Below, piece after piece: positions 1 to 64,000 of a stretch of DNA of 64,000 nt. The stretch covers positions 2,765,558-2,829,557 of the forward strand of contig CP102060.1 in the NCBI GenBank assembly GCA_024579835.1, read 5' to 3'. This stretch comes from Clostridiaceae bacterium HFYG-1003 (GTDB lineage Bacteria; Bacillota; Clostridia; Clostridiales; Clostridiaceae). The stretch's first letter is position 1. Every line of letters begins with the position of its first letter. Below the pieces are notes generated by a model. The model was given only the letters and a program-made list of their open reading frames with translations, was not told where the DNA came from and made no database searches. Both the position numbers and the translations under genes were made by a program.

Positions 1-741
1 CTTGAATATCGTGTCATGGTGCGGCATAAACGGGCCGATGCCAACCATTTCAGCGTCCAGCTCCTTAACGAACAGCAGATCCTGGGCCAGGTCGGCCCTG
101 GTCTGGCCCGGAATGCCGACCATGAAGCCGGCTCCCACCTGGTAGCCCAGCTCCTTCAGATCCCTCAGGCACTGGGTCCGTTCGTCGAAGTCAGAATTGG
201 GATGGATTTTCTGATACAGATCCCGGTTCCTGGTTTCATGGCGCAGCAGGTATCGGTCAGCTCCGGCTTCACGCAGACGGCGGTAAGACTCGCGGCTGCG
301 CTCTCCCAGCGACAGGGTGACGGCGGCATCCGGGAAATCCCGTCTGAGGGTCCGGATCAGCTCCGTCAGCACTTCGTCGGTAAAAGCGGGGTCTTCTCCC
401 CCCTGCAGGACAAAGGTCCGAAAGCCCATTTCATAGCCGCCACGACAACTGGCCAGGATCTCCTCCTGGCTCAGTCGATAGCGGCGAATGTTGGGGTTAA
501 GCCCATTGATTCCGCAATATTGGCAATGACGGATGCAGAAATTGGAGACTTCCACGAGTCCCCGCAGGAAGACCCGGTCGCCGTAAATCCGGCGACGGGT
601 CGCATCCGCTTTTTGGGTCAGGTAGTCCCGGCTGGTCTCCTCGACATGCTCCAGAAGGTATTGGATTTCTTCCCCCGTCAGGGTATGGGATTCATCCAGA
701 CGATCAATCAGTTCAATGCAGCGGTTGATTTTGGTATGCAT
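1..741 (-). CDS. hydE: HydE, [FeFe] hydrogenase H-cluster radical SAM maturase (partial)
   Basis: Radical SAM enzyme that helps build the diiron subcluster of [FeFe] hydrogenase. The reading frame runs on the minus strand from an ATG at 741 to the window edge without a stop, so the C-terminal part is missing. The CX3CX2C cluster motif is visible as C69-IRH-C73-QY-C76, followed by NGLNPN, and the cut end reads GIGPFMPHHDT, typical of HydE and the related BioB/ThiH group. A GGAGA ribosome site lies about 9 bases upstream. It begins 23 bases after the hydA stop in the same direction, so it is probably the last visible gene of the hydrogenase operon. HydF and HydG are not in the window. Confidence 0.93.
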   Translation of the reverse strand, partial: MHTKINRCIELIDRLDESHTLTGEEIQYLLEHVEETSRDYLTQKADATRRRIYGDRVFLRGLVEVSNFCIRHCQYCGINGLNPNIRRYRLSQEEILASCRGGYEMGFRTFVLQGGEDPAFTDEVLTELIRTLRRDFPDAAVTLSLGERSRESYRRLREAGADRYLLRHETRNRDLYQKIHPNSDFDERTQCLRDLKELGYQVGAGFMVGIPGQTRADLAQDLLFVKELDAEMVGIGPFMPHHDTIFK

Positions 742-764
742 GGTCAGGTCTCCAGCGCTCGGGC

Positions 765-2450
765 TTAGTGCTTGTGTACGTGAATCAGGTGCTTGTTGTC
801 GGCCAGAAGGTCTTCAAACATCTGAGTGACTTCCGGATTGTTCTCAGAGCTCTTGATCAGGGAGCCGCGGTCAATTTTGTACAGTCCGCTGGCGCGCTGA
901 GCTCTTAAGTCATGATTGACCGGTGAAGGCTGTCCGCCGCCGGCAACGCAGCCGCCGGGGCAGGCCATAACTTCCACGAAGTGGTAGTTCTTTTCACCCG
1001 ATTTAATCTGGCGGACCAGTTCATCGGCGTGCTTGAGTCCATGGACGACGGCCAGGCGAACTTCCAGTCCGTCCACATTGAAGGTGGCTTCCTTGATGTT
1101 TTCCAGACCGCGGACATCCTTGAAGATGACAGGCTTGGCATGCTGATCCGGCTTCTGGCTGAGCAGACGGGTAACCACCGCTTCGGTGACACCGCCGGTG
1201 GCGCCGAAGATCATACCGGCTCCGCTGGACAGTCCAAACGGCATATCGAAGGCTTCATCCTCCAGCTCGTCAAAGACGATGCCCATTTCTTTAATGGCGC
1301 TGGCCAGTTCCTGAGTGGTGAGAACGACATCGACATCCTTAATGCCTTCGGTCTCGAATTCCGGGCGGGCCGCCTCGGCTTTCTTGGCAGTACAGGGCAT
1401 GATGGAGACAATGACGGTTTCCCGGCCGTCGGCCTGATCCTTGGCTTTGTAATACTCCTTGACCACAGCGCCGAACATCTGCTGCGGCGATTTGCAGGTG
1501 GAGATGTTGGACAAGAGGTCGGGATGCTTGTTTTCGGCAAATTTCACCCAGCCCGGGCAGCAGCTGGTAAAGAGCGGCAGGTTTTCCCCCTTGGTCAGGC
1601 GGTCCACAAACTCGGCGCTTTCCTCAATGACCGTCATGTCCGCGGCAAAGGCGGTGTCATAGACTTCGTCGACGCCCATGATCTTTAAGGCCGCGACGAT
1701 TTTGCCAATGGTGATTTCTCCGCCATCCATTCCGAAACGTTCTCCCAGGGCGACCCGGACAGCCGGAGCGACCTGAGCGACTACGCGCTTCTTCTTATCT
1801 TCCAGCAGAGCCCAGAAGTTCTTGCGGTCATCCTTGACGGTAATGGCTCCGGTGGGGCAGACCACGCGGCACTGTCCGCAGTCCACGCAGTTGACCTCTC
1901 CAATGCCCTTGTTGAAGGCAGGGGTGATCAGCAGGTTGGATCCGCGATTGGCAAAGCTGATGGCACCGACTCCCTGGACTTCCTCGCAGACCCGGACACA
2001 GTCACCGCAGTAGATGCACTTGTTCGGGTTGCGGACGATGCTGTGGCTGGACCGGTCGATGGGCAGATTGCGGTCCAGTTCCTCAAACCGGATTTCTTCC
2101 AGGCCAACGCGGCGGGCCAGTTTCTGCAGGTCGCAGCGTCCCGTGATGTTGCAGGAGGTGCAGTCCCGGTCATGGTTGGACAGGAGCAGCTCCAGAATTG
2201 TCTTGCGGTACTTGCGCAGTTTCGGGGTCTGGGTATAAATGGTCATGCCCTCTTTGGGCAGGGTGGAGCAGGAGGTGAACACCTTTCCGCGCTCATCTTC
2301 CACGATGCACATCCGGCAGGCGCCGTAGATGCTCAGTTCTGAGTGGTAGCAGAAGGTCGGCAGATCAATGCCGGCTTTGCGCACTACTTCCAGCACGTTT
2401 TTCTCGCTGCTGAATTCTACTTTTCTGTTATCAATGATCATGCTTCCCAT
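765..2450 (-). CDS. hydA: [FeFe] hydrogenase catalytic subunit HydA (NADH/ferredoxin bifurcating type)
   Basis: Catalytic subunit of a cytoplasmic multimeric [FeFe] hydrogenase, 561 residues. In order it has an N-terminal 2Fe-2S ferredoxin fold (Cys near 34, 45, 48, 61), a His/Cys 4Fe-4S segment (HDRDCTSCNITGRC), two 4Fe-4S motifs (CIYCGDCVRVC and CVDCGQCRVVCP) and the H-cluster domain with the three signatures TSCCPGW, MPCTAKKAE and MACPGGCVAGGGQP. The C-terminal extra 2Fe-2S domain of the Thermotoga subunit is absent, so this is the shorter clostridial form. GGAGG sits 8 bases before the ATG at 2450; a second ATG follows three codons later. Together with hydB and hydC it should couple H2 metabolism to both NADH and ferredoxin, but bifurcation is inferred from the family. 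Confidence 0.95.
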   Translation of the reverse strand: MGSMIIDNRKVEFSSEKNVLEVVRKAGIDLPTFCYHSELSIYGACRMCIVEDERGKVFTSCSTLPKEGMTIYTQTPKLRKYRKTILELLLSNHDRDCTSCNITGRCDLQKLARRVGLEEIRFEELDRNLPIDRSSHSIVRNPNKCIYCGDCVRVCEEVQGVGAISFANRGSNLLITPAFNKGIGEVNCVDCGQCRVVCPTGAITVKDDRKNFWALLEDKKKRVVAQVAPAVRVALGERFGMDGGEITIGKIVAALKIMGVDEVYDTAFAADMTVIEESAEFVDRLTKGENLPLFTSCCPGWVKFAENKHPDLLSNISTCKSPQQMFGAVVKEYYKAKDQADGRETVIVSIMPCTAKKAEAARPEFETEGIKDVDVVLTTQELASAIKEMGIVFDELEDEAFDMPFGLSSGAGMIFGATGGVTEAVVTRLLSQKPDQHAKPVIFKDVRGLENIKEATFNVDGLEVRLAVVHGLKHADELVRQIKSGEKNYHFVEVMACPGGCVAGGGQPSPVNHDLRAQRASGLYKIDRGSLIKSSENNPEVTQMFEDLLADNKHLIHVHKH

Positions 2451-2453
2451 GAT

Positions 2454-4337
2454 TTATACCTCCGCGATGGCACCGAAGCCACAGGTTTCGATGCAGGCGC
2501 CACATTTAATACATTTGTCCTGGTCAATGGCATAGGGTTCTCTGATTTTTCCGTGGATCGCTTGCGCCGGACAAATCCGGGAACACTTGCTGCAGCCCTT
2601 GCACAGCTGAGGATCAATCTTGATCGTCTTAAGCGCCTGGCAGACGCCGGCCCGGCATTTCTTGTCCACAATATGCTCCACATACTCATCCCGGAAGTAC
2701 TTCAGGGTGGAGAGAATCGGATTGGCGGCGGTTTTGCCCAGTCCGCACAGGGACGTGTCGGTGACGGTGTGAGCCAGTTCTTCCAGCAGGTCCAGATCAT
2801 CCAGGGTGGCTTTGCCGGCAACGATCTTTTCCATGATGCTCAGCATCCGCTTGGTGCCTTCCCGACAGGGAACGCACTTGCCGCAGGACTCATTCTGGGT
2901 GAAGTTCATGAAGAAGCGGGCAACTTCAACGATGCAGGTGCTTTCATCCATGACAACCATACCGCCGGAGCCGATCATGGCGCCGACACTGGACAGAGAA
3001 TCAAAGTCCAGGGGAAGATCCATGTGCTCATCGGTGAGACAGCCGCCGGAGGGTCCGCCGATCTGAACCGCCTTGAATTCCTTGCCGTCCTTGATACCGC
3101 CGCAGGCGCCGAAAATGATCTCGCGCAGCGGGGTACCCATCGGCACTTCAACAATTCCGGTATTGTTGACATTTCCGGTGACAGAGAACGCCTTGGTTCC
3201 CGGGCTGGACTCCGTCCCGTAGGAACGGAACCATTCCGCGCCGTTGGTGATGATATATCGTAAATTGGCATAGGTTTCGACGTTGTTGAGGACGGTCGGC
3301 TTCTTGTACAGACCTTCCTCGACGGTCCGCTTGGCCTTGACCCGGGGCATGCCGCGCTCTCCTTCAATGGAGGCAATGAGGGCACTGCCTTCACCGCAGA
3401 CGAATGCTCCGGCTCCCTGGTTGATGTGGATATCAAAATTCAGGCCGCTTCCCAGGATGTTTTCACCCAGCAAGCCATACTCTCTGGCGTGTTCGATGGC
3501 TTTGGTCATGCGCTTGACCGCCTGGGGATATTCCGCCCGGACGTAGATATAACCCTCGGTCGCCTTGGTGGCGAAGGCGGCAATGATCATGCCTTCGAGG
3601 ATGCTGTGCGGGATTCCTTCCATGATGCACTTGTCCATGAAGGCACCTGGGTCTCCTTCGTCGGCATTGCAGATGACGTACTTCTCACCGGACTCAAAGG
3701 ACAGAACCTGGGACCATTTGGTACCGGCACTGAATCCGCCGCCCCCTCTGCCCCGCAGCTTGGATCCCAGAACTTCGTCGCAGACCTGCCGGGGGGTCAT
3801 TTCCTCCAGCGCTTTGGCCAGGGCCATATAGCCGCCCCGGGCAATATATTCTTCAATGGATTCCGGGTCGATCAGACCGCAGTCCTCCAGCACCAGCCGG
3901 GTCTGCATCGCATAGAACGGAATGTCTTCTCTGGTGGAGAACACTTCGTCGTCCCGCTGGAACAGCAGCCGGGTGATGGGCTCTTCCTCTTTCATCATTC
4001 CGTCGATAATCTCTTCACAGTCCTCTGGCCGGACCTTGGTATAGAGCAGGTTGCCCGGTTCGATCCGAACCAGCGGACCGGCTTCGCAAAGACCGGAACA
4101 GCCGCTTTTCTTCAACAAGATTCCGTCCTGCTTTTCCTCGGCTTCGCGAATGACTTCAACTTTGGCCTCCACGTTCTTTTCCCGGATCACCCGCTCAAAC
4201 TCGGCACAGACCTTCAGCGCGCCGCTGGCGACACAGCCCGTTCCGGTACAGACAACGATCTGCTTGACCGGAGCTTCCAGCGTCCGGCGATACTGCTCGT
4301 GGCAGGCTCTTAATTCTTCACTAGTTCTGATTTTCAT
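2454..4337 (-). CDS. hydB: HydB, NuoF-like NADH/FMN-binding hydrogenase subunit
   Basis: Flavin subunit that exchanges electrons with NAD(H). An N-terminal thioredoxin-like 2Fe-2S domain (CTGTGC, then CSGLCEAGP) is followed by the NuoF core with the glycine-rich NADH/FMN segment GRGGGGFSAG, the CNADEGDPGAF motif and the 4Fe-4S motif SCGKCVPCREG; the C-terminus carries two ferredoxin motifs (CKGCSKCSRICP and CIKCGACIETCG). This domain order is that of HydB/HndC. I start it at the ATG at 4337 because GAGGG lies 8 bases upstream; a GTG at 4352 would add five residues. It overlaps the end of hydC by 17 bases and is separated from hydA by 3 bases, so the subunits are translationally linked. Confidence 0.94.
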   Translation of the reverse strand: MKIRTSEELRACHEQYRRTLEAPVKQIVVCTGTGCVASGALKVCAEFERVIREKNVEAKVEVIREAEEKQDGILLKKSGCSGLCEAGPLVRIEPGNLLYTKVRPEDCEEIIDGMMKEEEPITRLLFQRDDEVFSTREDIPFYAMQTRLVLEDCGLIDPESIEEYIARGGYMALAKALEEMTPRQVCDEVLGSKLRGRGGGGFSAGTKWSQVLSFESGEKYVICNADEGDPGAFMDKCIMEGIPHSILEGMIIAAFATKATEGYIYVRAEYPQAVKRMTKAIEHAREYGLLGENILGSGLNFDIHINQGAGAFVCGEGSALIASIEGERGMPRVKAKRTVEEGLYKKPTVLNNVETYANLRYIITNGAEWFRSYGTESSPGTKAFSVTGNVNNTGIVEVPMGTPLREIIFGACGGIKDGKEFKAVQIGGPSGGCLTDEHMDLPLDFDSLSSVGAMIGSGGMVVMDESTCIVEVARFFMNFTQNESCGKCVPCREGTKRMLSIMEKIVAGKATLDDLDLLEELAHTVTDTSLCGLGKTAANPILSTLKYFRDEYVEHIVDKKCRAGVCQALKTIKIDPQLCKGCSKCSRICPAQAIHGKIREPYAIDQDKCIKCGACIETCGFGAIAEV

Positions 4338-4815
4338 TCGCTTCGCCCTCACGGATGGATTTGACTAAATCCTGTACTTTAGCAGGGGTCATTCTGGCAT
4401 GGACATCATCATCCACATTCAGAACCGGTGCAAGACTGCACGCTCCCAGGCAGGAAACCTGCTCAAGCGTCACCAGCATATCTTCCGTTGTCTTACTTTT
4501 CCCGGTCAGATTAAGCTCTTTGCGCAGACCATCGAGCACCAGCTGCGATTTGCGAATGTGGCAGGCAGTTCCGTCACATACTTTGATAATGTGCTTTCCC
4601 TTGGGCTCGAGTGAAAAGTTTTCGTAGAAAGTGGCTACGCCATAAATCTTGGCTGAGCTGACATCGAGTCGTTCCGACACATAGTTAATCGCTTCTTCCG
4701 GCAGATACCGGTATTTCTTCTGGATCCCCTGAAGAATGCTGATGATCGATGACGGGTTAAAATTGTGTTCCAGCAGAATCTGGTCCACGGTTTCCCTGAT
4801 TTCCTGAGTTTGCAT
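4321..4815 (-). CDS. hydC: HydC, NuoE-like 2Fe-2S hydrogenase subunit
   Basis: Small electron-transfer subunit of 164 residues, homologous to NuoE. The single 2Fe-2S cluster is ligated by CDGTACHI and CLGACSLAP in the usual C-x4-C ... C-x3-C pattern, and the N-terminal helical bundle contains the conserved GVATFYENFSL segment. The ATG at 4815 is preceded by GGGGAGG at a good distance; an upstream in-frame extension to 4929 lacks a ribosome site and was rejected. It is the first gene of the operon hydC-hydB-hydA-hydE. Confidence 0.94.
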   Translation of the reverse strand: MQTQEIRETVDQILLEHNFNPSSIISILQGIQKKYRYLPEEAINYVSERLDVSSAKIYGVATFYENFSLEPKGKHIIKVCDGTACHIRKSQLVLDGLRKELNLTGKSKTTEDMLVTLEQVSCLGACSLAPVLNVDDDVHARMTPAKVQDLVKSIREGEANENQN

Positions 4816-5271
4816 CTTAATCCTCCCCTGTGCACGTTCATTAATTATTGATAGATTCTCAACAGACCGATGTATTTTTGTTAACGATTTGTCGATACTA
4901 TAATATACTACAGAATTAAACTGGGTCAATTCTATTTATCCGCTTATATATATTTAATGAAACATTCTGAGTTTTGCTTCGAAATCGGAACCGGATTCAT
5001 GATTCTGTCACTGAAATCGTATGCTTATATTTTCATAATTCTTGCCATATTTCTTTTTATCCCCTGAAATGCTTTGATGGCATCAAATTGTATATCACTG
5101 AAAAACAGCCAATAAAGCCAGCTCACGCATCCGATCCCATTTGATCGAAGCGCAGCTGGCTTTGCCTGGCTGATAAATTGATTATTTTCAATGAAAAAGC
5201 GACCTTTTCAAGTGATATGTACAAAGATCTAACGATAAGGTTCCATCTGTTCCATTTATATCACAGAACTG
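4816..5271. other. Spacer between hydC and nudC
   Basis: About 456 AT-rich bases without a credible gene. The part next to 4815 should hold the promoter of the hydrogenase operon, but I could not single out one convincing hexamer pair. The part near 5106-5172 holds the hairpin listed separately, which lies downstream of nudC. Confidence 0.6.
5106..5172 (-). terminator. Probable terminator of nudC
   Basis: A long imperfect hairpin: the arms AAAGCCAGCT (5114-5123) and AGCTGGCTTT (5154-5163) pair exactly and continue outward as CAGCCA/TGGCTG. Read on the minus strand, the stem runs into a short T-rich stretch (TTTTT), in the right place to end nudC transcription. Confidence 0.65.
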
Positions 5272-6114
5272 TTATAAATTTAATGGACCGCTGCGAAACC
5301 GCTCAATCATTTCGCCGGTCAGGCTGATCTTTAGTTCCGGCACCGGAATCTCGCTTCGATCCAGCCAGACCCCCAGCGCCAGCTCCTCTTCCTGCAGGGT
5401 GATCGTGTCATCGCCGTCGAGTTCGGCGAAAAATCCCGCCAGAATCGAATCAGAAAACGGCCAGGGCTGGCTTTTGTAGAAGGACAGGTTTTTCACCCGG
5501 AGCCCCACTTCTTCCAGGACTTCGCGGTGGACTGCCTCCTCCAGGGTTTCCCCCACTTCGACAAAGCCGGCAATGAGGGCAAAATTGGCGTAGGGCCGCC
5601 CCCTGTATTTGGTCAGAAGCAGGCGGCTGTCATGGTGCACCGCAACGATGACGCAGGGCGAAATCTTGGGATAAGCCTGAAACCCGCAGGCCGGACAATA
5701 CAGCATCCGCTCAGTGTTCGAATGAACCGTCGGCTTGCCGCAGCGGCTGCAGAACGCATGGTCCTGATACCAGCGGTTCAGCTGCCAGCCAATGGCGCCG
5801 GCAAAGGAGCGCCAGTACTTGGTTTCCGTCCGAAACCGGCTGGTGGAGGCATAGATCCATCCCGGAACGACATCAAGTTCCTGTTCCTTCACCAGGAAGA
5901 ATCTGATCTCATCAATCACAAAGAGAAACTGGGCCTCGTCCATCAGATGGGGGCAGGATTCGAAAAAATCCGCAAACGACGGGTACCATAGCTTATCCTT
6001 TTCTTCCCGGACCAGCACCTGGTCCCCGGAAAAGGAAAGAAACCGGTCGTCCGGGTTGGGTCTGACATTGTGAAACTGATTTTGAAACACGCGGGGCTCT
6101 ATATCCTGGATCAT
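5272..6114 (-). CDS. nudC: NAD(H)/NADH pyrophosphatase NudC (Nudix)
   Basis: 280-residue Nudix hydrolase of the NudC type, which splits NADH to NMNH and AMP and can remove NAD caps from RNA. The zinc ribbon CSRCG...CPACG lies near residues 122-143, the Nudix box GFVEVGETLEEAVHREVLEE follows, and the NudC-specific SQPWPFSDS motif, which distinguishes the NADH pyrophosphatase branch, lies just after it. AGGAGG is placed 6 bases before the ATG. The protein starts with a poorly conserved N-terminal domain, as usual. It is an isolated minus-strand gene. Confidence 0.93.
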   Translation of the reverse strand: MIQDIEPRVFQNQFHNVRPNPDDRFLSFSGDQVLVREEKDKLWYPSFADFFESCPHLMDEAQFLFVIDEIRFFLVKEQELDVVPGWIYASTSRFRTETKYWRSFAGAIGWQLNRWYQDHAFCSRCGKPTVHSNTERMLYCPACGFQAYPKISPCVIVAVHHDSRLLLTKYRGRPYANFALIAGFVEVGETLEEAVHREVLEEVGLRVKNLSFYKSQPWPFSDSILAGFFAELDGDDTITLQEEELALGVWLDRSEIPVPELKISLTGEMIERFRSGPLNL

Positions 6115-6188
6115 AACATTCCTCCTGGAAAAATCATTTCGTCCTGCTGTTTTCTCCGAAAGCTCTGACCAGCTCAGCGGAGGCCTTC

Positions 6189-6222
6189 GAGGCGACTAAG
6201 CTTTTGAGGCAACTAAGCCTTT
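6189..6222. repeat. Tandem 17-bp duplication upstream of nudC
   Basis: Two adjacent 17-base units, GAGGCGACTAAGCTTTT and GAGGCAACTAAGCCTTT, differ at two positions. They lie in the 298-base spacer between nudC and the OsmC-like gene, which otherwise shows no gene. Confidence 0.8.
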
Positions 6223-6412
6223 GAAAGCATTTGTTGGTGCGCTGACTGCGATCGGCGCTGTATTTTATTAAGCAGGTATCTGGATGAATTCTAGCATCAT
6301 CAAACGGTTATTTCCACATCGATCAGCTCAATGGAGTCCCCCACACCAGTTAATTTCCTTCGCAACTGCTTCCGATGTCCCGCACATCAGGCTCCGGATA
6401 ACCGGGTCGATT

Positions 6413-6868
6413 CTACCGCAGGTGCTGGTGGATTGTGACCCTGGTTGTATATACCAGATTGTCAATGACGGGACAGCGTTTCTCAACTTCCGAGGTCCAG
6501 CGGCTGAGCTGTTCCGGAGCCGCGTCACTCTCCACATCGACGACGATCCGAATTTCCGAGAATCCCGCCCGTTCATCCTGGGAGATCCCGAAAAAAGCCT
6601 CCGAATTAATGGATCCGTCCACTTTGGTATTCAGTTTCGTGATGGTCATTCCCAGCTCTTTGGCCACCTGCATTCCGATCGCCACAATACATCCGGAGAC
6701 GGCTCCCAATAGATAGGCCACCGGGCTGGGGGCTTTGTTGCAGCCGCCGAAGCTTTCCGGTTCGTCGATGACAAACCGGAACTCCCCGGCCTGAATTATC
6801 GTTTCCGTGGTTCCGTTGGAGAAGCCCTCAATGGAGATCACAGATCCCTTGCTCTTTGCTGTATTCAT
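6413..6868 (-). CDS. OsmC/Ohr-family protein
   Basis: 151-residue OsmC-fold protein. The two cysteines expected of the family are present, one in the helix AVSGCIVAIGM and one in EKRCPVIDNL, so peroxide or organic hydroperoxide reduction is possible; many OsmC-like proteins have no assigned substrate. Its ATG overlaps the stop codon of the upstream amidohydrolase by one base (TGATG), so the two are translationally coupled. The link to an M20 hydrolase suggests a role in the same substrate pathway rather than general stress response, but this is inference. Confidence 0.85.
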   Translation of the reverse strand: MNTAKSKGSVISIEGFSNGTTETIIQAGEFRFVIDEPESFGGCNKAPSPVAYLLGAVSGCIVAIGMQVAKELGMTITKLNTKVDGSINSEAFFGISQDERAGFSEIRIVVDVESDAAPEQLSRWTSEVEKRCPVIDNLVYTTRVTIHQHLR

Positions 6869-8058
6869 CAGTCTGCCTGCCGTTCGGATGCCAGTCGGTT
6901 TTTAACCAGTGCCACAAACAGCTCAACCCCGTAAGCCAACGCCGCCTCGTCCATTTTATAGTTCGGGTTGTGGTGCGGTCGGTCCGCACCTTGTTCCGAA
7001 TTTCGGGTGCCTAATTCCAGGAACGCGCCGGGACATTCGGCCTGGAACGCAGAAAAATCCTCTCCCGGCATGACCGGATCGATGTAGGTAAAGCTCTCCG
7101 GTCCGAAGGTGTCGGCAATGATCTGTTCCACCTGCTCCATGAGACCGGCATCGTTGATGACCGGGGCATAGCCCAGGGAATAAGTAAAGTCATAGCCTGC
7201 CCCAAAGCTTTGGGTGATGCCTTTGACGATCTGCTCGATTTTTTCAGGCAGCGCCTGCCGGATCTGCGGTCTGAAGGATCTGGTGGAACCAGTGATCTCC
7301 ATAGTTTCGGGAATGATATTGTAGGCCTGGCCAGCCGATAACTGGCAGGCTGACAGCACCACCATGTCAATGGCGGCGGTCTGTCGGGATACGATGCTTT
7401 GCAGCGCGACAATGACATGGGAGCCGATGACCACGGGATCGACGGTCCCTTCCGGGAAGGCCGAATGTCCCCCTTTGCCCCGGATCGTGATGTCAAACCG
7501 GTCGGTCGCCGCAGTGAGGGGTCCGGTCCTGAGGCCGAAGGTACAGGTGTCATAAGCCGAGGATAAATGCAGTCCATAGACTTCATCCACGCCATCCATG
7601 ACCCCGGCCTTCACCATTTCGACGGCTCCGCCGGGCGGCACTTCCTCGGCATGCTGGAACAAAAGCCGGACTTCCCCGTTCAGCTGGTCTGACAGCGCAC
7701 TCAACAGCCGGGCCGTGCCCAGCAGAATCGCCGCATGACCGTCATGGCCGCAGGCATGCATGACCCCTTTCCTGATCGAAGCGTACGGCAGCTCGTTGAC
7801 CTCCTCAATAGGCAGGGCATCAATATCGGCCCGGAGAGCGATGGTCCGGCCCGGCTTTTTCCCGGTGATCACGCCCATCACACTCGTCGGGGTAGGCCGT
7901 GATACCACAATGCCGCCAAACCCCCTTAACTTTTCCTCAATATACGCGCTGGTTTCCTCTTCCTGAAAGGACAGCTCCGGGTATTGGTGAAAATGCCGCC
8001 TCCATTCGATCAGCTCCGGCTCGATCTGCAATACATCCTGGGATATTTTCCTGGTCAT
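6868..8058 (-). CDS. M20-family amidohydrolase (peptidase M20D type)
   Basis: 396-residue zinc-dependent amidohydrolase of the hippurate/N-acyl-amino-acid hydrolase group. Metal ligand motifs are MHACGHDGHAA, the EEVPPGGA segment with the catalytic glutamate, the VYGLH motif and the C-terminal MPGEDFSAF. A dimerisation lid domain lies in the middle (TIRGKGGHSAFPEG). GAGG precedes the ATG. It is coupled to the OsmC-like gene downstream and is divergent from a DUF3100 transporter-like gene, which may bring in or export its substrate. The substrate cannot be read from sequence; N-acyl or conjugated amino acids are the usual ones. Confidence 0.9.
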   Translation of the reverse strand: MTRKISQDVLQIEPELIEWRRHFHQYPELSFQEEETSAYIEEKLRGFGGIVVSRPTPTSVMGVITGKKPGRTIALRADIDALPIEEVNELPYASIRKGVMHACGHDGHAAILLGTARLLSALSDQLNGEVRLLFQHAEEVPPGGAVEMVKAGVMDGVDEVYGLHLSSAYDTCTFGLRTGPLTAATDRFDITIRGKGGHSAFPEGTVDPVVIGSHVIVALQSIVSRQTAAIDMVVLSACQLSAGQAYNIIPETMEITGSTRSFRPQIRQALPEKIEQIVKGITQSFGAGYDFTYSLGYAPVINDAGLMEQVEQIIADTFGPESFTYIDPVMPGEDFSAFQAECPGAFLELGTRNSEQGADRPHHNPNYKMDEAALAYGVELFVALVKNRLASERQAD

Positions 8059-8648
8059 TTGATTACCTCACCTAATAAAAGTATTTTTGTTGGTTATTTG
8101 GTTATTTGGTTTACTGGCTTGTCTTTGCCTTCGTTCTCTTCTTTGCCGCTTTGTCTTCTTTCTCTTCTGTGCATTCTTTGCATTCTTTGCATTCTTCGCT
8201 GCTTTGCCTTCTTGCCACTTTCCAGCCTGGGGTTCTTCCAGATCCGGGAGAGCATGCGCAGCCAGGAATCATCCGGGTTATTGGAAACAGTGTAAAATTA
8301 TTAATTTATGCAATCGATTATTCAGGTGGTCTATTTACCATTTTACATCATGAAACCGGGGAAATTTAGCGAACAATAAATTTATTATACCTTTATCAAT
8401 ATAATATTGACTTGAATCCACCTGAACCAATATACTTGATTTGTTAATAAATAATGTACGTTTTGAATAAAAATACAATCCAGAACCTGATAAATGTGTG
8501 CGGCTCACCTCCCGGTTGAATCAATCCATGATTTGATTCGCTCGGGCCGAGCGACGATCAGTCCCTGGAGGTCAAAGCGAAGGCTGCAAAGCACCCGGTC
8601 CCGCCGCTCACCCGGAGGACCGGGGGTATTTTATAGGAGGAATCATTC
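8059..8648. other. Divergent intergenic region with 9-bp triplet repeat
   Basis: This 590-base spacer separates the minus-strand amidohydrolase from the plus-strand DUF3100 gene. It holds a T-rich stretch with three tandem copies of GCATTCTTT (8171-8197, last copy ending in C), a strongly AT-rich middle that probably carries promoters for both directions, and the structured leader described separately at 8539-8624. No coding region is supported. Confidence 0.6.
8539..8624 (+). promoter_or_regulatory. Structured 5' leader of the DUF3100 gene
   Basis: Two stems are visible between the AT-rich promoter zone and the gene: a palindrome CGCTCGG-G-CCGAGCG (8539-8553) and a hairpin with arms CCCGGTCC (8594-8601) and GGACCGGG (8617-8624), ending 11 bases before the AGGAGG ribosome site at 8635-8640. 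Only a weak TATTTTAT follows, so it may act at translation rather than as a terminator. I could not match it to a known riboswitch core by eye. Confidence 0.45.
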
Positions 8649-10010
8649 ATGGAATCAAAAAAAAGGGGACTCTTCTCGGACTGGCGAGTACATGTCATTA
8701 TGGCTGCCCTCGTCATTGTGGCTGAATTGATCGGAATTCAGAAATTCAAATTCGGAATCATCAGCTTCTCACTTCTGCCAATGCTCTTTGCGCTCGTAAT
8801 GGGTGTCATTCTCTCTCAGTTCAAGGGACTCATCTCCAAGAAGGACATGGAGACGGCTTCCCCTTATATCGGCATCACCGTCATGGCACTCATCGCCTGG
8901 ATGGGCGCCTCCGTCGGACCAAACCTGCAGAAGCTGTTTGAAGCCGGCCCGGCTCTGATTCTTCAGGAGATTGGCAACCTGTTCACGGTTTTGTTCGCTC
9001 TGCCCGTCGCCGTTCTTTTGTTAAAGATGGACCGGACCGCCGTCGGTTCTTCCTTCTCCATTTCCCGGGAAGGTTCCCTGGCAATTATCGGCGATTTATA
9101 CGGACTGGATTCCCCGGAAGGCCGTGGGGTCATGGGCTCCTATATCACCGGTACCCTGCTGGGAACCGTGTTCAACAGCATTCTGGCGTCAATCGCCCTG
9201 AATATTGCATTCTTCCACCCCGAATCATTGGCCATGGCAGCAGGTACCGGCTCTGCCTCCATGATGACTGCGGCTCTGGCTCCCATCGTTGAAGCCTTCC
9301 CGGACAAAGCGCAGGTGCTCTCGGCCTATGCCTCTTCCAGCCAGCTTCTGACCTCCATTGACGGACCCTATATCGGAATTTTCGTCGCCATTCCGTTCAC
9401 CAACTGGCTTTATAAGAAGCTGAAAGGCAGACAGGGACTGGAAGCGGAAAAAACTAAGAAAGTCATCCTCAAAGAACTCTCCGAAGAAGAAAAGGATGGT
9501 ATCCTGCTGGAAGAACCGGAAGTGGTTGAGAACGTCTGGTTCACCCGTGTCAAGGTGCTCATTATTTCAGGCATCATGGCCGCGGTGGCAAACTACATCA
9601 TGACCTCGAAAGCCGGCAAGCCCGTCACACCCGACCAGGCACTCCCCGGACTGGCCATCATGGCCGTCATTATTCTGTTCAGCTACTGGGTTCAGGAAGT
9701 GCTGGCCAAACACACCCGCATCAATCTCCCGGCCATCATCTATGTATCCCTCATCACTTCGGTTCTTTGTGTTCCCCAGCTCTTCGGGGAAACATCAAAA
9801 TTCATCGTGGCAAAGATCATGACCGTTGGTCTGCTGCCGCTGTGCACTCCGATCCTGGCCTACGCCGGTATTGCCACCGGCAAGGACATGGCTGCCTTCA
9901 AGCAGCAGGGCTTCAAGATCATCCTGGTCTCCCTGCTGACGTTCATGGGAACCTTTGTGGGATCCGCGCTGATCGCGGAAGTGGTCATGCGCCTCTCCGG
10001 TGCATTCTAG
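8649..10010 (+). CDS. DUF3100-family multipass membrane protein, probable transporter
   Basis: 453-residue integral membrane protein with about ten to twelve hydrophobic segments and a charged cytoplasmic loop near residues 255-300 (KKLKGRQGLEAEKTKK and following). The first half contains the family-like TGSASMMTAALAPIVEAFPDKAQVLSAYASSSQ region. The resemblance is to DUF3100 proteins, which are often found beside M20 amidohydrolases; no substrate is established. AGGAGG is 8 bases before the ATG. A terminator follows at 10071. The divergent placement against the amidohydrolase/OsmC pair suggests a shared substrate. Confidence 0.75.
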   Translation: MESKKRGLFSDWRVHVIMAALVIVAELIGIQKFKFGIISFSLLPMLFALVMGVILSQFKGLISKKDMETASPYIGITVMALIAWMGASVGPNLQKLFEAGPALILQEIGNLFTVLFALPVAVLLLKMDRTAVGSSFSISREGSLAIIGDLYGLDSPEGRGVMGSYITGTLLGTVFNSILASIALNIAFFHPESLAMAAGTGSASMMTAALAPIVEAFPDKAQVLSAYASSSQLLTSIDGPYIGIFVAIPFTNWLYKKLKGRQGLEAEKTKKVILKELSEEEKDGILLEEPEVVENVWFTRVKVLIISGIMAAVANYIMTSKAGKPVTPDQALPGLAIMAVIILFSYWVQEVLAKHTRINLPAIIYVSLITSVLCVPQLFGETSKFIVAKIMTVGLLPLCTPILAYAGIATGKDMAAFKQQGFKIILVSLLTFMGTFVGSALIAEVVMRLSGAF

Positions 10011-10070
10011 AAGCATTCGCCGCATCGGCAGCAGATGAATAGCAGGAAATGAAAAAAATATGCAAATGAG

Positions 10071-10101
10071 ATGGCAGGTTGAATGCGCTTCAACCTGCCA
10101 T
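10071..10101. terminator. Bidirectional terminator between DUF3100 gene and prdF
   Basis: Perfect 13-bp stem ATGGCAGGTTGAA / TTCAACCTGCCAT around a five-base loop, continued by GAG/CTC after a mismatch. It sits between two convergent genes and has T-rich sequence downstream on both strands. Confidence 0.75.
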
Positions 10102-10135
10102 TTCTCTGTGGTTTATTCCTGTTGATGGTTCGGAA

Positions 10136-11143
10136 CTAATTCAGAACGAAGCCGTACTTGACGGGGTCGGTTTCGTCGATGACGAACTGATTGAACCCGG
10201 TAATCCAGGCCGAACCGGTGATCTGTGGAATGAATGCGTCAAACTCGCCCACGGTTGTCGTTTCCACGAGCTTGCCACGGAAGATGGTTCCGGTGATGGA
10301 CTCATAGACAAACTCTTCGCCCAGTTTCAGTTCGCCCTTGGCGCCCAGGGCGGCCATTTTCGCACTGGTTCCGGTGCCGCAGGGTGAGCGGTCAATCTGG
10401 CGTTCCCCGAAAATAACCACATTTTTGTAATTGGCTTCCGGATGAGTCGGTGCGCCATAGATTTCCACCAGGTCCACCGTATTGATGTGCGGCAGCGTCG
10501 GGTGCTGCACCCGGATTTCGCGGTTGATGACATCGCGCAGCTCCGTGGCCATTTTCAGAAGCCGTTCGCTGTTTTCCGGTTCGATGGTGCAGCCGAAGTA
10601 CTCATCGCGGATCAGGGCAAAGAACGATCCGCCAAACGCGATGTCAAAGGTCACTTCCCCCAGCAGCGGAGTGACCAGACGGACATCCCGGCGATACAGG
10701 AAGGACGGGACATTGGTTACTGTTACGGATCGGGCCTTGCTGCCCTCGACCCGGACCTGAGCCCGGACCAAACCGGCCGGCGCGTCCAGCGTCACATGGG
10801 TTACCGGCTCCACCATGGGGACAATGCCGGTCTCGACCGCGGCCGTCGCCGCGCCGATGGTGCCGTGTCCGCACATGTTGAGATAGCCCTTGCCATCCAT
10901 AAATATAATTCCGAAGTCCGCTTCCTCACTGACGGGTGAGGTCAGGACTGAGCCGAACATGTTGGCATGACCCCTGGGCTCCAGCATGACGGCCCGGCGC
11001 AGCCAGTCCAGATTCTGTTCCAGATATTCCCGTTTTTCGGCCATGGTCTGGCCCGGGATATTCGGGACGCCTCCCGTGATAATCCGGGTTGGCTCCCCGG
11101 CGGTATGAGAATCGATTGCTTGTAACATCCTGGTGATAACCAC
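10136..11143 (-). CDS. prdF: Proline racemase PrdF
   Basis: 335-residue cofactor-independent racemase that interconverts L- and D-proline, supplying D-proline for reduction. The two catalytic cysteines lie in the diagnostic motifs NMCGHGTIG and RSPCGTGTSAK. I use the GTG at 11143 because AGGAGG stands 7 bases before it; an ATG five codons later has no such site. It is the last gene of the prd operon and lies 96 bases after prdB. Hydroxyproline epimerases share the fold, but the position inside a proline reductase cluster favours proline racemase. Confidence 0.93.
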   Translation of the reverse strand: MVITRMLQAIDSHTAGEPTRIITGGVPNIPGQTMAEKREYLEQNLDWLRRAVMLEPRGHANMFGSVLTSPVSEEADFGIIFMDGKGYLNMCGHGTIGAATAAVETGIVPMVEPVTHVTLDAPAGLVRAQVRVEGSKARSVTVTNVPSFLYRRDVRLVTPLLGEVTFDIAFGGSFFALIRDEYFGCTIEPENSERLLKMATELRDVINREIRVQHPTLPHINTVDLVEIYGAPTHPEANYKNVVIFGERQIDRSPCGTGTSAKMAALGAKGELKLGEEFVYESITGTIFRGKLVETTTVGEFDAFIPQITGSAWITGFNQFVIDETDPVKYGFVLN

Positions 11144-11239
11144 GATTTCCCCTCCTGATGGTTTATAAACCTGTCTATGTTTTTTCTCGTTCGCTCAGCG
11201 GGTTGTCTTTGGTTTGATCCTGCCGGAAGCTGCCTGGGG

Positions 11240-11965
11240 CTAGACCCGAGCCATATATTCAAAGGGCAGCGGGACAATCATGCCGGCCGAAGAAATCTGG
11301 AACAGCTGCTCCAGGGTGGCCTTTAAAATGGCAGTCTGCATTTCAATGTTGTTCGGTTCACCGGCATTCGCCCCCATGGGTACCCGGGGGGCAACCGCTC
11401 TGGGCGTGCCGCTCTGCCGGACAACCGGCGGAAGTGCTGCGATGATGATGGTAGGAATCCCCGATTCCTCGATCGCCCGCTGTACAATGACAGCGGAACG
11501 ATGACAGGTGCCTCAGCCAGCTGTCAGGACAACGGCATCCACCGCTTCTTCCTTCAGTTTTTTCGCGATGGCCGGACCGGTTTCATGCTGAAACTTGTCC
11601 TGGTCGCCGCCGCCGCCCATAAAGCCGTAATGCACCGGGGCAACTTCCTTGATGAAGCCCTCCCGGGCCAGCTCCTGCAGCCGGATAATGGGAAACATCG
11701 CGTTGATGTCCTTGTTGACATCGCCGTTGTCATAGCCGCCGTGCGAGACCATGAGGTCCTGGGCCCGGACATCGCCCGGGATCTCCCGGAATGAAAAGTC
11801 ACCGGCCAGATTGAACCGCTCGTCAGTTTTCAGATGCACCCCCGCTGCTGAAGCGATGGCGATGCGCATATTCTTGAGTTCCCCGGTCACCTCGGTCCAG
11901 ACCGGCGTAGGCGTTACGGGAACATAGATCTCAGACTGCAGACCCTTGATTATCGTCAAATCCAT
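11240..11965 (-). CDS. prdB: D-proline reductase selenoprotein subunit PrdB
   Basis: Catalytic selenoprotein subunit that cleaves the D-proline ring to 5-aminovalerate together with PrdA. Read through the in-frame UGA at 11515-11513 the gene encodes 241 residues and starts MDLTIIKGLQSEIYVPVTP at the ATG at 11965, with AGGAGG 6 bases upstream. The UGA falls in the expected place, LTAG-U-GTCHRSAVIVQ, and the frame continues with conserved sequence (IVPLPFEYMARV at the end) to a TAG at 11242. A hairpin suited to selenocysteine insertion follows the UGA. A plain translation would wrongly stop after 150 residues. Its start overlaps the preceding small gene by 35 bases. Confidence 0.95.
11477..11496 (-). 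promoter_or_regulatory. Candidate bacterial SECIS hairpin in prdB mRNA
   Basis: In the mRNA, the arms CCGCUGU and ACAGCGG enclose a six-base loop CAUUGU, starting 16 bases after the UGA. Bacterial SECIS elements lie at this distance inside the coding sequence and usually carry a G in the apical loop, as here. Recognition by SelB is inferred. Confidence 0.6.
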
Positions 11966-12221
11966 TGGTTTCCTCCTGATGTTTTCTGATGCTGTTCTGC
12001 TGATAGGTTTCATCGATCTCTCCGGAGAGCACTTCCGGATAGCTCATGACGAAGCCGACTTCCATTCCGACCTGGAGCGGCCAGTCCGTGATGATCATGC
12101 GCCGGGGCAGCCGGACATGACCCAGGCGGCCCTTCAGATCCAGGGCAACGCCGCCGTCGGTCACTTCGACAATGATGCCTTCCTGATAGTGTTCCGTCGA
12201 AAGATATTTCAGCTTTTCCAT
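11931..12221 (-). CDS. Small protein of the proline reductase cluster (CBO2463/CBO2479-like)
   Basis: 96-residue protein starting MEKLKYLSTEHYQEGIIVEVTD, with a small beta-rich core (DLKGRLGHVRLPRRMIITDW, VGFVMSYPEV) and a polar tail. Its ATG overlaps the prdA stop (TAATG) and its end overlaps the prdB start, so it is firmly inside the operon. It resembles the small conserved proteins seen in clostridial prd clusters under the CBO2463/CBO2479 name; I recall that family from memory and rate the match as probable. Function is unknown; an assembly or electron-transfer accessory role for PrdA/PrdB would fit the context. Confidence 0.7.
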   Translation of the reverse strand: MEKLKYLSTEHYQEGIIVEVTDGGVALDLKGRLGHVRLPRRMIITDWPLQVGMEVGFVMSYPEVLSGEIDETYQQNSIRKHQEETNGFDDNQGSAV

Positions 12222-14044
12222 TATTCTTCCTTCTCGTAGATCTCGGCCCTCTTTCTGGATTTTTCCAGAACCTGCTCGTTGTCCTCGAGCCGGATGGTCC
12301 GGCCGGTGGCTTCCTCGATCACCTTGATGTTGTTCAGCTTCACCTGGCTGGTCCATTTGCGCTCCGCTTCCTTCACCGGTTCCCCGGCCATGACGGCTTT
12401 GATCATGGCAATGGCGCGGACGGCATCTTCCGGGGCCAGACAGTTGTTTTCCAGGATTTCGTTCTCGATTCCCTGTTTCGACTTGTTGTTGTCCACCATG
12501 TGCTTCATGTAGTCATTGCCCACGACCAGAGCGCCCTGAACGGCGCTGAAGGTCATGCCCACCACCGGGTAGCCCCGGCGGCCTACTTCTTCGTGATGCG
12601 CGGCAAAGTCAATGTGGTTGTTGCCGAAACCTTCGGTGGTAATGATGACGCCGTCGGGATCAATGGCTTCCACCGTCATGCCCAGACGGCGGGAGACGTA
12701 GAATTTTTCTGAGTTGATCTGGGGGGAGCCGACGAACAGAACGCCGCACAGGTCAATTTCCGGATCGGCCATGGCTTCCAGCACCAGAGGCTCCCGGAAA
12801 TAATGGCGGGAGGTTTCCTTGGAAGCGGGTCCGATGCAGGTCAGGGCGTGAATTCCCCCGTCCAGAACCTCCAGCGGCGAGAGCATGACCGGCAGATTGC
12901 CCAGGTCGACATTGGCCTTGGCGCCAAAGGTTCCCACCGGTTCCAGCGGCAGGATCAGATTGTCATGCATTGCGCCCTGTCCCATGATCTCCTTAACGAT
13001 GAGGAGCTTTTTGCGGCCCCGCCGTCTGACCTGGCGGAAGTCCTCATCCCGCACCATCACGCAGTCCTGCGCTTCCTTCAGCGCACTCCTGATTTCTTCG
13101 GTGATGAAGTCGGAGGCCTTGTGGGCCGCCAGCGGGCCGGGCCGTTCCATGTTGGTTCCGGCCTTGATCGTGACCTGCGTCTTGATGAAGAGATCGCCAT
13201 GGTCCGGTGAACCGGGCCGGCCCCACATAATGTTGCGGTCCATCGGTCCCTCGGAGGAACCGAATTCACCGATCTGAACGCCGTTTTCATCGGTTCCGGT
13301 CACCACCAGCACCGCGCCGTCAATGACCCGGGTCACGCCAACGCCGAGCTCGCCTTCGACTTTCACCGCCACGGGCTGAACATCCATGATGGTCTCGGAA
13401 TACTTGCTGTAGTCAGCCGGCGTGATGATTTCCAGTTTCAGGTCCGTCACCAGTTCCTGGGAAGCCACGGCATCGTGCTCAATTCCTTCCCGAATAAAGA
13501 GGGTTGTCCCCTGAATCTTTGTCTCGGGGCCGCGCCGGATCTCCTCAATTCGGATATAGCTGCGCTTCAGGCTGCGCAGCACCTGTTCGGAGTATTCCGG
13601 CTCACTGGGAGCTGCCGGTGCTGCCATCCCTTGAGACAGTCCCATCCCTACGGGAATTTTCAGGTCGATGTCGCGGCCTTCCCCGATATGAATATGAATG
13701 TACTGGGTTCCCTGGGCGGATCCCTCCACCTGAGGGGCGACTGACGCCGCGGGCTGAACCGGGACCGGTGCCTGAGAAGTCAGGGCGCTGACCGCAGGCA
13801 GCTCCACCACCGCCGGGGTCAGCGGGGTCAGCGCGTCCAATGTGGCCTTCAGCTTCCCGCCGAGGACTTCCCCGATGCTCAGGGCATCCGTCGGGAACTC
13901 CAGCAGTCCGGTTTCCAGAAGGTCCGGGAAAATGGCCGGATCCTCCAGGATTGACGCTTCAATGACCGAGCCGGCTTCAAACCGGCAGCAGGTGACTGCC
14001 TTGTCCCCGGCATGGGCCAGGGCTGTTTCCTTCGTAATCGACAT
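12221..14044 (-). CDS. prdA: D-proline reductase proprotein PrdA
   Basis: 607-residue precursor that is cleaved into two subunits, the new N-terminus of one becoming a pyruvoyl group that binds D-proline. The predicted processing site is the Cys at about residue 403 in HALTCIGPASKETSRHY, close to the Cys421 reported for Clostridium sticklandii PrdA. The start MSITKETALAHAGDKAVTCC at 14044 has AGGAGG 7 bases upstream. A proline/alanine-rich linker lies near residues 88-110. It follows prdC after 123 bases and overlaps the next small gene by one base. Confidence 0.94.
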   Translation of the reverse strand: MSITKETALAHAGDKAVTCCRFEAGSVIEASILEDPAIFPDLLETGLLEFPTDALSIGEVLGGKLKATLDALTPLTPAVVELPAVSALTSQAPVPVQPAASVAPQVEGSAQGTQYIHIHIGEGRDIDLKIPVGMGLSQGMAAPAAPSEPEYSEQVLRSLKRSYIRIEEIRRGPETKIQGTTLFIREGIEHDAVASQELVTDLKLEIITPADYSKYSETIMDVQPVAVKVEGELGVGVTRVIDGAVLVVTGTDENGVQIGEFGSSEGPMDRNIMWGRPGSPDHGDLFIKTQVTIKAGTNMERPGPLAAHKASDFITEEIRSALKEAQDCVMVRDEDFRQVRRRGRKKLLIVKEIMGQGAMHDNLILPLEPVGTFGAKANVDLGNLPVMLSPLEVLDGGIHALTCIGPASKETSRHYFREPLVLEAMADPEIDLCGVLFVGSPQINSEKFYVSRRLGMTVEAIDPDGVIITTEGFGNNHIDFAAHHEEVGRRGYPVVGMTFSAVQGALVVGNDYMKHMVDNNKSKQGIENEILENNCLAPEDAVRAIAMIKAVMAGEPVKEAERKWTSQVKLNNIKVIEEATGRTIRLEDNEQVLEKSRKRAEIYEKEE

Positions 14045-14167
14045 GTATGTTCCTCCTCTGATCGAAGGTCCGCCGGGGACCTTTCGTGAAATCATCTATT
14101 TTGCAGTATGGTTCGGGAACCGGCAGTCCAGGGTTTCCCCTTCGTGCCTGGTTTCATGCGGAATGGA

Positions 14168-15493
14168 TTAAAGCTGGGTTTCGTCGAAGGTGCGCAGCAC
14201 CGGCTGGCCCATGGTGAGCAGCACATGGTCGGTGATATGTCGCACTTCCAGGCCCAGTTTGGGGGCCGACCCCATGACGGTGTTGGTGCAGTCGGAACAG
14301 TGTCCGATGAGGATCGTCTGTGCTCCCAGTTTTTTCAGAGCCAGAACTTTCTCAGCCTGTCCAGGGCAGTTTCCCGGGTTCATGCACTTATAAGTGCCGC
14401 GGCTTTCGACGGCGTTCTTGCAGACCTCGTGGCCGACAATCTCGCCGCCCATGGAGCGGGCAACCTGTTCCAGCCTCGGATAAAGCGGACCGCAGGCGCA
14501 CTGGATAATGCCGACGCGGGAGGCTTCCAGCTGTTCAAAGGGCTGGGTCACGAGGATGCCGCCCAGGGTTTTTCCAACAGTATCTTCGCTGCTGCCTCGC
14601 CGTCCGGTGTAGGGACCGCCCAGCAGGATTTCGCCGGTCTCGCCGACGAATCCGCCGAAGGCTTCCAGCAGTTCGGCAACGGATTGCCCCAGGGGAACCC
14701 GCAGCACTATGGTCTCGCCCGGATCCAGATCCTTCAGCCGGCCGGCCACTGTCAGGTATTTATCCATGAGGGGCTTGCCCTCATCCACCGCATCGCGGAT
14801 GGCGTAAAGGGTCTCGACGTTGAAAACCACCGCATTGGCCGCTGACGGCAGCTGAGTCGTTTCCAGGAGCTGGTTCAGGGTATCGCGGATCAGCGCCCGC
14901 TCCTCGCCCACCGGATAGACATTGCGCAGCGGGAGCACGCGGATGTTCTGAATCCCCTGGGCTTTGATGGCCGAAGTCAGCAGCTTGATTTCCGTGCGGT
15001 GCTTCAGTTTCATGCCGATGATGCCCTTGCCGGCGCCGGTGGCTTCCATGGCAATGGCAACAGCGCGCAGCAGTCCCTCGGGATCCTGCCGGATCTGATG
15101 CATGTTGTGCTCCAGCACCGGTTCGCATTCGGCCGCGTTGCACAGGACATAGCCGGACGGATCCAGGCGGGTGCCCAGTTTGACGTAGCTGGGGAAACCG
15201 GCACCGCCCAGGCCGATGATGCCTGCCCGCCGAACCGTGTCGGCGACTGACAAGCCCGGCTCCAGGCGGACATAATCAAATTCGGTCTGATCCGGCGGTG
15301 CCTCAATCACGATATAGCCGTCGGCGGCTGATGTCACGATTCCATTGGCGGGACTGTGCAAATCCACTCCCAGGGTGGTTTCATCGCAGCGGGCAATGAC
15401 CTGGCCGCGCCGTACGTGTTCTCCGGCTCTGACCACAGCCTGGGGCGGCACCCCAATACCCTGCTTCAGAGCAATCTTCAGTTGGTGTGTCAT
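14168..15493 (-). CDS. prdC: Proline reductase-associated electron transfer protein PrdC (RnfC-like)
   Basis: 441-residue RnfC-like protein thought to pass electrons from NADH or ferredoxin to proline reductase. The N-terminal part holds the RnfC/NqrA-type NAD/flavin-binding pattern (GIIGLGGAGFPSYVKL, then CNAAECEPVLEHN) and the C-terminal half has cysteine groups CACGP, CKNAV, CMNPGNCPGQ and HCSDCTN, probably cluster or dithiol sites. AAGGAG precedes the ATG at 15493. Several clostridial PrdC proteins contain selenocysteine; this frame is open throughout with no UGA, so this one uses cysteine. It is the first gene of the prd operon. Confidence 0.9.
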   Translation of the reverse strand: MTHQLKIALKQGIGVPPQAVVRAGEHVRRGQVIARCDETTLGVDLHSPANGIVTSAADGYIVIEAPPDQTEFDYVRLEPGLSVADTVRRAGIIGLGGAGFPSYVKLGTRLDPSGYVLCNAAECEPVLEHNMHQIRQDPEGLLRAVAIAMEATGAGKGIIGMKLKHRTEIKLLTSAIKAQGIQNIRVLPLRNVYPVGEERALIRDTLNQLLETTQLPSAANAVVFNVETLYAIRDAVDEGKPLMDKYLTVAGRLKDLDPGETIVLRVPLGQSVAELLEAFGGFVGETGEILLGGPYTGRRGSSEDTVGKTLGGILVTQPFEQLEASRVGIIQCACGPLYPRLEQVARSMGGEIVGHEVCKNAVESRGTYKCMNPGNCPGQAEKVLALKKLGAQTILIGHCSDCTNTVMGSAPKLGLEVRHITDHVLLTMGQPVLRTFDETQL

Positions 15494-16031
15494 GTTGGCT
15501 CCTTTGTTAAACGGGACCGCTGTTAAAATAATAAAATAATCCGGGTGATCCCTGTCAATTCGCAACGCTCTACCAATTATTGTTGCGAGTTTTTCAAAAA
15601 TGAAAACGATATCTTGAGACACAATAAAAAACGAAGTTTCGTTGACGCCGAAAATTCGCTGCCTGTGGTTTATTTTGCTACATACATTCTATCTCATTCG
15701 AACGATTTGTTAAAGAAAAAACTAATATTCTGTCGCCCGCAGGCGAACAAAAAATTCTGCCTGTCAGATCAACGCTTTCATTTTAGCATAACTTTTGCCC
15801 TTCCCTGTTCTAATTTTGTGTTCCTGTTTTCCTTCCCGCAGAAACTGTATCTATTTTTCTTCTCATTACCGATCGGCTTCCAGACCAGCATCTGATTTTT
15901 GCGGGCAAAGGCCTGATCCAGAATCGGATCCAATCCGCAGCCGCCCGCTCAGCCCGTTTTGGAATTTGCTATACTTAAAGAACACACCCGGTTGCAAACC
16001 CGGGAATAAAAAAAAGAAGTGAGGCAGCAGC
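15494..16031. promoter_or_regulatory. prd operon upstream region with TCGCAAC/GTTGCGA palindrome
   Basis: This 538-base AT-rich divergent spacer separates the prd operon from a plus-strand gene. An inverted repeat CGCAAC (15561-15566) / GTTGCG (15582-15587), extended by one base on each side, lies about 70 bases upstream of the prdC start and could bind a dimeric regulator. The minus-strand TTGGTAGAGCGTTGC next to it resembles a sigma-54 -24/-12 element but its spacing is one base short. No coding region is supported. Confidence 0.5.
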
Positions 16032-16484
16032 ATGGAACTGGATCCGAACGAACTGAACTGGCATAAGAGACTGGCGGCTGAGACCTTCAACAGCGTCTGG
16101 GATCTCATGGAAAAACCGGACCGGAGCGATTATGAAACGCTGCGCATGATCCATACGGCGCATGCCTCGGTGGTCCATTGGAGCTATGTCGGGGAAGCCA
16201 TCCACATGGCCCGGGGTGAGTGGCAGGTGTCCCGGGTCTACACCCTGGCCGGCATGCCGGAAAGCGCCCTGTACCACGGAAAGCGGTCCCTTGAAATCTG
16301 TCTCAATAACAACATCGGCGATTTTGATCTGGCGTTTGGCTATGAGGCAGTAGCCCGGGCCCTGAAACTGGGAGGACGGACCGAAGAATCCGAGGAGTAC
16401 CTGCAGTCCGCCCGCAAGGCGGCCCAGGACATCGCGGAGGAGGGGGACCTCGCTTATTTCCTCAGTCAGCTGAGTGACTTATGA
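16032..16484 (+). CDS. Unrecognised conserved-looking helical (TPR-like) protein
   Basis: 150-residue soluble protein that I cannot assign to a named family. It is rich in helices and has a TPR-like cadence (ALYHGKRSLEICLNNN, then FDLAFGYEAVARALKLGGRTEESEEYLQSARKAA), with a distinct N-terminal segment NWHKRLAAETFNSVWDLM and a MARGEWQVSRVYTLAGM stretch. I have an impression of similar short proteins in other Firmicutes. GAGG lies upstream of the ATG. It overlaps the next gene by four bases (ATGA). Confidence 0.75.
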   Translation: MELDPNELNWHKRLAAETFNSVWDLMEKPDRSDYETLRMIHTAHASVVHWSYVGEAIHMARGEWQVSRVYTLAGMPESALYHGKRSLEICLNNNIGDFDLAFGYEAVARALKLGGRTEESEEYLQSARKAAQDIAEEGDLAYFLSQLSDL

Positions 16485-17158
16485 TGGACCGGTCTGAATC
16501 AGCCGGCTGTCGGATCTGTCAGCTGGAATCCATCGCCCCTCCCATCTCAGGTGACTATCCGGAAGTGATCTATCGAACGGTCGGTGGCTGCGGTGCTGCC
16601 CAGTGGAGCTGGGTACGCTTTACCGCCAGCGACAGGGAGCTGTGGTGCGGTCAGTTTCAGGGAAAATTCCTGGGAGCCGCGCTCTCACCGGTACGGAGCG
16701 AAGCCCTGATCCTGACGGACCTGTTTCTCTACCGGCTGGACGGGAAAACCGGACAACTGCTCGAATGGATGGAAGGAATCAACTGGTCTCAGGTCACCGC
16801 TACTCCGGCCGGGGATTTTCTGATCGCTGACGATTATTCCATCTGCCGGATTGAATCCGGCTTAAGCGATCTGACCGATCTCCCCCTGCCGGTATCCCTG
16901 GAAGGCATTGAATTTGGCGCCTGGCAGAACGAGTTCCTGACCATCCGGGGCACTTTGTTTCTAAGCGGCGGAAAACAGGTGGAGCTGATCCTGGACTCAG
17001 GAGATGATTCCATCAACCTGAAAAATCCACTGGATATTCCACCGCCAATTGACGCAAGACCCATCCCGTCACCGATACGCCGGATGATGCCGCTGTTCCT
17101 TGTCCTCAGCCTGTTCCTGCTGATTGCTCTCCTCATTTGGTTGTTGCCAGACAGCTAG
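16481..17158 (+). CDS. Unrecognised C-tail-anchored protein with beta-propeller-like repeats
   Basis: 225-residue protein of unknown function. The N-terminus has a CRICQ motif; the middle consists of short beta-rich repeats with tryptophans (WSWVRFTASDRELWCGQF, LYRLDGKTGQLLEW, NWSQVTATPAGDFLIADD) that look like a small propeller; the C-terminus is one strong transmembrane helix (MMPLFLVLSLFLLIALLIWLL) after a proline-rich linker. It would therefore be tail-anchored with its body in the cytoplasm, but orientation is a guess. It is coupled to the upstream gene by an ATGA overlap. Confidence 0.65.
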   Translation: MMDRSESAGCRICQLESIAPPISGDYPEVIYRTVGGCGAAQWSWVRFTASDRELWCGQFQGKFLGAALSPVRSEALILTDLFLYRLDGKTGQLLEWMEGINWSQVTATPAGDFLIADDYSICRIESGLSDLTDLPLPVSLEGIEFGAWQNEFLTIRGTLFLSGGKQVELILDSGDDSINLKNPLDIPPPIDARPIPSPIRRMMPLFLVLSLFLLIALLIWLLPDS

Positions 17159-17268
17159 AAGGGTCCGTGAATGGAACGACTGACGAAAAATGCAAATCAC
17201 TAATTTATCCATCTGATCAAACCGACTGACTGAAAACCGACTGATGTATCTCTCAGCAGGAAATCCCC

Positions 17269-17305
17269 CCAAAGAAGACAGACCGCGATGGTCTGTCTTC
17301 TTTGG
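17269..17305. terminator. Bidirectional terminator-like perfect hairpin
   Basis: A perfect 16-bp stem CCAAAGAAGACAGACC / GGTCTGTCTTCTTTGG with a GCGAT loop, between two convergent genes. No long T-run follows on either strand, but the stem itself ends in T-rich sequence. Confidence 0.65.
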
Positions 17306-17351
17306 CTGAAGTCGAATTCTTTTGCACCCATCACCTGATCTGGTAACTTTG

Positions 17352-17395
17352 AACTGGTTCGAAACCCATCAACTGGTTCGGAACCCATCAACTGG
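17352..17395. repeat. Tandem 19-bp repeat
   Basis: Two copies of AACTGGTTCGRAACCCATC (17352-17370, 17371-17389, differing at one base) followed by a partial copy AACTGG, just downstream of the end of the DUF255 gene. Confidence 0.85.
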
Positions 17396-17413
17396 CCCAG
17401 TTTCCGGCAACAG

Positions 17414-19438
17414 TCAGGATTGCTCGATTTCCCGGGGCAGATCGCAGACTCCAGCAGTGCAATGATACAGGAAGACTCGGTCCGAACTGTCCAGGCTGCC
17501 CAAAAAGTCAACCGCGGCGCGGAGCGGACTGTCCGGTGTGACCAGCTGGATCCGTCCAGGCAGATTCAACGAACGAGCCAGTCGGGTCAGGGCCTCGAAA
17601 TCCGGTCCGGTCAGGATATGCAGTTCCTGATCTCCGGATATTCGCTGCCAGGCATCCACCAGGGTGACCACGGCATCCGGGTTGTCCGTCATCTGGCCGG
17701 AAAAGCGCTGAAACATCTGATCCAGAATCCGCCGGTACCTGGGCTCGTGGGCGATCAGGCTAAGCTCGGCCAGGACCAGCGCCATGATTCCGTTTCCCGA
17801 TGGAATCGCGGAATCGTAGGCATCCACCGGGTTCAGAATCAGGTCGGACCGACCGACTCCCGCCAGCTGAAAGGCTTGTTCCGCCTCGGAGTAAAATTCC
17901 TGCAGGGTCTGCTCCGTGAGTCGGATGGCCTGAAGAAGCCACTTTGGCCGCTGACTGGCCTGAGCCAGTGCCAGCAGCGCGTGAATCCCAAAGGCATAAT
18001 CGTCCAGGATGCCTTCGGGTCCCATCCGGCTGCCCCGGCGGGAGGTATGAAGCCTGCCGTCCACGGTCATTGATCCCAGCAGCCGGTCCATCGTCGCTTC
18101 GGCCAGGGTCAGCAGGGACGGATCGGCAAAAGCCTGGGAGCCGACGGCCAGGGCCCGGACGACCATGGCGTTCCAGGAAAACAGGATTTTATCATCCCGC
18201 AGGGGCCGGATCCGCTGATCCCGCCAGGCTTTCAGCTGATTGAGCAGCGGCCGCCAGACCTGTTCTTCGGAATCCCGCACCGACAACTCGGCAGCAATCA
18301 GATTCAGGATGTTCCCGCCTTCAAAGTTTCCCTTTGCCGTCACCCCGAAGACAGCTTTGAAAGGCTCTGCCGCATCGCCCGCGATCTGATCGATCTCAGC
18401 TTCGCAAAAGACATAGAATTTGCCTTCCACCCCTTCTGAATCGGCATCCTCGGCGGCGCAAAAGAGTCCGTCTTCCGACTGGAGATCACTCATTATATAC
18501 TCCAGGGTCCGGTCATAGATCGTTCGAAACAGGGGCAACGGCTGCCTCTGCCAGGCTCTGGCCGCCACTTCCATCAGAAAGGCATTGTCATAGAGCATCT
18601 TCTCAAAATGTGGCACCAGCCAGGCCTCATCCACACTGTAGCGGCTGATGCCGCCTCCGACATGATCATAGATTCCGCCGCGGTACATGCTTTCCAGGGT
18701 GGCAAACGCCATTTCCAGGGGTCCTGGTTCGTCAGAGGGATCCGCCTGATCTGCCCCGGTCTGGACATCCGGCTGATTCAAAAGGAACAGCAGGTTGTGT
18801 GGGGCAGGAAACTTGGGTTTGGTGCCAAAGCCAGGATGAACCGGATCATAGCGCAGGCGCAGGGTCTCCACCAGCTGTTCGGCCAGGTCGGGGTCCAGGC
18901 TGCGGCGGTCCTCCCGCTGCCGGCTCCGGATGGTTTGAACCTGGGTGAGCACCTGCTCCGTAATCTGTTCCACAGCGGCAGGATTCCCGTGATAGACCTC
19001 CTGAATCCCGGTCAGTATCTGAGGGAATCCGGGGGACCAGACCGTGGCCTGCGGCGGGATGTAGGTAGCGGCATAAAACGGCGCCAGCCCGGGCGTCAGA
19101 AAGACGTTCATCGGCCAGCCGCCCTGCCCGGTCAAGGCCTGGGTAAAGCTCATGTACAGGTGATCCAGATCCGGGCGCTCCTCCCGGTCCACTTTGACGG
19201 CAATGAAGTGCTCGTTCAACAGTCGGGCAATTTCCTCGTTTTCAAAGGATTCCCGCTCCATGACGTGACACCAGTGGCAGGTGGAATAACCTACCGACAG
19301 AAAAATTGGCTTATTCTCCCGCCGGGCCCGCCCGAGCGCTTCCTCGCCCCAGGGGTACCAGTCCACGTGATTGTGGGCATGCTGCAATAGATACGGCGAG
19401 GCTTCGCCGATCAGTCGGTTGGTATGCTGTTGAGTCAT
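17414..19438 (-). CDS. DUF255/thioredoxin-domain protein (YyaL/spermatogenesis-associated protein 20 family)
   Basis: 674-residue protein with an N-terminal thioredoxin-like domain of the DUF255 type ([18 protein letters not shown], then [14 protein letters not shown] with a CHWC active site) and a long C-terminal (alpha/alpha) barrel resembling N-acylglucosamine 2-epimerase/cellobiose epimerase folds. The biochemical role of this widespread family is not settled. The ATG at 19438 has AGGAGG 5 bases upstream; a longer in-frame extension to 19543 has none. It is a single minus-strand gene. Confidence 0.88.
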
Positions 19439-19629
19439 GGCTTCCTCCTTATCAGTCGAAATGATAGTACCATTGTAAGGAGCAGATGTTACCGCCGAAT
19501 GAACTGAATCCCAGGTCCCCTGGCTCCCCTTCGCCAGCACCACCCCTTCAATCCTGTACCGCCCGGCCTTGCCGTGCAGGAATCGGACCGAATTGGCGGC
19601 AGTCCGTACTGACAGCGGAACTTAAAAAA

Positions 19630-19662
19630 GCCAGGAGACTCTGCCCTGCAGGGTCTCCTGGC
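19630..19662 (-). terminator. Terminator of glutaminase gene
   Basis: Arms GCCAGGAGAC (19630-19639) and GTCTCCTGGC (19653-19662) with a 13-base loop; read on the minus strand the stem is followed directly by TTTTTT, a standard rho-independent terminator 19 bases after the glsA stop. Confidence 0.9.
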
Positions 19663-19681
19663 GTGTCGCTCGGTGGGGTAA

Positions 19682-20638
19682 CTACTGATTTCCTTTGAAA
19701 TAATGCAGATCCAGGGCCTGGGACAGGTATTCCAGGGTCTTGATGCCGCACAGACTGTTGCCCTTCTCATCCAGGGCGGGACTGTAGACCCCCAGGCCGG
19801 CCTTGCCCTGTACCAGGGCGAGAATGCCTCCGCCCACGCCGCTTTTGGCCGGCATGCCGACTTTAATGGCAAATTCCCCGGAACTGTCATACATGCCACA
19901 GGTGACCATGAGTGTTTTGACCAGAGTGGCATAATAAGCGCTGAGAATCGGCTCTCCGGTGAGCGGATCCTGCCCGTCATTGGCCAGGATCATGCCAAAC
20001 CGGGCCAGATCCCTGGTATTGACCAGGATGGAGCACATCCGGAAGTAGGCATCCAGGGTCGCTTCCACATCGCCCTGAATGACCTGGTCGGATTTCATGA
20101 AATAGGCCAGAGACCGGTTCAGGTCACCGGTTTCCTTTTCCGACCGGTACACCGTCTCATCAATGGTCAGGGGGCGGCGGGCCAGGCCTTCGAGGAATTC
20201 CATGAACTGGACGAAGGTTCTGCCCTCCTCCAGGATCAGCCCCATCGTCGCGATGGCGCCGGCATTGATGAAGGGATTCAGAGGATGGTGCCCCTTGGTT
20301 TCCAGCTTGACGATGGAGTTGAAGGAATCGCCGGTCGGTTCCACGCCAACCCGGGAGAAGACTTTCTCATGACCCAATTCAAGCAGGGCGTAGATCAGGA
20401 GCAGGGCCTTGGAAATGCTCTGCATGGTGAACATCTGATCCCAGTGGCCGCGGCAGTGGAACTCCCCATCCCGGGTGAGAACGCAGATGCCCAAATGGTC
20501 AGCGGGGGCTCCAGCCAGGGCCGGGATATAATCAGCCACTTTGCCCTGTCCCAGATAACCGGATCCATAGGCAAGCGCGTCGGTCAGTCCCTGATCCATC
20601 GCTTGGGTCAGATCGAATGTTTTTTTGAGTTCTTCCAT
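19682..20638 (-). CDS. glsA: Glutaminase A
   Basis: 318-residue serine-dependent beta-lactamase-fold glutaminase converting glutamine to glutamate and ammonia. The S-x-x-K nucleophile motif is TMQSISK (Ser74, Lys77), with conserved PFINAGAI, YRSEKETGDLN and GMPAKSGVGGGI segments. GGAGG lies 7 bases before the ATG. The length is normal for the family. A strong terminator follows. In an amino-acid fermenter it would feed glutamate catabolism. Confidence 0.95.
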   Translation of the reverse strand: MEELKKTFDLTQAMDQGLTDALAYGSGYLGQGKVADYIPALAGAPADHLGICVLTRDGEFHCRGHWDQMFTMQSISKALLLIYALLELGHEKVFSRVGVEPTGDSFNSIVKLETKGHHPLNPFINAGAIATMGLILEEGRTFVQFMEFLEGLARRPLTIDETVYRSEKETGDLNRSLAYFMKSDQVIQGDVEATLDAYFRMCSILVNTRDLARFGMILANDGQDPLTGEPILSAYYATLVKTLMVTCGMYDSSGEFAIKVGMPAKSGVGGGILALVQGKAGLGVYSPALDEKGNSLCGIKTLEYLSQALDLHYFKGNQ

Positions 20639-20807
20639 AGCATTTCCTCCGTCCTGAATACAATCCCTTCTATCTTACCGAGGGGCATTCAAAAAGACAA
20701 ACCGTGAGCTCACCCCCGCGGTTCGTGAAACATCATATTTACAACAAAAACCGGCGGGCTTTAATACATTTTTGGTTTGAGTCCGCCTTCGTTTTGTTTT
20801 TTTGAAA

Positions 20808-21257
20808 TTACCTGTTATTTTTTTGACTGGCCGGTGGTTTCGGTCCGGCTGGTTTCGGTCCGGCTGGTTTCGTCCCGGCGGGTTCCGCTCCGGCTGCTTC
20901 CTCCTGGCGGGAGAGCACCCAGTCCCGCAACACCAGGGCATGGTTATATTCCCGGGACTTGGCGGCATAGAGAAACACCACGGGCCCATCCGCCAGATAA
21001 ATTGCCATCTGCTCCAGAAAGTCCGCCGCCGCAGGGTTTGCGTTCAACTCCTCCAGGTAGGCTTCCCGGAACCGGGGAAAGGTCTCGGGATCATGGGCAA
21101 AGGTCCGGCGCAGTTCCGTGGATGGCGCCACTGCTTTGGCCCAGTCGGTCAGCTCAAGATCCTCCTTGCGTTTCCCTCTGGGCCAGAGCCGGTCTACCAG
21201 AATCCGCCTGCCCGCTGCAATCTCCTCATACACCCGGCTTACCTCAATGACTGCCAT
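20808..21257 (-). CDS. DUF488 family protein (YeaO-like) with PAGPK repeat tail
   Basis: 149-residue DUF488 protein; the family core is clear in RRILVDRLWPRGKRKEDLELTDW, TELRRTFAHDPETFPRFREAYLEEL and VVFLYAAKSREYNHALVL. Function is not established. The last 28 residues are a low-complexity tail of repeated PAG(T/P)KP units, encoded by four 15-base tandem repeats and absent from typical members. AGGAGG precedes the ATG. Confidence 0.85.
   Translation of the reverse strand: MAVIEVSRVYEEIAAGRRILVDRLWPRGKRKEDLELTDWAKAVAPSTELRRTFAHDPETFPRFREAYLEELNANPAAADFLEQMAIYLADGPVVFLYAAKSREYNHALVLRDWVLSRQEEAAGAEPAGTKPAGPKPAGPKPPASQKNNR
20836..20895. repeat. Four tandem 15-bp repeats in the DUF488 gene
   Basis: Units GGTTTCGGTCCGGCT, the same again, GGTTTCGTCCCGGCG and GGTTCCGCTCCGGCT follow each other in frame and encode the proline-rich tail of the DUF488 protein. 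Confidence 0.9.
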
Positions 21258-21383
21258 GCCTGGTCTCCTCCCTGTTCCCTTTGATTAACTACATTGTAAC
21301 CCTTTTCTCCCGGAAAAAGCGTAAGAATAAAGTACGGGATCCCAAGGGATCCAATAGAAAAACCGTACAGGGAGGAACCTGAC

Positions 21384-22643
21384 ATGATAAAAAAAGCCGC
21401 CCCTTTCGTCCTGAGTCTGTCAATTCTGGCCGGCTGTGCTCCGGCTGCCCCGGCTTCGGCCTTTTTGAAGAAAGTTGCGGTCAGTCCAACGGCCACCACT
21501 GTCCAGGTCCCGTCGGACATCCACGCCAGCATCTTTGCGCTGGCCAAGGAGATTACCCCGGCGTACTTCAGCGAATCCAAGAAGCAGAACCAGATCTTTT
21601 CCCCACTGTCCCTGTGGACGGCGCTGGGTGTTCTGCGGGAAGGCGCAGCCGGTGAAACGCGGACGGAGCTGGACCAACTGATGAAGCTGTCCGCGGACTT
21701 TGACTCTTCCAAGGTGATCCCGGACTTGTCCAAAAGCCTCAATTTCATGACGGCTTCGAAACTGCCCAAGGCCAAACCGGATGATTCCAAGTACGGCGTC
21801 CTTTTAACGAATGGGATTTTCTTTGACCAACGCTTTGCCAAAAACATCCGCTCCAGTTTTTTTGAGACGGCAGCCTCGGTCTGGGGTACGGAAACGGCCC
21901 ATGTTGACTTTACCAAAGAAACCGAAACCAAATCGCTTATCCGCCAGTGGGTCAGTGACAAGACCGAGCAGTTCATCGCGGATTATGACGCCACCTTCGC
22001 CACGGATGGTTCCGCCATCCTCAATATCTACAATGTCCTGTTCCTGAAGGACCTGTGGCTGGAGCCTTTCCAGAAACTGGAGAATCAGACCTTCCACGCT
22101 CCGACCGGCGATGTTTCGGTGCCGTTCATGGGCCGTCTTGCCGAAGGCGCTCACTATGTCGATCATTCCAAAGCCCAGGCTGTCGCTTTCCCCGGAGAAC
22201 AGGGCATTCGCGTCTGGTTCATGCTGCCGAAGAACGAATTGCAGCCGGTGGACCTGGTGGCTGACCTGGATGGCATTCTGGCCGGCGGAGCGCCGACCTA
22301 TGTCAACTTCAAGGCACCGGTCCTGGATCTGGACGGAGAGAATCTGTCGCTGAAGGACCTGCTGGAAGCCAAGGGCTATACCAAAATGTTCCATTCGGCG
22401 GATCTGTCCCGCATGCTGGACGGAGTCAACGCGGAGGTCTCCGAGATCAAGCAGAAGACGAAACTGCAGATGGACGAAAAGGGCTTCAAGGCTGCGGCCG
22501 TCACCGAAATTGGCATTCTGGAGACCTCCGGACCGGCCGATCCCCCGGTTGAATTCATCGCTGACCGGCCCTATCTTATCGTCATTGAGTACCAGGGCCT
22601 GCCTCTGTTCATTGCTCAGATCAAACAGCCGTCAGAAAAATAA
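21384..22643 (+). CDS. Lipoprotein serpin 1
   Basis: 419-residue serpin-fold protein with a lipoprotein signal peptide ending in the lipobox LAGC (Cys18), so it should be anchored outside the cytoplasmic membrane. Serpin hallmarks are NQIFSPLSLWTALGVLREGA, NIYNVLFLKDLW, the shutter/breach segments and the C-terminal DRPYLIVIEYQGLPLFIAQI. The reactive-loop hinge reads EKGFKAAAVT from residue 365, with an unusual Phe where inhibitory serpins normally have Thr or Ser (P14). It is the first of three tandem paralogues; GGAGG precedes the ATG. Confidence 0.92.
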   Translation: MIKKAAPFVLSLSILAGCAPAAPASAFLKKVAVSPTATTVQVPSDIHASIFALAKEITPAYFSESKKQNQIFSPLSLWTALGVLREGAAGETRTELDQLMKLSADFDSSKVIPDLSKSLNFMTASKLPKAKPDDSKYGVLLTNGIFFDQRFAKNIRSSFFETAASVWGTETAHVDFTKETETKSLIRQWVSDKTEQFIADYDATFATDGSAILNIYNVLFLKDLWLEPFQKLENQTFHAPTGDVSVPFMGRLAEGAHYVDHSKAQAVAFPGEQGIRVWFMLPKNELQPVDLVADLDGILAGGAPTYVNFKAPVLDLDGENLSLKDLLEAKGYTKMFHSADLSRMLDGVNAEVSEIKQKTKLQMDEKGFKAAAVTEIGILETSGPADPPVEFIADRPYLIVIEYQGLPLFIAQIKQPSEK

Positions 22644-22677
22644 CGGCAACCGCCTCGCCTGAAACGGAGGAATTCTT

Positions 22678-23934
22678 ATGAAGCGACCGATCATCCCACT
22701 GATTCTCGGACTGTCGCTGCTGGCGGGCTGCGCGCCGCAGAGCCCGGCTTCGGCCTTTTTGAAAAAAGTCCCGGTCAATGATTCCGCCCCGACCGTTCAG
22801 GTCCCAGCGGAGATTCACGCCAGCATCTTTGCCCTGACCAGGGAAATTACCCCAGCCTATTTCAGGGAATCCGCGAAGCAGAATCAGATCTTTTCCCCGT
22901 TGTCCCTGTGGACCGCCCTGGGGGTTCTGCGGGAAGGCGCAGCCGGAGAAACCCTGGCGGAGCTCGACCGTCTGATGAAGCTGTCGGCGGCCTTTGACTC
23001 CTCGAAAGTGATCCCGGATTTGTCCAAAAGCTTAAATTTCATGACAGCTTCGAAATTGCCCAAAGACAAGCCGGATGATTCCCGGTACGGCATCCTTCTG
23101 ACCAACGGCATTTTCTTCGACCAGCGCTATGCCGCCAAGATCCGCTCCGCCTACCTGGAAACGGCTGCCTCGGTCTGGGGCACGGAAACGGCCCGAGTTG
23201 ACTTTACCAAAGCGGCCGAAACCAAGGAAATCATCCGGCAGTGGGTCAGTGACAAGACCCAGGAGTTCATCCCGAACTACGAAGCGAGCTTTGCCACCGA
23301 CGGATCCGCCATCCTCAATATCTACAATGTGCTGTTTCTCAAGGACTTATGGCTGATGCCCTTCCAGAAGCTCCAGAATCAGACCTTCCATGCGCCTTCC
23401 GGCGATGTGTCGGTGCCGTTCATGGGACGCCTGGCCGAGGATGCCCACTACGTCGATCACGCCAGAGCTCAGGCTGTCGCCTTCCGCGGCGAGCAGGGCA
23501 TCCGGGTCTGGTTCCTGCTGCCGAAGAACGGGCTGCCACCGGTGGATCTGGTGGCCGACCTGGATGAAATTCTGGCGGGCGGAGAGCAGACTTACCTCCA
23601 CTTCAAGGCTCCGCTCCTGGATCTGGACGGGGAGAACCTGTCCCTGAAAGACCTGCTCCAGGCCAAAGGCTATACCAAAATGTTCCAAGAAGCGGATCTG
23701 TCCCGCATGCTGGACGGTATCTATGGCGAAGTATCGGATATCAAGCAGAAGACCCGGCTGCAGATGGATGAAAAAGGCTTCAAGGCCGCTGCGGTCACCC
23801 AGATCAGCATTGATACCTCGGCACCGCCGGATCCGCCCCTGGAAATCACCGTCGACCGGCCCTATCTCATCGTCATTGAATACCAGGGCCTGCCTCTGTT
23901 TGTCGCTCAGATCAAACAGCCGTCAGAACCATAG
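22678..23934 (+). CDS. Lipoprotein serpin 2
   Basis: 418-residue paralogue of the preceding gene, 34 bases downstream, again with a lipobox LAGC at Cys18. The body is very similar to the first copy, whereas the reactive loop after the hinge EKGFKAAAVT changes to QISIDTSAPPDPPLEI, one residue shorter than in copy 1. The scissile bond would lie near TS-A by simple counting, which is only approximate. The ribosome site is GGAGG. Probably inhibits or senses extracellular serine or cysteine proteases, possibly its own or those of neighbours. Confidence 0.92.
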   Translation: MKRPIIPLILGLSLLAGCAPQSPASAFLKKVPVNDSAPTVQVPAEIHASIFALTREITPAYFRESAKQNQIFSPLSLWTALGVLREGAAGETLAELDRLMKLSAAFDSSKVIPDLSKSLNFMTASKLPKDKPDDSRYGILLTNGIFFDQRYAAKIRSAYLETAASVWGTETARVDFTKAAETKEIIRQWVSDKTQEFIPNYEASFATDGSAILNIYNVLFLKDLWLMPFQKLQNQTFHAPSGDVSVPFMGRLAEDAHYVDHARAQAVAFRGEQGIRVWFLLPKNGLPPVDLVADLDEILAGGEQTYLHFKAPLLDLDGENLSLKDLLQAKGYTKMFQEADLSRMLDGIYGEVSDIKQKTRLQMDEKGFKAAAVTQISIDTSAPPDPPLEITVDRPYLIVIEYQGLPLFVAQIKQPSEP

Positions 23935-23969
23935 CCTCACTCACCACGTTTGAAAACGGAGGAATCCAG

Positions 23970-25229
23970 ATGAAACGATCCACCATTCCATTGATTCTGG
24001 GGCTGTCCCTGCTGGCCGGCTGTGCGCCGGTCACGCCGGCTTCGGTGTTCTTAAAGCAGGTTCCGGTGAATTCAGCCCGAACTGCGGTTGAGGTCCCTTC
24101 CGAGATCCGCTCCAGTCTGTATGAGCTGGCGGAGGAAATTACCCCGGCCTATTTCGCGGTCTCGGAGAAGAAAAATCAGATCTTTTCCCCGCTGTCCCTG
24201 TGGACGGCCTTGGGTGTTCTGCGGGAAGGCGCGGCCGGGGAAACGCTGGCGGAACTGAACCGCCTGATGAAGCTGCCGGCTGGTTTTGATTCCTCGAAGG
24301 TCATTCCGGACCTGAGCAGAAGTCTCAATTTCATGACGGCATCGAAATTGCTCCGGGACAAGCCGGATGATTCCAAGTACGGCATACGCCTGACCAACGG
24401 AATCTTTTTCGATTCACGCTATGCTGCCAACATCAAATCCCAGTATTTCGAAACCGCCGCCTCCGTCTGGAGCGCGGAAACCGCTCAGGTCGACTTCACC
24501 AAAGAAGAAGAAACCAAGGAAATCATCCGGCAATGGGTCAGTGACAAGACGGACCGGTTCATGGAGGATTATGAAGCGACCTTTGAGACCGATGGCTCTG
24601 CCATTCTCAATATCTATAACGTGCTCTACCTGACCGATCTGTGGCTGGTTCCTTTCCAGAAGCTTCAAAATCAGACCTTCCACGCTCCCTCCGGTGACGT
24701 CCAGGTTCCCTTTGTGGGCCGACTGGCCGATGGGACGGACTATGTGGATCATGCCAAAGCCCAGGCGGTCGCCTTCCCCGGCGAACAGGGCATCCGGGTC
24801 TGGTTCCTCCTGCCCAGGGGAGAAGCCGAACCGCTGGATCTGATTCCAGAGCTGGCCTCGATTCTGTCCGAAGGGTCCCCGGCCCTGGTGGATTTCAAGG
24901 CTCCCGCCCTGGATATCAATGGCGAGAACCTGTCCCTGAAGAAACTCCTGATCGACAAAGGCTACACCAACATGTTCCTGTCCGCGGACCTGTCGAACAT
25001 GCTCAGCGGCGTGACGGCTTCCGTCACCGAAATCAAGCAGAAAACCAAACTGCAGCTGGATGAAAAAGGCTTCAAGGCCGCTGCCGTCACTGAAATCGGC
25101 GTCGGCAAAACCTCCCTCCCCGGGGACAATAAGATTGAGTTCACCCTGGATCGCCCCTACCTCCTGGTCATCGAGTACCAGGGACTCCCCCTGTTCATAT
25201 CCCGAATCCAGGATCCGTCAGAAAAGTAG
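23970..25229 (+). CDS. Lipoprotein serpin 3
   Basis: 419-residue third paralogue, 35 bases downstream, with lipobox LAGC at Cys18. The loop after the hinge EKGFKAAAVT is EIGVGKTSLPGDNKIEF, different in charge from both other copies, which suggests a different target protease. Its body is the most divergent of the three (for example LIPELASILSEGSPALVDF). A strong terminator follows, so the three genes form one transcription unit beginning around 21370. Confidence 0.92.
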   Translation: MKRSTIPLILGLSLLAGCAPVTPASVFLKQVPVNSARTAVEVPSEIRSSLYELAEEITPAYFAVSEKKNQIFSPLSLWTALGVLREGAAGETLAELNRLMKLPAGFDSSKVIPDLSRSLNFMTASKLLRDKPDDSKYGIRLTNGIFFDSRYAANIKSQYFETAASVWSAETAQVDFTKEEETKEIIRQWVSDKTDRFMEDYEATFETDGSAILNIYNVLYLTDLWLVPFQKLQNQTFHAPSGDVQVPFVGRLADGTDYVDHAKAQAVAFPGEQGIRVWFLLPRGEAEPLDLIPELASILSEGSPALVDFKAPALDINGENLSLKKLLIDKGYTNMFLSADLSNMLSGVTASVTEIKQKTKLQLDEKGFKAAAVTEIGVGKTSLPGDNKIEFTLDRPYLLVIEYQGLPLFISRIQDPSEK

Positions 25230-25300
25230 CCCATCACTTCACCACTCAGTATCCACGGTACCCTTCACCCAGGACGTACTGACGAAGAGAACCTGCAATG

Positions 25301-25348
25301 AAAACGACCTGTTCCGGACTGACATGGACCGGAACAGGTCGTTTTTTT
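25301..25348 (+). terminator. Terminator of the serpin operon
   Basis: Arms AAAACGACCTGTTCCGG and CCGGAACAGGTCGTTTT pair perfectly over 17 bases around an 11-base loop and are followed by a run of T, 71 bases after the third serpin stop. Confidence 0.95.
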
Positions 25349-25445
25349 GTCTGAACTATGTTATGACTCAAGTTCTGGCGTAAGTTCTGGCTTAAGATCT
25401 GAAATCATGGAACACATCAGGGTGAGAGGGAACCGGACGGAGTGT

Positions 25446-25643
25446 TTACCACAGGTCCTCCTGCCCGTCAGACTGCGGCGGGGTCTGAGTTTCCAGTGGC
25501 TTGCCCTGGTCGTTGGTTTCGGCTGCCGGGTGGGTCTGGGTGATTTCTTTTCGGATCTCATTCAGGGTTTTGAGGTAGATTCCCGCGATCAGAGTCATGG
25601 CGGCTCCGATCAGGAGAGAGGTTCTGCGCTCGGATTTTGACAT
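25446..25643 (-). CDS. Small single-pass membrane protein, unknown
   Basis: 65-residue protein with one N-terminal hydrophobic helix (RTSLLIGAAMTLIAGIYL) and a polar, glutamine- and proline-rich tail. GGGAGG stands 7 bases before the ATG at 25643, which supports translation. I do not recognise the family. It lies alone between the serpin terminator and the metallophosphoesterase gene. Confidence 0.55.
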   Translation of the reverse strand: MSKSERRTSLLIGAAMTLIAGIYLKTLNEIRKEITQTHPAAETNDQGKPLETQTPPQSDGQEDLW

Positions 25644-25892
25644 GGGACATCCTCCCTTGTGCAGTGTGGTTCGGGTGCTGGTCTTCCGGCTCAAAGTCTT
25701 GTCTTCTATACCCCTACTATACATCGAATCCGGCGCATATGGTATTCTTGAAGCAGGAACATCCCGCTTAATTTCGCACCCTTCCCTCAGATAGCGGCGT
25801 TGGCCGGACCGCTTGGTTCAACAGCTCCGGCGTTCGCCCGGAAGTAACGGGCCGGACTGCTGTTCCAGTTTGCTCAAAAAAGGAAGACTTTC

Positions 25893-27110
25893 ATGAATTA
25901 TAAATTGCCTCTCAACATTCTTCACGTTGCCGATCTGCATCTGCTGTCCGCCCGTCTCCATGACAAAGGCGATGCCCTGCATCGCGTCAGTCTGCAGGGT
26001 GACGGCAAAGTTCTGCCCTATTCAGCGGAAATCGTGGAGGCGTTCACCTGGTATGTGCTTCGCCAGAAACCGGATCTATTGGTCATCAGCGGCGATCTGA
26101 CTTTCAACGGGGAATTGGAGAGCCATCTGGATGTGGTGGAACAGCTGCACCGGATTCAGTCCGGGGGAATTCCGGTAGCGCTGATTCCCGGGAATCACGA
26201 TATCGCCATCGCTTCGGCGGCCGCATTCCTGAAGGGAAGCATCCGGTCGGCGCCGTCCATCAGTGAGCCAGAATTCCTGGAACTGTACCGGGCCTTCGGC
26301 TATGACCGTGCCCGCTGGCGGGATCCGGCTTCCTTCAGCTGTATCCTGGAACTGAATGACGGGCTGCGGCTGGCTTTGATTGATACCAACACCCGCCTGG
26401 CACCGGGCAGGATTTCTCCGGCAACGCTGGAATGGCTGGACCGGTCCCTGGGGGAAGCTTCCGCTCAGGGCGAAACCATTCTGACGGCGACCCATCAAAA
26501 TATTCTGGTCCATAATGAAAAGTTCACCAGGGGATTCATCATCGACAACCATCTGGAGCTGATGCAGGTTCTCGATAAGTATCGGATCCGGCTGAATCTG
26601 TCCGGTCATATCCATCTGCAGCACCTGGCTCTGACTCCGGAGGGTCTCAACGAAACTGCCACCGGGGCGTTGTCGGCGTTTCCTCATTTGATGGCTCATG
26701 TGACCATTGATGAGGAACTGGTCCTGCAGTACCGGACCGAATCGCTGAACGTGTCCGGCTGGGCCGCCGGCCAGAGAGTGAATGACCCTAATCTGATGGA
26801 TTTTGAGGCTTTCTCCAGTCAGTACTTTTACGGGATTTCAGCGCTGAAGACCGGTGCTGATCTGCTCCAGGATCCTTCCCTCAGCGAACCGGAGGTGATT
26901 CGAATGGCTGAATTCGCGGCGGAAGTGACCCGGGCCTATTTCTCCGGAACCCTGCATCTGCTGCTGCAGGATCCGCAGCGTCACCAGGGCTATCGCCTGT
27001 GGGAAGAAAAAGGGCGTCACCTGCGGTTCTGGCATTATCTCAATTCCTTCCTGATTGCTCCGCTCAAGAATGAGAATGAGCTGCGGCTGTCGCTGCGGCC
27101 GAAGCCCTGA
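25893..27110 (+). CDS. Calcineurin-like metallophosphoesterase
   Basis: 405-residue phosphoesterase with all metal-binding motifs of the calcineurin-like superfamily: DLH (Asp14, His16), GDLTFNGE, GNHD, the ATHQN histidine and SGHIHLQH. No signal peptide or membrane helix is seen. The C-terminal 130 residues are helical and not recognised. AAGGAAG precedes the ATG. Its end overlaps the convergent cbiA gene by 47 bases. The substrate is unknown. Confidence 0.88.
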   Translation: MNYKLPLNILHVADLHLLSARLHDKGDALHRVSLQGDGKVLPYSAEIVEAFTWYVLRQKPDLLVISGDLTFNGELESHLDVVEQLHRIQSGGIPVALIPGNHDIAIASAAAFLKGSIRSAPSISEPEFLELYRAFGYDRARWRDPASFSCILELNDGLRLALIDTNTRLAPGRISPATLEWLDRSLGEASAQGETILTATHQNILVHNEKFTRGFIIDNHLELMQVLDKYRIRLNLSGHIHLQHLALTPEGLNETATGALSAFPHLMAHVTIDEELVLQYRTESLNVSGWAAGQRVNDPNLMDFEAFSSQYFYGISALKTGADLLQDPSLSEPEVIRMAEFAAEVTRAYFSGTLHLLLQDPQRHQGYRLWEEKGRHLRFWHYLNSFLIAPLKNENELRLSLRPKP

Positions 27111-28566
27111 ATGGCGCCTGCTCGGTCTGATAGACCCGGCAGGCCGCCAGAAACCGGCTCACCGCTTCCGGATTATCGGACCAAAGCAGGTGCGGGTAAC
27201 CCGCCAGGGTTTGCCTGGTCTGGCGGAAGGCCGGATAGGATCTGCCGCTGCCGGCTTTAACGGCGGTGAAGCAGTCGCCGGGATCGTCACTGACGGAGTG
27301 ATGGAAGCTGTGCGCCGGGATGACGGCTCCCCGGGGCAGGAGCAGATTGTCTGCGTTGGCGGTCAGCCTGGCATATCCGAAATCCTGGAGCGAATCGGTC
27401 ATCCGGGTGATTCCGGGGAAAACGCCCGCCATCGGGTACTCCTCTCCCGATGGTGTCCGGATGGCTTTGTGCAGCACCATAAAGCCGCCGCACTCGGCAT
27501 AGATTGGCAGCCCCGACTGTGAGCCTGTCCGGAGGGCTTGGAGCATCCCCTGATTTTCGGACAGAGTCCGGGCATGCAGTTCCGGATAGCCGCCCCACAG
27601 GATCAGGCCATCCAGATGGTCCGGCAGAGCCGGTTCGTGCAGCGGGGAGAAAAACACCAGCTGGGCTCCCATGGTTTCAAGGAGGTCCAGGTTGTCCTGA
27701 TAGTAGAAGCAGAAGGCTTCATCCCTGGAAATGCCGATCCGCAGCGGTCGGTCCCCCTCAGCGGATACTGGATCGTCTCCGGCCGCATTCGTGGTGCCGG
27801 ATCCGACTCCGCTTCGATCCCTTCCCTCCGGCAGGATCGGCTCCGTTTCAGGCGGTGAGTCCAGGGGGTCTAAGCGGTCCGCTCCGGCGGCAATCGCAAA
27901 GAAAAGATCCCAGTTGACTCCCTGTAAGGCCGCCTGCCCCAGGCGGTCCAGCTTCTGGCGGAGATCGCTGATCTCCGCCGCTGTGATCAGGCCCAAGTGA
28001 CGGGATCCGATCTCCGCTTCCGGAATGGCGGGCAGCGCGCCCACCACCGGCAGCTCCAGACGCTCCTGGATCATCGACCGGTAATACGCCACCAGGCCAT
28101 CCGGGCAGTGGTTGAGCAGAATGCCCTGCACCCGGTTGGGCATGAACTTCAGAAAGCCAAAGATTTCGGCACAGACGGACAAACCTTTTCCATGGACATT
28201 GACCACCAGGAGCACCGGCGTGCCCGTGACCAGGGACACGGCATTGGCAGAAGCTGTTCCCTCATCATCAATGCCGTCATAGAGCCCCATCACCCCCTCA
28301 ATCAATGACAGATCAAAGGACTGACCGTGATTATGCAAGGTGGATCGGACCGTGGCTTCCTTCATCAGAAACAGATCCAGATTGCGGCAGGGAATCCCCG
28401 TGACCTCCCGGTGAAACATGGGATCGATGAAATCGGGACCGCACTTGAAGGCAATGGGTGATTTGCCCAGCAGCTTCAGGGCAGACAGAATGGCTGAGGT
28501 CATCGTCGTTTTTCCGCTCCCGCTGCCGGTTCCGGCAATGAGGAGGCGTGGTCTGATTTGATTCAT
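27064..28566 (-). CDS. cbiA: Cobyrinate a,c-diamide synthase CbiA
   Basis: 500-residue ATP- and glutamine-dependent amidase of the cobalamin pathway. The N-terminal P-loop is IAGTGSGSGKTTMT; the C-terminal class-I glutaminase-like domain has its nucleophile in YAECGGFMVL and the histidine in PAHSFHHS. Between the domains is a linker of about 45 residues rich in Pro, Gly and Asp that most homologues lack. AAAGGA precedes the ATG at 28566; the in-frame extension to 28665 has no ribosome site. No other cobalamin gene and no cobalamin riboswitch core is visible nearby. Confidence 0.9.
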   Translation of the reverse strand: MNQIRPRLLIAGTGSGSGKTTMTSAILSALKLLGKSPIAFKCGPDFIDPMFHREVTGIPCRNLDLFLMKEATVRSTLHNHGQSFDLSLIEGVMGLYDGIDDEGTASANAVSLVTGTPVLLVVNVHGKGLSVCAEIFGFLKFMPNRVQGILLNHCPDGLVAYYRSMIQERLELPVVGALPAIPEAEIGSRHLGLITAAEISDLRQKLDRLGQAALQGVNWDLFFAIAAGADRLDPLDSPPETEPILPEGRDRSGVGSGTTNAAGDDPVSAEGDRPLRIGISRDEAFCFYYQDNLDLLETMGAQLVFFSPLHEPALPDHLDGLILWGGYPELHARTLSENQGMLQALRTGSQSGLPIYAECGGFMVLHKAIRTPSGEEYPMAGVFPGITRMTDSLQDFGYARLTANADNLLLPRGAVIPAHSFHHSVSDDPGDCFTAVKAGSGRSYPAFRQTRQTLAGYPHLLWSDNPEAVSRFLAACRVYQTEQAPFRASAAATAAAHSHS

Positions 28567-28992
28567 AATGGTTCCTTTCCTTCGGGGAGCGAAGCCAGCG
28601 TCAGCGGGATGCTTCCCCCTGATGACCTGAAATATTGTCATCAGGACATCCTGAAATCTCGGCATTCACTGACATCTGCTTCAACCATCGCTCTGAACCG
28701 AAGTATCGCCTGGTTTGTTCTCTGAAATTGTACCAAATTTTCAGCCTGCGTGATGCTGTATCCCGGGGGAAGTACTATTTTTGATCACCAACCGGTGCGC
28801 TTCCTTTCCGGTTCATATCCTGCCCTCCGCCTGAATCCGTTCATGACAAAACTCCCTGTCGGGCAATCCGAGCTGTTCGCTCTGCCTGGCAGGGAGTTTC
28901 TGATCTCTGTTGTTATTGACCAGTCAGACTCGCATCTGACGGATGTTTCATTCAGTGAATCTTTGGTGGTTAAAGTCTGTTGCTTGATCGGA
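28567..28992. other. Spacer between cbiA and the uracil permease gene
   Basis: About 426 bases with no credible gene; it holds the terminator of the permease gene at 28850-28900 and, presumably, the cbiA promoter. Confidence 0.6.
28850..28900 (-). terminator. Probable terminator of uraA
   Basis: Arms AAACTCCCTG (28850-28859) and CAGGGAGTTT (28891-28900) pair exactly and inner GGGCA/TGCC extends the stem. On the minus strand the stem ends in TTTTG downstream of the permease stop. Confidence 0.6.
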
Positions 28993-30369
28993 CTATGCCA
29001 GATCGACATCCTCATCGACGATAACGGGTTCTTCCTGATTGCCGAGGCTCAGCAGGAGGTTGAGGAGAATTCCGACGATGGCGGCGGTGGCAATGGCCGG
29101 GAAACGCACGCCGAAGAATGGAATCATGGATTCCGGGAAGTAGAAGCTGCCGCCCAGGCCAATGATGAGGATCACGGAGATGATCGCAAGATTCTTGGAG
29201 CTGAACATATCCACCTGCTTCTCAATGATGATGGCGATTCCCTGAGCGGCAATGACACCGAACAGGTAGATGGACAGTCCGCCGATGACGGCTGCCGGAA
29301 TGGAATAGACCGCGTTGACCAGGGGGGTGAAGCTGGAGATCACCATGGTCAGGATTGCCGCCGTAATCAGCACGTTGACTGAGAAGTTCTTGGAAATGGC
29401 CATGGCGGAAATGTTTTCGCCATAGTTGGTGCCGGCCGGTCCGCCGATGGCTGCGGAAACGATGTCGCCGATTCCGTCACCGATGAGGTTGTCGCCCAGG
29501 CGGTTCTCCAGGTCGTAGACCTTGGTGGAACCCTTCTTCTTTGCCAGATTGTTGACATAGATGTGCAGCTGGAAGATGTGGGCCGTCGATTCCGGGATGG
29601 TGGCCAGCGCGATGGGCATAATAGCAGCCACTGCAACAAAGGTCGGCTTGGGCAGCGTGATGACCGGCAGCTGAAGCATGGCTCCCTGAATGGTATCAAA
29701 GCTGATGAACGGAATTTTCGTAACCATCTGAACGATGATGGCAACGCCATAGCCGGTCAGGAGTCCGAACAGGATCGGCAGCTGGCTGAATCGTCCCTTC
29801 AGATAAACTGAGTAAAGGATGGTGGAGAGCAGGGTCGCGATGGCGATCACCCAGGCCCAGTTCATTCCCCAGGCGGGATCCACGGAGGCCGGCACAGCGG
29901 TGGCGTTGGACATAGCCGAACCAGCCAGGGACAGACCGATGATGATGGCAATGGGTCCGGTGACGCTGGCGGGCAGCAGGCGATCAATGAGCTTACGGCC
30001 GTACCGGCGGATGATGAAACCGGCAATGATCGACACGAATCCGGACATCATGATACCGAACTGAGCAATGGAGATTCTTTCATTCATGGGCAGATGGGCA
30101 TAGGTTGATCCCATGGTAATGGAGGTAATGGCCGCGATGTAGGAGAAGCTGGAACCGTAGTAGAGCGGAATCTTGCGTCCGGTCACCAGGATAAAGCAAA
30201 GCGTTGCCAGCCCTGAGGCGAAGATGGTGGTGGATACGTTGAATCCGGTCAGCAGAGCGACCAGAACCGTCGCGGGGAACATGACGATGATTTGTTGGAG
30301 TGCAAAGAATAATAATTCCAGGGGCCTTGGCGTCTCATCCGGCAGATAGCCGTGTACCTTGTTGGTCAT
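28993..30369 (-). CDS. uraA: Uracil/xanthine permease (NCS2 family), UraA-like
   Basis: 458-residue nucleobase transporter with about 14 hydrophobic segments. The NCS2 signatures are present: ALQQIIVMFPATVL at the start, PESTAHIFQLH, and the substrate-region motif GGPAGTNYGENISAMA, which is closer to uracil than to xanthine permeases. The ATG at 30369 has GGAGG 8 bases upstream. The leader contains an intrinsic-terminator hairpin, so expression may be attenuated by pyrimidine supply. Exact substrate is inferred from the motif. Confidence 0.88.
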   Translation of the reverse strand: MTNKVHGYLPDETPRPLELLFFALQQIIVMFPATVLVALLTGFNVSTTIFASGLATLCFILVTGRKIPLYYGSSFSYIAAITSITMGSTYAHLPMNERISIAQFGIMMSGFVSIIAGFIIRRYGRKLIDRLLPASVTGPIAIIIGLSLAGSAMSNATAVPASVDPAWGMNWAWVIAIATLLSTILYSVYLKGRFSQLPILFGLLTGYGVAIIVQMVTKIPFISFDTIQGAMLQLPVITLPKPTFVAVAAIMPIALATIPESTAHIFQLHIYVNNLAKKKGSTKVYDLENRLGDNLIGDGIGDIVSAAIGGPAGTNYGENISAMAISKNFSVNVLITAAILTMVISSFTPLVNAVYSIPAAVIGGLSIYLFGVIAAQGIAIIIEKQVDMFSSKNLAIISVILIIGLGGSFYFPESMIPFFGVRFPAIATAAIVGILLNLLLSLGNQEEPVIVDEDVDLA

Positions 30370-30395
30370 GAATAATACCTCCAATTTTTTGCAAT

Positions 30396-30420
30396 AAAAA
30401 AATCCTGCTCGCCGCAAGAT
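30396..30420 (-). terminator. Leader terminator/attenuator hairpin before uraA
   Basis: On the minus strand the arms ATCTTGC and GCAGGAT form a 7-bp stem with a GGCGA loop followed by T7, all between the likely promoter region and the GGAGG of uraA. A second potential pairing, GGTTCTCGAGAAACC (30451-30465), lies just upstream and could be part of an antiterminator. No PyrR-binding consensus was found by eye. Confidence 0.55.
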
Positions 30421-30626
30421 CGCACAGTTATCCCATTTGTTATCTTACGGTTTCTCGAGAACCTTTTTAAAGATTTATCATTACGATGATATCACTTTCT
30501 GCTTCAAATAGAAAGAAGGAAATCAAACCCGGGGTTTATTTCACGTTTTATCACCATTCATCGGTGCTCGGCGATGAAATGCTCAAAAATTGCCGTTCGA
30601 TTTGACGAAACCAATTGGATCAAAGC

Positions 30627-30650
30627 AAAAGACCGCCGAAGCGGTCTTTT
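30627..30650 (-). terminator. Terminator of the MFS transporter gene
   Basis: Perfect stem AAAAGACCGC / GCGGTCTTTT with a four-base CGAA loop (TTCG on the minus strand), 68 bases after the stop of the MFS gene. Confidence 0.9.
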
Positions 30651-30718
30651 CGCTGCCTGATTCATCCAGTCCAGTGATCGGTCAGAGGCTGTTCTTCCTG
30701 GAATGAGTGCCGGGTGAC

Positions 30719-31987
30719 TTACTGGTTTCCTGAATCTCCGGGCTGCGTTTTTTTCTCCCAGGCGTGCGTCACCTGCAGAATCGCCAGAAGCGCCAGCGCG
30801 AAGGCAATGGGCGCGTAAACAAACAGGGAGCGGAAGCTGCCGGACAGGTCCCGGACCAGTCCGAACAGGATGGGGCTGGCAATGGATGCAGAGAAGGAAA
30901 AGAAATAGTAGTAACCGGTGAATGTTCCCAGTTCATTCTCTCCCGCCATCTCCAGCACCATGGGCAGGGAATTGATGTTAATGCCGGCCCAGAACATACC
31001 GCCCAGAAGCAGCAGCGCCCGGATGCCCCATAATGATTCCACAAACAGAAGCGGAATGAACACCGCCACTAGGCCGACCAGGCCCAGGAGGATGGTTCGG
31101 CGCCGGCCGATCCGGTCGGCAATGATCCCCGAGGGTACGGCGAAAATGACAAAGGAAACGGAGAAAAATGCCAGCAGCATGGCTGCCTGTCCCTCACTCT
31201 GTCCCAGGACCGTCGTGGCATAGCTGGTGAAGAAGGTTTCCACCGCGTTGTAGGCACAAAACCAGAAAAAAATCGCCAGAAGCAGAAAGAACAGGCTGCG
31301 CCGGGAATCGGACGACAGCTTGCGGAAGCCCCCCAGTCCAAAGAATGACTGATCACCAGATTCCTCCTGGGTATCCGGCGGAGTCATCAGTCTGGGATTG
31401 AGCCGGTTTTCCTTGATCAGGACAAAGAGCAGGCCAACGGCCAGCAGCATGATGACGGACCCCATAAGGAAAGTGGCGCCGCGGCCGTAGCTGTGGGCGA
31501 TGCGTCCCCCCACCAGAAAGGCGATGATGGAGGCAGCGCCGCCCATCAGATTAATCAGTCCGTTGGCCTTGCTGCGCAGGGGGTCCGGTGTCAAATCCGG
31601 CATCAATGCAATCATGGGAGCCCGCCAGATGGACATGATGAAATTAAAGATAATAATAACCAGCATCAGAAGCCATAGCACTTTCATCTGAGGAATGAAG
31701 GCGAACAGCACGGCGCAGATCGGTGCGCCAATCAGGATATAGGGCATGCGCCGGCCGAACCGGGTGCGGGTTTTGTCGCTTCTGGCACCGAAATACGGCT
31801 GAAAAATCACCCCGAAGACGTTGTCGATGGTCATGATCAGACCGACGGTGGCGGTGGAGGCAATGAAGTCCTGAAGAATCAAGGGTACGAAACTGTTGTA
31901 CAGGCTCCATAACAATGAGCTGGCAAAAAATCCCAATCCGATCAGCAGGGTCTGGCGAACGTTCAGCTTCAGCTTGTCCTGTGGCAT
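30719..31987 (-). CDS. MFS transporter, sugar/cation symporter (GPH/SLC45-like)
   Basis: 422-residue major facilitator protein with 12 hydrophobic segments. The loop after TM2 reads GARSDKTRTRFGRRMPYILIG, typical of the GPH/SLC45 branch that carries sugars and glycosides with a cation; a shorter DRIGRRR motif recurs in the second half. GAGGAG precedes the ATG. No sugar hydrolase lies nearby to indicate the substrate. Confidence 0.85.
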   Translation of the reverse strand: MPQDKLKLNVRQTLLIGLGFFASSLLWSLYNSFVPLILQDFIASTATVGLIMTIDNVFGVIFQPYFGARSDKTRTRFGRRMPYILIGAPICAVLFAFIPQMKVLWLLMLVIIIFNFIMSIWRAPMIALMPDLTPDPLRSKANGLINLMGGAASIIAFLVGGRIAHSYGRGATFLMGSVIMLLAVGLLFVLIKENRLNPRLMTPPDTQEESGDQSFFGLGGFRKLSSDSRRSLFFLLLAIFFWFCAYNAVETFFTSYATTVLGQSEGQAAMLLAFFSVSFVIFAVPSGIIADRIGRRRTILLGLVGLVAVFIPLLFVESLWGIRALLLLGGMFWAGININSLPMVLEMAGENELGTFTGYYYFFSFSASIASPILFGLVRDLSGSFRSLFVYAPIAFALALLAILQVTHAWEKKTQPGDSGNQ

Positions 31988-32363
31988 ATGACCATCTCCT
32001 CACAGCGTTGTTATGATAAATTCTTTTTACTTCTTTGACAGATGCTTCATCCATGACAGATGCTTCATCCATGAATGGTTCTGATCCTCTGTGTATTATC
32101 AGCTTTCTCGGTTTGTTTCGGGCTGGTCCGGTCCGTTTAGTGCACTCGGTCTGTCTCTGGCTGTTTCGGTCTGTATCAACCCAATGCAGTCTGCCAGTCT
32201 GTTGATCTGTCTGTTTTGTCACTTCTGGGCAGAGGTCTGTTATGCTCTTTGGTTCTGTCTGGTCCGATCTTATTATCGGAGGAGCGCTCTTCTGAGCTGG
32301 TTTGTGGTAACTGGTGTTTGACCGGATTCAGCCTGGATCAGATTCTGATTCTACGGAACAGGA
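31988..32363. other. Spacer with tandem 18-bp duplication
   Basis: 376 bases without a supported gene. It holds two exact copies of TGACAGATGCTTCATCCA (32036-32053, 32054-32071) and then a pyrimidine-biased stretch with repeated CTGTTTCGGTCTGT-like words up to about 32280. Confidence 0.65.
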
Positions 32364-32585
32364 CTACTCAACGGTCTTGGTGGCGACAATGTTAATGCCC
32401 TGGTTGAGTACATTGAGGCAGATCACGTCGCCCCGGCGGACGGGCTTTCCAACATAAATGCGGGAGAGGACCCGGGAAATCGGCAGGAACATTTCCATCT
32501 CCACTGGTTGGGTGCTTTTCACCGGCACCACTTCAATTCGTCCGGAGTCCTTGCAGCGAATGAGGGATGTAAAATAGGCTTTCAT
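32364..32585 (-). CDS. DUF1667-like small protein (lacks the N-terminal cysteine cluster)
   Basis: 73-residue protein that matches the C-terminal part of DUF1667 proteins (PVKSTQPVEMEMFLPISRVL, VRRGDVICLNVLNQGINIVATK). DUF1667 proteins usually form the third gene of a set with a GlpA-like flavoprotein and a second oxidoreductase, and carry N-terminal cysteines; here only one cysteine remains in that region and the second oxidoreductase gene is missing. AGGAGG lies 7 bases before the ATG. It follows the flavoprotein gene by 11 bases. Confidence 0.75.
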   Translation of the reverse strand: MKAYFTSLIRCKDSGRIEVVPVKSTQPVEMEMFLPISRVLSRIYVGKPVRRGDVICLNVLNQGINIVATKTVE

Positions 32586-32596
32586 GACCAGACCTC

Positions 32597-33982
32597 CTAT
32601 ATGCTTTCGAATTCTTTGATTCGGGCAGTCAGAATGCGCGATTCCTTGGAGTCATTGAGAATTTCCTCGGGCTTTTTGTCCAGTTCTTTGGCCAGAATTT
32701 TCAGGATCCGGTTCATGCAGTAAGATCCCTGGCAACTGCCGAAGGAAATGCCGGTGCGGCGCTTGACCCCTTCCACAGTTCGGGCTCCCAGCGGTCGCCG
32801 GATGGAGTTGACGATTTCCCCTTCCGTCACCTGGGAACAGGTGCAGATCATATGGCCAAAGCGGGGATCAAAGGCAATGGCTTCATTGCGTTCCTTGTCC
32901 GACAGATCGCGGAACCGGAAATAATCCCGCCGTTTGAATACATAGTCCGGATTCTCAGCTGTCTTGAAATTGCTGACCACCAGGTCCGACACAATCTGTG
33001 TGACCCGGGGCAGCAGAGCAGGCAGTTGATGGTTCTTAACCTCCAGGTTAATGTAGCCTTTTTCTTCCAGCAGATCACTGATAACGATGGGCACATCATA
33101 GTAATTATTGACGGTTAACAGGTCCACACGCTCGGAGGGAAACGGTCCGATGAGCTCTTCCACCCGGTGCTTGACGCCCTTGTAATCCATGCGTTGGGAG
33201 GCTTCAATGGCAGCCACTGCCTTTCCTGAAAAAGTCGGCATGATGGAGGAAGCATGGCCGTCAGCATGAAATACGTTCAGCATGAGCCCGATATCCTGTT
33301 GGTAATTTTTCTCCAGCAGCATCGTCTGCAGCGGGACATCCCGCGTGGCCCGGCGGTATTCCCCGCCGCCCAGGTACAGATCGTTGAACGCCGTGATGAC
33401 CACTACCCGGCAGGTATATTTGGATTTATTCGTGGTAACCCGAACCTCGTCATGGGCGATTCGTTCGATGGCGGTTACTTCTTCTTCGAGGCGAATGCGG
33501 ACTCCATTTTCTGAGGCGATCTCTCCCAGAGCGGTGGCCATGTCATAGGGAGAAATAATACCGGTGTTCTCATGGCGGATGATCCATTGATAGCTGTCTT
33601 TGATTTGCGGTGTCCAGGCAGCGGCCTCTTCCCGGCTGACCGGGCGGGCTCCCTGGATGCCCCGGCGGTGGATCCTCTCCAGGGCGGCCTCAAAGTCCTT
33701 CTTCTCGTCATAAATCGACAGGGATGGCTCTTTCTCGTAGTAGAAATTGCCTTTCCGGCTGTACTCCAGCAGTGGAATATGGGAATCCCGGAGCAGTTCA
33801 TAGACCGAATCATCCATGACATCCGTCCCATCGGTTACAAAGGTTGTAATGAACTGGGCTACATCTTCCGCAATGTCGAAATTGCGCTCGATGACAGCAA
33901 TATTCAGATTATAGCGGGCAAGTGCCGCGGCAACACTGCAGCCGGCGAGACCGCCGCCCAGAATGACTACATCATAATCCAT
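32597..33982 (-). CDS. FAD-dependent oxidoreductase with BFD 2Fe-2S domain (GlpA-like)
   Basis: 461-residue flavoprotein of the glycerol-3-phosphate dehydrogenase/DAO family. The FAD-binding motif is VVILGGGLAGCSVAAALA at the N-terminus; the C-terminus carries a BFD-like cluster domain with CTCSQVTEGEIV ... GSCQGSYCMNRI. Glycerol-3-phosphate is the usual guess for this group, but the missing partner dehydrogenase makes the substrate uncertain. GAGAGGG precedes the ATG. It stands between an HD-domain gene 31 bases upstream and the DUF1667-like gene. Confidence 0.85.
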   Translation of the reverse strand: MDYDVVILGGGLAGCSVAAALARYNLNIAVIERNFDIAEDVAQFITTFVTDGTDVMDDSVYELLRDSHIPLLEYSRKGNFYYEKEPSLSIYDEKKDFEAALERIHRRGIQGARPVSREEAAAWTPQIKDSYQWIIRHENTGIISPYDMATALGEIASENGVRIRLEEEVTAIERIAHDEVRVTTNKSKYTCRVVVITAFNDLYLGGGEYRRATRDVPLQTMLLEKNYQQDIGLMLNVFHADGHASSIMPTFSGKAVAAIEASQRMDYKGVKHRVEELIGPFPSERVDLLTVNNYYDVPIVISDLLEEKGYINLEVKNHQLPALLPRVTQIVSDLVVSNFKTAENPDYVFKRRDYFRFRDLSDKERNEAIAFDPRFGHMICTCSQVTEGEIVNSIRRPLGARTVEGVKRRTGISFGSCQGSYCMNRILKILAKELDKKPEEILNDSKESRILTARIKEFESI

Positions 33983-34013
33983 CTTTCGTCCCTCTCTTGG
34001 TTCATCGTGCTGG

Positions 34014-34538
34014 TTAGTTCATTTCATCGGCCTGACAGAATAATCGGAAAAGGTCGCGTTCCCTCGCTTCGTACCGCCGCTCAAACAATTCGGGATCATG
34101 ATGAAAGCGGATCAGGTCGTACAGAAACGGATCGGACGCAAAGCTGTCCCAGGCAGTCACCATGGCATAGCCGTATTCGGGGTGATGCTGATAGATGTCC
34201 CAAGCTTTCCAATGACCGGCCACCGCCGGAACGCGGCGAATAATGCCTGCCAGGAGAACCACCAGTGTTTTCTGGATCGGCCCGGCGCCGTAGCGGATTT
34301 TGCCGACATCATGCAGGAGGGCGGCGCGGAGCAGCTGTCGTTTCCGCTCTCCGATGACATCGACGGGGAGCAGCTGTTCCAGCGTCTGTGCCGTTGCAAT
34401 GGTGTGCAACAGCTCGGCTCGACGCAGTTGTCCAACGGCCTGCCGTTCCGGTTCTATCAGGTATTGCTTCAAATAAACTTCGTTCAGCGGTCGAACCGGC
34501 GCTGCCAGATCCATGAAAAACTGCCTGACTCTGGACAT
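34014..34538 (-). CDS. HD-domain protein (metal-dependent phosphohydrolase type)
   Basis: 174-residue HD-domain protein. The metal motif is LLHDVGKIRYG, with flanking histidines in LLHTIATAQ, YQHHPEYGYAM and RFHHDPELFE, the arrangement seen in HDIG-type phosphohydrolases. AAGGAG precedes the ATG at 34538. It is the first gene of a short unit with the GlpA-like flavoprotein. Substrate unknown; nucleotides or cyclic nucleotides are typical. Confidence 0.82.
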   Translation of the reverse strand: MSRVRQFFMDLAAPVRPLNEVYLKQYLIEPERQAVGQLRRAELLHTIATAQTLEQLLPVDVIGERKRQLLRAALLHDVGKIRYGAGPIQKTLVVLLAGIIRRVPAVAGHWKAWDIYQHHPEYGYAMVTAWDSFASDPFLYDLIRFHHDPELFERRYEARERDLFRLFCQADEMN

Positions 34539-34615
34539 AATATCTCCTTTTCCCGTTTCTTTCATTTTACCACAGCCGCAGCCGGACAAACGTTCCACAA
34601 TTCTGACCCCTGGCC

Positions 34616-34886
34616 TGTGGATAACTTTGTTCAAAAAAGTGGCCTCTAACGATTTCATAAAAGGTTATGAACAATTATCTCCTCTTATCCACAAAAACTG
34701 TGGATAAACTTGTTAGATAGAAATTTCAGACAATTGTCCGGTACTATGTCAACCACTCCCATGAACCGTTGAAAACACTGGATTCACGCTTTGAATTTGG
34801 GCTAAAATAATGAAAATTAACCCTGATACAGAAAGGAAAACGGCTATAACAGGCCTGTATCCCAGCTTAGCGATCTTTTATCCACA
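34616..34886. promoter_or_regulatory. Cluster of four perfect DnaA boxes upstream of the amidase gene
   Basis: TTATCCACA occurs at 34685-34693 and 34878-34886 on the plus strand and as TGTGGATAA at 34616-34624 and 34699-34707. Two of them form a near-palindrome 34685-34707. The region, 34539-35153, has no gene, is AT-rich, and lies about 15 kb from dnaA. Confidence 0.85.
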
Positions 34887-35094
34887 TACTGGGAATGGTC
34901 ATGCAAATAGTAACAAAACGGTTAAAACCCTTGCAATACGTTATTCTTTGAAGAAAATCATTATAAAACTAGAAATCCTTAAAACGACGTTTTTTACTCT
35001 ATTTTTTGATTTTCGAATTTACGTTCTATCATCCAAAATGGGCTAAAAATATTAAGATGAATTGTTATCAATTATGAAACAGTCATTTTATTAA

Positions 35095-35124
35095 TTGACA
35101 TTAACATAATACTGCTTTTAGTAT
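35095..35124 (+). promoter_or_regulatory. Candidate promoter of the amidase gene
   Basis: A perfect -35 TTGACA (35095-35100) is followed after 18 bases by TAGTAT (35119-35124); a better -10 TATAGT at 35122 would need a 21-base spacer. The GAGGAGGAG ribosome site and ATG follow. Confidence 0.5.
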
Positions 35125-35153
35125 AGTATTGAAGCGATAATGAGGAGGAGTAT

Positions 35154-37493
35154 ATGATGTTTAACAAAAGAGCACAGGAAATCATATTGAAAACGGCTCT
35201 TGTTTGTTCCGTCTCCGGTGCAGGGTACCTGGTCGGCGCACAGATCGAACCGCAAAAGAGCATCGTTTACGCGCAGACGGTCTATAAAACCACCGTGACC
35301 ACGAGCATGCGCCGCGGTATGCGCAATGATGAGACGCTGATTGTCAAAATACCCTCCCGTCAGGCCGTCGATATCCTGGGCGTCTATCAGAATGGCGCCT
35401 GGGCAAAAGTGCGTTGGAACAACCGGACCGGCTATATCCGCACGATGTATCTGACCAAGGCCCAAAGTTCAGGATCTTCCGCCGCTGCCTCACCGAAATC
35501 CGGTTCTTCTGTCCGCTCGGACGGATACCACATGTTTACGGCGGAGTCCGTGACCCTTCGAACATCAGCTTCCTCTTCCTCGGAAAAACTGACGGTGCTG
35601 AAACCGGGAACCGATTTCCTTCTTATCGACCGAAAAGGCTCCTACTATAAGATCTACGTCAACAAACGCTATGGCTGGATCCCAGTCAGTTCAGCCCGGG
35701 ACTACAGCAAGACTGGAAACAAATCCGAAACCAGTCAGTCCGCGAAGGAATCCACTTCGAAAAAAACTTCTAGTTCCGCCCAGTCTGTGAAGAGTGACGG
35801 CTACCATATGGTCACGCCAGGAACAGTCAATTTCCGGTCAGAGGCTTCCGCTGACAGCCGGAGGCTGGGTAGTCTCCCCGGCGGGAGCGATGTTCTCATC
35901 ATTTCCCGGAAGGGCGACTGGCTGAAAGTATATGTCAACAAACGCTATGGCTATGTCCATAAAAAAAACCTGGCGGATTACGGAACGTCAGCCGCTGACA
36001 AGGCGCTGGCAGCAAACCGATCCGATCAGAAGGACTCCTCATCGGAGAAGAAACCCTCAACCGGTGCAGGCCAGTCTGATTCGGGCAAAGGCCAGTCCAT
36101 CCAGTCCGATGGCTACCATATGTACGCCAAACGCCAGACAGTACTGAAGCAGGGAGCCGGTTCCTCATACAAGACCCGGACCACCGTGTCCGAGGGAACC
36201 GATTTTCTGATCATCGATCTGAAGGACGGCTGGTATAAAGTCCGCTACAACAAATCCTACAGCTGGGTGAAAAAATCAGATCTGACCGATTATACCAAAA
36301 GCAGTTCCTCAACCTCCGGCAGCGGTTCCTCCCAAGGATCCGGCTCTTCGCAGGACAGCTACCGCGGCGTCCATATCATGTCCACCAAACAGTCGGTGAA
36401 GCTGCTGGCAGGTCCCAACACGGACTTCAAGTCGAAGGCGACCCTGCCCAAAGGAACGGAAGTCACGGTCCTGAACGACTGGGGCTACTTCGTCAAGGTA
36501 AGCTACCAGGGCAAGGACGGCTATATCCACATGAAGCACCTCAAAAAAGCCCCAGGGTATACTTCTCCCGGCAGCAGCGGTTCCGGTTCAGGTTCCGGCG
36601 GCTCCGGCTCCGTCACCCCCAATGTCCAGACCCTGGGCGGCACCCGGTCCGACCAGGTGAAAATCAGCCACAACAAAAACTACAAGGATACTGACATCAA
36701 AATCAGCGGTTCCGTGAAGAATACCAGCGCGACCAAAGTCAGCGTATTCCTGAATGGCACGTACCTGAATCCTGGACGCCTCAGCGGTCAGTCCTTCAGC
36801 TACACCATTCCGTCCAATGTGACCCGTCCCGGCAGGAACGACCTGAGAATCCAGGTCGCGACCCCCGGCGGCCTCCTCTATCAGACCAGCACCTTCACCG
36901 TGACCAAGGTTCCCACCATCGTGGTGGATGCCGGCCACGGCGGACGCGATTCCGGAGCAGTCGGCAGTCTCAATGGCAAGGCAATCTATGAAAAAGACTA
37001 TGACATCAAGTTCGCCAGCAATTTGCGCGATGAACTGATCAAGCTCGGTTTCCGGGTTGTGATGACCCGCACCACCGACTATGATGTGCCTCGGGCCGAC
37101 CGGGCCTCACTGTCCAACCGCTCCGATGCCGACCTGCTGTTCTCTGTTCATCACAACGCCGGTTCCAGCACGGTATCCGGCGGGATGACCCTTTACCCCT
37201 CGACGAAAGCCAATCCTTCGACTCAGGCCGCCTTCAGCGAAAGCAGGAAATTATCCGAAATGATGAGCTCTGCTTATTCCAGCTCTGGCATGAACTACCG
37301 CGGCGCTTATCGGGACAAGGACATGTCCGGCGGTTCGCTCTACATGCTCCGCAATACCAACAGCAGATCCATCCTGACGGAAATCGGCTTCATCTCCCAT
37401 GCAGGTGATGTCAAAAAAATCATTAACCCCGCTTTCCAGCAGGAACTGTCAAAAAAACTGGCCAATCAAGTCTATAACTTCTTCTACAAGTAA
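35154..37493 (+). CDS. Secreted N-acetylmuramoyl-L-alanine amidase with five SH3-like domains
   Basis: 779-residue exported cell-wall hydrolase. After a signal-like hydrophobic N-terminus (residues 8-30, then AQ) come five bacterial SH3-type domains near residues 43-102, 124-183, 217-277, 320-380 and 403-466, separated by Ser/Gly/Lys-rich linkers, then a beta-rich domain (about 490-580) and a C-terminal Amidase_3 domain with the zinc ligands in VDAGHGGRDSGAVG, the glutamate in YEKDYDIKFA, the histidine in SVHHNAG and the catalytic glutamate in LTEIGFISH. Either ATG of the ATGATG start could be used. Domains 2-4 share the words DGYHM and YVNKRYG and look recently duplicated. Confidence 0.93.
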   Translation: MMFNKRAQEIILKTALVCSVSGAGYLVGAQIEPQKSIVYAQTVYKTTVTTSMRRGMRNDETLIVKIPSRQAVDILGVYQNGAWAKVRWNNRTGYIRTMYLTKAQSSGSSAAASPKSGSSVRSDGYHMFTAESVTLRTSASSSSEKLTVLKPGTDFLLIDRKGSYYKIYVNKRYGWIPVSSARDYSKTGNKSETSQSAKESTSKKTSSSAQSVKSDGYHMVTPGTVNFRSEASADSRRLGSLPGGSDVLIISRKGDWLKVYVNKRYGYVHKKNLADYGTSAADKALAANRSDQKDSSSEKKPSTGAGQSDSGKGQSIQSDGYHMYAKRQTVLKQGAGSSYKTRTTVSEGTDFLIIDLKDGWYKVRYNKSYSWVKKSDLTDYTKSSSSTSGSGSSQGSGSSQDSYRGVHIMSTKQSVKLLAGPNTDFKSKATLPKGTEVTVLNDWGYFVKVSYQGKDGYIHMKHLKKAPGYTSPGSSGSGSGSGGSGSVTPNVQTLGGTRSDQVKISHNKNYKDTDIKISGSVKNTSATKVSVFLNGTYLNPGRLSGQSFSYTIPSNVTRPGRNDLRIQVATPGGLLYQTSTFTVTKVPTIVVDAGHGGRDSGAVGSLNGKAIYEKDYDIKFASNLRDELIKLGFRVVMTRTTDYDVPRADRASLSNRSDADLLFSVHHNAGSSTVSGGMTLYPSTKANPSTQAAFSESRKLSEMMSSAYSSSGMNYRGAYRDKDMSGGSLYMLRNTNSRSILTEIGFISHAGDVKKIINPAFQQELSKKLANQVYNFFYK

Positions 37494-37548
37494 AGCAGAT
37501 CCATTGACTTAGATACTGGTCAATTTCCAGACCTGGATTTCAAATAAT

Positions 37549-37600
37549 CAACAAAAACATAAGTCTCACTCGAAGTCGAGTGAGACTTATGTTTTTGTTG
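37549..37600 (+). terminator. Terminator of the amidase gene
   Basis: Perfect 25-bp stem (37549-37573 with 37576-37600) ending in GTTTTTGTTG, 55 bases after the stop codon; it can serve both strands. Confidence 0.85.
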
Positions 37601-37727
37601 AACTTATATATTTTAGATGGCTTTCCCTTACAACCTGGATTCCCGGTTCACCTAACGAGGAATCCTTTGTATTTTCTCAAAAACTATTGATATCACTTAC
37701 TTTCTATCTATTAAACCTTGCGGTTAT

Positions 37728-37759
37728 CCTAGTTATGTGTTACACTATACATAACTAGG
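37728..37759 (+). promoter_or_regulatory. Hairpin covering the transposase ribosome site
   Basis: CCTAGTTATGT (37728-37738) pairs with ACATAACTAGG (37749-37759); the last two G of the stem belong to the AGGAGGG ribosome site of the transposase. This could keep transposase translation low, as in other elements that hide their start region from read-through transcripts. Confidence 0.6.
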
Positions 37760-37769
37760 AGGGCGTATT

Positions 37770-39380
37770 ATGGCCATGGTTAATCAGTTCGATAAGCGCA
37801 GCGGAATTACTTACGTTTATGAATCAGTTTCCCATTGGGATAAGGAAAAACAACAGCCTCGGTCCAAACGGTCGCTCATCGGCAAACGAGATCCGGTCAC
37901 CGGCGAAATCATCCCAACGGATGGACGGGGTAAAAAACGTCGGAACCCAGAGGCGGGTACAACTGAAGTCAAGCCTGGCCCTGTGCCCTTTACCGTAGCT
38001 GATCGTAAGTTCTACGGTGCCACGTATCTGTTGGATCAAATCGGAGACTCTCTCGGGCTTACAGAGGACCTCAAGGCTTGCTTTCCCTCTCTCTACAAGC
38101 AGATTCAATCCATCGCCTATTATCTGATCCTGGAGAGCGATTCCCCCTTGTTTCGATTTGAAAAATGGAGTACGCTCCACCGGCATCCCTATGGAGCCAA
38201 TATCCCATCTCAGCGCAGCAGCGAGCTGTTTGCGGGCATCTCGGAAGAGTCCAAACAACGTTTTTTCAGCTGTCTTGCCAAGCGCCATCAGCCCGATGAG
38301 TATTGGGCCTATGACACCACCTCGGTGTCGAGTTATTCCCAAACCCTTCGTCAGGTCCAGTACGGGAAAAACAAAGAAAATGACCCCCTGGCGCAGCTGA
38401 ACCTGGCCTTGGTCTTTGGACAAGACTCAGGGTTGCCGTTTTATTACAGAAAGCTCTCTGGCAACATTCCAGATGTCAGCACGATCAAAAATTTGCTGGC
38501 TGATTTCAAAGTGCTGGGCTTCGATAAAGTCAAGTTGGTCATGGACCGGGGATTTTACAGTGAAGCCAATATCAATGCGCTTCTTGGGGAGCGACTGAAG
38601 TTCATCATTGCCGCTGGCACGCATCTGGCCTATATCCGAAGACATATCGACGGGATCTATGACAGCATCCGATCCTTTGAAAACCTGGATGAGCAATATG
38701 GCTTATACTCCTCAACCATTCTGACTGACTGGGAGTTTCAAAAAGAACGCCCCAACAAGAAAGATGTCATCCGAGAAAAACGCCGGGTCTACCTGCACGC
38801 TTACTTCAACATTGAAAAATACGCGGATGAAGAAGCTCATTTTGATCGACGACTGCTGTCGATGAAGGGGGAAATCCTAAGCGGAAAACGTAATCCCGAT
38901 CATGAGACGTTCTACAAGAAATACTTTGAAGTGACAGATACCCCGGTAAGGGGCATTAAAGTTACCGTGAAAGAAGATGTGGTCAAACAGACGAAGCGCT
39001 ATTTTGGATTCTTTGCGCTGATGACCAATGAAAAGATGGATGCCATCACGGCTTTGACGCTGTATCGGAATAAAGATCTGGTGGAAAAGGCCTTCGGCAA
39101 TATCAAGGAACGGCTCAATCTGAGGCGACTCTTGGTTTCCTCAGAAAAAAGCCTGGATGGAAAACTCTTTGTGGCCTTCGTCGCGCTCATCTATTTGTCC
39201 TACCTCAAAAAGCAGATGCAGGATAAAGGAATGTTCAAAGATTACACAATGCAGTCTCTGCTGGACAAGCTGGACGTCATAGAGTGCTTTGAAAATCCAG
39301 GCCATGACTTGAGGGTTGGTGAGATTCTCAACAAACAGAAGTTGATCTATGAATTCATGGGTGTTGAGACCCCATCATAG
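37770..39380 (+). CDS. IS1634-family DDE transposase
   Basis: 536-residue transposase, apparently intact. The catalytic acid residues fit YDTTS (first Asp), VMDRGFYS (second Asp) and the NKDLVEKAFGNIKERLNLRRL segment (Glu), the pattern of the IS4-related IS1634 group, which has a long insertion between the last two. AGGAGGG stands 7 bases before the ATG, partly inside a hairpin. An ATG two codons on is also possible. Confidence 0.92.
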   Translation: MAMVNQFDKRSGITYVYESVSHWDKEKQQPRSKRSLIGKRDPVTGEIIPTDGRGKKRRNPEAGTTEVKPGPVPFTVADRKFYGATYLLDQIGDSLGLTEDLKACFPSLYKQIQSIAYYLILESDSPLFRFEKWSTLHRHPYGANIPSQRSSELFAGISEESKQRFFSCLAKRHQPDEYWAYDTTSVSSYSQTLRQVQYGKNKENDPLAQLNLALVFGQDSGLPFYYRKLSGNIPDVSTIKNLLADFKVLGFDKVKLVMDRGFYSEANINALLGERLKFIIAAGTHLAYIRRHIDGIYDSIRSFENLDEQYGLYSSTILTDWEFQKERPNKKDVIREKRRVYLHAYFNIEKYADEEAHFDRRLLSMKGEILSGKRNPDHETFYKKYFEVTDTPVRGIKVTVKEDVVKQTKRYFGFFALMTNEKMDAITALTLYRNKDLVEKAFGNIKERLNLRRLLVSSEKSLDGKLFVAFVALIYLSYLKKQMQDKGMFKDYTMQSLLDKLDVIECFENPGHDLRVGEILNKQKLIYEFMGVETPS

Positions 39381-39406
39381 TTATGTGTTCCGGGAATCCA
39401 GGTTAC

Positions 39407-39773
39407 AAAACTACTTCGAGAACAACGCGTCCAAAGTAACTTGATCAAACACCCCTGTATAAAACCATCTTGACTCCCATCAAGAGGATCAATACTTACC
39501 TGAACCTGCAACGGATCCTGGAACAATAACCTTGGATAAAATATAGCCTTGTCCAAATTCCATAGTATAACAAGAGTTTTTTTGATAGAAAAACTTGAAA
39601 TAGCAGGACAAAATAATCCTTGATTCACTCAAAATAAGTGAATTCAAGGGCTTTGCCATTTTTTATTCCCAGACTCATGAAATAGAGAGATCTACTTTGA
39701 AAATAGTGTGTCCAAAACAACTTGAACAATACCGCCAAGTCAGGGCTGTACTATTTATGCTGGAGCAATTTAC
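39407..39773. other. AT-rich relic-like spacer with degenerate direct repeat
   Basis: No gene is supported. Two similar blocks, GTCCAAAGTAACTTGATCAA (about 39429-39448) and GTCCAAAACAACTTGAACAA (about 39710-39729), lie some 280 bases apart in the same direction and may be remnants of insertion-sequence ends. Confidence 0.45.
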
Positions 39774-40199
39774 TTACTTAAAAAAGGAAATCAATGTATT
39801 AAGATCGTATACTCCAGAAGATTTTAGGTAAATACTGTCTTCCGTTACAATCGAATCGATCTGCTCCAAGAAGAATCCACTTTTCGATTTACTTGAATAA
39901 AATATCATTTCATATGGGAAACCAAAGTAACCTTTTGGTCGAGCGGATGAATACTTGAACTTTGATTGCTGAAGATAATTTATGACTTCACTTTTAGAAG
40001 CTTCATCCTCAATTGCATTAACCAATTTATGGCCATTATATAGCTCTATTTTAACAATCTCGGAAGCATTCATTCCTGTCAGATCCAGTAATGTAGCCGC
40101 TGGTTTCATATGATTCCACACATCGCCAGCTATTAAAAGAGCCAGCAAAACAAGAAGGGTAATTTTACCTATTTTCAATCGTCTTTTTGTTCGATCCAT
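39774..40199 (-). CDS. Membrane-anchored hypothetical protein
   Basis: 141-residue protein with a basic N-terminus and one membrane helix (IGKITLLVLLALLIAGDVW), the rest predicted outside. The extracytoplasmic part has alternating beta-like segments (IVKIELYNGHKLVNAIED, YEMIFYSSKSKSGFFLEQIDSIV). I do not recognise the family. Codon use and base composition are clearly more AT-rich than the surrounding genes, and it lies beside an insertion sequence, which suggests acquisition by transfer. Confidence 0.65.
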   Translation of the reverse strand: MDRTKRRLKIGKITLLVLLALLIAGDVWNHMKPAATLLDLTGMNASEIVKIELYNGHKLVNAIEDEASKSEVINYLQQSKFKYSSARPKGYFGFPYEMIFYSSKSKSGFFLEQIDSIVTEDSIYLKSSGVYDLNTLISFFK

Positions 40200-40658
40200 C
40201 TAATTACCGCCTCACATACTAAAATATCAGCTGCTTCATTAATCCACTTCCTGAGCTGTATGCCTTGCCATCAACTGAATTGGCTGCAGCATATCATTAT
40301 GGTAATATCGCATCTCAAGTTCCCACTCCCGGATCCCATGTTGAATGACATTATTGATGTTGCACATATCTCCATAGTATCAGTTTTCCATGAATATGCT
40401 ATTTTTGGGTGTTTTTTTCAGACTGTGACAATTATATTAATTAACTATAAAGTGGCTGCTGAAAAGATTAATCGGTTTTAGATTTTTTGTTCTGGTTGCT
40501 TTAGCCATGAACAGTTTCTATGATCGGTCATTGCTGAAAAATGATCATGTTGATCAGACTGCAAAACCCTGGCTTCGCAAATCTTGCGAAGCCAGGGTTT
40601 TGATTTTTCTTATGGTTGAAGCACGTTGTGCCTTGTTATGGAAAGGATTCCTGATAGA
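40200..40658. other. AT-rich spacer downstream of gyrA
   Basis: 459 bases without a supported gene, containing the gyrA terminator at 40562-40602 and the likely promoter of the 39774-40199 gene. Confidence 0.55.
40562..40602 (-). terminator. Terminator of gyrA
   Basis: Perfect 19-bp stem CAAAACCCTGGCTTCGCAA / TTGCGAAGCCAGGGTTTTG around a three-base loop, 56 bases after the gyrA stop. Confidence 0.85.
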
Positions 40659-43349
40659 TTATTCTTCCGGATTCTCTGGTTCTGAGTCTTCTTCGTCGGA
40701 TTCTTCGTCGGAATCTTCTTCGTCGAACAGGTCGTCAATCAGGCTGTCGGCATCCTCTTCCAGCTCATCTTCTTCGAGGGAGAGGAAATCGTCCTGCGGA
40801 TCCTGGTCTTCAAATTCATCCATATCCGTCAGTTCCTCGTTGTCAAAGTGCCGCTCATCGCGATCCAGCAGTTCTTCGGAGTCAATTTCCTCGACATCCA
40901 CTTCTTCCTCGCTCTCCTGGGCCTTCTTGATTTTAGCCATGGAGACGACGGTAGTTTCATTGATGTTCTTCATCAGGATGACGCCGGTGGCATCGCGTGA
41001 GGTGACCGCGATGTCGCTGGCTTTGATCCGGATGGCCACGCCATCGGAGTTGACCAGCATTACTTCATCCTCATCGTTGATGATGCGGGCCGCGGCGACC
41101 TTTCCAGAGCGGCTGGTGACTTTGTAGGCTTTGGTGCCGAGTCCGCCGCGGGTCTGCTGGCGGAACAAGCTGATGGGCGTACGTTTTCCCAGACCTTTTT
41201 CGGATACCAGCAGCAGCTTTTCACCTTCCACCGCAATATCCATCGTTACGGCTTCATCGCCCTTGCGCAGGCGAATGGCGCGAACACCGGAGGAATTCCG
41301 TCCCATGGGCCGGACATTCTTTTCATTGAAGCGGATGGCCATGCCGTTTTTCGTGACGAAAATCAGCTCGGCTGATCCCTTGGTTGCCTTGACGTGGAGC
41401 AGTTCATCCTCATCCCGCAGGCGAATGGCAATCAGGCCGTTCTTTCTGAGGTTGGCGAAATCCTTCAGCGGCGTTTTCTTGATGATGCCCAGCTTCGTTC
41501 CCATGACCAGGAAGCTGCCGTCATTGATGGAACCGATGGAGAGCACGCACTGAATGCGTTCGTCCGCTTCCAGGGGCAGCAGATTGATGATGTTCATGCC
41601 CTTGGCACTGCGTCCGGCATCCGGAATCTCATAGGCCTTCAGCCGGTAGACCTTGCCCCGGTTGGTGAAGAAGAGCAGATGGCGGTGGGTCGAGGTGATG
41701 AACACATTGGTGATAAGGTCATCCTCTTTCATGTTCATGGCCTGAATGCCCTTGCCGCCGCGGCGCTGCGCCGAGTAGGCGTCCGTGGTGATCCGCTTGA
41801 TGTAGCCCGAAGCGGTCAGGGTAATGACGACGTCTTCCTCGTTGATGAGGTCTTCATAGTCAATCTCATTTTCCTGCATTTCGATGGAGGTCCGGCGGGG
41901 ATCGCCGTATTTTTCCTTGATCTCGAGCAGTTCGGTGCGGATGACATTCAGCAGGATCGCCTTGTCTTCCAGGATTCCCATGAGGCGGGTCATTTCCCGT
42001 TGCAGTTCGTCAAATTCCTGCTGGATTTTGCCGCCTTCCAGCTGAGAAAGCCGGCGCAGCCGCATGTCCAGGATCGCCACGGCCTGAATATCACTGAGTT
42101 CAAACCGTTCGATCAGCTCTGACTTGGCAGCTTCGGTGCTGGTGGAAGCCCGGATGATCCGGATCACTTCATCGATATGATTCAGGGCGATCAGCAAGCC
42201 TTCCAGGATATGAGCCCGTTCCCTGGCTTTGGCCAGATCATACTGGGTGCGGCGGGTGACGACCTCTTTCTGGAATTCAAGATAATGATAGAGCATCTGC
42301 TTCAGGTTCAGCAGCTTGGGCCGCATGTCAACCAGAGCCAGCATGTTGACGCCGAAGGTATCCTGCAGCTTGGTATGCTTGTACAGCTGATTCAGGACAA
42401 TATGGGGATTGGCATCCCGCTTGATTTCAACAGAAATCAGCAGACCATTCCGGTCGGACAGATCTTCGATGTTCGAAATGCCGACGATCCGTTTTTCCTT
42501 TACCATCTCGGCAATGCTCTGCACCAGTTTGGCCTTGTTGACCTGATAGGGCAGTTCCGTTACTTCAATTCGGCTTCTGCCGTTCTTTTCCTCGACAATC
42601 TCAGCTCTTGCCCGGACCACCAGTTTGCCGCGGCCGGTTTCATAGGCTTCCCGGATGCCGGTAGTACCGTGAATGATACCACCGGTGGGGAAATCCGGTC
42701 CCTTGATGTAATGCAGCAGTTCCAGCACGCTGATGTCGGGCTGATCGATCATGGCGATGACGCCGTCGATGGTCTCACCCAGGTTGTGCGATGGAATATT
42801 TGTCGCCATGCCGACGGCAATGCCGACGGCGCCGTTGACCAGAAGGTTGGGGTAGCGGGACGGAAGCACGACGGGCTCTTTCTCATTGCCGTCGTAATTG
42901 GGCCGAAAATCAACCGTCTGCTTTTCAATGTCGCGGACCATTTCCACCGCCAGCTTGTCCATGCGGCACTCGGTATAACGCTGAGCCGCCGCGCCGTCGC
43001 CGTCAATGGAACCGAAGTTGCCCTGGCCGTCGACCAGAGGATAGCGGAACGAGAACGGCTGGGCCATACGTACCAGTGCGTCGTAGATGGAGGAGTCGCC
43101 GTGGGGATGGTATTTACCCATGACGTCACCGACGATACGGGCGCATTTCTTGTAGGACTTGTCCGGATACATGCCGGCTTCGTGCATTCCGAACAGGATG
43201 CGTTTATGGACGGGCTTCAGTCCGTCGCGGACATCGGGCAGTGCCCGGTCGACGATGACACTCATGGAGTAGTCGATGAAGCTTTTTTTCATTTCCTGGG
43301 ATAGCTCAATATCCTCGATATGACCCTGGTTATTTTCAAATTCGCTCAT
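40659..43349 (-). CDS. gyrA: DNA gyrase subunit A
   Basis: 896-residue type II topoisomerase breakage-reunion subunit. The catalytic tyrosine is Tyr125 in [10 protein letters not shown]; the quinolone region reads [17 protein letters not shown] with Ser86 and Asp90 at the positions equivalent to E. coli Ser83 and Asp87, so it looks wild-type. The C-terminal DNA-wrapping domain contains the GyrA box QRRGGKG and further repeats. The last 80 or so residues form an exceptionally acidic tail (Asp/Glu/Ser). It starts 10 bases after gyrB; the ribosome site is GGAGG. Confidence 0.97.
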
Positions 43350-43359
43350 TCCCTACCTC

Positions 43360-45282
43360 CTATAAGTCGATGTCGGCTTTGTTCGCGTTTTTTTCGATAA
43401 ATTCCTTGCGCGGTTCGACCTTCTCACCCATCAGGATGGTCAGGATCTCATCGGCCACCTTGGCATCGTCGACATTGGCGCGCTTCAGTGTTCTGCGCTC
43501 GGGATCCATGGTCGTCTCCCAGAGCTGGTGCTCGGACATTTCTCCAAGACCTTTGTAACGCTGGATTTCAAACTGGGTTTCCTTGCCACCCATTTCTTCC
43601 AGGATCTGATCCTTTTCAGCATCGTCATAGGCATAGCGATACGTCTTGCCCTTGGATACCTTATACAGCGGCGGCATGGCCATGAAGACGTGTCCTTCGT
43701 CAACCAGAGGACGCATATAGCGGTAGAAGAAGGTCAGGAGCAGTGTCCGGATATGGGCCCCGTCGACATCGGCATCAGTCATGATGATAATCCGGTCATA
43801 GCGGAGCTTGCTGCGGTCAAAATCATTGCCGATGCCGGCGCCAAAGGCAGCAACCATGTTCTGGATGGTTTCCGAGCTGAGGATGCGGTCCAGGCGCTGC
43901 TTCTCGACATTGAGAATCTTGCCCCGCAGCGGCAGGATGGCCTGGAAGCGGGAATCCCGTCCGGTCTTGGCAGTACCGCCGGCGGAATCTCCTTCGACGA
44001 TGTAGATCTCACATTCCTTGGGATCCTTGGAGCGGCAGTCTGCCAGTTTTCCCGGCAGCGTGGTGGATTCCAGAACGCTTTTTCGGGAAATCTCCCGGGC
44101 TTTGCGCGCCGCTTCGCGGGCGCGGGCCGCCATTAAGCTCTTGTCCAGAATCAGCCGGCCGATTTGGGGATTTTCCTCCAGGTACTCTGCCAGCTGGGCT
44201 GTGGTAATCTGGTCCACCGCGGTTCTGGCTTCGGAGTTACCCAGCTTCTGCTTGGTCTGTCCCTCGAACTGAGGCTCTTCCAGCTTGACGGAAATGATGG
44301 CGGTGAGTCCTTCCCGGACGTCCTCGCCGGTCAGTTTCTCGCCATCCTTGACATAGCCGAAGCGCTTGCCGTAGTCATTGATAACCTTGGTCAGGGCGCG
44401 CCGGAAGCCTTCCAGGTGCATGCCGCCCTCTTTGGTGACGATGTTATTGGCATAGGATGAGATGTTTTCCACATAGCTGTCCGTGTACTGGAGGGCCAGT
44501 TCCACTTCCATGGTGTCAAATTTCTCATCAACATAAATAATTTCCTGATGCAGCGGAACCTTGTTCCGGTTCATGTATTCCACGTATTCCCGGATTCCGC
44601 CTTCGTAGTGGAAGGACTCGCTGACCGGGCTGTCTTCCCGTTCGTCCGTGACTGTAATGCGCAGACCCTTGTTCAGGAAGGCCAGTTCGCGCAGCCGGGC
44701 AACCAGAATATCATAATCGTAGACCCGTTCCTCAAAAATCTGGTCATCCGCCTTGAAGGTGGTTTTCGTGCCATGACCCGTCGTGGTTCCAATCACCTGG
44801 AGAGGTTCCACCGGGAATCCTCGCCGGAATTCCTGCATGTGGACATGGCCGTCGCGGGATACTTCCACCCGCATGTACTGAGACAGGGCATTGACGACCG
44901 AAGCGCCGACGCCGTGAAGGCCGCCGGATACCTTGTATCCCCCGCCGCCGAACTTGCCGCCGGCATGGAGCACGGTGTGAATGACTTCAACGGTGGATTT
45001 CCCCAGTTTCTGGTTCATGCCTACGGGCATGCCGCGGCCGTCGTCCTGAACGGTAACCGAATTGTCGGGGTGGATATAGACTTCAATGTGCGTAGCAAAT
45101 CCGGCCAGGGCTTCATCGATGGAATTATCGACGATTTCCGTAACCAGATGGTGCAGCCCCACCAGCGAGGTGGAACCAATATACATACCGGGGCGCTTAC
45201 GGACAGCCTCCAGTCCCTCCAGGACCTGGATCTGGCTGTCGTCATACTGACCGGCCCGTTCCATTAACGTTTTATCTTCCAT
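43360..45282 (-). CDS. gyrB: DNA gyrase subunit B
   Basis: 640-residue ATPase subunit with the GHKL ATP-binding motifs ([37 protein letters not shown]), the transducer, and the Toprim domain ([24 protein letters not shown]). AGGAGG lies upstream of the ATG. Its start overlaps the remB end by 11 bases, and gyrA follows directly, the standard Firmicute arrangement. Confidence 0.97.
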
Positions 45283-45553
45283 GATTGGTCTCCTCCTGAT
45301 CGAAGGCGGACTGAGCCCGCCGGATTAAAGTCTGTGTCGAAATGGGTGACAGGTATACGATGGATTTATGATCCTTCTCGGCCACCACAAAGGACTTGGG
45401 CGGATCATCCGAAATCTGGTGGATAAAGCCCTCATCACCGGCTGTCTTTAAAAAAGACAGATTGTCTGAGGAATTGCCGTTGTTTTCCAGATTAAAGATC
45501 CCGATGATCTCCCGAAACTGGACCGATATATTTTCTCCCAAATGCAGGATCAT
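45272..45553 (-). CDS. remB: RemB/YaaB-like DUF370 protein
   Basis: 93-residue protein at the position of Bacillus subtilis yaaB (remB), between recF and gyrB. The N-terminal [22 protein letters not shown] and the [20 protein letters not shown] segment fit the DUF370 family, whose RemA/RemB members regulate biofilm matrix genes in Bacillus; its role in clostridia is not known. It overlaps recF by four bases (ATGA) and gyrB by 11. Confidence 0.88.
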
Positions 45554-46647
45554 CCGATTACCTCCATGGCTGCTGTGCCTTCCTTGATCTGGAACACCCT
45601 GGCCCCTTCGATCAGACGTTTTTCTATGTTTTCATAACCTGTCATCGTAATGATGGTCTGTATGCCCTCGATGGATGACAGAATGAAATTCTGCCGGGAC
45701 AGATCCAGTTCGCTGAGCACGTCATCCAGCAGCAGGACCGGAAATTCACCGGTCAGCTCGCGGATGATCCAGAGCGAGGCAAATTTCAGAGTCAGGATGA
45801 CGGTGCGCTGCTGACCCTGGGAACCGAAGGTTCTGGCGTCGGCGCCGTTGATGAGTATGGCGAAATCGTCGCGATGCGGTCCGACGGATGTCGCGGCGCG
45901 ATCCATATCGTGGCGCCGGTGCTCAGCCAGCAGCTGTTTCAGCGAAGCTTCCAGAGGCTTCGCCGGATCCAGGCTGGTCCGGTATACAATCTCAATCTCC
46001 TCTTTACCCCCGGTAATCTCGTGATGGATCGGGCGGGCCTTGGTATTGAGTTGTTCGATATATTCCAGCCGGCGCTGGATAATGCGCGCTCCGTACTGGG
46101 CGGCGTTGGTGTCATAGACATCCAGCACCGTCCGGTCGACCGATCGCATCTTAAGCAGATTATTTCGCTCCTGGATCACTTTGTTGTAGCTCACCAGGTC
46201 GTGATAATAGAATTTATCCAGGGCGCTGATCTCCATGTCGAGAAAGCGGCGCCTGGTTCCAGGAGTCTCCTTGACAATCTTCAGATCCTCCGGCGAGAAC
46301 ATAATGACGTACAGGTTTCCCAAAAGATCTGGAATCCGCGTGATCTTGCGGCCGTTGACCTCAATAAACTTGCGGCCCTCGCTGTTGAAGCGAAGGACAA
46401 TCTGCTTGTCCACCGGTTCCCGCTTAACTTTCACCGACACCTGGGTAAATGGCGCGTCAAACCGCTGCATTTCTTTATCCCGGGTGGTACGGTGACTCCG
46501 TCCGTAGGCACAAAAAAATACTGCCTCAAGTATATTGGTCTTTCCCTGGGCATTGTCTCCGGTAAGGATGTTTACTCCTTGGACCGGCTCAATATTCAGC
46601 TTTTCATAATTTCGAAAGTTTTTTAATTCCAAATTTTCAATATACAT
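45550..46647 (-). CDS. recF: DNA replication and repair protein RecF
   Basis: 365-residue SMC-like ATPase that helps load RecA at gaps. The Walker A is LTGDNAQGKTNILEA, the signature segment is FGSQGQQRTVILTLKFA and the Walker B is PVLLLDDVLSELD. Length is normal. The gene is separated from its usual upstream neighbours dnaN and the S4 gene by a 1.7 kb block carrying hsp20. Confidence 0.96.
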   Translation of the reverse strand: MYIENLELKNFRNYEKLNIEPVQGVNILTGDNAQGKTNILEAVFFCAYGRSHRTTRDKEMQRFDAPFTQVSVKVKREPVDKQIVLRFNSEGRKFIEVNGRKITRIPDLLGNLYVIMFSPEDLKIVKETPGTRRRFLDMEISALDKFYYHDLVSYNKVIQERNNLLKMRSVDRTVLDVYDTNAAQYGARIIQRRLEYIEQLNTKARPIHHEITGGKEEIEIVYRTSLDPAKPLEASLKQLLAEHRRHDMDRAATSVGPHRDDFAILINGADARTFGSQGQQRTVILTLKFASLWIIRELTGEFPVLLLDDVLSELDLSRQNFILSSIEGIQTIITMTGYENIEKRLIEGARVFQIKEGTAAMEVIG

Positions 46648-47144
46648 ACGAACCTCTACCTTAAAATTATACCATAAAATGGCAGAAAGTTCAGATTTGG
46701 CAAGGGTTTGAGGTGGTTTGGTCTTCCTTGGGACAGTTTCATCAACCCCCGCAAGCCTTGCAGTCAGCCCATATTCAGACCTCTGAAAATCATTGATAAA
46801 TCATCCTGTAAAAGACTTAAAATTTATCATTCCACTTAGTATACAGCTGCAAATTCCAGTTGTTTTCTATCAAAAGCGAATTTTTATTGCCATTTTTTGG
46901 AGAGTCGCCGGACTTCTGCTTTTTCCAACCCTGTATCAGGTCTCCAGTCAAAGTACTTAGAGAATCAAAGCCTTGCTTAGAGAATATAAGCTTTTGTCAG
47001 CTATTATACCCAGATCTGCTGTCAGCTGGTTCAGATGCCTTCAAAATCCCCTGATTCTCATTTCATTCATGGGCAGTCCGTCCTATATTGAAGTTAGGAA
47101 CAGGCCGAACCTGCTTTGAATTTTATGGAACGGAGGTAAAGAAA
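46648..47144. other. Divergent spacer recF/hsp20 with 20-bp near-repeat
   Basis: About 497 bases, AT-rich in part, with no supported gene. Two adjacent near-copies, CTTAGAGAATCAAAGCCTTG (46956-46975) and the related CTTAGAGAATATAAGCTTTT (46976-46995), are visible. No CIRCE element (the HrcA operator) was seen upstream of hsp20. Confidence 0.55.
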
Positions 47145-47570
47145 ATGGCTGATTTATTCCCTATGCTGACCGGTCCGTCGCTGATGCCGGAAGACCGCTT
47201 CTTCCGAAAATTCTTTGACAGTCTGACCGATCATAAAAACTCACTGGCCATCGACCTGAAGGACGAAGGCGACCATTTCCTTCTGGAAGCTGACATGCCT
47301 GGCATTGCCAAGGAAAATATCAAAATCCACTACAAAGACAATGTCCTGACCATTCAGACCGAAAAGACGGAAGAGAAAAAAGAGGAAAACGAGGAAAAGC
47401 GGTACATGATGAGAGAGCGCTACTCCTCTTCCAGCAAGCGTCAGATCATCCTGGAAAATGTCAAAGCCGATGAAATTACTGCAGCCCTGGACAACGGCAT
47501 CCTTCGGATCACCCTCCCCAAGAAAGAAAAGGAACCGGAAACCAATGTCCGCGAGATAGAAATTAAATAG
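47145..47570 (+). CDS. Small heat-shock protein Hsp20
   Basis: 141-residue alpha-crystallin-type chaperone that holds unfolding proteins. The ACD core reads AIDLKDEGDHFLLEADMPGI, followed by ENIKIHYKDNVLTIQTEK and the NGILRITLPKKE end motif. CGGAGG lies upstream of the ATG at 47145. It is on the strand opposite to dnaN and recF and sits in the middle of the replication cluster, an unusual place, with its own terminator. Confidence 0.93.
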   Translation: MADLFPMLTGPSLMPEDRFFRKFFDSLTDHKNSLAIDLKDEGDHFLLEADMPGIAKENIKIHYKDNVLTIQTEKTEEKKEENEEKRYMMRERYSSSSKRQIILENVKADEITAALDNGILRITLPKKEKEPETNVREIEIK

Positions 47571-47578
47571 GGCTATAG

Positions 47579-47612
47579 ACAGCTCACGGAAGAAGAGTCT
47601 TCCGTGAGCTGT
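47579..47612 (+). terminator. Terminator of hsp20
   Basis: Perfect 15-bp stem ACAGCTCACGGAAGA / TCTTCCGTGAGCTGT with an AGAG loop, followed by TCTTT, 8 bases after the stop. Confidence 0.9.
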
Positions 47613-48382
47613 TCTTTATCCGGACACATGGCACCGACAGGAGTGCTCGGCTTCTTGCCTCGCTTGGCTGAGAGGCGAGAAGCTCGGCGAGGTTCGAATG
47701 ATTCCCCGGATTGTCCTGTCAGGGCTGGAGCAGTTCGGGAGCTGCCAGCCCATGACACCGATGCATCGAATCCTTTGCGGATCCTGCGGTCGCACAGACG
47801 GAGTCTGGCCACAGCCAAAAAAACATTATCCTGGGTGGATTCAGTAAACCAGTGTCACCTTCATCAGCCAGGAGCGTCGTCGGACCCGGCCGTGAACCTT
47901 GTCAGGGTGACCGGGATGGATGGCGAAAGCCTCACCCAATGATGTAGCCCAGGAATCATTCGGTTGTGATCCGCGAGGTCGATCGGTCTGCGGGGTCGTA
48001 CGGATTTCCCGCAAGAATCTCCAAAAGCCGATCTTCGAAATCAGGGGCAGATCAAGAGAAGGTCGGCGGCCGAGGCCGGGTCAGATCACTGACCTGCAAT
48101 CCTCGATAAACCAGGCTAGTTATCTTACGGTGATCTGACCTGCCTGATTAGGAGTTCACATCAAGCCGAGCAGATCATTCGATGGTCATTCGAATTCCCT
48201 GGCCTCTGGAAAAGCTGTGAACCTGGGCTAAGTCAAATTCAGTTTTTTTCTGATGTCAAAGCGAGACAGTCCCCTGCTCACCCACAGAGAAATGTCTGGG
48301 AATACCAGGGAATGTCAGCGTTTTGTCCAGGAAATAAGGCGCTAAAAAATAAATTGTGTTTTTTGGGCTAAAAACCCCGGGG
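47613..48382. other. Long non-coding spacer between hsp20 and the S4 gene
   Basis: 770 bases for which I can support no gene; the open frames present have compositions unlike proteins. An 11-base inverted repeat GGTCAGATCAC (48079-48089) / GTGATCTGACC (48130-48140) could fold in RNA. The end next to the S4 gene is AT-rich and carries two copies of the GGGCTAA word. Decayed sequence or a structured RNA are both possible. Confidence 0.5.
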
Positions 48383-48595
48383 CTATTTCACCGTGACTTT
48401 CTGTCCGCTGAATTCCACGACATCACCAGGACGAATCTTTTTGGAGCGCTCAGTACAGACCGTACCGTTGAGCCGGACCAGCCCATCCTGGATAAAATGC
48501 TTGGCTTCACCGCCCATGGATGCCAGACCCGCCAGTTTCAGCAGAGAATCCAGCCGGATAAACTCCGTATCGATTTTGATTTCGATCATGGCCAT
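48383..48595 (-). CDS. S4-domain RNA-binding protein (YaaA/RlbA type)
   Basis: 70-residue S4 domain protein, the usual gene after dnaN in Firmicutes (yaaA in Bacillus). The core [30 protein letters not shown] is typical, with a C-terminal beta segment [14 protein letters not shown]. Its ATG overlaps the dnaN stop by one base. It probably binds rRNA; the exact role is unknown. Confidence 0.9.
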
Positions 48596-49695
48596 TACCG
48601 GGCGATCCGAACCGGGAGCACAAGATACAGGCTCTTGTCGTTGTCTTCCGGCCGAACAATACAGGGCGAGATGTTGGAGGTCATCTCCATCACGATCTTG
48701 TCCTCATCCATGGTTTTCAGGATGTCGATAATGTATTTGGCGTTAAAGGCAATTTCCAGTGATTCCCCGGTCATTTCGCCGTAGACTTCTTCCCGGAGTT
48801 TTCCCAGTTTTGAGTTGGAGGTGATGACCAGGGTATTGTCTTCAAACAGGAATTTAATCAGGTTTGAGGTGCCTTCATTGGCCATAACCGAAGCCCGCTC
48901 CGTCGCATCGCGGAACTCATTCTTGTCTATGACGACGCTGAGTTTGGAGTAATCGGGGATCATGTTCTGGTACTTCAGGTAGTCGCCCTGGAGCAGACGG
49001 GATATAATCCGGGTTTTACCCAGCTCAAACAGGACGTGATTGTCCGTGAAGGAAAGCCGGACTTCCTCGTCGGAATCCTGAATCACGGATAACAGGTCCC
49101 GTAAGGTCTTGCCGGATATAACCCGCTTGATCTCCACCGGAGTCTCGAGTTCTTCCGTGACCATAGCCATGCGATAACCATCCAGCCCAACCATGTTCAG
49201 TTTGCCATCGGCTGCTTCAAACAGCATGCCCATAAGAATCGGCCGGGTGTCTTCTGTGGCTACGGAGGACAGGACTTTACGAACCATGTTCTTGAGTCCG
49301 CTCTGAGTCAGGGACAGTGAAGTGGTTTCCTCGACCTCCGGGAAAACCGGGAAATCAGTGGGATCCATGTAGAGCAGATTCAGGACTGATTTTTCGGCTG
49401 AAATGGTGACCGTGTTGTTGTCAGCTGTTTCCAGGGTGATGATGTTGTTGGGTAGCTTGCGGATGATGTCTCCGAACATGCGTGAGTCCACGACGATGCG
49501 GCCTTCCTCATGAATTTCCGTGGGAAAGGATGTCTCCATGGAGACATCGACATCGGTTCCCCGCAGAGTCAATGTGCCTCCCTTGGCTTCCACCAGGATG
49601 CCTTCCAGGATCGGAATGGGAGATTTGGCTGCAACAGCTTTTTGGACAACATTGACGGCATCGACCAGATCTTTTTTATTCACCTTGAGAATCAT
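48595..49695 (-). CDS. dnaN: DNA polymerase III beta sliding clamp
   Basis: 366-residue clamp with the three-fold repeated fold. It begins [21 protein letters not shown] and ends with the LVLPVRIAR segment typical of clamps. GGAGG lies before the ATG. It follows dnaA after a 259-base spacer that holds origin elements. Confidence 0.96.
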
Positions 49696-49954
49696 TGTTT
49701 TTCCTCCATCGCTTGGTTATCAACAGGTGTCGGGTTGACCCTTTTTTATTGATTATTTATTGTTCTAAAACAGTAGTTTGTAGTAGGGGCTGTGAATTTG
49801 TTGATATGTGGTTATTATCGGCCTGGCGCAAGGCTTTGGCCCGTGGATGACGCTTCGGATAACCGAAGGATAAAACAGGGGGTTATCAACAGGCTGGAAA
49901 GACTGTCAGACCATCCACAGGGAATGCACAGCGGGCTATGCGTAGTTTTGTGGA
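49696..49954. promoter_or_regulatory. dnaA-dnaN spacer: probable origin part with unwinding element
   Basis: Holds two one-mismatch DnaA boxes TTATCAACA (49717-49725, 49883-49891), CCATCCACA (49911-49919) and TGTGGATTA overlapping the dnaA end. A strongly AT-rich stretch at 49741-49770 is a candidate unwinding element and is followed by AGTAGTTTGTAGTAG, which resembles the TAG-type DnaA trios described for Bacillus subtilis. The arrangement parallels the B. subtilis incC side of oriC. Confidence 0.6.
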
Positions 49955-51334
49955 TTAATTGCTGAGCTTTTTGGTGATGTTGTCCACTGTGGTTTTTAAG
50001 GCTGAATCACTTGCCAGTGCTTCGTGGATCTTCGTGTAGGCATGCATGACCGTGGTGTGGTCCTTATTGAATTCCTCGCCGATTTTTGGCAGGGAGGTGG
50101 ATGTCAGGGTACGGGAAAGATACATTGCGATCTGGCGCGGCATGGCCACATTTCTGGTACGGCGCTGCCCCTTCAGGTCATCAACGGATAAATTATAATA
50201 ATTGGCAACTACTTCCTGAATCAGTTCAACAGAAAGTTCTCTGTTTCGTGACTCGGAGACCAGATCCTTCAGCGCTTCTGTCGCCAGATCCACCGTGATC
50301 GCTTCATCCGTCAGACGCGCGTAGGCCATGACCCGGATCAGGGCGCCTTCCAGTTCACGGATGTTGGATTTGATTTTGGTGGCGATGTATATAAGGATAT
50401 CATCCGGTACACTAATCTTGTCTGCTTCGGCTTTCTTCTTTAATATAGCGACTCGTGTTTCAAAATCCGGTGCTTCGATATCGGCGATGAGCCCTGAAGC
50501 AAACCGGGTGCGAAGCCGGTCTTCCAACGTGGGGATTTCATTGGGCGGGCGGTCCGAGGACAGGATGATCTGCTTGTTGGAATCCTTCAGTTCGTTGAAG
50601 GTATGGAACAGTTCCTGCTGCGTGCTTTCCTTGCCCGCAATAAATTGGATGTCATCGATCAGGATCACATCAACATTTTTGCGGTATTTTTCCCGGAAGG
50701 CCTCGTTGGAGTTATTCTGGATGGAATGGATCATTTCATTCATGAATTTTTCCGAGGAGACATACACAACGCGGGCATTTCGATTCTTTTCCTTGATGCG
50801 GTGGCCAATGGCATGCATCAGATGGGTCTTACCCAGCCCGACTCCGCCGTATATGAACAGTGGATTATAGGTTTCATTGGGTGAATCGGCAACAGCCAGG
50901 CAGGCCGCATGGGCGAACCGGTTGGAATTACCGATGACGAAGGTCTCAAACGTGTATTTCGGATTGAGATTGCCTGCATCGCTGCCGTTTCCATTGCCGT
51001 TGGCATTGGCGGCTGTCGGTTTTTGGGGTCTGGCTTCTTCCTTGCTTTTTTTCTCCTCGACGGACAACTCAGAATCGGGAAGATCACCGATGATGATATC
51101 GATGGCTAAATCCTGCCTGGTTATATGGGCCACGGAGTTTTTCAGCAGATCCATATATTTTTGCTCAATGATCTCGCGGATCATCTTGTTTGGTACACTT
51201 AATGTGAGTTTTCGGTCTGCGATTTTCTCCGGCCGAATCGGTAAAAACCAGGTTTTGAAACTGACCGGGGCCATTATTTCATCTTCAATAATCTTTAGCA
51301 CATCCTGCCAGATGCCTTCCAGATTGTCCCTCAT
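49955..51334 (-). CDS. dnaA: Chromosomal replication initiator DnaA
   Basis: 459-residue initiator. Domain III has Walker [17 protein letters not shown] and Walker [14 protein letters not shown]; the C-terminal DNA-binding domain has the signature [15 protein letters not shown] Gly/Asn/Ala-rich linker ([13 protein letters not shown]) marks domain II. GGAGA precedes the ATG. DnaA boxes lie on both sides, as expected for a bipartite origin. Confidence 0.97.
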
Positions 51335-51743
51335 GTTCGATAGTCTCCTTTGATCTTATGTTGATAAGTTCAATCCACAGCTGTGTATAATGTTACGGTC
51401 GCGTTCGTTCTTCGGAATCTATGCACAGGGAACCCATGATGCTTTTCCACTGGCCGGATGACCGCTGCATCTTTGCGATGCTTGATTTTATGTCGTGTGG
51501 CTTAAATTTTCTCCAAAGTAATTTCACATGTTATCCACAAGTTAATCACAGGCCCGAAGTTATCCACAGGATCTTGTGATATAATGGGGATAAAATAAAA
51601 TGAGGACCCGCTGAGAATCTAGTGATTCCAATGGGTTCCGCAGTTTTCGTGTTTTAATGATAACATAGTTGGGTTTACTAAAACAATAAGTTATCCACAG
51701 AAATCTGGGCTAAAATACCCTGGACCACTTGGGCATAACTTTC
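51335..51743. promoter_or_regulatory. oriC region between dnaA and rpmH
   Basis: Contains three perfect DnaA boxes TTATCCACA (51531-51539, 51560-51568, 51691-51699) plus variants TTAATCACA (51542-51550) and TGTGTATAA (51382-51390). A TGGGCTAAAATA motif lies at 51706-51717, 6 bases after a box. An imperfect hairpin spans about 51604-51640. The place between dnaA and rpmH matches the upstream half of the Firmicute oriC. Confidence 0.85.
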
Positions 51744-51772
51744 TTGACACACTAAAAACACATGAGTATAAT
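51744..51772 (+). promoter_or_regulatory. Promoter of rpmH
   Basis: Perfect consensus TTGACA (51744-51749), a 17-base spacer and TATAAT (51767-51772), 58 bases before the rpmH start. Confidence 0.92.
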
Positions 51773-51830
51773 AATCTAGTATCACTTAAAATGCATTAAT
51801 TGCGAATAGACCCGGAGGAGGTGTAGATAT

Positions 51831-51965
51831 ATGTTCATGACGTATCAGCCAAAGAAGAAGCAGAGAAAGAAAGAACACGGCTTCAGAAAGAGAATGGCAA
51901 CCAAGAATGGAAGAAATGTACTTAAGAGAAGAAAACTTAAGGGCAGAAAAAGATTAACAGCTTAA
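51831..51965 (+). CDS. rpmH: Ribosomal protein L34
   Basis: 44-residue L34, too short for most gene finders. The sequence begins [20 protein letters not shown] and ends [12 protein letters not shown], the highly basic L34 pattern; the usual N-terminus MKRTYQPKK is changed to [17 protein letters not shown] precedes the ATG at 51831. A hairpin with a T-run follows immediately and rnpA begins 47 bases downstream. Confidence 0.95.
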
Positions 51966-51966
51966 G

Positions 51967-51988
51967 GGCCGCATTATGTGGCCTTTTT
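51967..51988 (+). terminator. Attenuating terminator between rpmH and rnpA
   Basis: GGCCGCA (51967-51973) pairs with TGTGGCC (51977-51983) and is followed by TTTTT. It probably reduces read-through so that L34 is made in excess over the RNase P protein. Confidence 0.7.
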
Positions 51989-52012
51989 CTGTAAGGAAAG
52001 AGGAACACTTCT

Positions 52013-52387
52013 GTGAAACATGAAAGACTCAGGAAAAACCAGGAGTTCCGGAACGTATACAGAAGAGGCAGGTCTTGTGCCAGTGATATGCTGGTGCTCT
52101 ACAAACTGAAGAATCCACGAAATGTTCTGAATGGAGAACCGTTCAACCGAATTGGGATCTCCGTCAGCAAGAAAGTTGGAAACAGCGTTACCCGAAGCCG
52201 TGTAAAACGGCTGATCCAGGAGGCCGCACGACTTTCCAGGGAAGATACAGTCCAAGGATTTGACCTGGTATTCGTCGCCAGAAACCCCATCGTTGGCAAA
52301 ACTTATCATGAAGTGCTGTCATCGGTCCGCTATTTGTATAAGAAAGCGGGAATTAAACATGAAAAAAGTACTAATCAGCCTGGTTAA
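52013..52387 (+). CDS. rnpA: Ribonuclease P protein component
   Basis: 124-residue RnpA with the RNA-binding signature [26 protein letters not shown]. The start is a GTG at 52013 with GAGGAAC 6-7 bases upstream; the nearby ATG is out of frame. It overlaps yidD by 29 bases. Confidence 0.95.
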
Positions 52388-52577
52388 GTTTTATCAGAGA
52401 AATATTTCTCCGAATACACGACCCAGCTGCCGGTTCATCCCCACTTGCTCCCAGTATTCGCTGGAAGCGATCGAAAAGTATGGAGCTCTCAAGGGTTCCT
52501 GGATGGCCGTGAAACGGATATTGCGATGTCATCCCTTTTATCGGGGAGCCATTTATGATCCGGTTGATAAAGACTAG
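52359..52577 (+). CDS. yidD: Membrane protein insertion efficiency factor YidD
   Basis: 72-residue YidD with the conserved cysteine-rich segment [31 protein letters not shown] and [12 protein letters not shown]. It starts at the ATG at 52359 inside the end of rnpA, the common arrangement, and assists YidC in membrane insertion. Confidence 0.94.
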
Positions 52578-52588
52578 GAGGAATTCCG

Positions 52589-53347
52589 TTGCAACAGAGT
52601 ATTAACAATGTGTTCAGGACAGTTTTTGACATCCTGAATCAATTTTTGGGCAGCTATATCGCTGATCCCGGAACACGATGGGGATTGTCCATTGTGCTTT
52701 TCACAGTTCTTTTCAACATCATCGTCTTTCCGCTGAACTGGAAAGCCATGGTGAGTTCGAAGAAAATGAGCATGATCCAGCCGGAGCTGAAGAAGATCCA
52801 GGAGCGTTTCAAGAATGATCCTGCCAAGCTTCAGGAAGCACAGTCCAAGCTGATGAAGGAAAACAACGTCAGCATGTGGGGTGGATGCCTGCCCATGTTG
52901 ATTCAGTGGCCCCTGTTCATTGCGCTGTTCAACGTCTTTAATCAGCTGGCGAAGGATGGAACCATCGGTGGGATGGGATTCCTCAGACCCTTGATTAATG
53001 ATCTGGCAGCCAACAAGAATCTGCCACTGACCATTCTGACCGTTCTTACCATGCTCCTCTCAACCTGGATTACTCAGAAAGCCAATGAGAAGAACATGTC
53101 AGCCGAAGCAAAGGCTCAGGCCAAGCAGATGAATACCATGAACTACGTCATGGCACTCATGATCGGCTGGTTCACCTGGTCCTCCCCCGCTGCTCTGGGA
53201 CTGTACTGGATCACCGGAAACATTTTCCGGATTTTCCAGCAGCTCATCATGAACAAAGTTCAGGGGAATGAACCAAACCCTGTGATCGTCCCTGACCTTC
53301 CGGAACCGGAAAAGAAAAGGAAAAGAAATAAGGTGATCAGAAAATAA
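52589..53347 (+). CDS. yidC: Membrane insertase YidC (short Gram-positive form)
   Basis: 252-residue YidC/OxaI protein with five membrane helices and no large extracellular domain. The conserved part includes PLNWKAMVSSKKMSMIQPELKKIQ, MKENNVSMWGGCLPMLIQWPLFIALF and the WFTWSSPAALGLYWITGN helix; the C-terminus is basic (KKRKRNKVIRK). The start is a TTG at 52589 with TAGGAGG 8 bases upstream, a rare start codon. It overlaps khpB by one base. Confidence 0.94.
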   Translation: MQQSINNVFRTVFDILNQFLGSYIADPGTRWGLSIVLFTVLFNIIVFPLNWKAMVSSKKMSMIQPELKKIQERFKNDPAKLQEAQSKLMKENNVSMWGGCLPMLIQWPLFIALFNVFNQLAKDGTIGGMGFLRPLINDLAANKNLPLTILTVLTMLLSTWITQKANEKNMSAEAKAQAKQMNTMNYVMALMIGWFTWSSPAALGLYWITGNIFRIFQQLIMNKVQGNEPNPVIVPDLPEPEKKRKRNKVIRK

Positions 53348-53976
53348 TGGAAGCATTGAAAGCAACAGGAAAAACACTGGAAGAAGCTGTAGAAGCTGCC
53401 AGAGCCAGCTTAGGCTGCACATTGGACCAGATGGAATATCAGGTGCTTGAAGAAGGCTCCAAAGGGATCCTCGGATTCGGCGCCAAACCATTCATCGTTC
53501 AGGCGACCCGCAAAGCGGAACCCCTGACCGACAAGGCAAAACACTTCATCCGCTCCATCCTTGATAAGATGGGACTGATGGCGGAGATCAGAGTACGCGA
53601 AGAAGAAGGCAATATCCGTGTCAACCTGGCCGGACCCAAGATGGGCCTGATCATCGGCTACCGCGGGGAAACGCTGGATGCGCTCCAGTATCTGACGAAC
53701 CTGGCAATCAACAAGGAACGGAGCCGTGAGGAATACACCCGAGTCATCATTGATACCGAAGGTTATCGTGAAAAGCGGGAAGAAACCCTCAAGCATCTGG
53801 CTGAGAAAACCGCCTGGAAAGTCACCAAGTACGGCAAGAGCATCAAACTCGATCCAATGAATCCCTACGAGCGTCGAATCATCCACTCCAGACTGCAGGA
53901 TTATCCGAATGTTAAAACCCATTCCGAAGGGGAAGAGCCTTACCGGAAGGTTGTTGTGGAACTTGACCAGAAATAA
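53347..53976 (+). CDS. khpB: KhpB/Jag RNA-binding protein (Jag_N, KH, R3H)
   Basis: 209-residue RNA-binding protein with a Jag N-terminal domain (EALKATGKTLEEAVEAAR), a KH domain around PKMGLIIGYRGETLDALQYL and an R3H domain (DPMNPYERRIIHSRLQD). It forms a complex with KhpA in other Firmicutes and affects cell-wall and division genes. Its ATG overlaps the yidC stop. Confidence 0.93.
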   Translation: MEALKATGKTLEEAVEAARASLGCTLDQMEYQVLEEGSKGILGFGAKPFIVQATRKAEPLTDKAKHFIRSILDKMGLMAEIRVREEEGNIRVNLAGPKMGLIIGYRGETLDALQYLTNLAINKERSREEYTRVIIDTEGYREKREETLKHLAEKTAWKVTKYGKSIKLDPMNPYERRIIHSRLQDYPNVKTHSEGEEPYRKVVVELDQK

Positions 53977-53997
53977 CCAACTGAATGGAAGCATAAA

Positions 53998-54031
53998 ACA
54001 AAGACATTATCCTGCCGGATGATGTCTTTGT
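53998..54031 (+). terminator. Terminator after khpB
   Basis: ACAAAGACATTATCC pairs with GGATGATGTCTTTGT (one G-U pair) around a TGCC loop, followed by TCT. It separates the rpmH-khpB unit from mnmE; the 235 bases to mnmE show no gene. Confidence 0.75.
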
Positions 54032-54266
54032 TCTATGCCTGGAAGAAATGACGGCCGGTGTCATTCGTTTTTTTGACAGATCAGATATAATGATAAAGAA
54101 CAGTTTCCTCTGGGGGATCGCTGCATTTCATGAAGCAATCCCAACAGTGGAAAATACATGGTCAACCGCCGGTCCGATCAGGGATCACCGCGGCAGCCTC
54201 AGCAACAGCCGGCCGGAACGTGCTTCATCGAGTCGAGGGACCGGCAGAAAGATATGGTGAACAGTA

Positions 54267-55634
54267 ATGATAGATAATAAGACCATAGTGGGAGTAGCCA
54301 CTTCGGCCAGTTTAAGTTCCATCAGCGTGATCCGGTTATCCGGGGAGGCGGCCCTGCCCGTTGCGAGCCGGATTTTCCGGGGCATTCGGGGACGGCAGCT
54401 GACGGACATCAGGCCGTTTTCCATTCGCTACGGCCACATTCTTCAACAAGACGGCAGTGTGATTGACGAGGTTCTGGTCAGCTACTTCAAAGGACCCAGA
54501 AGCTACACCGGAGAGGATGTCATCGAGATTTCCTGCCATGGTGGTCCCCTCCCCGTCCGTCGCATTCTGGAACGAATTCTGGAGCAGGGCGTTCGGCTGG
54601 CTCAGCCCGGAGAATTTACTAAACGGGCATTTTTAAATGGGCGGATTGACCTCTCCCAGGCGGAAGCAGTCATGGACATCATTCAGTCCCGGACCGATGC
54701 CGCCCTGCGTTCAGCCAACGATCAGAGCCGGGGCAAGCTGTCCCGGCGCATCCTGGAACTAAGGGATGAATTGATGAATGTTATGGCCAAAATAGAAGTT
54801 ACGCTGGACTTTCCGGATGATGACCTGGATCGGTCCTCTGATCTGAAGCTGGCGCAGGAACTGGAGGCAATCCGCACCGAAATTGAACAGCTTTTAGCCA
54901 CTGCGGAAAAGGGCAAGCTGCTGCGCGAGGGCATCAAGGTGGTCATTGCCGGCAAACCGAATGTCGGTAAGTCCTCTCTGCTCAACGCGCTGCTGGAGGA
55001 ACAGCGGGCCATCGTCACCGAAATTCCGGGAACGACGCGCGATGTCATTGAAGAATACATTAATCTGGAGGGAATCCCGATCCGTCTGACCGACACGGCA
55101 GGGATCCGCGAGACTCAGGATCTGGTGGAATCCATTGGTGTGGAGCGATCCCGCCGCAGCCTGGAGGACGCGGATCTCATTATCCTGGTGCTGGACCTGT
55201 CCAGACACTTAAGTGAGGAAGATCATGAACTGCTGGAGCAGACGGCCGGCCGCAAGCGAATCCTGCTGCTCAATAAGGAAGACCTGCCCAAGGTGGCTGA
55301 AATTCCGGAGGACATCCTTCAAGATGCCACCGTGATCTCGGCGCTGAACAATTTTGGGCTGGACCGGCTGCGGGAGCGCATTCATGCCATGAGCCTGGAG
55401 GATGCCTCCGGCTTTGATGAAACACTGGTTACCTCAGCCAGACATAAGGAAGCACTGATGCAGGCCCAGCAGGCCCTTATGGATGCGGTTGCTGCCATCG
55501 AGCTGGCTGTGCCGATGGATCTTGTAACCATCGATGTTCATGCAGCCTGGTCCAGTCTGGGCGAAATAACAGGTGATACGCTGCAGGAGGATCTGGTTGA
55601 CAAGATCTTCTCCGGCTTCTGTATCGGAAAGTAG
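54267..55634 (+). CDS. mnmE: tRNA modification GTPase MnmE
   Basis: 455-residue GTPase that with MnmG modifies wobble uridine-34. The N-terminal formyl-THF-binding domain, helical domain and G domain are seen, with G1 [14 protein letters not shown]2/G3 IPGTTRD and DTAGIRE, G4 NKED; the C-terminus is the required FCIGK. The upstream ribosome site is weak (GGTGAAC). mnmG follows 8 bases later. Confidence 0.96.
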
Positions 55635-55642
55635 GTGAAATA

Positions 55643-57514
55643 ATGCCATATCAAGGACAATCATACGATGTCATCGTAATCGGCGGCGGCCATGCGGGAG
55701 CGGAAGCTGCTCTGGCCAGTGCCCGCCTGGGGATGAAAACCATCCTGCTGACCATGAACATCGATTCCATTGCCTTCCTCCCCTGCAATCCAAACATCGG
55801 AGGAACAGCCAAGGGTCATCTGGTCCGGGAAGTGGATGCCCTGGGCGGACAGATGGGCCTGAATATTGATAAGACTTTTATCCAGTCCCGGATGCTCAAT
55901 ACATCGCGGGGTCCCGCGGTTCATTCGCTGCGGGCCCAGGCTGACAAGAAACGCTACCAGGAAGAAATGATCAAGACGCTGGAAGCTCAGGACGGTTTGA
56001 CTATCTATCAGGTAGAGGCAACCGCTTTGAACGTGACAGACGGAGTCATTCAGGGCGTCACCACAAAGAACGGGGCATACCTTCCGGCAAAAGCCGTCAT
56101 CCTGTGCACCGGAACGTATCTGAAAGGAAAAATCATTATTGGAGAAACCAGTTATGAGTCTGGCCCCAGCGGACTTCAGCCGGCTCGGGACCTCTCCCAG
56201 AATCTGCTCGACCTGGGCATTGCCCTGAGACGGTTTAAAACCGGTACCCCTGCCCGGGTCCATAAGCGAAGCATCGACTTTTCCGTCATGGAGGAGCAGA
56301 CCGGTGATTCCGAGATTTACCCGTTCTCTTTCCTGACCGAAACGCTGGACCGGGTGGACCAGGTCAGCTGCCACCTGACCTATACCGCTCCCCTGACCCA
56401 TGAAATAATCCGCCGGAATATCCATCGCTCCCCTCTCTACAATGGATCCATCGAGGGGGTCGGGCCGCGCTACTGCCCTTCGATCGAGGACAAGCTGATG
56501 AAATTTCCGGATAAAGAACGTCATCAGATCTTTATTGAACCGGAAAGTGAATCCAGCCAAGAGATGTATATACAAGGTATGTCATCATCGCTGCCGGAGG
56601 ATGTCCAAATTGAATTCCTCCGTTCTGTACCTGGTTTGGAGCAGGCGGAAATCACCCGTTCGGGATACGCCATTGAATATGACTGCATTGATCCCCTGCA
56701 GTTGAAACCGACCCTTGAATTCAAAACAATCCGAAACTTGTTCAGTGCCGGCCAGATCAATGGAACCTCTGGCTATGAGGAAGCTGCCGGTCAGGGAATT
56801 CTGGCTGGCATCAATGCCGCATTGGCCATACAGCATCGGGAGCCCGTGATGATCGACCGTTCTCAGGGGTATATCGGCGTACTGGTGGACGATCTGGTCA
56901 CCAAGGGGACCAATGAACCCTATCGAATGATGACGGCCCGATCGGAATATCGTCTGGAGTTAAGACAGGACAATGCGGATCTTCGGCTGACGGAACTTGG
57001 CCGACAAGTTGGTTTGGTCAATGATGAGCGCTGGGCCCGGTATATGGAGCGCAAGGAAGCCATCGGTCGGGAGAAACACCGGCTGAAGGAAGAGGTCCTT
57101 ACCGGCAAGGCGGACCAAAACGAAGTCATGATTACACTGGGCAGCACTGAGATTAAGAAAGCCACGAGCCTGTATGACCTGATCAAGCGCCCAGAACTGG
57201 ATTATGACAAACTGTCTCCCTTGGATCCGAACCGCATGCCATTGAGGAAGGATATCCGGGACGAAATTAATATTCAAATCAAATACGAAGGATACATTCA
57301 AAAGGAACAGGAGAAAATCAATCAGTTCCGCAAGATGGAAAATCGGTTGATTCCGGATGAGGTTAACTATTTAACAATCAAAGGACTGCGCAAGGAAGCA
57401 CAGCTGAAGCTGGATCAATTACGACCGCTGAACCTGGGCCAGGCATCTCGAATCTCGGGAGTCTCCCCTGCTGATATCAATGTCCTTTTAATTTATCTGG
57501 AATCCAGGAGGTAA
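55643..57514 (+). CDS. mnmG: tRNA uridine-5-carboxymethylaminomethyl modification enzyme MnmG
   Basis: 623-residue FAD enzyme, partner of MnmE. The FAD motif is [19 protein letters not shown], the GidA signatures [20 protein letters not shown] and [11 protein letters not shown] are present. GTGAAATA precedes the ATG. rsmG begins 1 base after its stop. Confidence 0.97.
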
Positions 57515-57515
57515 T

Positions 57516-58259
57516 ATGAACCAGCACTATGATATGCTCCGACGGATCGCTGAACCAATGGAAATGGATGTTTCACGTGAAACATTTGAGCGATTTGTTC
57601 TTTATAAAAATCTGCTGCAGGAATGGAACCAACACCTGAACCTGACAGCAATTATCGATGATGACGGAATTTTCCTGAAACATTTCGCAGATTCGATCAC
57701 TATTTTCCGCTTGAATGAGGTCAAACAATCGAAATCTGTCATTGACGTTGGTACGGGGGCCGGATTCCCCGGCCTTCCGATGAAAATCCTGGATAATTCG
57801 ATTGAACTGACTTGCCTGGATCCACTGAATAAACGACTGACCTTTCTAAAGGAAGTAACGAATCAGCTTGGTTTAGCGGGTGTTCATTTCATTCATGGTC
57901 GAGCTGAAGATGTTTCACGTGAAACATCTCATCGCGATCACTATGATTTGGCGGTATCCAGAGCGGTGGCAGTACTTCCCACACTGATGGAATTCTGCTT
58001 GCCCTTCGTCGCACCGAATCATTATTTCGTCGCTATGAAGGGTCCGGGTATTGAAGCTGAGGTTAAACTGAATCCCAAGCTGTTTCATGAATTGTCTTCA
58101 AGTCTTGTCAAAATTGAACAGGTGCCTGATTTAGATGAATACGAGCACAACCTGGTATTGATCAAAAAAACCAACGCAACCAGCTCGAATTTTCCAAGGA
58201 AATTCGCTCAAATTAAAAAAGACACGGAACGATACAAGACACTTCTGGGCAAAAGTTAA
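57516..58259 (+). CDS. rsmG: 16S rRNA (guanine-527-N7) methyltransferase RsmG
   Basis: 247-residue SAM-dependent methyltransferase with the motif DVGTGAGFPGLPMKI and the conserved HFADS segment. Two perfect parS sites lie inside the coding sequence (57569-57584 and 57911-57926), both encoding the peptide word VSRET. A third parS forms part of the terminator hairpin after the stop. Confidence 0.95.
   Translation: MNQHYDMLRRIAEPMEMDVSRETFERFVLYKNLLQEWNQHLNLTAIIDDDGIFLKHFADSITIFRLNEVKQSKSVIDVGTGAGFPGLPMKILDNSIELTCLDPLNKRLTFLKEVTNQLGLAGVHFIHGRAEDVSRETSHRDHYDLAVSRAVAVLPTLMEFCLPFVAPNHYFVAMKGPGIEAEVKLNPKLFHELSSSLVKIEQVPDLDEYEHNLVLIKKTNATSSNFPRKFAQIKKDTERYKTLLGKS
57569..57584. promoter_or_regulatory. 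parS site 1 (inside rsmG)
   Basis: Exact 16-base palindrome TGTTTCACGTGAAACA, the ParB/Spo0J-binding consensus, read in rsmG as part of codons 19-23. Confidence 0.97.
57911..57926. promoter_or_regulatory. parS site 2 (inside rsmG)
   Basis: Second exact copy of TGTTTCACGTGAAACA within rsmG, in the same reading frame as site 1 and encoding the same VSRET word. Confidence 0.97.
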
Positions 58260-58304
58260 AATCCAACTAATTCTCTGTAGACAGTACTCAGAAAAACATT
58301 CTCC

Positions 58305-58340
58305 ACGGCAGCAATGTTTCACGTGAAACATTGCTGCCGT
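58305..58340 (+). terminator. rsmG terminator built around a parS site
   Basis: A perfect 36-base palindrome whose outer arms are ACGGCAGCAA and TTGCTGCCGT and whose centre (58315-58330) is the exact parS TGTTTCACGTGAAACA; a TTTATAA stretch follows. It lies 45 bases after the rsmG stop, so the same bases probably terminate transcription and bind ParB (parS site 3). Confidence 0.85.
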
Positions 58341-58620
58341 TTTATAATTCATCTTTTTAATCCATTTTTTGTGATCCGTCTTTCTAAGATCGGATCATAT
58401 ATGAGTTGAAGACAACCCGAGTCTGATCGCTTTATAATAGGAGTCTTGTAGAATGTCTGGACAATAGTTTCAGGTTATCCATTGAATAATTGAAGTAATC
58501 AAGAATCAAATTCTTGATCTGTGCATAAGTCCATGATTTTCGTTGGTTTATGAGCATCTGAGTCAATTAGAAACTATTCACAAAATAATCCACTGATTTA
58601 TCCCCAAATGGTCCATATAA

Positions 58621-58880
58621 TGTGGATAAGTCGGTGGATTACTCAGAAAAATTGTTAATATTCATAAAAATGCCCTAAAATACTTCGTTGGAAACGTACT
58701 TATCAACAGGATACATGCATGGTTTCTGAAGAAAAAAATGATTATAACCTTTTGTTTTGGTTACTATTATGTTTTATCCACAATTTTAGGTTCTCATTGT
58801 GGATAAAACATCTTCATTTCTGCTTAATAATGCAATGAGGAAGAATATAAGTTCAACGTGAAACCAACTGGTGTGGATAA
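58621..58880. promoter_or_regulatory. DnaA-box cluster with paired inverted boxes
   Basis: Four perfect boxes: TGTGGATAA at 58621-58629, TTATCCACA at 58774-58782, TGTGGATAA at 58798-58806 and 58872-58880. The second and third lie in a perfect 16-base inverted repeat ATGTTTTATCCACAAT (58769-58784) / its complement (58796-58811) with an 11-base spacer, so two DnaA molecules would face each other. Confidence 0.85.
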
Positions 58881-59196
58881 CATGATAAAAAAGAGCATTC
58901 ATTTGATTGAAGCACAAAGCAAAACCAATTGATGGGTAAAGATATCCACAAAATCACGCAATGAATGTGAATATCTACTCCACATGAACGATCTTCCATC
59001 GTACTTGGAGATGAACTGGAAATGAAAGCTGTATGAGGTGCTAAACTCAGAGGTAAAAACCAAAATTAACAAGCAGATTTTTATTATTGTACTTGCAGGC
59101 AGCAAAATATGATCCGATGCAGGAGCCATTGTACGGATCCAGGAATGAAATAATAAATCATAGTATACCTGCATTGGTTCTGTGAAAGCGCCCAAA

Positions 59197-59212
59197 TGTT
59201 TCACGTGAAACA
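59197..59212. promoter_or_regulatory. parS site 4
   Basis: Exact TGTTTCACGTGAAACA, extended by nine more paired bases on each side (GCGCCCAAA / TTTGGGCGC) to a 34-base perfect palindrome from 59188 to 59221. Confidence 0.97.
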
Positions 59213-59343
59213 TTTGGGCGCATAATTTTTGTGAAGAAGCACGACTATTGATCATTAGAACGAACTTAATCATACTGATAAGATTCCTGGTCATCAGCAA
59301 AAGTCCAGGCTTTAGCTATGACACCTGCTAAAATGGAAGAAAA

Positions 59344-59359
59344 TGTTTCACGTGAAACA
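59344..59359. promoter_or_regulatory. parS site 5
   Basis: Exact TGTTTCACGTGAAACA, flanked by AAGAAAA and TTTTTTCTT, so an imperfect longer palindrome is again present. Confidence 0.97.
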
Positions 59360-59476
59360 TTTTTTCTTAAAGCTTGATACAATACCTTAAAACTGATAAA
59401 AAAAGCTTGAATTTAATTGAATACTAATCCAGTAAATCCAGGTCGATTGGTAGATTAAGAAACCGGGGGGAGAGAA

Positions 59477-59492
59477 TGTTTCACGTGAAACA
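59477..59492. promoter_or_regulatory. parS site 6
   Basis: Exact TGTTTCACGTGAAACA inside a 30-base perfect palindrome (59470-59499) with outer arms GAGAGAA and TTCTCTC. Confidence 0.97.
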
Positions 59493-59667
59493 TTCTCTCG
59501 GCCATACTGTGAATAGGATCTAAAGAGTGGAAGAACAGAAAATTTCATAACTGGGCTAATTTAGCCCAAAGTATGAATGGCACTGTTGGAAATTCTTTTC
59601 TATTTATTGGGATAGATGCATAAATAACTTGGTTTTTATGGTAAAATTAGTAGAGCAAAGGTCCAAA

Positions 59668-59683
59668 TGTTTCACGTGAAACA
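59668..59683. promoter_or_regulatory. parS site 7
   Basis: Exact TGTTTCACGTGAAACA, without the longer flanking palindrome, about 300 bases before parA and 17 bases before a TTTTAGCCCA motif. Confidence 0.97.
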
Positions 59684-59983
59684 TGTTATGAGCACAAAAT
59701 TTTAGCCCAAATTTCCGAATTGATCAAACTGATTATGAAGATCGAATCAATGTTCGAGAGTGGGATAATGATTTATCAACTGCTTCGAAGGAATATTGAC
59801 AAAATAATCAACTGATTCAGTGGATAAATAGGATATGCCTAAAAATAAGATTCAAAATTTACTTGATTTGGAAATAAAAAAATGGACTTGTACGACATTT
59901 GTAAAGTTCGATGAAATGCTTTTCACAGCCACTCAGACGGACGGCTTTTGGTTATAATAAATTAAAGTAAGGGAGAATGCCAT

Positions 59984-60757
59984 TTGAAAGTAATCAGTAT
60001 ATTCAACCAGAAGGGCGGCGTTGGCAAAACCACTACCAACATCAATCTGGCCGCGGGTCTGGCGTTGAAGAAGAAAAAGGTACTGACCATCGACATGGAT
60101 CCGCAGGGAAACACAACATCCGGACTAGGCATCGATAAGCGGGAACAAACCCTCTCTACTTATGATCTGCTGCTGGGAGATATCCCGGTCAGTGACCTGA
60201 TTCAGCCTGTTGAAACTGTCCCGGGGCTCTATATAATTCCTGCCAGCATGCACCTGGCTGGAGCGGATATTGAGCTTTCGCAAATCAAAGACCGGGAAAA
60301 AGTTCTGGCTGAACGTTTAAAAGAAATTGAGACTCGTCAGTTTGATTATATTTTTTTGGATTGCCCACCCTCACTGGGACTGCTCAGCATCAATGCGCTG
60401 ACGGCATCCGACTCTGTGATTATTCCCATGCAAAGTGAATTTTATGCTTTGGAGGGAATCAGTCATCTGCTTGATACCATTCTAAGGGTCAATAAAGGCT
60501 TGAATAAAGATCTGGCAATCGAAGGAGTTCTCCTTACGATGTACGACCCACGCAAAAATCTTCATCTGGAAGTAGCTAAAGAATTGAAAAAACATTTCGG
60601 TGCGCTCGTATACCGCTGTACGATTCCTCAGAATGTCCGTCTGGCAGAGGCACCCAGTTTTGGGTTGCCCATCTATCAGTTCGATGCCCGCTGCAAAGGG
60701 GCAGAAGCCTTTGAGGATCTGGTAAAAGAGTTCCTGAAAAAGAATAAGGAGAAATAA
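59984..60757 (+). CDS. parA: Chromosome partitioning ATPase ParA/Soj
   Basis: 257-residue ParA-type ATPase with the deviant Walker A FNQKGGVGKTTTNINLA, Walker B DYIFLDCPPSLG and no N-terminal helix-turn-helix, as in Soj. The start is a TTG at 59984 with GGGAGA 7 bases upstream. It is coupled to parB by a TAATG overlap and works with it on the seven parS sites just upstream. Confidence 0.95.
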   Translation: MKVISIFNQKGGVGKTTTNINLAAGLALKKKKVLTIDMDPQGNTTSGLGIDKREQTLSTYDLLLGDIPVSDLIQPVETVPGLYIIPASMHLAGADIELSQIKDREKVLAERLKEIETRQFDYIFLDCPPSLGLLSINALTASDSVIIPMQSEFYALEGISHLLDTILRVNKGLNKDLAIEGVLLTMYDPRKNLHLEVAKELKKHFGALVYRCTIPQNVRLAEAPSFGLPIYQFDARCKGAEAFEDLVKEFLKKNKEK

Positions 60758-61629
60758 TGAGCAAAAAATTCGGTCTGGGAAAAGGACTGGATTCCTTATT
60801 GCCAACGGAAGACCCGGCGAAGAAGACAGAATCCGCCGTTAAGCCTTCGGATAAAGTAAGCATCAATCAACTGAAACCCAATAAGGAACAGCCAAGAAAA
60901 CATTTTGATGAGACAAGGCTGCTTGAACTGACCGAGTCCATCAAAGAACATGGAGTCATTCAGCCGATCCTGGTTACCAGGGATAAGGCCGGAAGCGATT
61001 ATATCATTGTAGCGGGAGAACGCAGATGGAGAGCGGCGAAAAAGGCTGGCCTCAAGGAAGTTCCGGTCGTAGAAATGGATCTGACCAATCAGGAACTGAT
61101 GGAAGTATCTCTCATTGAAAACATTCAGCGTCAGGATCTCAATCCGATTGAAGAAGCCGGCGCGTTTAAGAAACTAATGGATGATTTCAAAATGACGCAG
61201 GAAGCGATCAGTCAGCGGGTGGGAAAGTCGCGAGCAGCGATTTCCAACACCATCCGACTTCTTCAGCTGGATTCCAGAGTGCTGGATTATCTGGCCGATG
61301 GCGTTATTTTTGAAGGACATGGCCGGGCGTTGCTCGGGGTCGATGATCCGGATCTGCAGTATAAGATCTGTCAGAAGATCATTGACGAAGGCATGTCAGT
61401 CCGGGATGCCGAAAATTACATAAAGAATTATGACAAAATGAAAGACCTTCGATCCAGAGAACGGAAAAAGGATATTTTCCTGGCGGATCTGGAGAAGCAA
61501 ATCGGCGGTTATTTCGGCACGAAAGTGACATTTCGGCAGAAAACCAAAAACAGGGGCAAGATCGAAATCGAGTACTACAACCAGGAAGACCTGGAGCGAA
61601 TTCTCGACTTACTGAAGGCAGAGGAATAA
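60757..61629 (+). CDS. parB: Chromosome partitioning protein ParB/Spo0J
   Basis: 290-residue ParB. It has the N-terminal KFGLGKGLDSLLP peptide, the CTP-binding nuclease-like domain with GERRWRAAKKAG and ENIQRQDLNPIEEA, the helix-turn-helix MTQEAISQRVGKSRAAISNTIRLLQL, and a C-terminal dimerisation end. It should bind the parS sites at 57569-59683 and spread from them. Confidence 0.96.
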   Translation: MSKKFGLGKGLDSLLPTEDPAKKTESAVKPSDKVSINQLKPNKEQPRKHFDETRLLELTESIKEHGVIQPILVTRDKAGSDYIIVAGERRWRAAKKAGLKEVPVVEMDLTNQELMEVSLIENIQRQDLNPIEEAGAFKKLMDDFKMTQEAISQRVGKSRAAISNTIRLLQLDSRVLDYLADGVIFEGHGRALLGVDDPDLQYKICQKIIDEGMSVRDAENYIKNYDKMKDLRSRERKKDIFLADLEKQIGGYFGTKVTFRQKTKNRGKIEIEYYNQEDLERILDLLKAEE

Positions 61630-61638
61630 GGGGAGAAA

Positions 61639-62226
61639 ATGAATTTATTAAATCAAATGGGACCGGTCGTGGCGGTGGCATTGGTTTTCTTGTTGGCTGC
61701 TGTTATTGGACTGAGCGTTCTATCATATAAAATGTATAATAAACTGAACAAGATTGAGACGGCTTACCGCAGAACGTTCCGGGTGGGACGGGGAAAAATC
61801 CTGGAAGATCTGATTGCGGAGAATCTCCAGATAATGGAAGAGGCTTCTACGGTTTCCAAAGAAGTTGCAGCTAAAATGGAAAAGCTCGAATCAGATATGG
61901 CCCGTGCAATTCAGAATGTCGGCATGGTTCGATACAGAGCCTTCAAGGATATGGGACCGGAACTGTCCTTCTCCCTGGCACTGCTCGATGCTCATAAAGA
62001 CGGCGTAATCATTACCAATATCTTCGGCGGATCCAACTGCTCCGTTTATTCCAAACCGATCAAGGATGGCAAGTCAGACTTCCTCCTGTCGCTGGAAGAA
62101 AAGGAGGCGCTGGAAATCGCGATGTCGGACAAGCCCAGCAAGATTCCGGAGCCGGCTAAAAAACCAACCCTTCCGGGGATGATCGCCGCTGTGGTGGCAA
62201 ACAATATCCTGGCACCCAAAAACTAA
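61639..62226 (+). CDS. DUF4446 family membrane-anchored protein
   Basis: 195-residue protein with one N-terminal membrane helix (VVAVALVFLLAAVIGLSVLSY), a coiled-coil-like helix, and the conserved core VGMVRYRAFKDMGPELSFSLALLD ... DGVIITNIFGGSNCSVYSKPI that marks DUF4446. The family commonly follows parB in Clostridia; its function is unknown. GGGGAG precedes the ATG, 9 bases after parB. Confidence 0.88.
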   Translation: MNLLNQMGPVVAVALVFLLAAVIGLSVLSYKMYNKLNKIETAYRRTFRVGRGKILEDLIAENLQIMEEASTVSKEVAAKMEKLESDMARAIQNVGMVRYRAFKDMGPELSFSLALLDAHKDGVIITNIFGGSNCSVYSKPIKDGKSDFLLSLEEKEALEIAMSDKPSKIPEPAKKPTLPGMIAAVVANNILAPKN

Positions 62227-62238
62227 TAATTCAAACAG

Positions 62239-62261
62239 AAAACGGGATGAAATCCCGTTTT
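62239..62261 (+). terminator. Terminator after the parAB-DUF4446 unit
   Basis: Stem AAAACGGGAT / ATCCCGTTTT with a GAA loop followed by more T, 13 bases after the stop. The 290 bases that follow hold no supported gene; a TATAAT at 62488-62493 may belong to the mscS promoter. Confidence 0.93.
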
Positions 62262-62553
62262 TTGCTTGTCCGCAGATCAACAGGATTGCATCACAGTACA
62301 CGGAGATCCTTTGCTGGCTGCGGTTTCTCATGATGCGGCTCCCTTTGGGGGGAGTGGCGAAGTTTTATTTCCGGATAGCCGGTTTCGGTTTTTTGATGTG
62401 CGTATCAAGTGACCAGCGGATTGCTGAAATTAGGATGAATTACCCGAACAAGAGTGAAAACTGTCCCGGGGCGGGGACAAATTAAGATATAATAAGAGAT
62501 GTATAACAAACAGGGAAGCATGAATAATAAGTTTGTTTCCGACGGAGGATCCT

Positions 62554-63390
62554 ATGAATCTGGAAGAAATATGGATCAGCATGAAACCTGGTTTGGCAGC
62601 CATTCCCGGGAAACTGGTTGCCTCTCTGGCAGTACTGCTGACCGTAACCTTGATCATCAAGCTGCTGCATTATCTGATCGATCGAACCCTGGACGTCAAG
62701 TTCATGAAACTGGATCTGGTAACCCAGAATATCCGAACAAAAACACTCCGCTCGATTCTGAAGAGCCTGACCACGTACGGTCTTTATATTTTCGCAATCC
62801 TCTATATCATCACGTTGTTTGTCGGCCCGCTGGGCCTGACTCTGACATCCATCGGCGGCGTAGCCCTCGGCTTTGGGGCTCAGAGCTTCGTCAAAGACAT
62901 CATTGCCGGCATTTTCATTCTGATGGAGAACAAGTTTAAAATCGGGGAGTATGTCACCATTGGCGGACGCCAGGGAATCGTAGAGGATATCGGTCTGCGC
63001 ACAACGGTGCTGCGTGATTTTAACGGCGATATGCACATCATTCCGAATGGCAACATTCAGGAAGTCACCAATGTATCCCGGGGGGACCGGCGGTTCATGG
63101 TGGAAGTGCTCATCCCCGATACCGGCGCCGTCGAGCAGGCGGCTGTCCTTTTGCAGGAAGTGAGTGAGGAGTTCAAGAAAACCCATGACCAGCTGCTGGA
63201 CGGACCCGCTTATGTGGGTGTTGTCAACATCCGGGATGTGGGAGCAACCCTGCGTGTTCAGGGCCGGGCGGAGTATGTCTATCACTGGATTTATGAAAAT
63301 GACCTGAGACGGGATATTCTTCAACGCTTCGCACAGGCAGGGATAAAAACAGGTGTCCGGATGTTTTCCGAAGGAGGCATGGCAAAATGA
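62554..63390 (+). CDS. mscS: Small-conductance mechanosensitive channel (MscS family)
   Basis: 278-residue channel with three membrane helices; the pore-lining third helix is LTSIGGVALGFGAQSFVKDIIAG and the beta domain is GGRQGIVEDIGLRTTVLRDF ... IIPNGNIQEVTNVSR, both typical. GGAGG lies 7 bases before the ATG at 62554. It overlaps the DUF951 gene by four bases. Confidence 0.93.
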   Translation: MNLEEIWISMKPGLAAIPGKLVASLAVLLTVTLIIKLLHYLIDRTLDVKFMKLDLVTQNIRTKTLRSILKSLTTYGLYIFAILYIITLFVGPLGLTLTSIGGVALGFGAQSFVKDIIAGIFILMENKFKIGEYVTIGGRQGIVEDIGLRTTVLRDFNGDMHIIPNGNIQEVTNVSRGDRRFMVEVLIPDTGAVEQAAVLLQEVSEEFKKTHDQLLDGPAYVGVVNIRDVGATLRVQGRAEYVYHWIYENDLRRDILQRFAQAGIKTGVRMFSEGGMAK

Positions 63391-63590
63391 TCAGCGAGTA
63401 TGAACTGGGAACGATTGTCCAAATGAAAAAACAGCACCCGTGCGGTTCCTGGCAATGGGAAGTCATCCGACTGGGTGCGGATATCAAGATCAAATGTACC
63501 GGATGTGGCCGTATGGTAATGCTGCCAAGAAGCAAGTTTGAAAAGGACGCGAAGAAAGTAATCAGTACAGGCGAAAAAAAAAATTTGTAA
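63387..63590 (+). CDS. DUF951 family small protein
   Basis: 67-residue protein with the DUF951 pattern GTIVQMKKQHPCGSWQWEVIRLGADIKIKCTGCGRMVMLPRSKFEK; the CxxC and the upstream HPCG cysteine may bind zinc. It is a standard neighbour of mscS and rpsF in Firmicutes. Function unknown. Confidence 0.92.
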   Translation: MISEYELGTIVQMKKQHPCGSWQWEVIRLGADIKIKCTGCGRMVMLPRSKFEKDAKKVISTGEKKNL

Positions 63591-63677
63591 TGTCGGAGAA
63601 AATGTGATAGCATTAGTAATTGCAATCCCTGTCATGCGAAATGTATGACCATTTGTCCGGGGGGAGGAGGTGACATT

Positions 63678-63965
63678 ATGAGAAAGTATGAAACCATATT
63701 CATTGCACATCCGTCATTCGACGAGGAAGGCGTTAACGGCCTGATCGAACGGTTCAAGGGTGTAATCGAAAATGGCGGAGGTACCGTCGCTAATGTTGAT
63801 TTATGGGGTAAGAGAAGACTTGCTTACGAAATCAGCAAAGTGAACGAAGGTACTTATGTACTGATGAACTTTGAAAGTGAATCAGCATTGCCGAAAGAAC
63901 TCGACCGTATCTACAGAATTACGGATGGAGTTTTGCGCCACATCATCGTCGTATTAGAAAAATAA
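63678..63965 (+). CDS. rpsF: Ribosomal protein S6
   Basis: 95-residue S6, MRKYETIFIAHPSFDEEGV onward, with the conserved WGKRRLAYEISKVNEGTYVL and RIYRITDGVLRHIIV segments. GGAGGAGG is 7 bases before the ATG at 63678. It is followed by ssb as usual. Confidence 0.96.
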   Translation: MRKYETIFIAHPSFDEEGVNGLIERFKGVIENGGGTVANVDLWGKRRLAYEISKVNEGTYVLMNFESESALPKELDRIYRITDGVLRHIIVVLEK

Positions 63966-63977
63966 GGATGGTGTAAA

Positions 63978-64000
63978 ATGAACAAAGTAACATTAATAGG
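63978..64000 (+). CDS. ssb: Single-stranded DNA-binding protein (first codons only)
   Basis: Only MNKVTLIG is inside the window. This start, 12 bases after rpsF, is the typical N-terminus of SSB in the rpsF-ssb-rpsR operon. Confidence 0.85.

Follow-up and report, generated by a model that had tools for sequence, protein, structure and literature searches.

In the established serpin mechanism, cleavage of the loop is followed by its insertion into beta-sheet A, and the protease is trapped covalently. The metastability of the native state must be balanced against fast loop insertion. In inhibitory serpins, a small and uncharged residue is described as the norm at hinge position P14. Structures have been solved for bacterial serpins such as tengpin (2pee) and miropin from Tannerella forsythia (5ncs), which is a reported inhibitor of both serine and cysteine proteases (excerpts of PMC6718151). 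Clostridium thermocellum likewise has three serpins (1–3) in one clostridial genome; two of them are predicted to be cellulosomal, unlike the lipoproteins described here, and we liken them by description alone. In two hormone carriers, the thyroxine- and corticosteroid-binding globulins (TBG and CBG), P14 and a tyrosine of s2B/s3B are believed to act jointly upon loop insertion, with P14 displacing the tyrosine; this coupling serves ligand release (partial text of PMC4245140).

We analyzed a window of 64,000 nucleotides from Clostridiaceae bacterium HFYG-1003. The three tandem serpin genes (S1–S3) proposed in the initial annotation are real: they are separated by just 34 bp (S1–S2) and 35 bp (S2–S3), and each scores above the cut-off of 27 bits for PF00079 (the serpin superfamily, which we take to be MEROPS I4). 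The matches cover positions 14–370 (S1), 16–370 (S2), and 18–370 (S3) of the 370-position profile. The one-contig, 3.43 Mb genome has no other PF00079 matches, and no NCBIfam family matched the serpins. The features of the locus are:

21384..22643, + strand: S1, open reading frame of 419 amino acids, PF00079 at 175 bits
21384..21437, + strand: S1 lipoprotein signal, lipobox LSILAGC, Cys18 codon at 21435-21437 (regular expression)
22678..23934, + strand: S2, open reading frame of 418 amino acids, PF00079 at 165 bits, loop one residue shorter
22678..22731, + strand: S2 lipoprotein signal, LSLLAGC, Cys18 (sequence, regular expression)
23970..25229, + strand: S3, open reading frame of 419 amino acids, PF00079 at 158 bits
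23970..24023, + strand: S3 lipoprotein signal, LSLLAGC, Cys18 (sequence, regular expression)
25301..25345, + strand: intrinsic-terminator-like hairpin into a T-run, 3' of S3 (folding energy versus shuffles)
25893..27110, + strand: metallophosphoesterase-like gene adjoining the serpin array (named by eye)

The hairpin has a folding energy of -29.7 kcal/mol (z = -6.3; none of 200 shuffles was as good). It is missing from the output of a sigma-70 promoter scan of 20600-26000, which found no promoters (2.2 were expected by chance). The lipoprotein signals also hold up, with a lipobox at the N-terminus of each serpin, as called by a regular expression (L-A-G-C, with Cys as residue 18) and by inspecting the sequences. 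We infer from sequence that S1–S3 are probably anchored to the membrane on the outside of the cell.

An AlphaFold2 model of S1 (the one serpin that was modelled) has a mean pLDDT of 83.7. Foldseek ranks antithrombin first for this model (E = 3.2e-26); the first ten matches also include alpha-1-antitrypsin and miropin. VIA-align gave Z scores of 36.3–41.4 among the 50 matches listed, with 41.4 over 345 residues. The predicted fold of S1 is that of miropin and tengpin, at 20–23% identity in structural alignments. Tengpin has Thr at P14 and Tyr in the breach, whereas S1 has Phe and Gly.

Although serpins had been described as uncommon in bacteria, they are not rare within this bacterial family: 51 of 206 genomes have matches (47 over the cut-off). 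Lipoprotein serpins and adjoining serpins with diverged loops both recur in the family, so those traits are ordinary. For instance, three other genomes (G184, G190, and G191) also have adjoining serpin genes, whose loops diverge more than their bodies between paralogues, while orthologues largely retain their loops. These arrays have P14 Thr with Tyr and lie far from the serpins with P14 Phe. What is unusual is the clade formed by S1–S3 and a syntenic pair (R1 and R2) from a same-genus MAG (G188): it has a fixed P14 Phe and a long branch (2.09 changes per column), and was found in this genus only among the genomes searched. The trees place the duplications within each lineage (the source genome and the MAG). 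The metallophosphoesterase-like neighbor is also in the MAG, at 52% identity. Scanning genome contigs with a three-row serpin alignment gave no match; a five-row alignment found the MAG and a distant Bacteroides serpin, and nothing else. The positions that set the clade apart are:

22476..22505, + strand: S1 hinge, P17–P8, EKGFKAAAVT (alignment)
22485-22487 (S1 Phe368), 23779-23781 (S2), 25071-25073 (S3), + strand: P14 Phe codons (alignment)
22194..22196 (S1 Gly271), 23488-23490 (S2), 24780-24782 (S3), + strand: codons of the breach-Tyr position (MAFFT alignment)

The hinge EKGFKAAAVT is identical in S1–S3 and retains P17 Glu, P15 Gly, and P12–P10 Ala, as in inhibitory serpins. P14 is Phe in all three, as first noted, and in both copies from the MAG; this residue is uncharged and not small. 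The comparison covers 137 serpins (142 distinct frames, minus 5 without the hinge, 4 of which also lack the breach column). P14 was counted from the alignment instead of with a hinge/length regular expression, which got several hinge rows wrong, made no call for 8 of 81, and sometimes mis-measured the length. The clade also departs from other serpins elsewhere. At 49 strongly conserved columns (at least 80% conserved in 43 other serpins), all five members keep the consensus in 34 and not all five do in 15. Gly144, Phe146, and Tyr397 replace a Ser, a Trp, and a Phe that are present in 43/43 of the others. Similarly, the breach Lys (Lys in 40 and Arg in 3 of the 43) is V, L, A, A, and T in the five copies.

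These departures raise the alternative that S1–S3 are non-inhibitory or substrate-type serpins: a divergent hinge and breach would slow loop insertion, and the proteins would be sacrificed at the surface as decoy substrates or have another role. Only these five of the 137 serpins have P14 Phe, and they have lost the breach Lys and other otherwise invariant residues. Furthermore, in a mite serpin, P14 mutants (T368E + A372V, or T368P) were strongly impaired in inhibiting chymotrypsin (extracts of PMC3394726). However, the remainder of the hinge is intact, P14 is uncharged and the same in 5/5 copies, position 271 has a small residue to match its bulk, and the length of the loop is kept. We consider the substrate alternative unlikely. 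When P14 of PAI-1 was varied in a library, the residues that converted the inhibitor to a substrate were the charged ones (sections of PMC6379291). This, together with the pairing described below, leaves the original suggestion that P14 Phe might imply a different mechanism without support.

The breach-Tyr position corresponds to Tyr244 of alpha-1-antitrypsin, and a phmmer alignment to conserpin gives the same register. Across the 137 serpins, Thr or Ser at P14 occurs mostly with Tyr at this position, Ala or Cys mostly with Phe, and Val or Ile with Leu, Met, or Val. The five clade copies combine P14 Phe with Gly or Ser, where TBG and CBG have the tyrosine. The classes match in 48/48 rows of alignment A3 and in 133/137 of the wider set, with four Thr-Phe rows breaking the pairing. 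Human CBG, with P14 Val and the Tyr kept, is also a misfit (partial text of PMC4245140). By MI-APC, this is the top pair of 69,006 among the 137 serpins. When the five P14-Phe rows are left out, it still comes first among 70,500 pairs; when the F, V, C, and I rows are left out, it drops to place 253 of 70,500. Few independent events lie behind the co-variation: the class changes 5 times per side, and the 3 supported independent pairs agree under almost every random pairing (median p = 0.25). In the literature that we searched, we found no published P14–Tyr244 co-variation, which is not proof of its absence in print.

We read this pairing as size compensation, with P14 probably contacting the vacated tyrosine position. 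With Gly or Ser in place of the large tyrosine that P14 otherwise meets as the loop inserts, a Phe at P14 would be tolerated. If so, inhibition by loop insertion remains the most likely activity. And since the bulky P14 is apparently balanced by a shrunken body residue, the ordinary serpin mechanism probably holds for S1–S3. More tentatively, a volume-compensated latch between P14 and the breach tyrosine might tune insertion in bacterial serpins generally, and be reversed here: with the aromatic plug shifted from sheet B to the loop, Phe P14 would dock in the vacated pocket and set both the stability of the native state and the rate of insertion. We think that this is possible, and would not bet on it.

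At rest, the loop of antithrombin is partly inserted. We also considered that S1–S3 might be ligand-gated or conformation-sensing serpins, similar to antithrombin or the hormone-binding serpins: if the native protein already has Phe docked in the site left by the tyrosine, then its resting state would be one of partial insertion. The model of S1 does have a short strand at residues 367–370 (P15–P12), and the coupling in TBG and CBG offers a precedent. But loop residues 371–383 have pLDDT below 50, and this alternative seems very unlikely.

Beyond the hinge, the variable loops of S1–S3 (from the alignment) are:

22506..22562, + strand: S1 variable loop, EIGILETSGPADPPVEFIA
23800..23853, + strand: S2 variable loop, QISIDTSAPPDPPLEITV
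25092..25148, + strand: S3 variable loop, EIGVGKTSLPGDNKIEFTL

The bodies and hinges had been called near-identical; this is correct for the hinges, but the bodies are only 84, 76, and 75% identical (dS 0.69–1.08). The proteins were also said to differ right after the hinge. The loop is indeed the least conserved stretch: of the 383 windows of 19 columns, it has the lowest identity, with 13/19 variable columns among S1–S3 versus 96/332 in the rest of the domain including the hinge (Fisher p = 0.0006). (The N-terminal linker is also variable, at 25/50 columns.) However, P1–P1' are Thr-Ser in all three as aligned, even though S2 is one residue shorter. By the regular expression mentioned above, there are 30–31 residues from P15 to the aromatic of RP[FY] in these serpins and 30–33 in most relatives, so we rejected an unusually long or short loop. 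We also rejected recent gene conversion as the cause of the similar bodies, because there are silent differences in 10/10 windows of 40 codons and identical stretches of DNA reach at most 22–28 bases; older conversion may have occurred.

The proposed comparison of dN/dS had a mixed outcome. Paralogue loops have higher dN (0.27–0.64) than bodies (0.09–0.18), but omega for the loop is below 1 in all computable pairs (5 of 10). The two computable pairs among S1–S3 have values of 0.24 and 0.31, which gives no sign of positive selection. These low values, along with the shared P1–P1', fit another alternative: a dosage array with neutral drift, in which P1 Thr and P1' Ser target one common protease and the loops have changed under relaxed constraint rather than by adaptation. 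Two other array sets that we compared also have paralogue loops diverging more than bodies. On the other hand, the loop of S1 is closest to that of R1, from another species, and the two are 15/19 identical at just 66% body identity, so this loop can persist over long divergence, while the loops of S2, S3, and R2 differ from it. We think that a dosage array is somewhat unlikely as the explanation. It is compatible with our main reading.

As for possible targets, the genome itself (G000) has 8 matches to S8 proteases, six of them in frames of 1393–2011 amino acids, and one papain-like protein, found in this genome only. The organism's own subtilases would be obvious targets, and we rejected them, as they do not track with serpins in the genus: G188 has serpins and no S8 matches, while G187 has no serpins and 18.

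Our preferred reading is that S1–S3 form a set of inhibitors anchored at the surface, with loops that have been altered. Specifically, we give a probability of roughly 60% that S1–S3 are a lineage-specific cluster of membrane-anchored, inhibitory-type serpins with altered loops, in which the P14 Phe is size-compensated. They would sit outside a peptide-fermenting Clostridiaceae cell, each using its exposed loop for bait. Cutting near Thr-Ser would leave a protease covalently trapped as the cut loop entered beta-sheet A; inhibition itself is predicted from sequence. After duplication, the older loop would have survived in one copy, and the other copies would have changed around the kept Thr-Ser, giving a small set of baits that are related but not identical. 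Bulk on the loop, at P14 Phe, would replace bulk on sheet B.

The fixed bulky P14, the matched vacancy, and the graded size series in other bacterial serpins suggest a testable two-residue rule. The array also offers a natural group of paralogues in which to study how a bacterium's surface inhibitors are retuned to other targets by loop changes outside P1.

Three serpin genes in the window, S1, S2, and S3, lie in tandem and are followed by a hairpin. The features discussed here are:

21384–22643, + strand: S1 open reading frame (Pfam Serpin, 175 bits)
22678–23934, + strand: S2 open reading frame (Pfam Serpin, 165 bits)
23970–25229, + strand: S3 open reading frame (Pfam Serpin, 158 bits)
25301–25345, 3' of S3: strong hairpin with a T-run (−29.7 kcal/mol, z −6.3)
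10136–15622, − strand: what we take to be proline racemase and PrdA-like and PrdC-like components of D-proline reductase

These open reading frames, their scores (the Pfam cut-off is 27 bits), and the short gaps between them (34 bp for S1/S2 and 35 bp for S2/S3) bear out the tandem array of the initial annotation. The lipoprotein signals hold up as well: in each protein, a short N-terminal signal is closed by a lipobox cysteine, residue 18. No NCBIfam model matches S1, S2, or S3, and a scan of 20600–26000 for sigma-70-like promoters found none. S1–S3 are the only PF00079 matches in the genome (one contig, 3.43 Mb). Elsewhere in the window, we read genes by eye as proline racemase, parts of D-proline reductase, and glutaminase, which suggests that the host is an amino-acid fermenter.

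The initial annotation also described near-identical bodies with loops that differ after a shared hinge. The hinge sequence is the same in all three proteins. But the bodies are 84% (S1–S2), 76% (S1–S3), and 75% (S2–S3) identical, with dS of 0.69–1.08, so S1–S3 are neither near-identical nor very young. (Recent gene conversion among them was excluded.) Of 383 windows, the one formed by the 19 post-hinge loop columns is the least conserved (mean identity 0.44), and 13 of the 19 vary, versus 96 of 332 columns in the rest of the domain including the hinge (Fisher p = 0.0006). Half of the N-terminal linker columns vary too (25 of 50). The six invariant loop columns are P6 Ile, an aligned Thr-Ser at P1-P1', P3' Pro, P5' Asp, and P9' Glu. 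The S2 loop is one residue shorter, so its P1 is Ser if counted from the hinge.

Among S1–S3, dN is 0.27–0.64 in the loop versus 0.09–0.18 in the body, so the excess change in the loop is supported. But loop omega is 0.24 for S1–S2 and 0.31 for S2–S3, the two computable pairs of the three, and among S1–S3 and their relatives R1 and R2 (hereafter, the clade), it is below 1 in all 5 of the 10 pairs for which it could be computed (0.24–0.56, rough values from 18–19 codons). The loop thus evolves faster than the body, with no sign of positive selection in omega. A dosage array with drifting loops is a possible but less favored explanation; it is compatible with inhibition by a suicide-substrate mechanism.

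R1 and R2 are tandem serpins near the start of a contig in G188, a same-genus metagenome-assembled genome that NCBI classes under Clostridiaceae; their frames are as in MAG contig JAAZGI010000411.1, and the same metallophosphoesterase-like gene follows. In G187, a third genome of the genus, we found neither a serpin nor this neighbor gene. Both R1 and R2 have Phe at the hinge position P14, as do S1–S3 (Phe368 in S1). We searched a profile of the clade against 225 genomes from the order, 391 from the class, and 398 from the phylum (overlapping sets). Its own members scored 765–825 bits, and other proteins among the matches listed (for class and phylum, those with E ≤ 1e-20) scored at most 133 bits.

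In a 48-row tree, the clade is fully supported (100/100), and its stem branch measures 2.09 changes per column. Duplication within each lineage is indicated because S1 pairs with S2 (98/99) and R1 with R2 (98/87; just 86 in a quicker 137-row tree). Yet S1 and R1 share 15 of 19 loop residues versus 66% of the body, and the R1 loop has 10 of 19 in common with the S2 and S3 loops. S1–R1 identity exceeds paralogue identity most strongly at the loop; only 3 of 383 windows show so large an excess, and all overlap it. Most simply, an older loop persists in S1 and R1, and S2, S3, and R2 gained new ones. If the duplications were old and old gene conversion then affected the bodies, the pattern would be similar. 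R2 itself (L034:1394–2647) has P14 Phe, no lipobox cysteine, and Arg at P1 counted from the hinge, so it may be secreted with a different specificity.

P14 appears to be coupled to the breach tyrosine. Gly271 of S1 aligns to Tyr244 of alpha-1-antitrypsin (by MAFFT) and to the tyrosine of conserpin that corresponds to number 244 (by phmmer). The two positions pair as follows in the 137 serpins with both columns filled.

Breach residues by P14 residue (137 serpins)
Thr (88) or Ser (9): Tyr 93, Phe 4
Val (16): Leu 13, Met 3
Ala (7): Phe 7
Cys (7): Phe 6, Leu 1
Ile (5): Met 2, Val 2, Leu 1
Phe (5, the clade members only): Gly 4, Ser 1

No row of the 137 has a breach tyrosine without Thr or Ser at P14. 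Exceptions to the pairing are confined to four of the 137 rows, a small clade with P14 Thr and breach Phe at L039, L070, and L140; L039, a 3-kb contig of one genome, holds two of these and a third, cut serpin that also has breach Phe. When all 69,006 column pairs are ranked by average-product-corrected mutual information, the P14–breach pair comes first (0.530; next 0.411). It remains first of 70,500 without the five Phe rows, and drops to rank 253 of 70,500 without the Phe, Val, Cys, and Ile rows. Summed side-chain volume has a standard deviation of 14 versus 33 expected under independence (uncorrected for kinship). On a 137-row tree made without these two columns, 5 class changes are needed at each site. 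There are three supported independent pairs; nearly every random pairing has all three in agreement (a few have two), a number that cannot yield significance (median p = 0.25). By number of rows, then, the association is strong; by number of independent events, it is modest.

The initial annotation suggested that P14 Phe implies a different mechanism. This is not supported, as Gly or Ser at the breach fits loop insertion. There is a structural rationale for the pairing. The breach tyrosine, conserved in over 70% of serpins, is described as sitting in a pocket between sheets A and B (PMC11753496). For TBG and CBG, it is believed that P14 pushes out the corresponding tyrosine at insertion, and P14 Leu or Ile in CBG amplified the effect with insertion still possible (PMC4245140); charged P14 residues made PAI-1 a substrate (PMC6379291). 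Phe opposite Gly or Ser is thus compatible with insertion. CBG itself combines P14 Val with Tyr, an exception that makes the pairing less than universal. The breach lysine is also lost in the clade (V, L, A, A, T; the 43 others have 40 K and 3 R), so its breach differs at more than one residue.

AlphaFold2 on the 48-row alignment predicts that S1 is a serpin (mean pLDDT 83.7), with a short strand at 367–370 and a poorly ordered loop (pLDDT below 50 at 371–383). Antithrombin, CBG, alpha-1-antitrypsin, and miropin are among the first ten Foldseek matches to this model, and VIA-align gives Z of 36.3–41.4 among 50 matches listed. We infer that Phe368 contacts Gly271. We hold an ordinary suicide-substrate mechanism to be most likely (probability roughly 0.6); that S1–S3 are non-inhibitory decoys seems rather unlikely, and a sensing role improbable.

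As for targets, the genome with S1–S3 encodes one papain-like protein and 8 S8 subtilase matches (open frames of 623, 745, 1393, 1405, 1631, 1954, 2009, and 2011 amino acids). G187 has 18 such matches (frames up to 2134 amino acids) and no serpin found, while G188 has serpins and no S8 match. In the three genomes of the genus compared, of which one is a fragmented assembly at 87% completeness, this speaks against a simple pairing of serpins with their own subtilases. For C. thermocellum serpins, restraint of proteases around the cellulosome has been proposed (PMC6718151).

Other serpins lie directly downstream of a sigma-factor-like gene (L035:871–2803 in G188, L077, L079, L085, L047, and L097) and show, by eye, an N-terminal stretch plus what looks like a membrane-spanning segment. 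Such an upstream frame is present in 6 of 9 loci examined; the other 3 lack an upstream frame. Scanned whole, the upstream proteins of L035, L079, and L047 match Pfam sigma-70 regions 2 and 4 above cut-off; the partial L097 protein falls under it, and those of L077 and L085 are sigma-factor-like by eye. The five serpin proteins scanned matched Serpin alone and no anti-sigma family. One possibility is that these are protease-sensing anti-sigma factors with a serpin as ectodomain. A literature search combining these themes listed a single paper, PMC10059941.

In the bacterial family, 51 of 206 genomes have a serpin match (47 above cut-off). Besides G000 (the genome with S1–S3) and G188, serpin genes also lie about 2 kb or less apart in G115, G184, G190, G191, and G204. 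By a loose regular expression, 28 of 48 serpins carry a lipobox-like signal: 4 of 5 in the clade, R2 being the one without, and 24 of 43 others. In two other array sets, paralogues are 0.11–0.33 identical in the loop versus 0.38–0.62 in the body; orthologues mostly retain their loops (0.81 and 0.67 versus 0.73 and 0.76). Because neighboring serpins, lipoboxes, and loops that diverge more than bodies all recur, tandem lipoprotein serpins with diverged loops are ordinary in this family, and diversified loops, though real, do not distinguish S1–S3. Rather, the apparent swap between hinge and breach is the notable result of this analysis.
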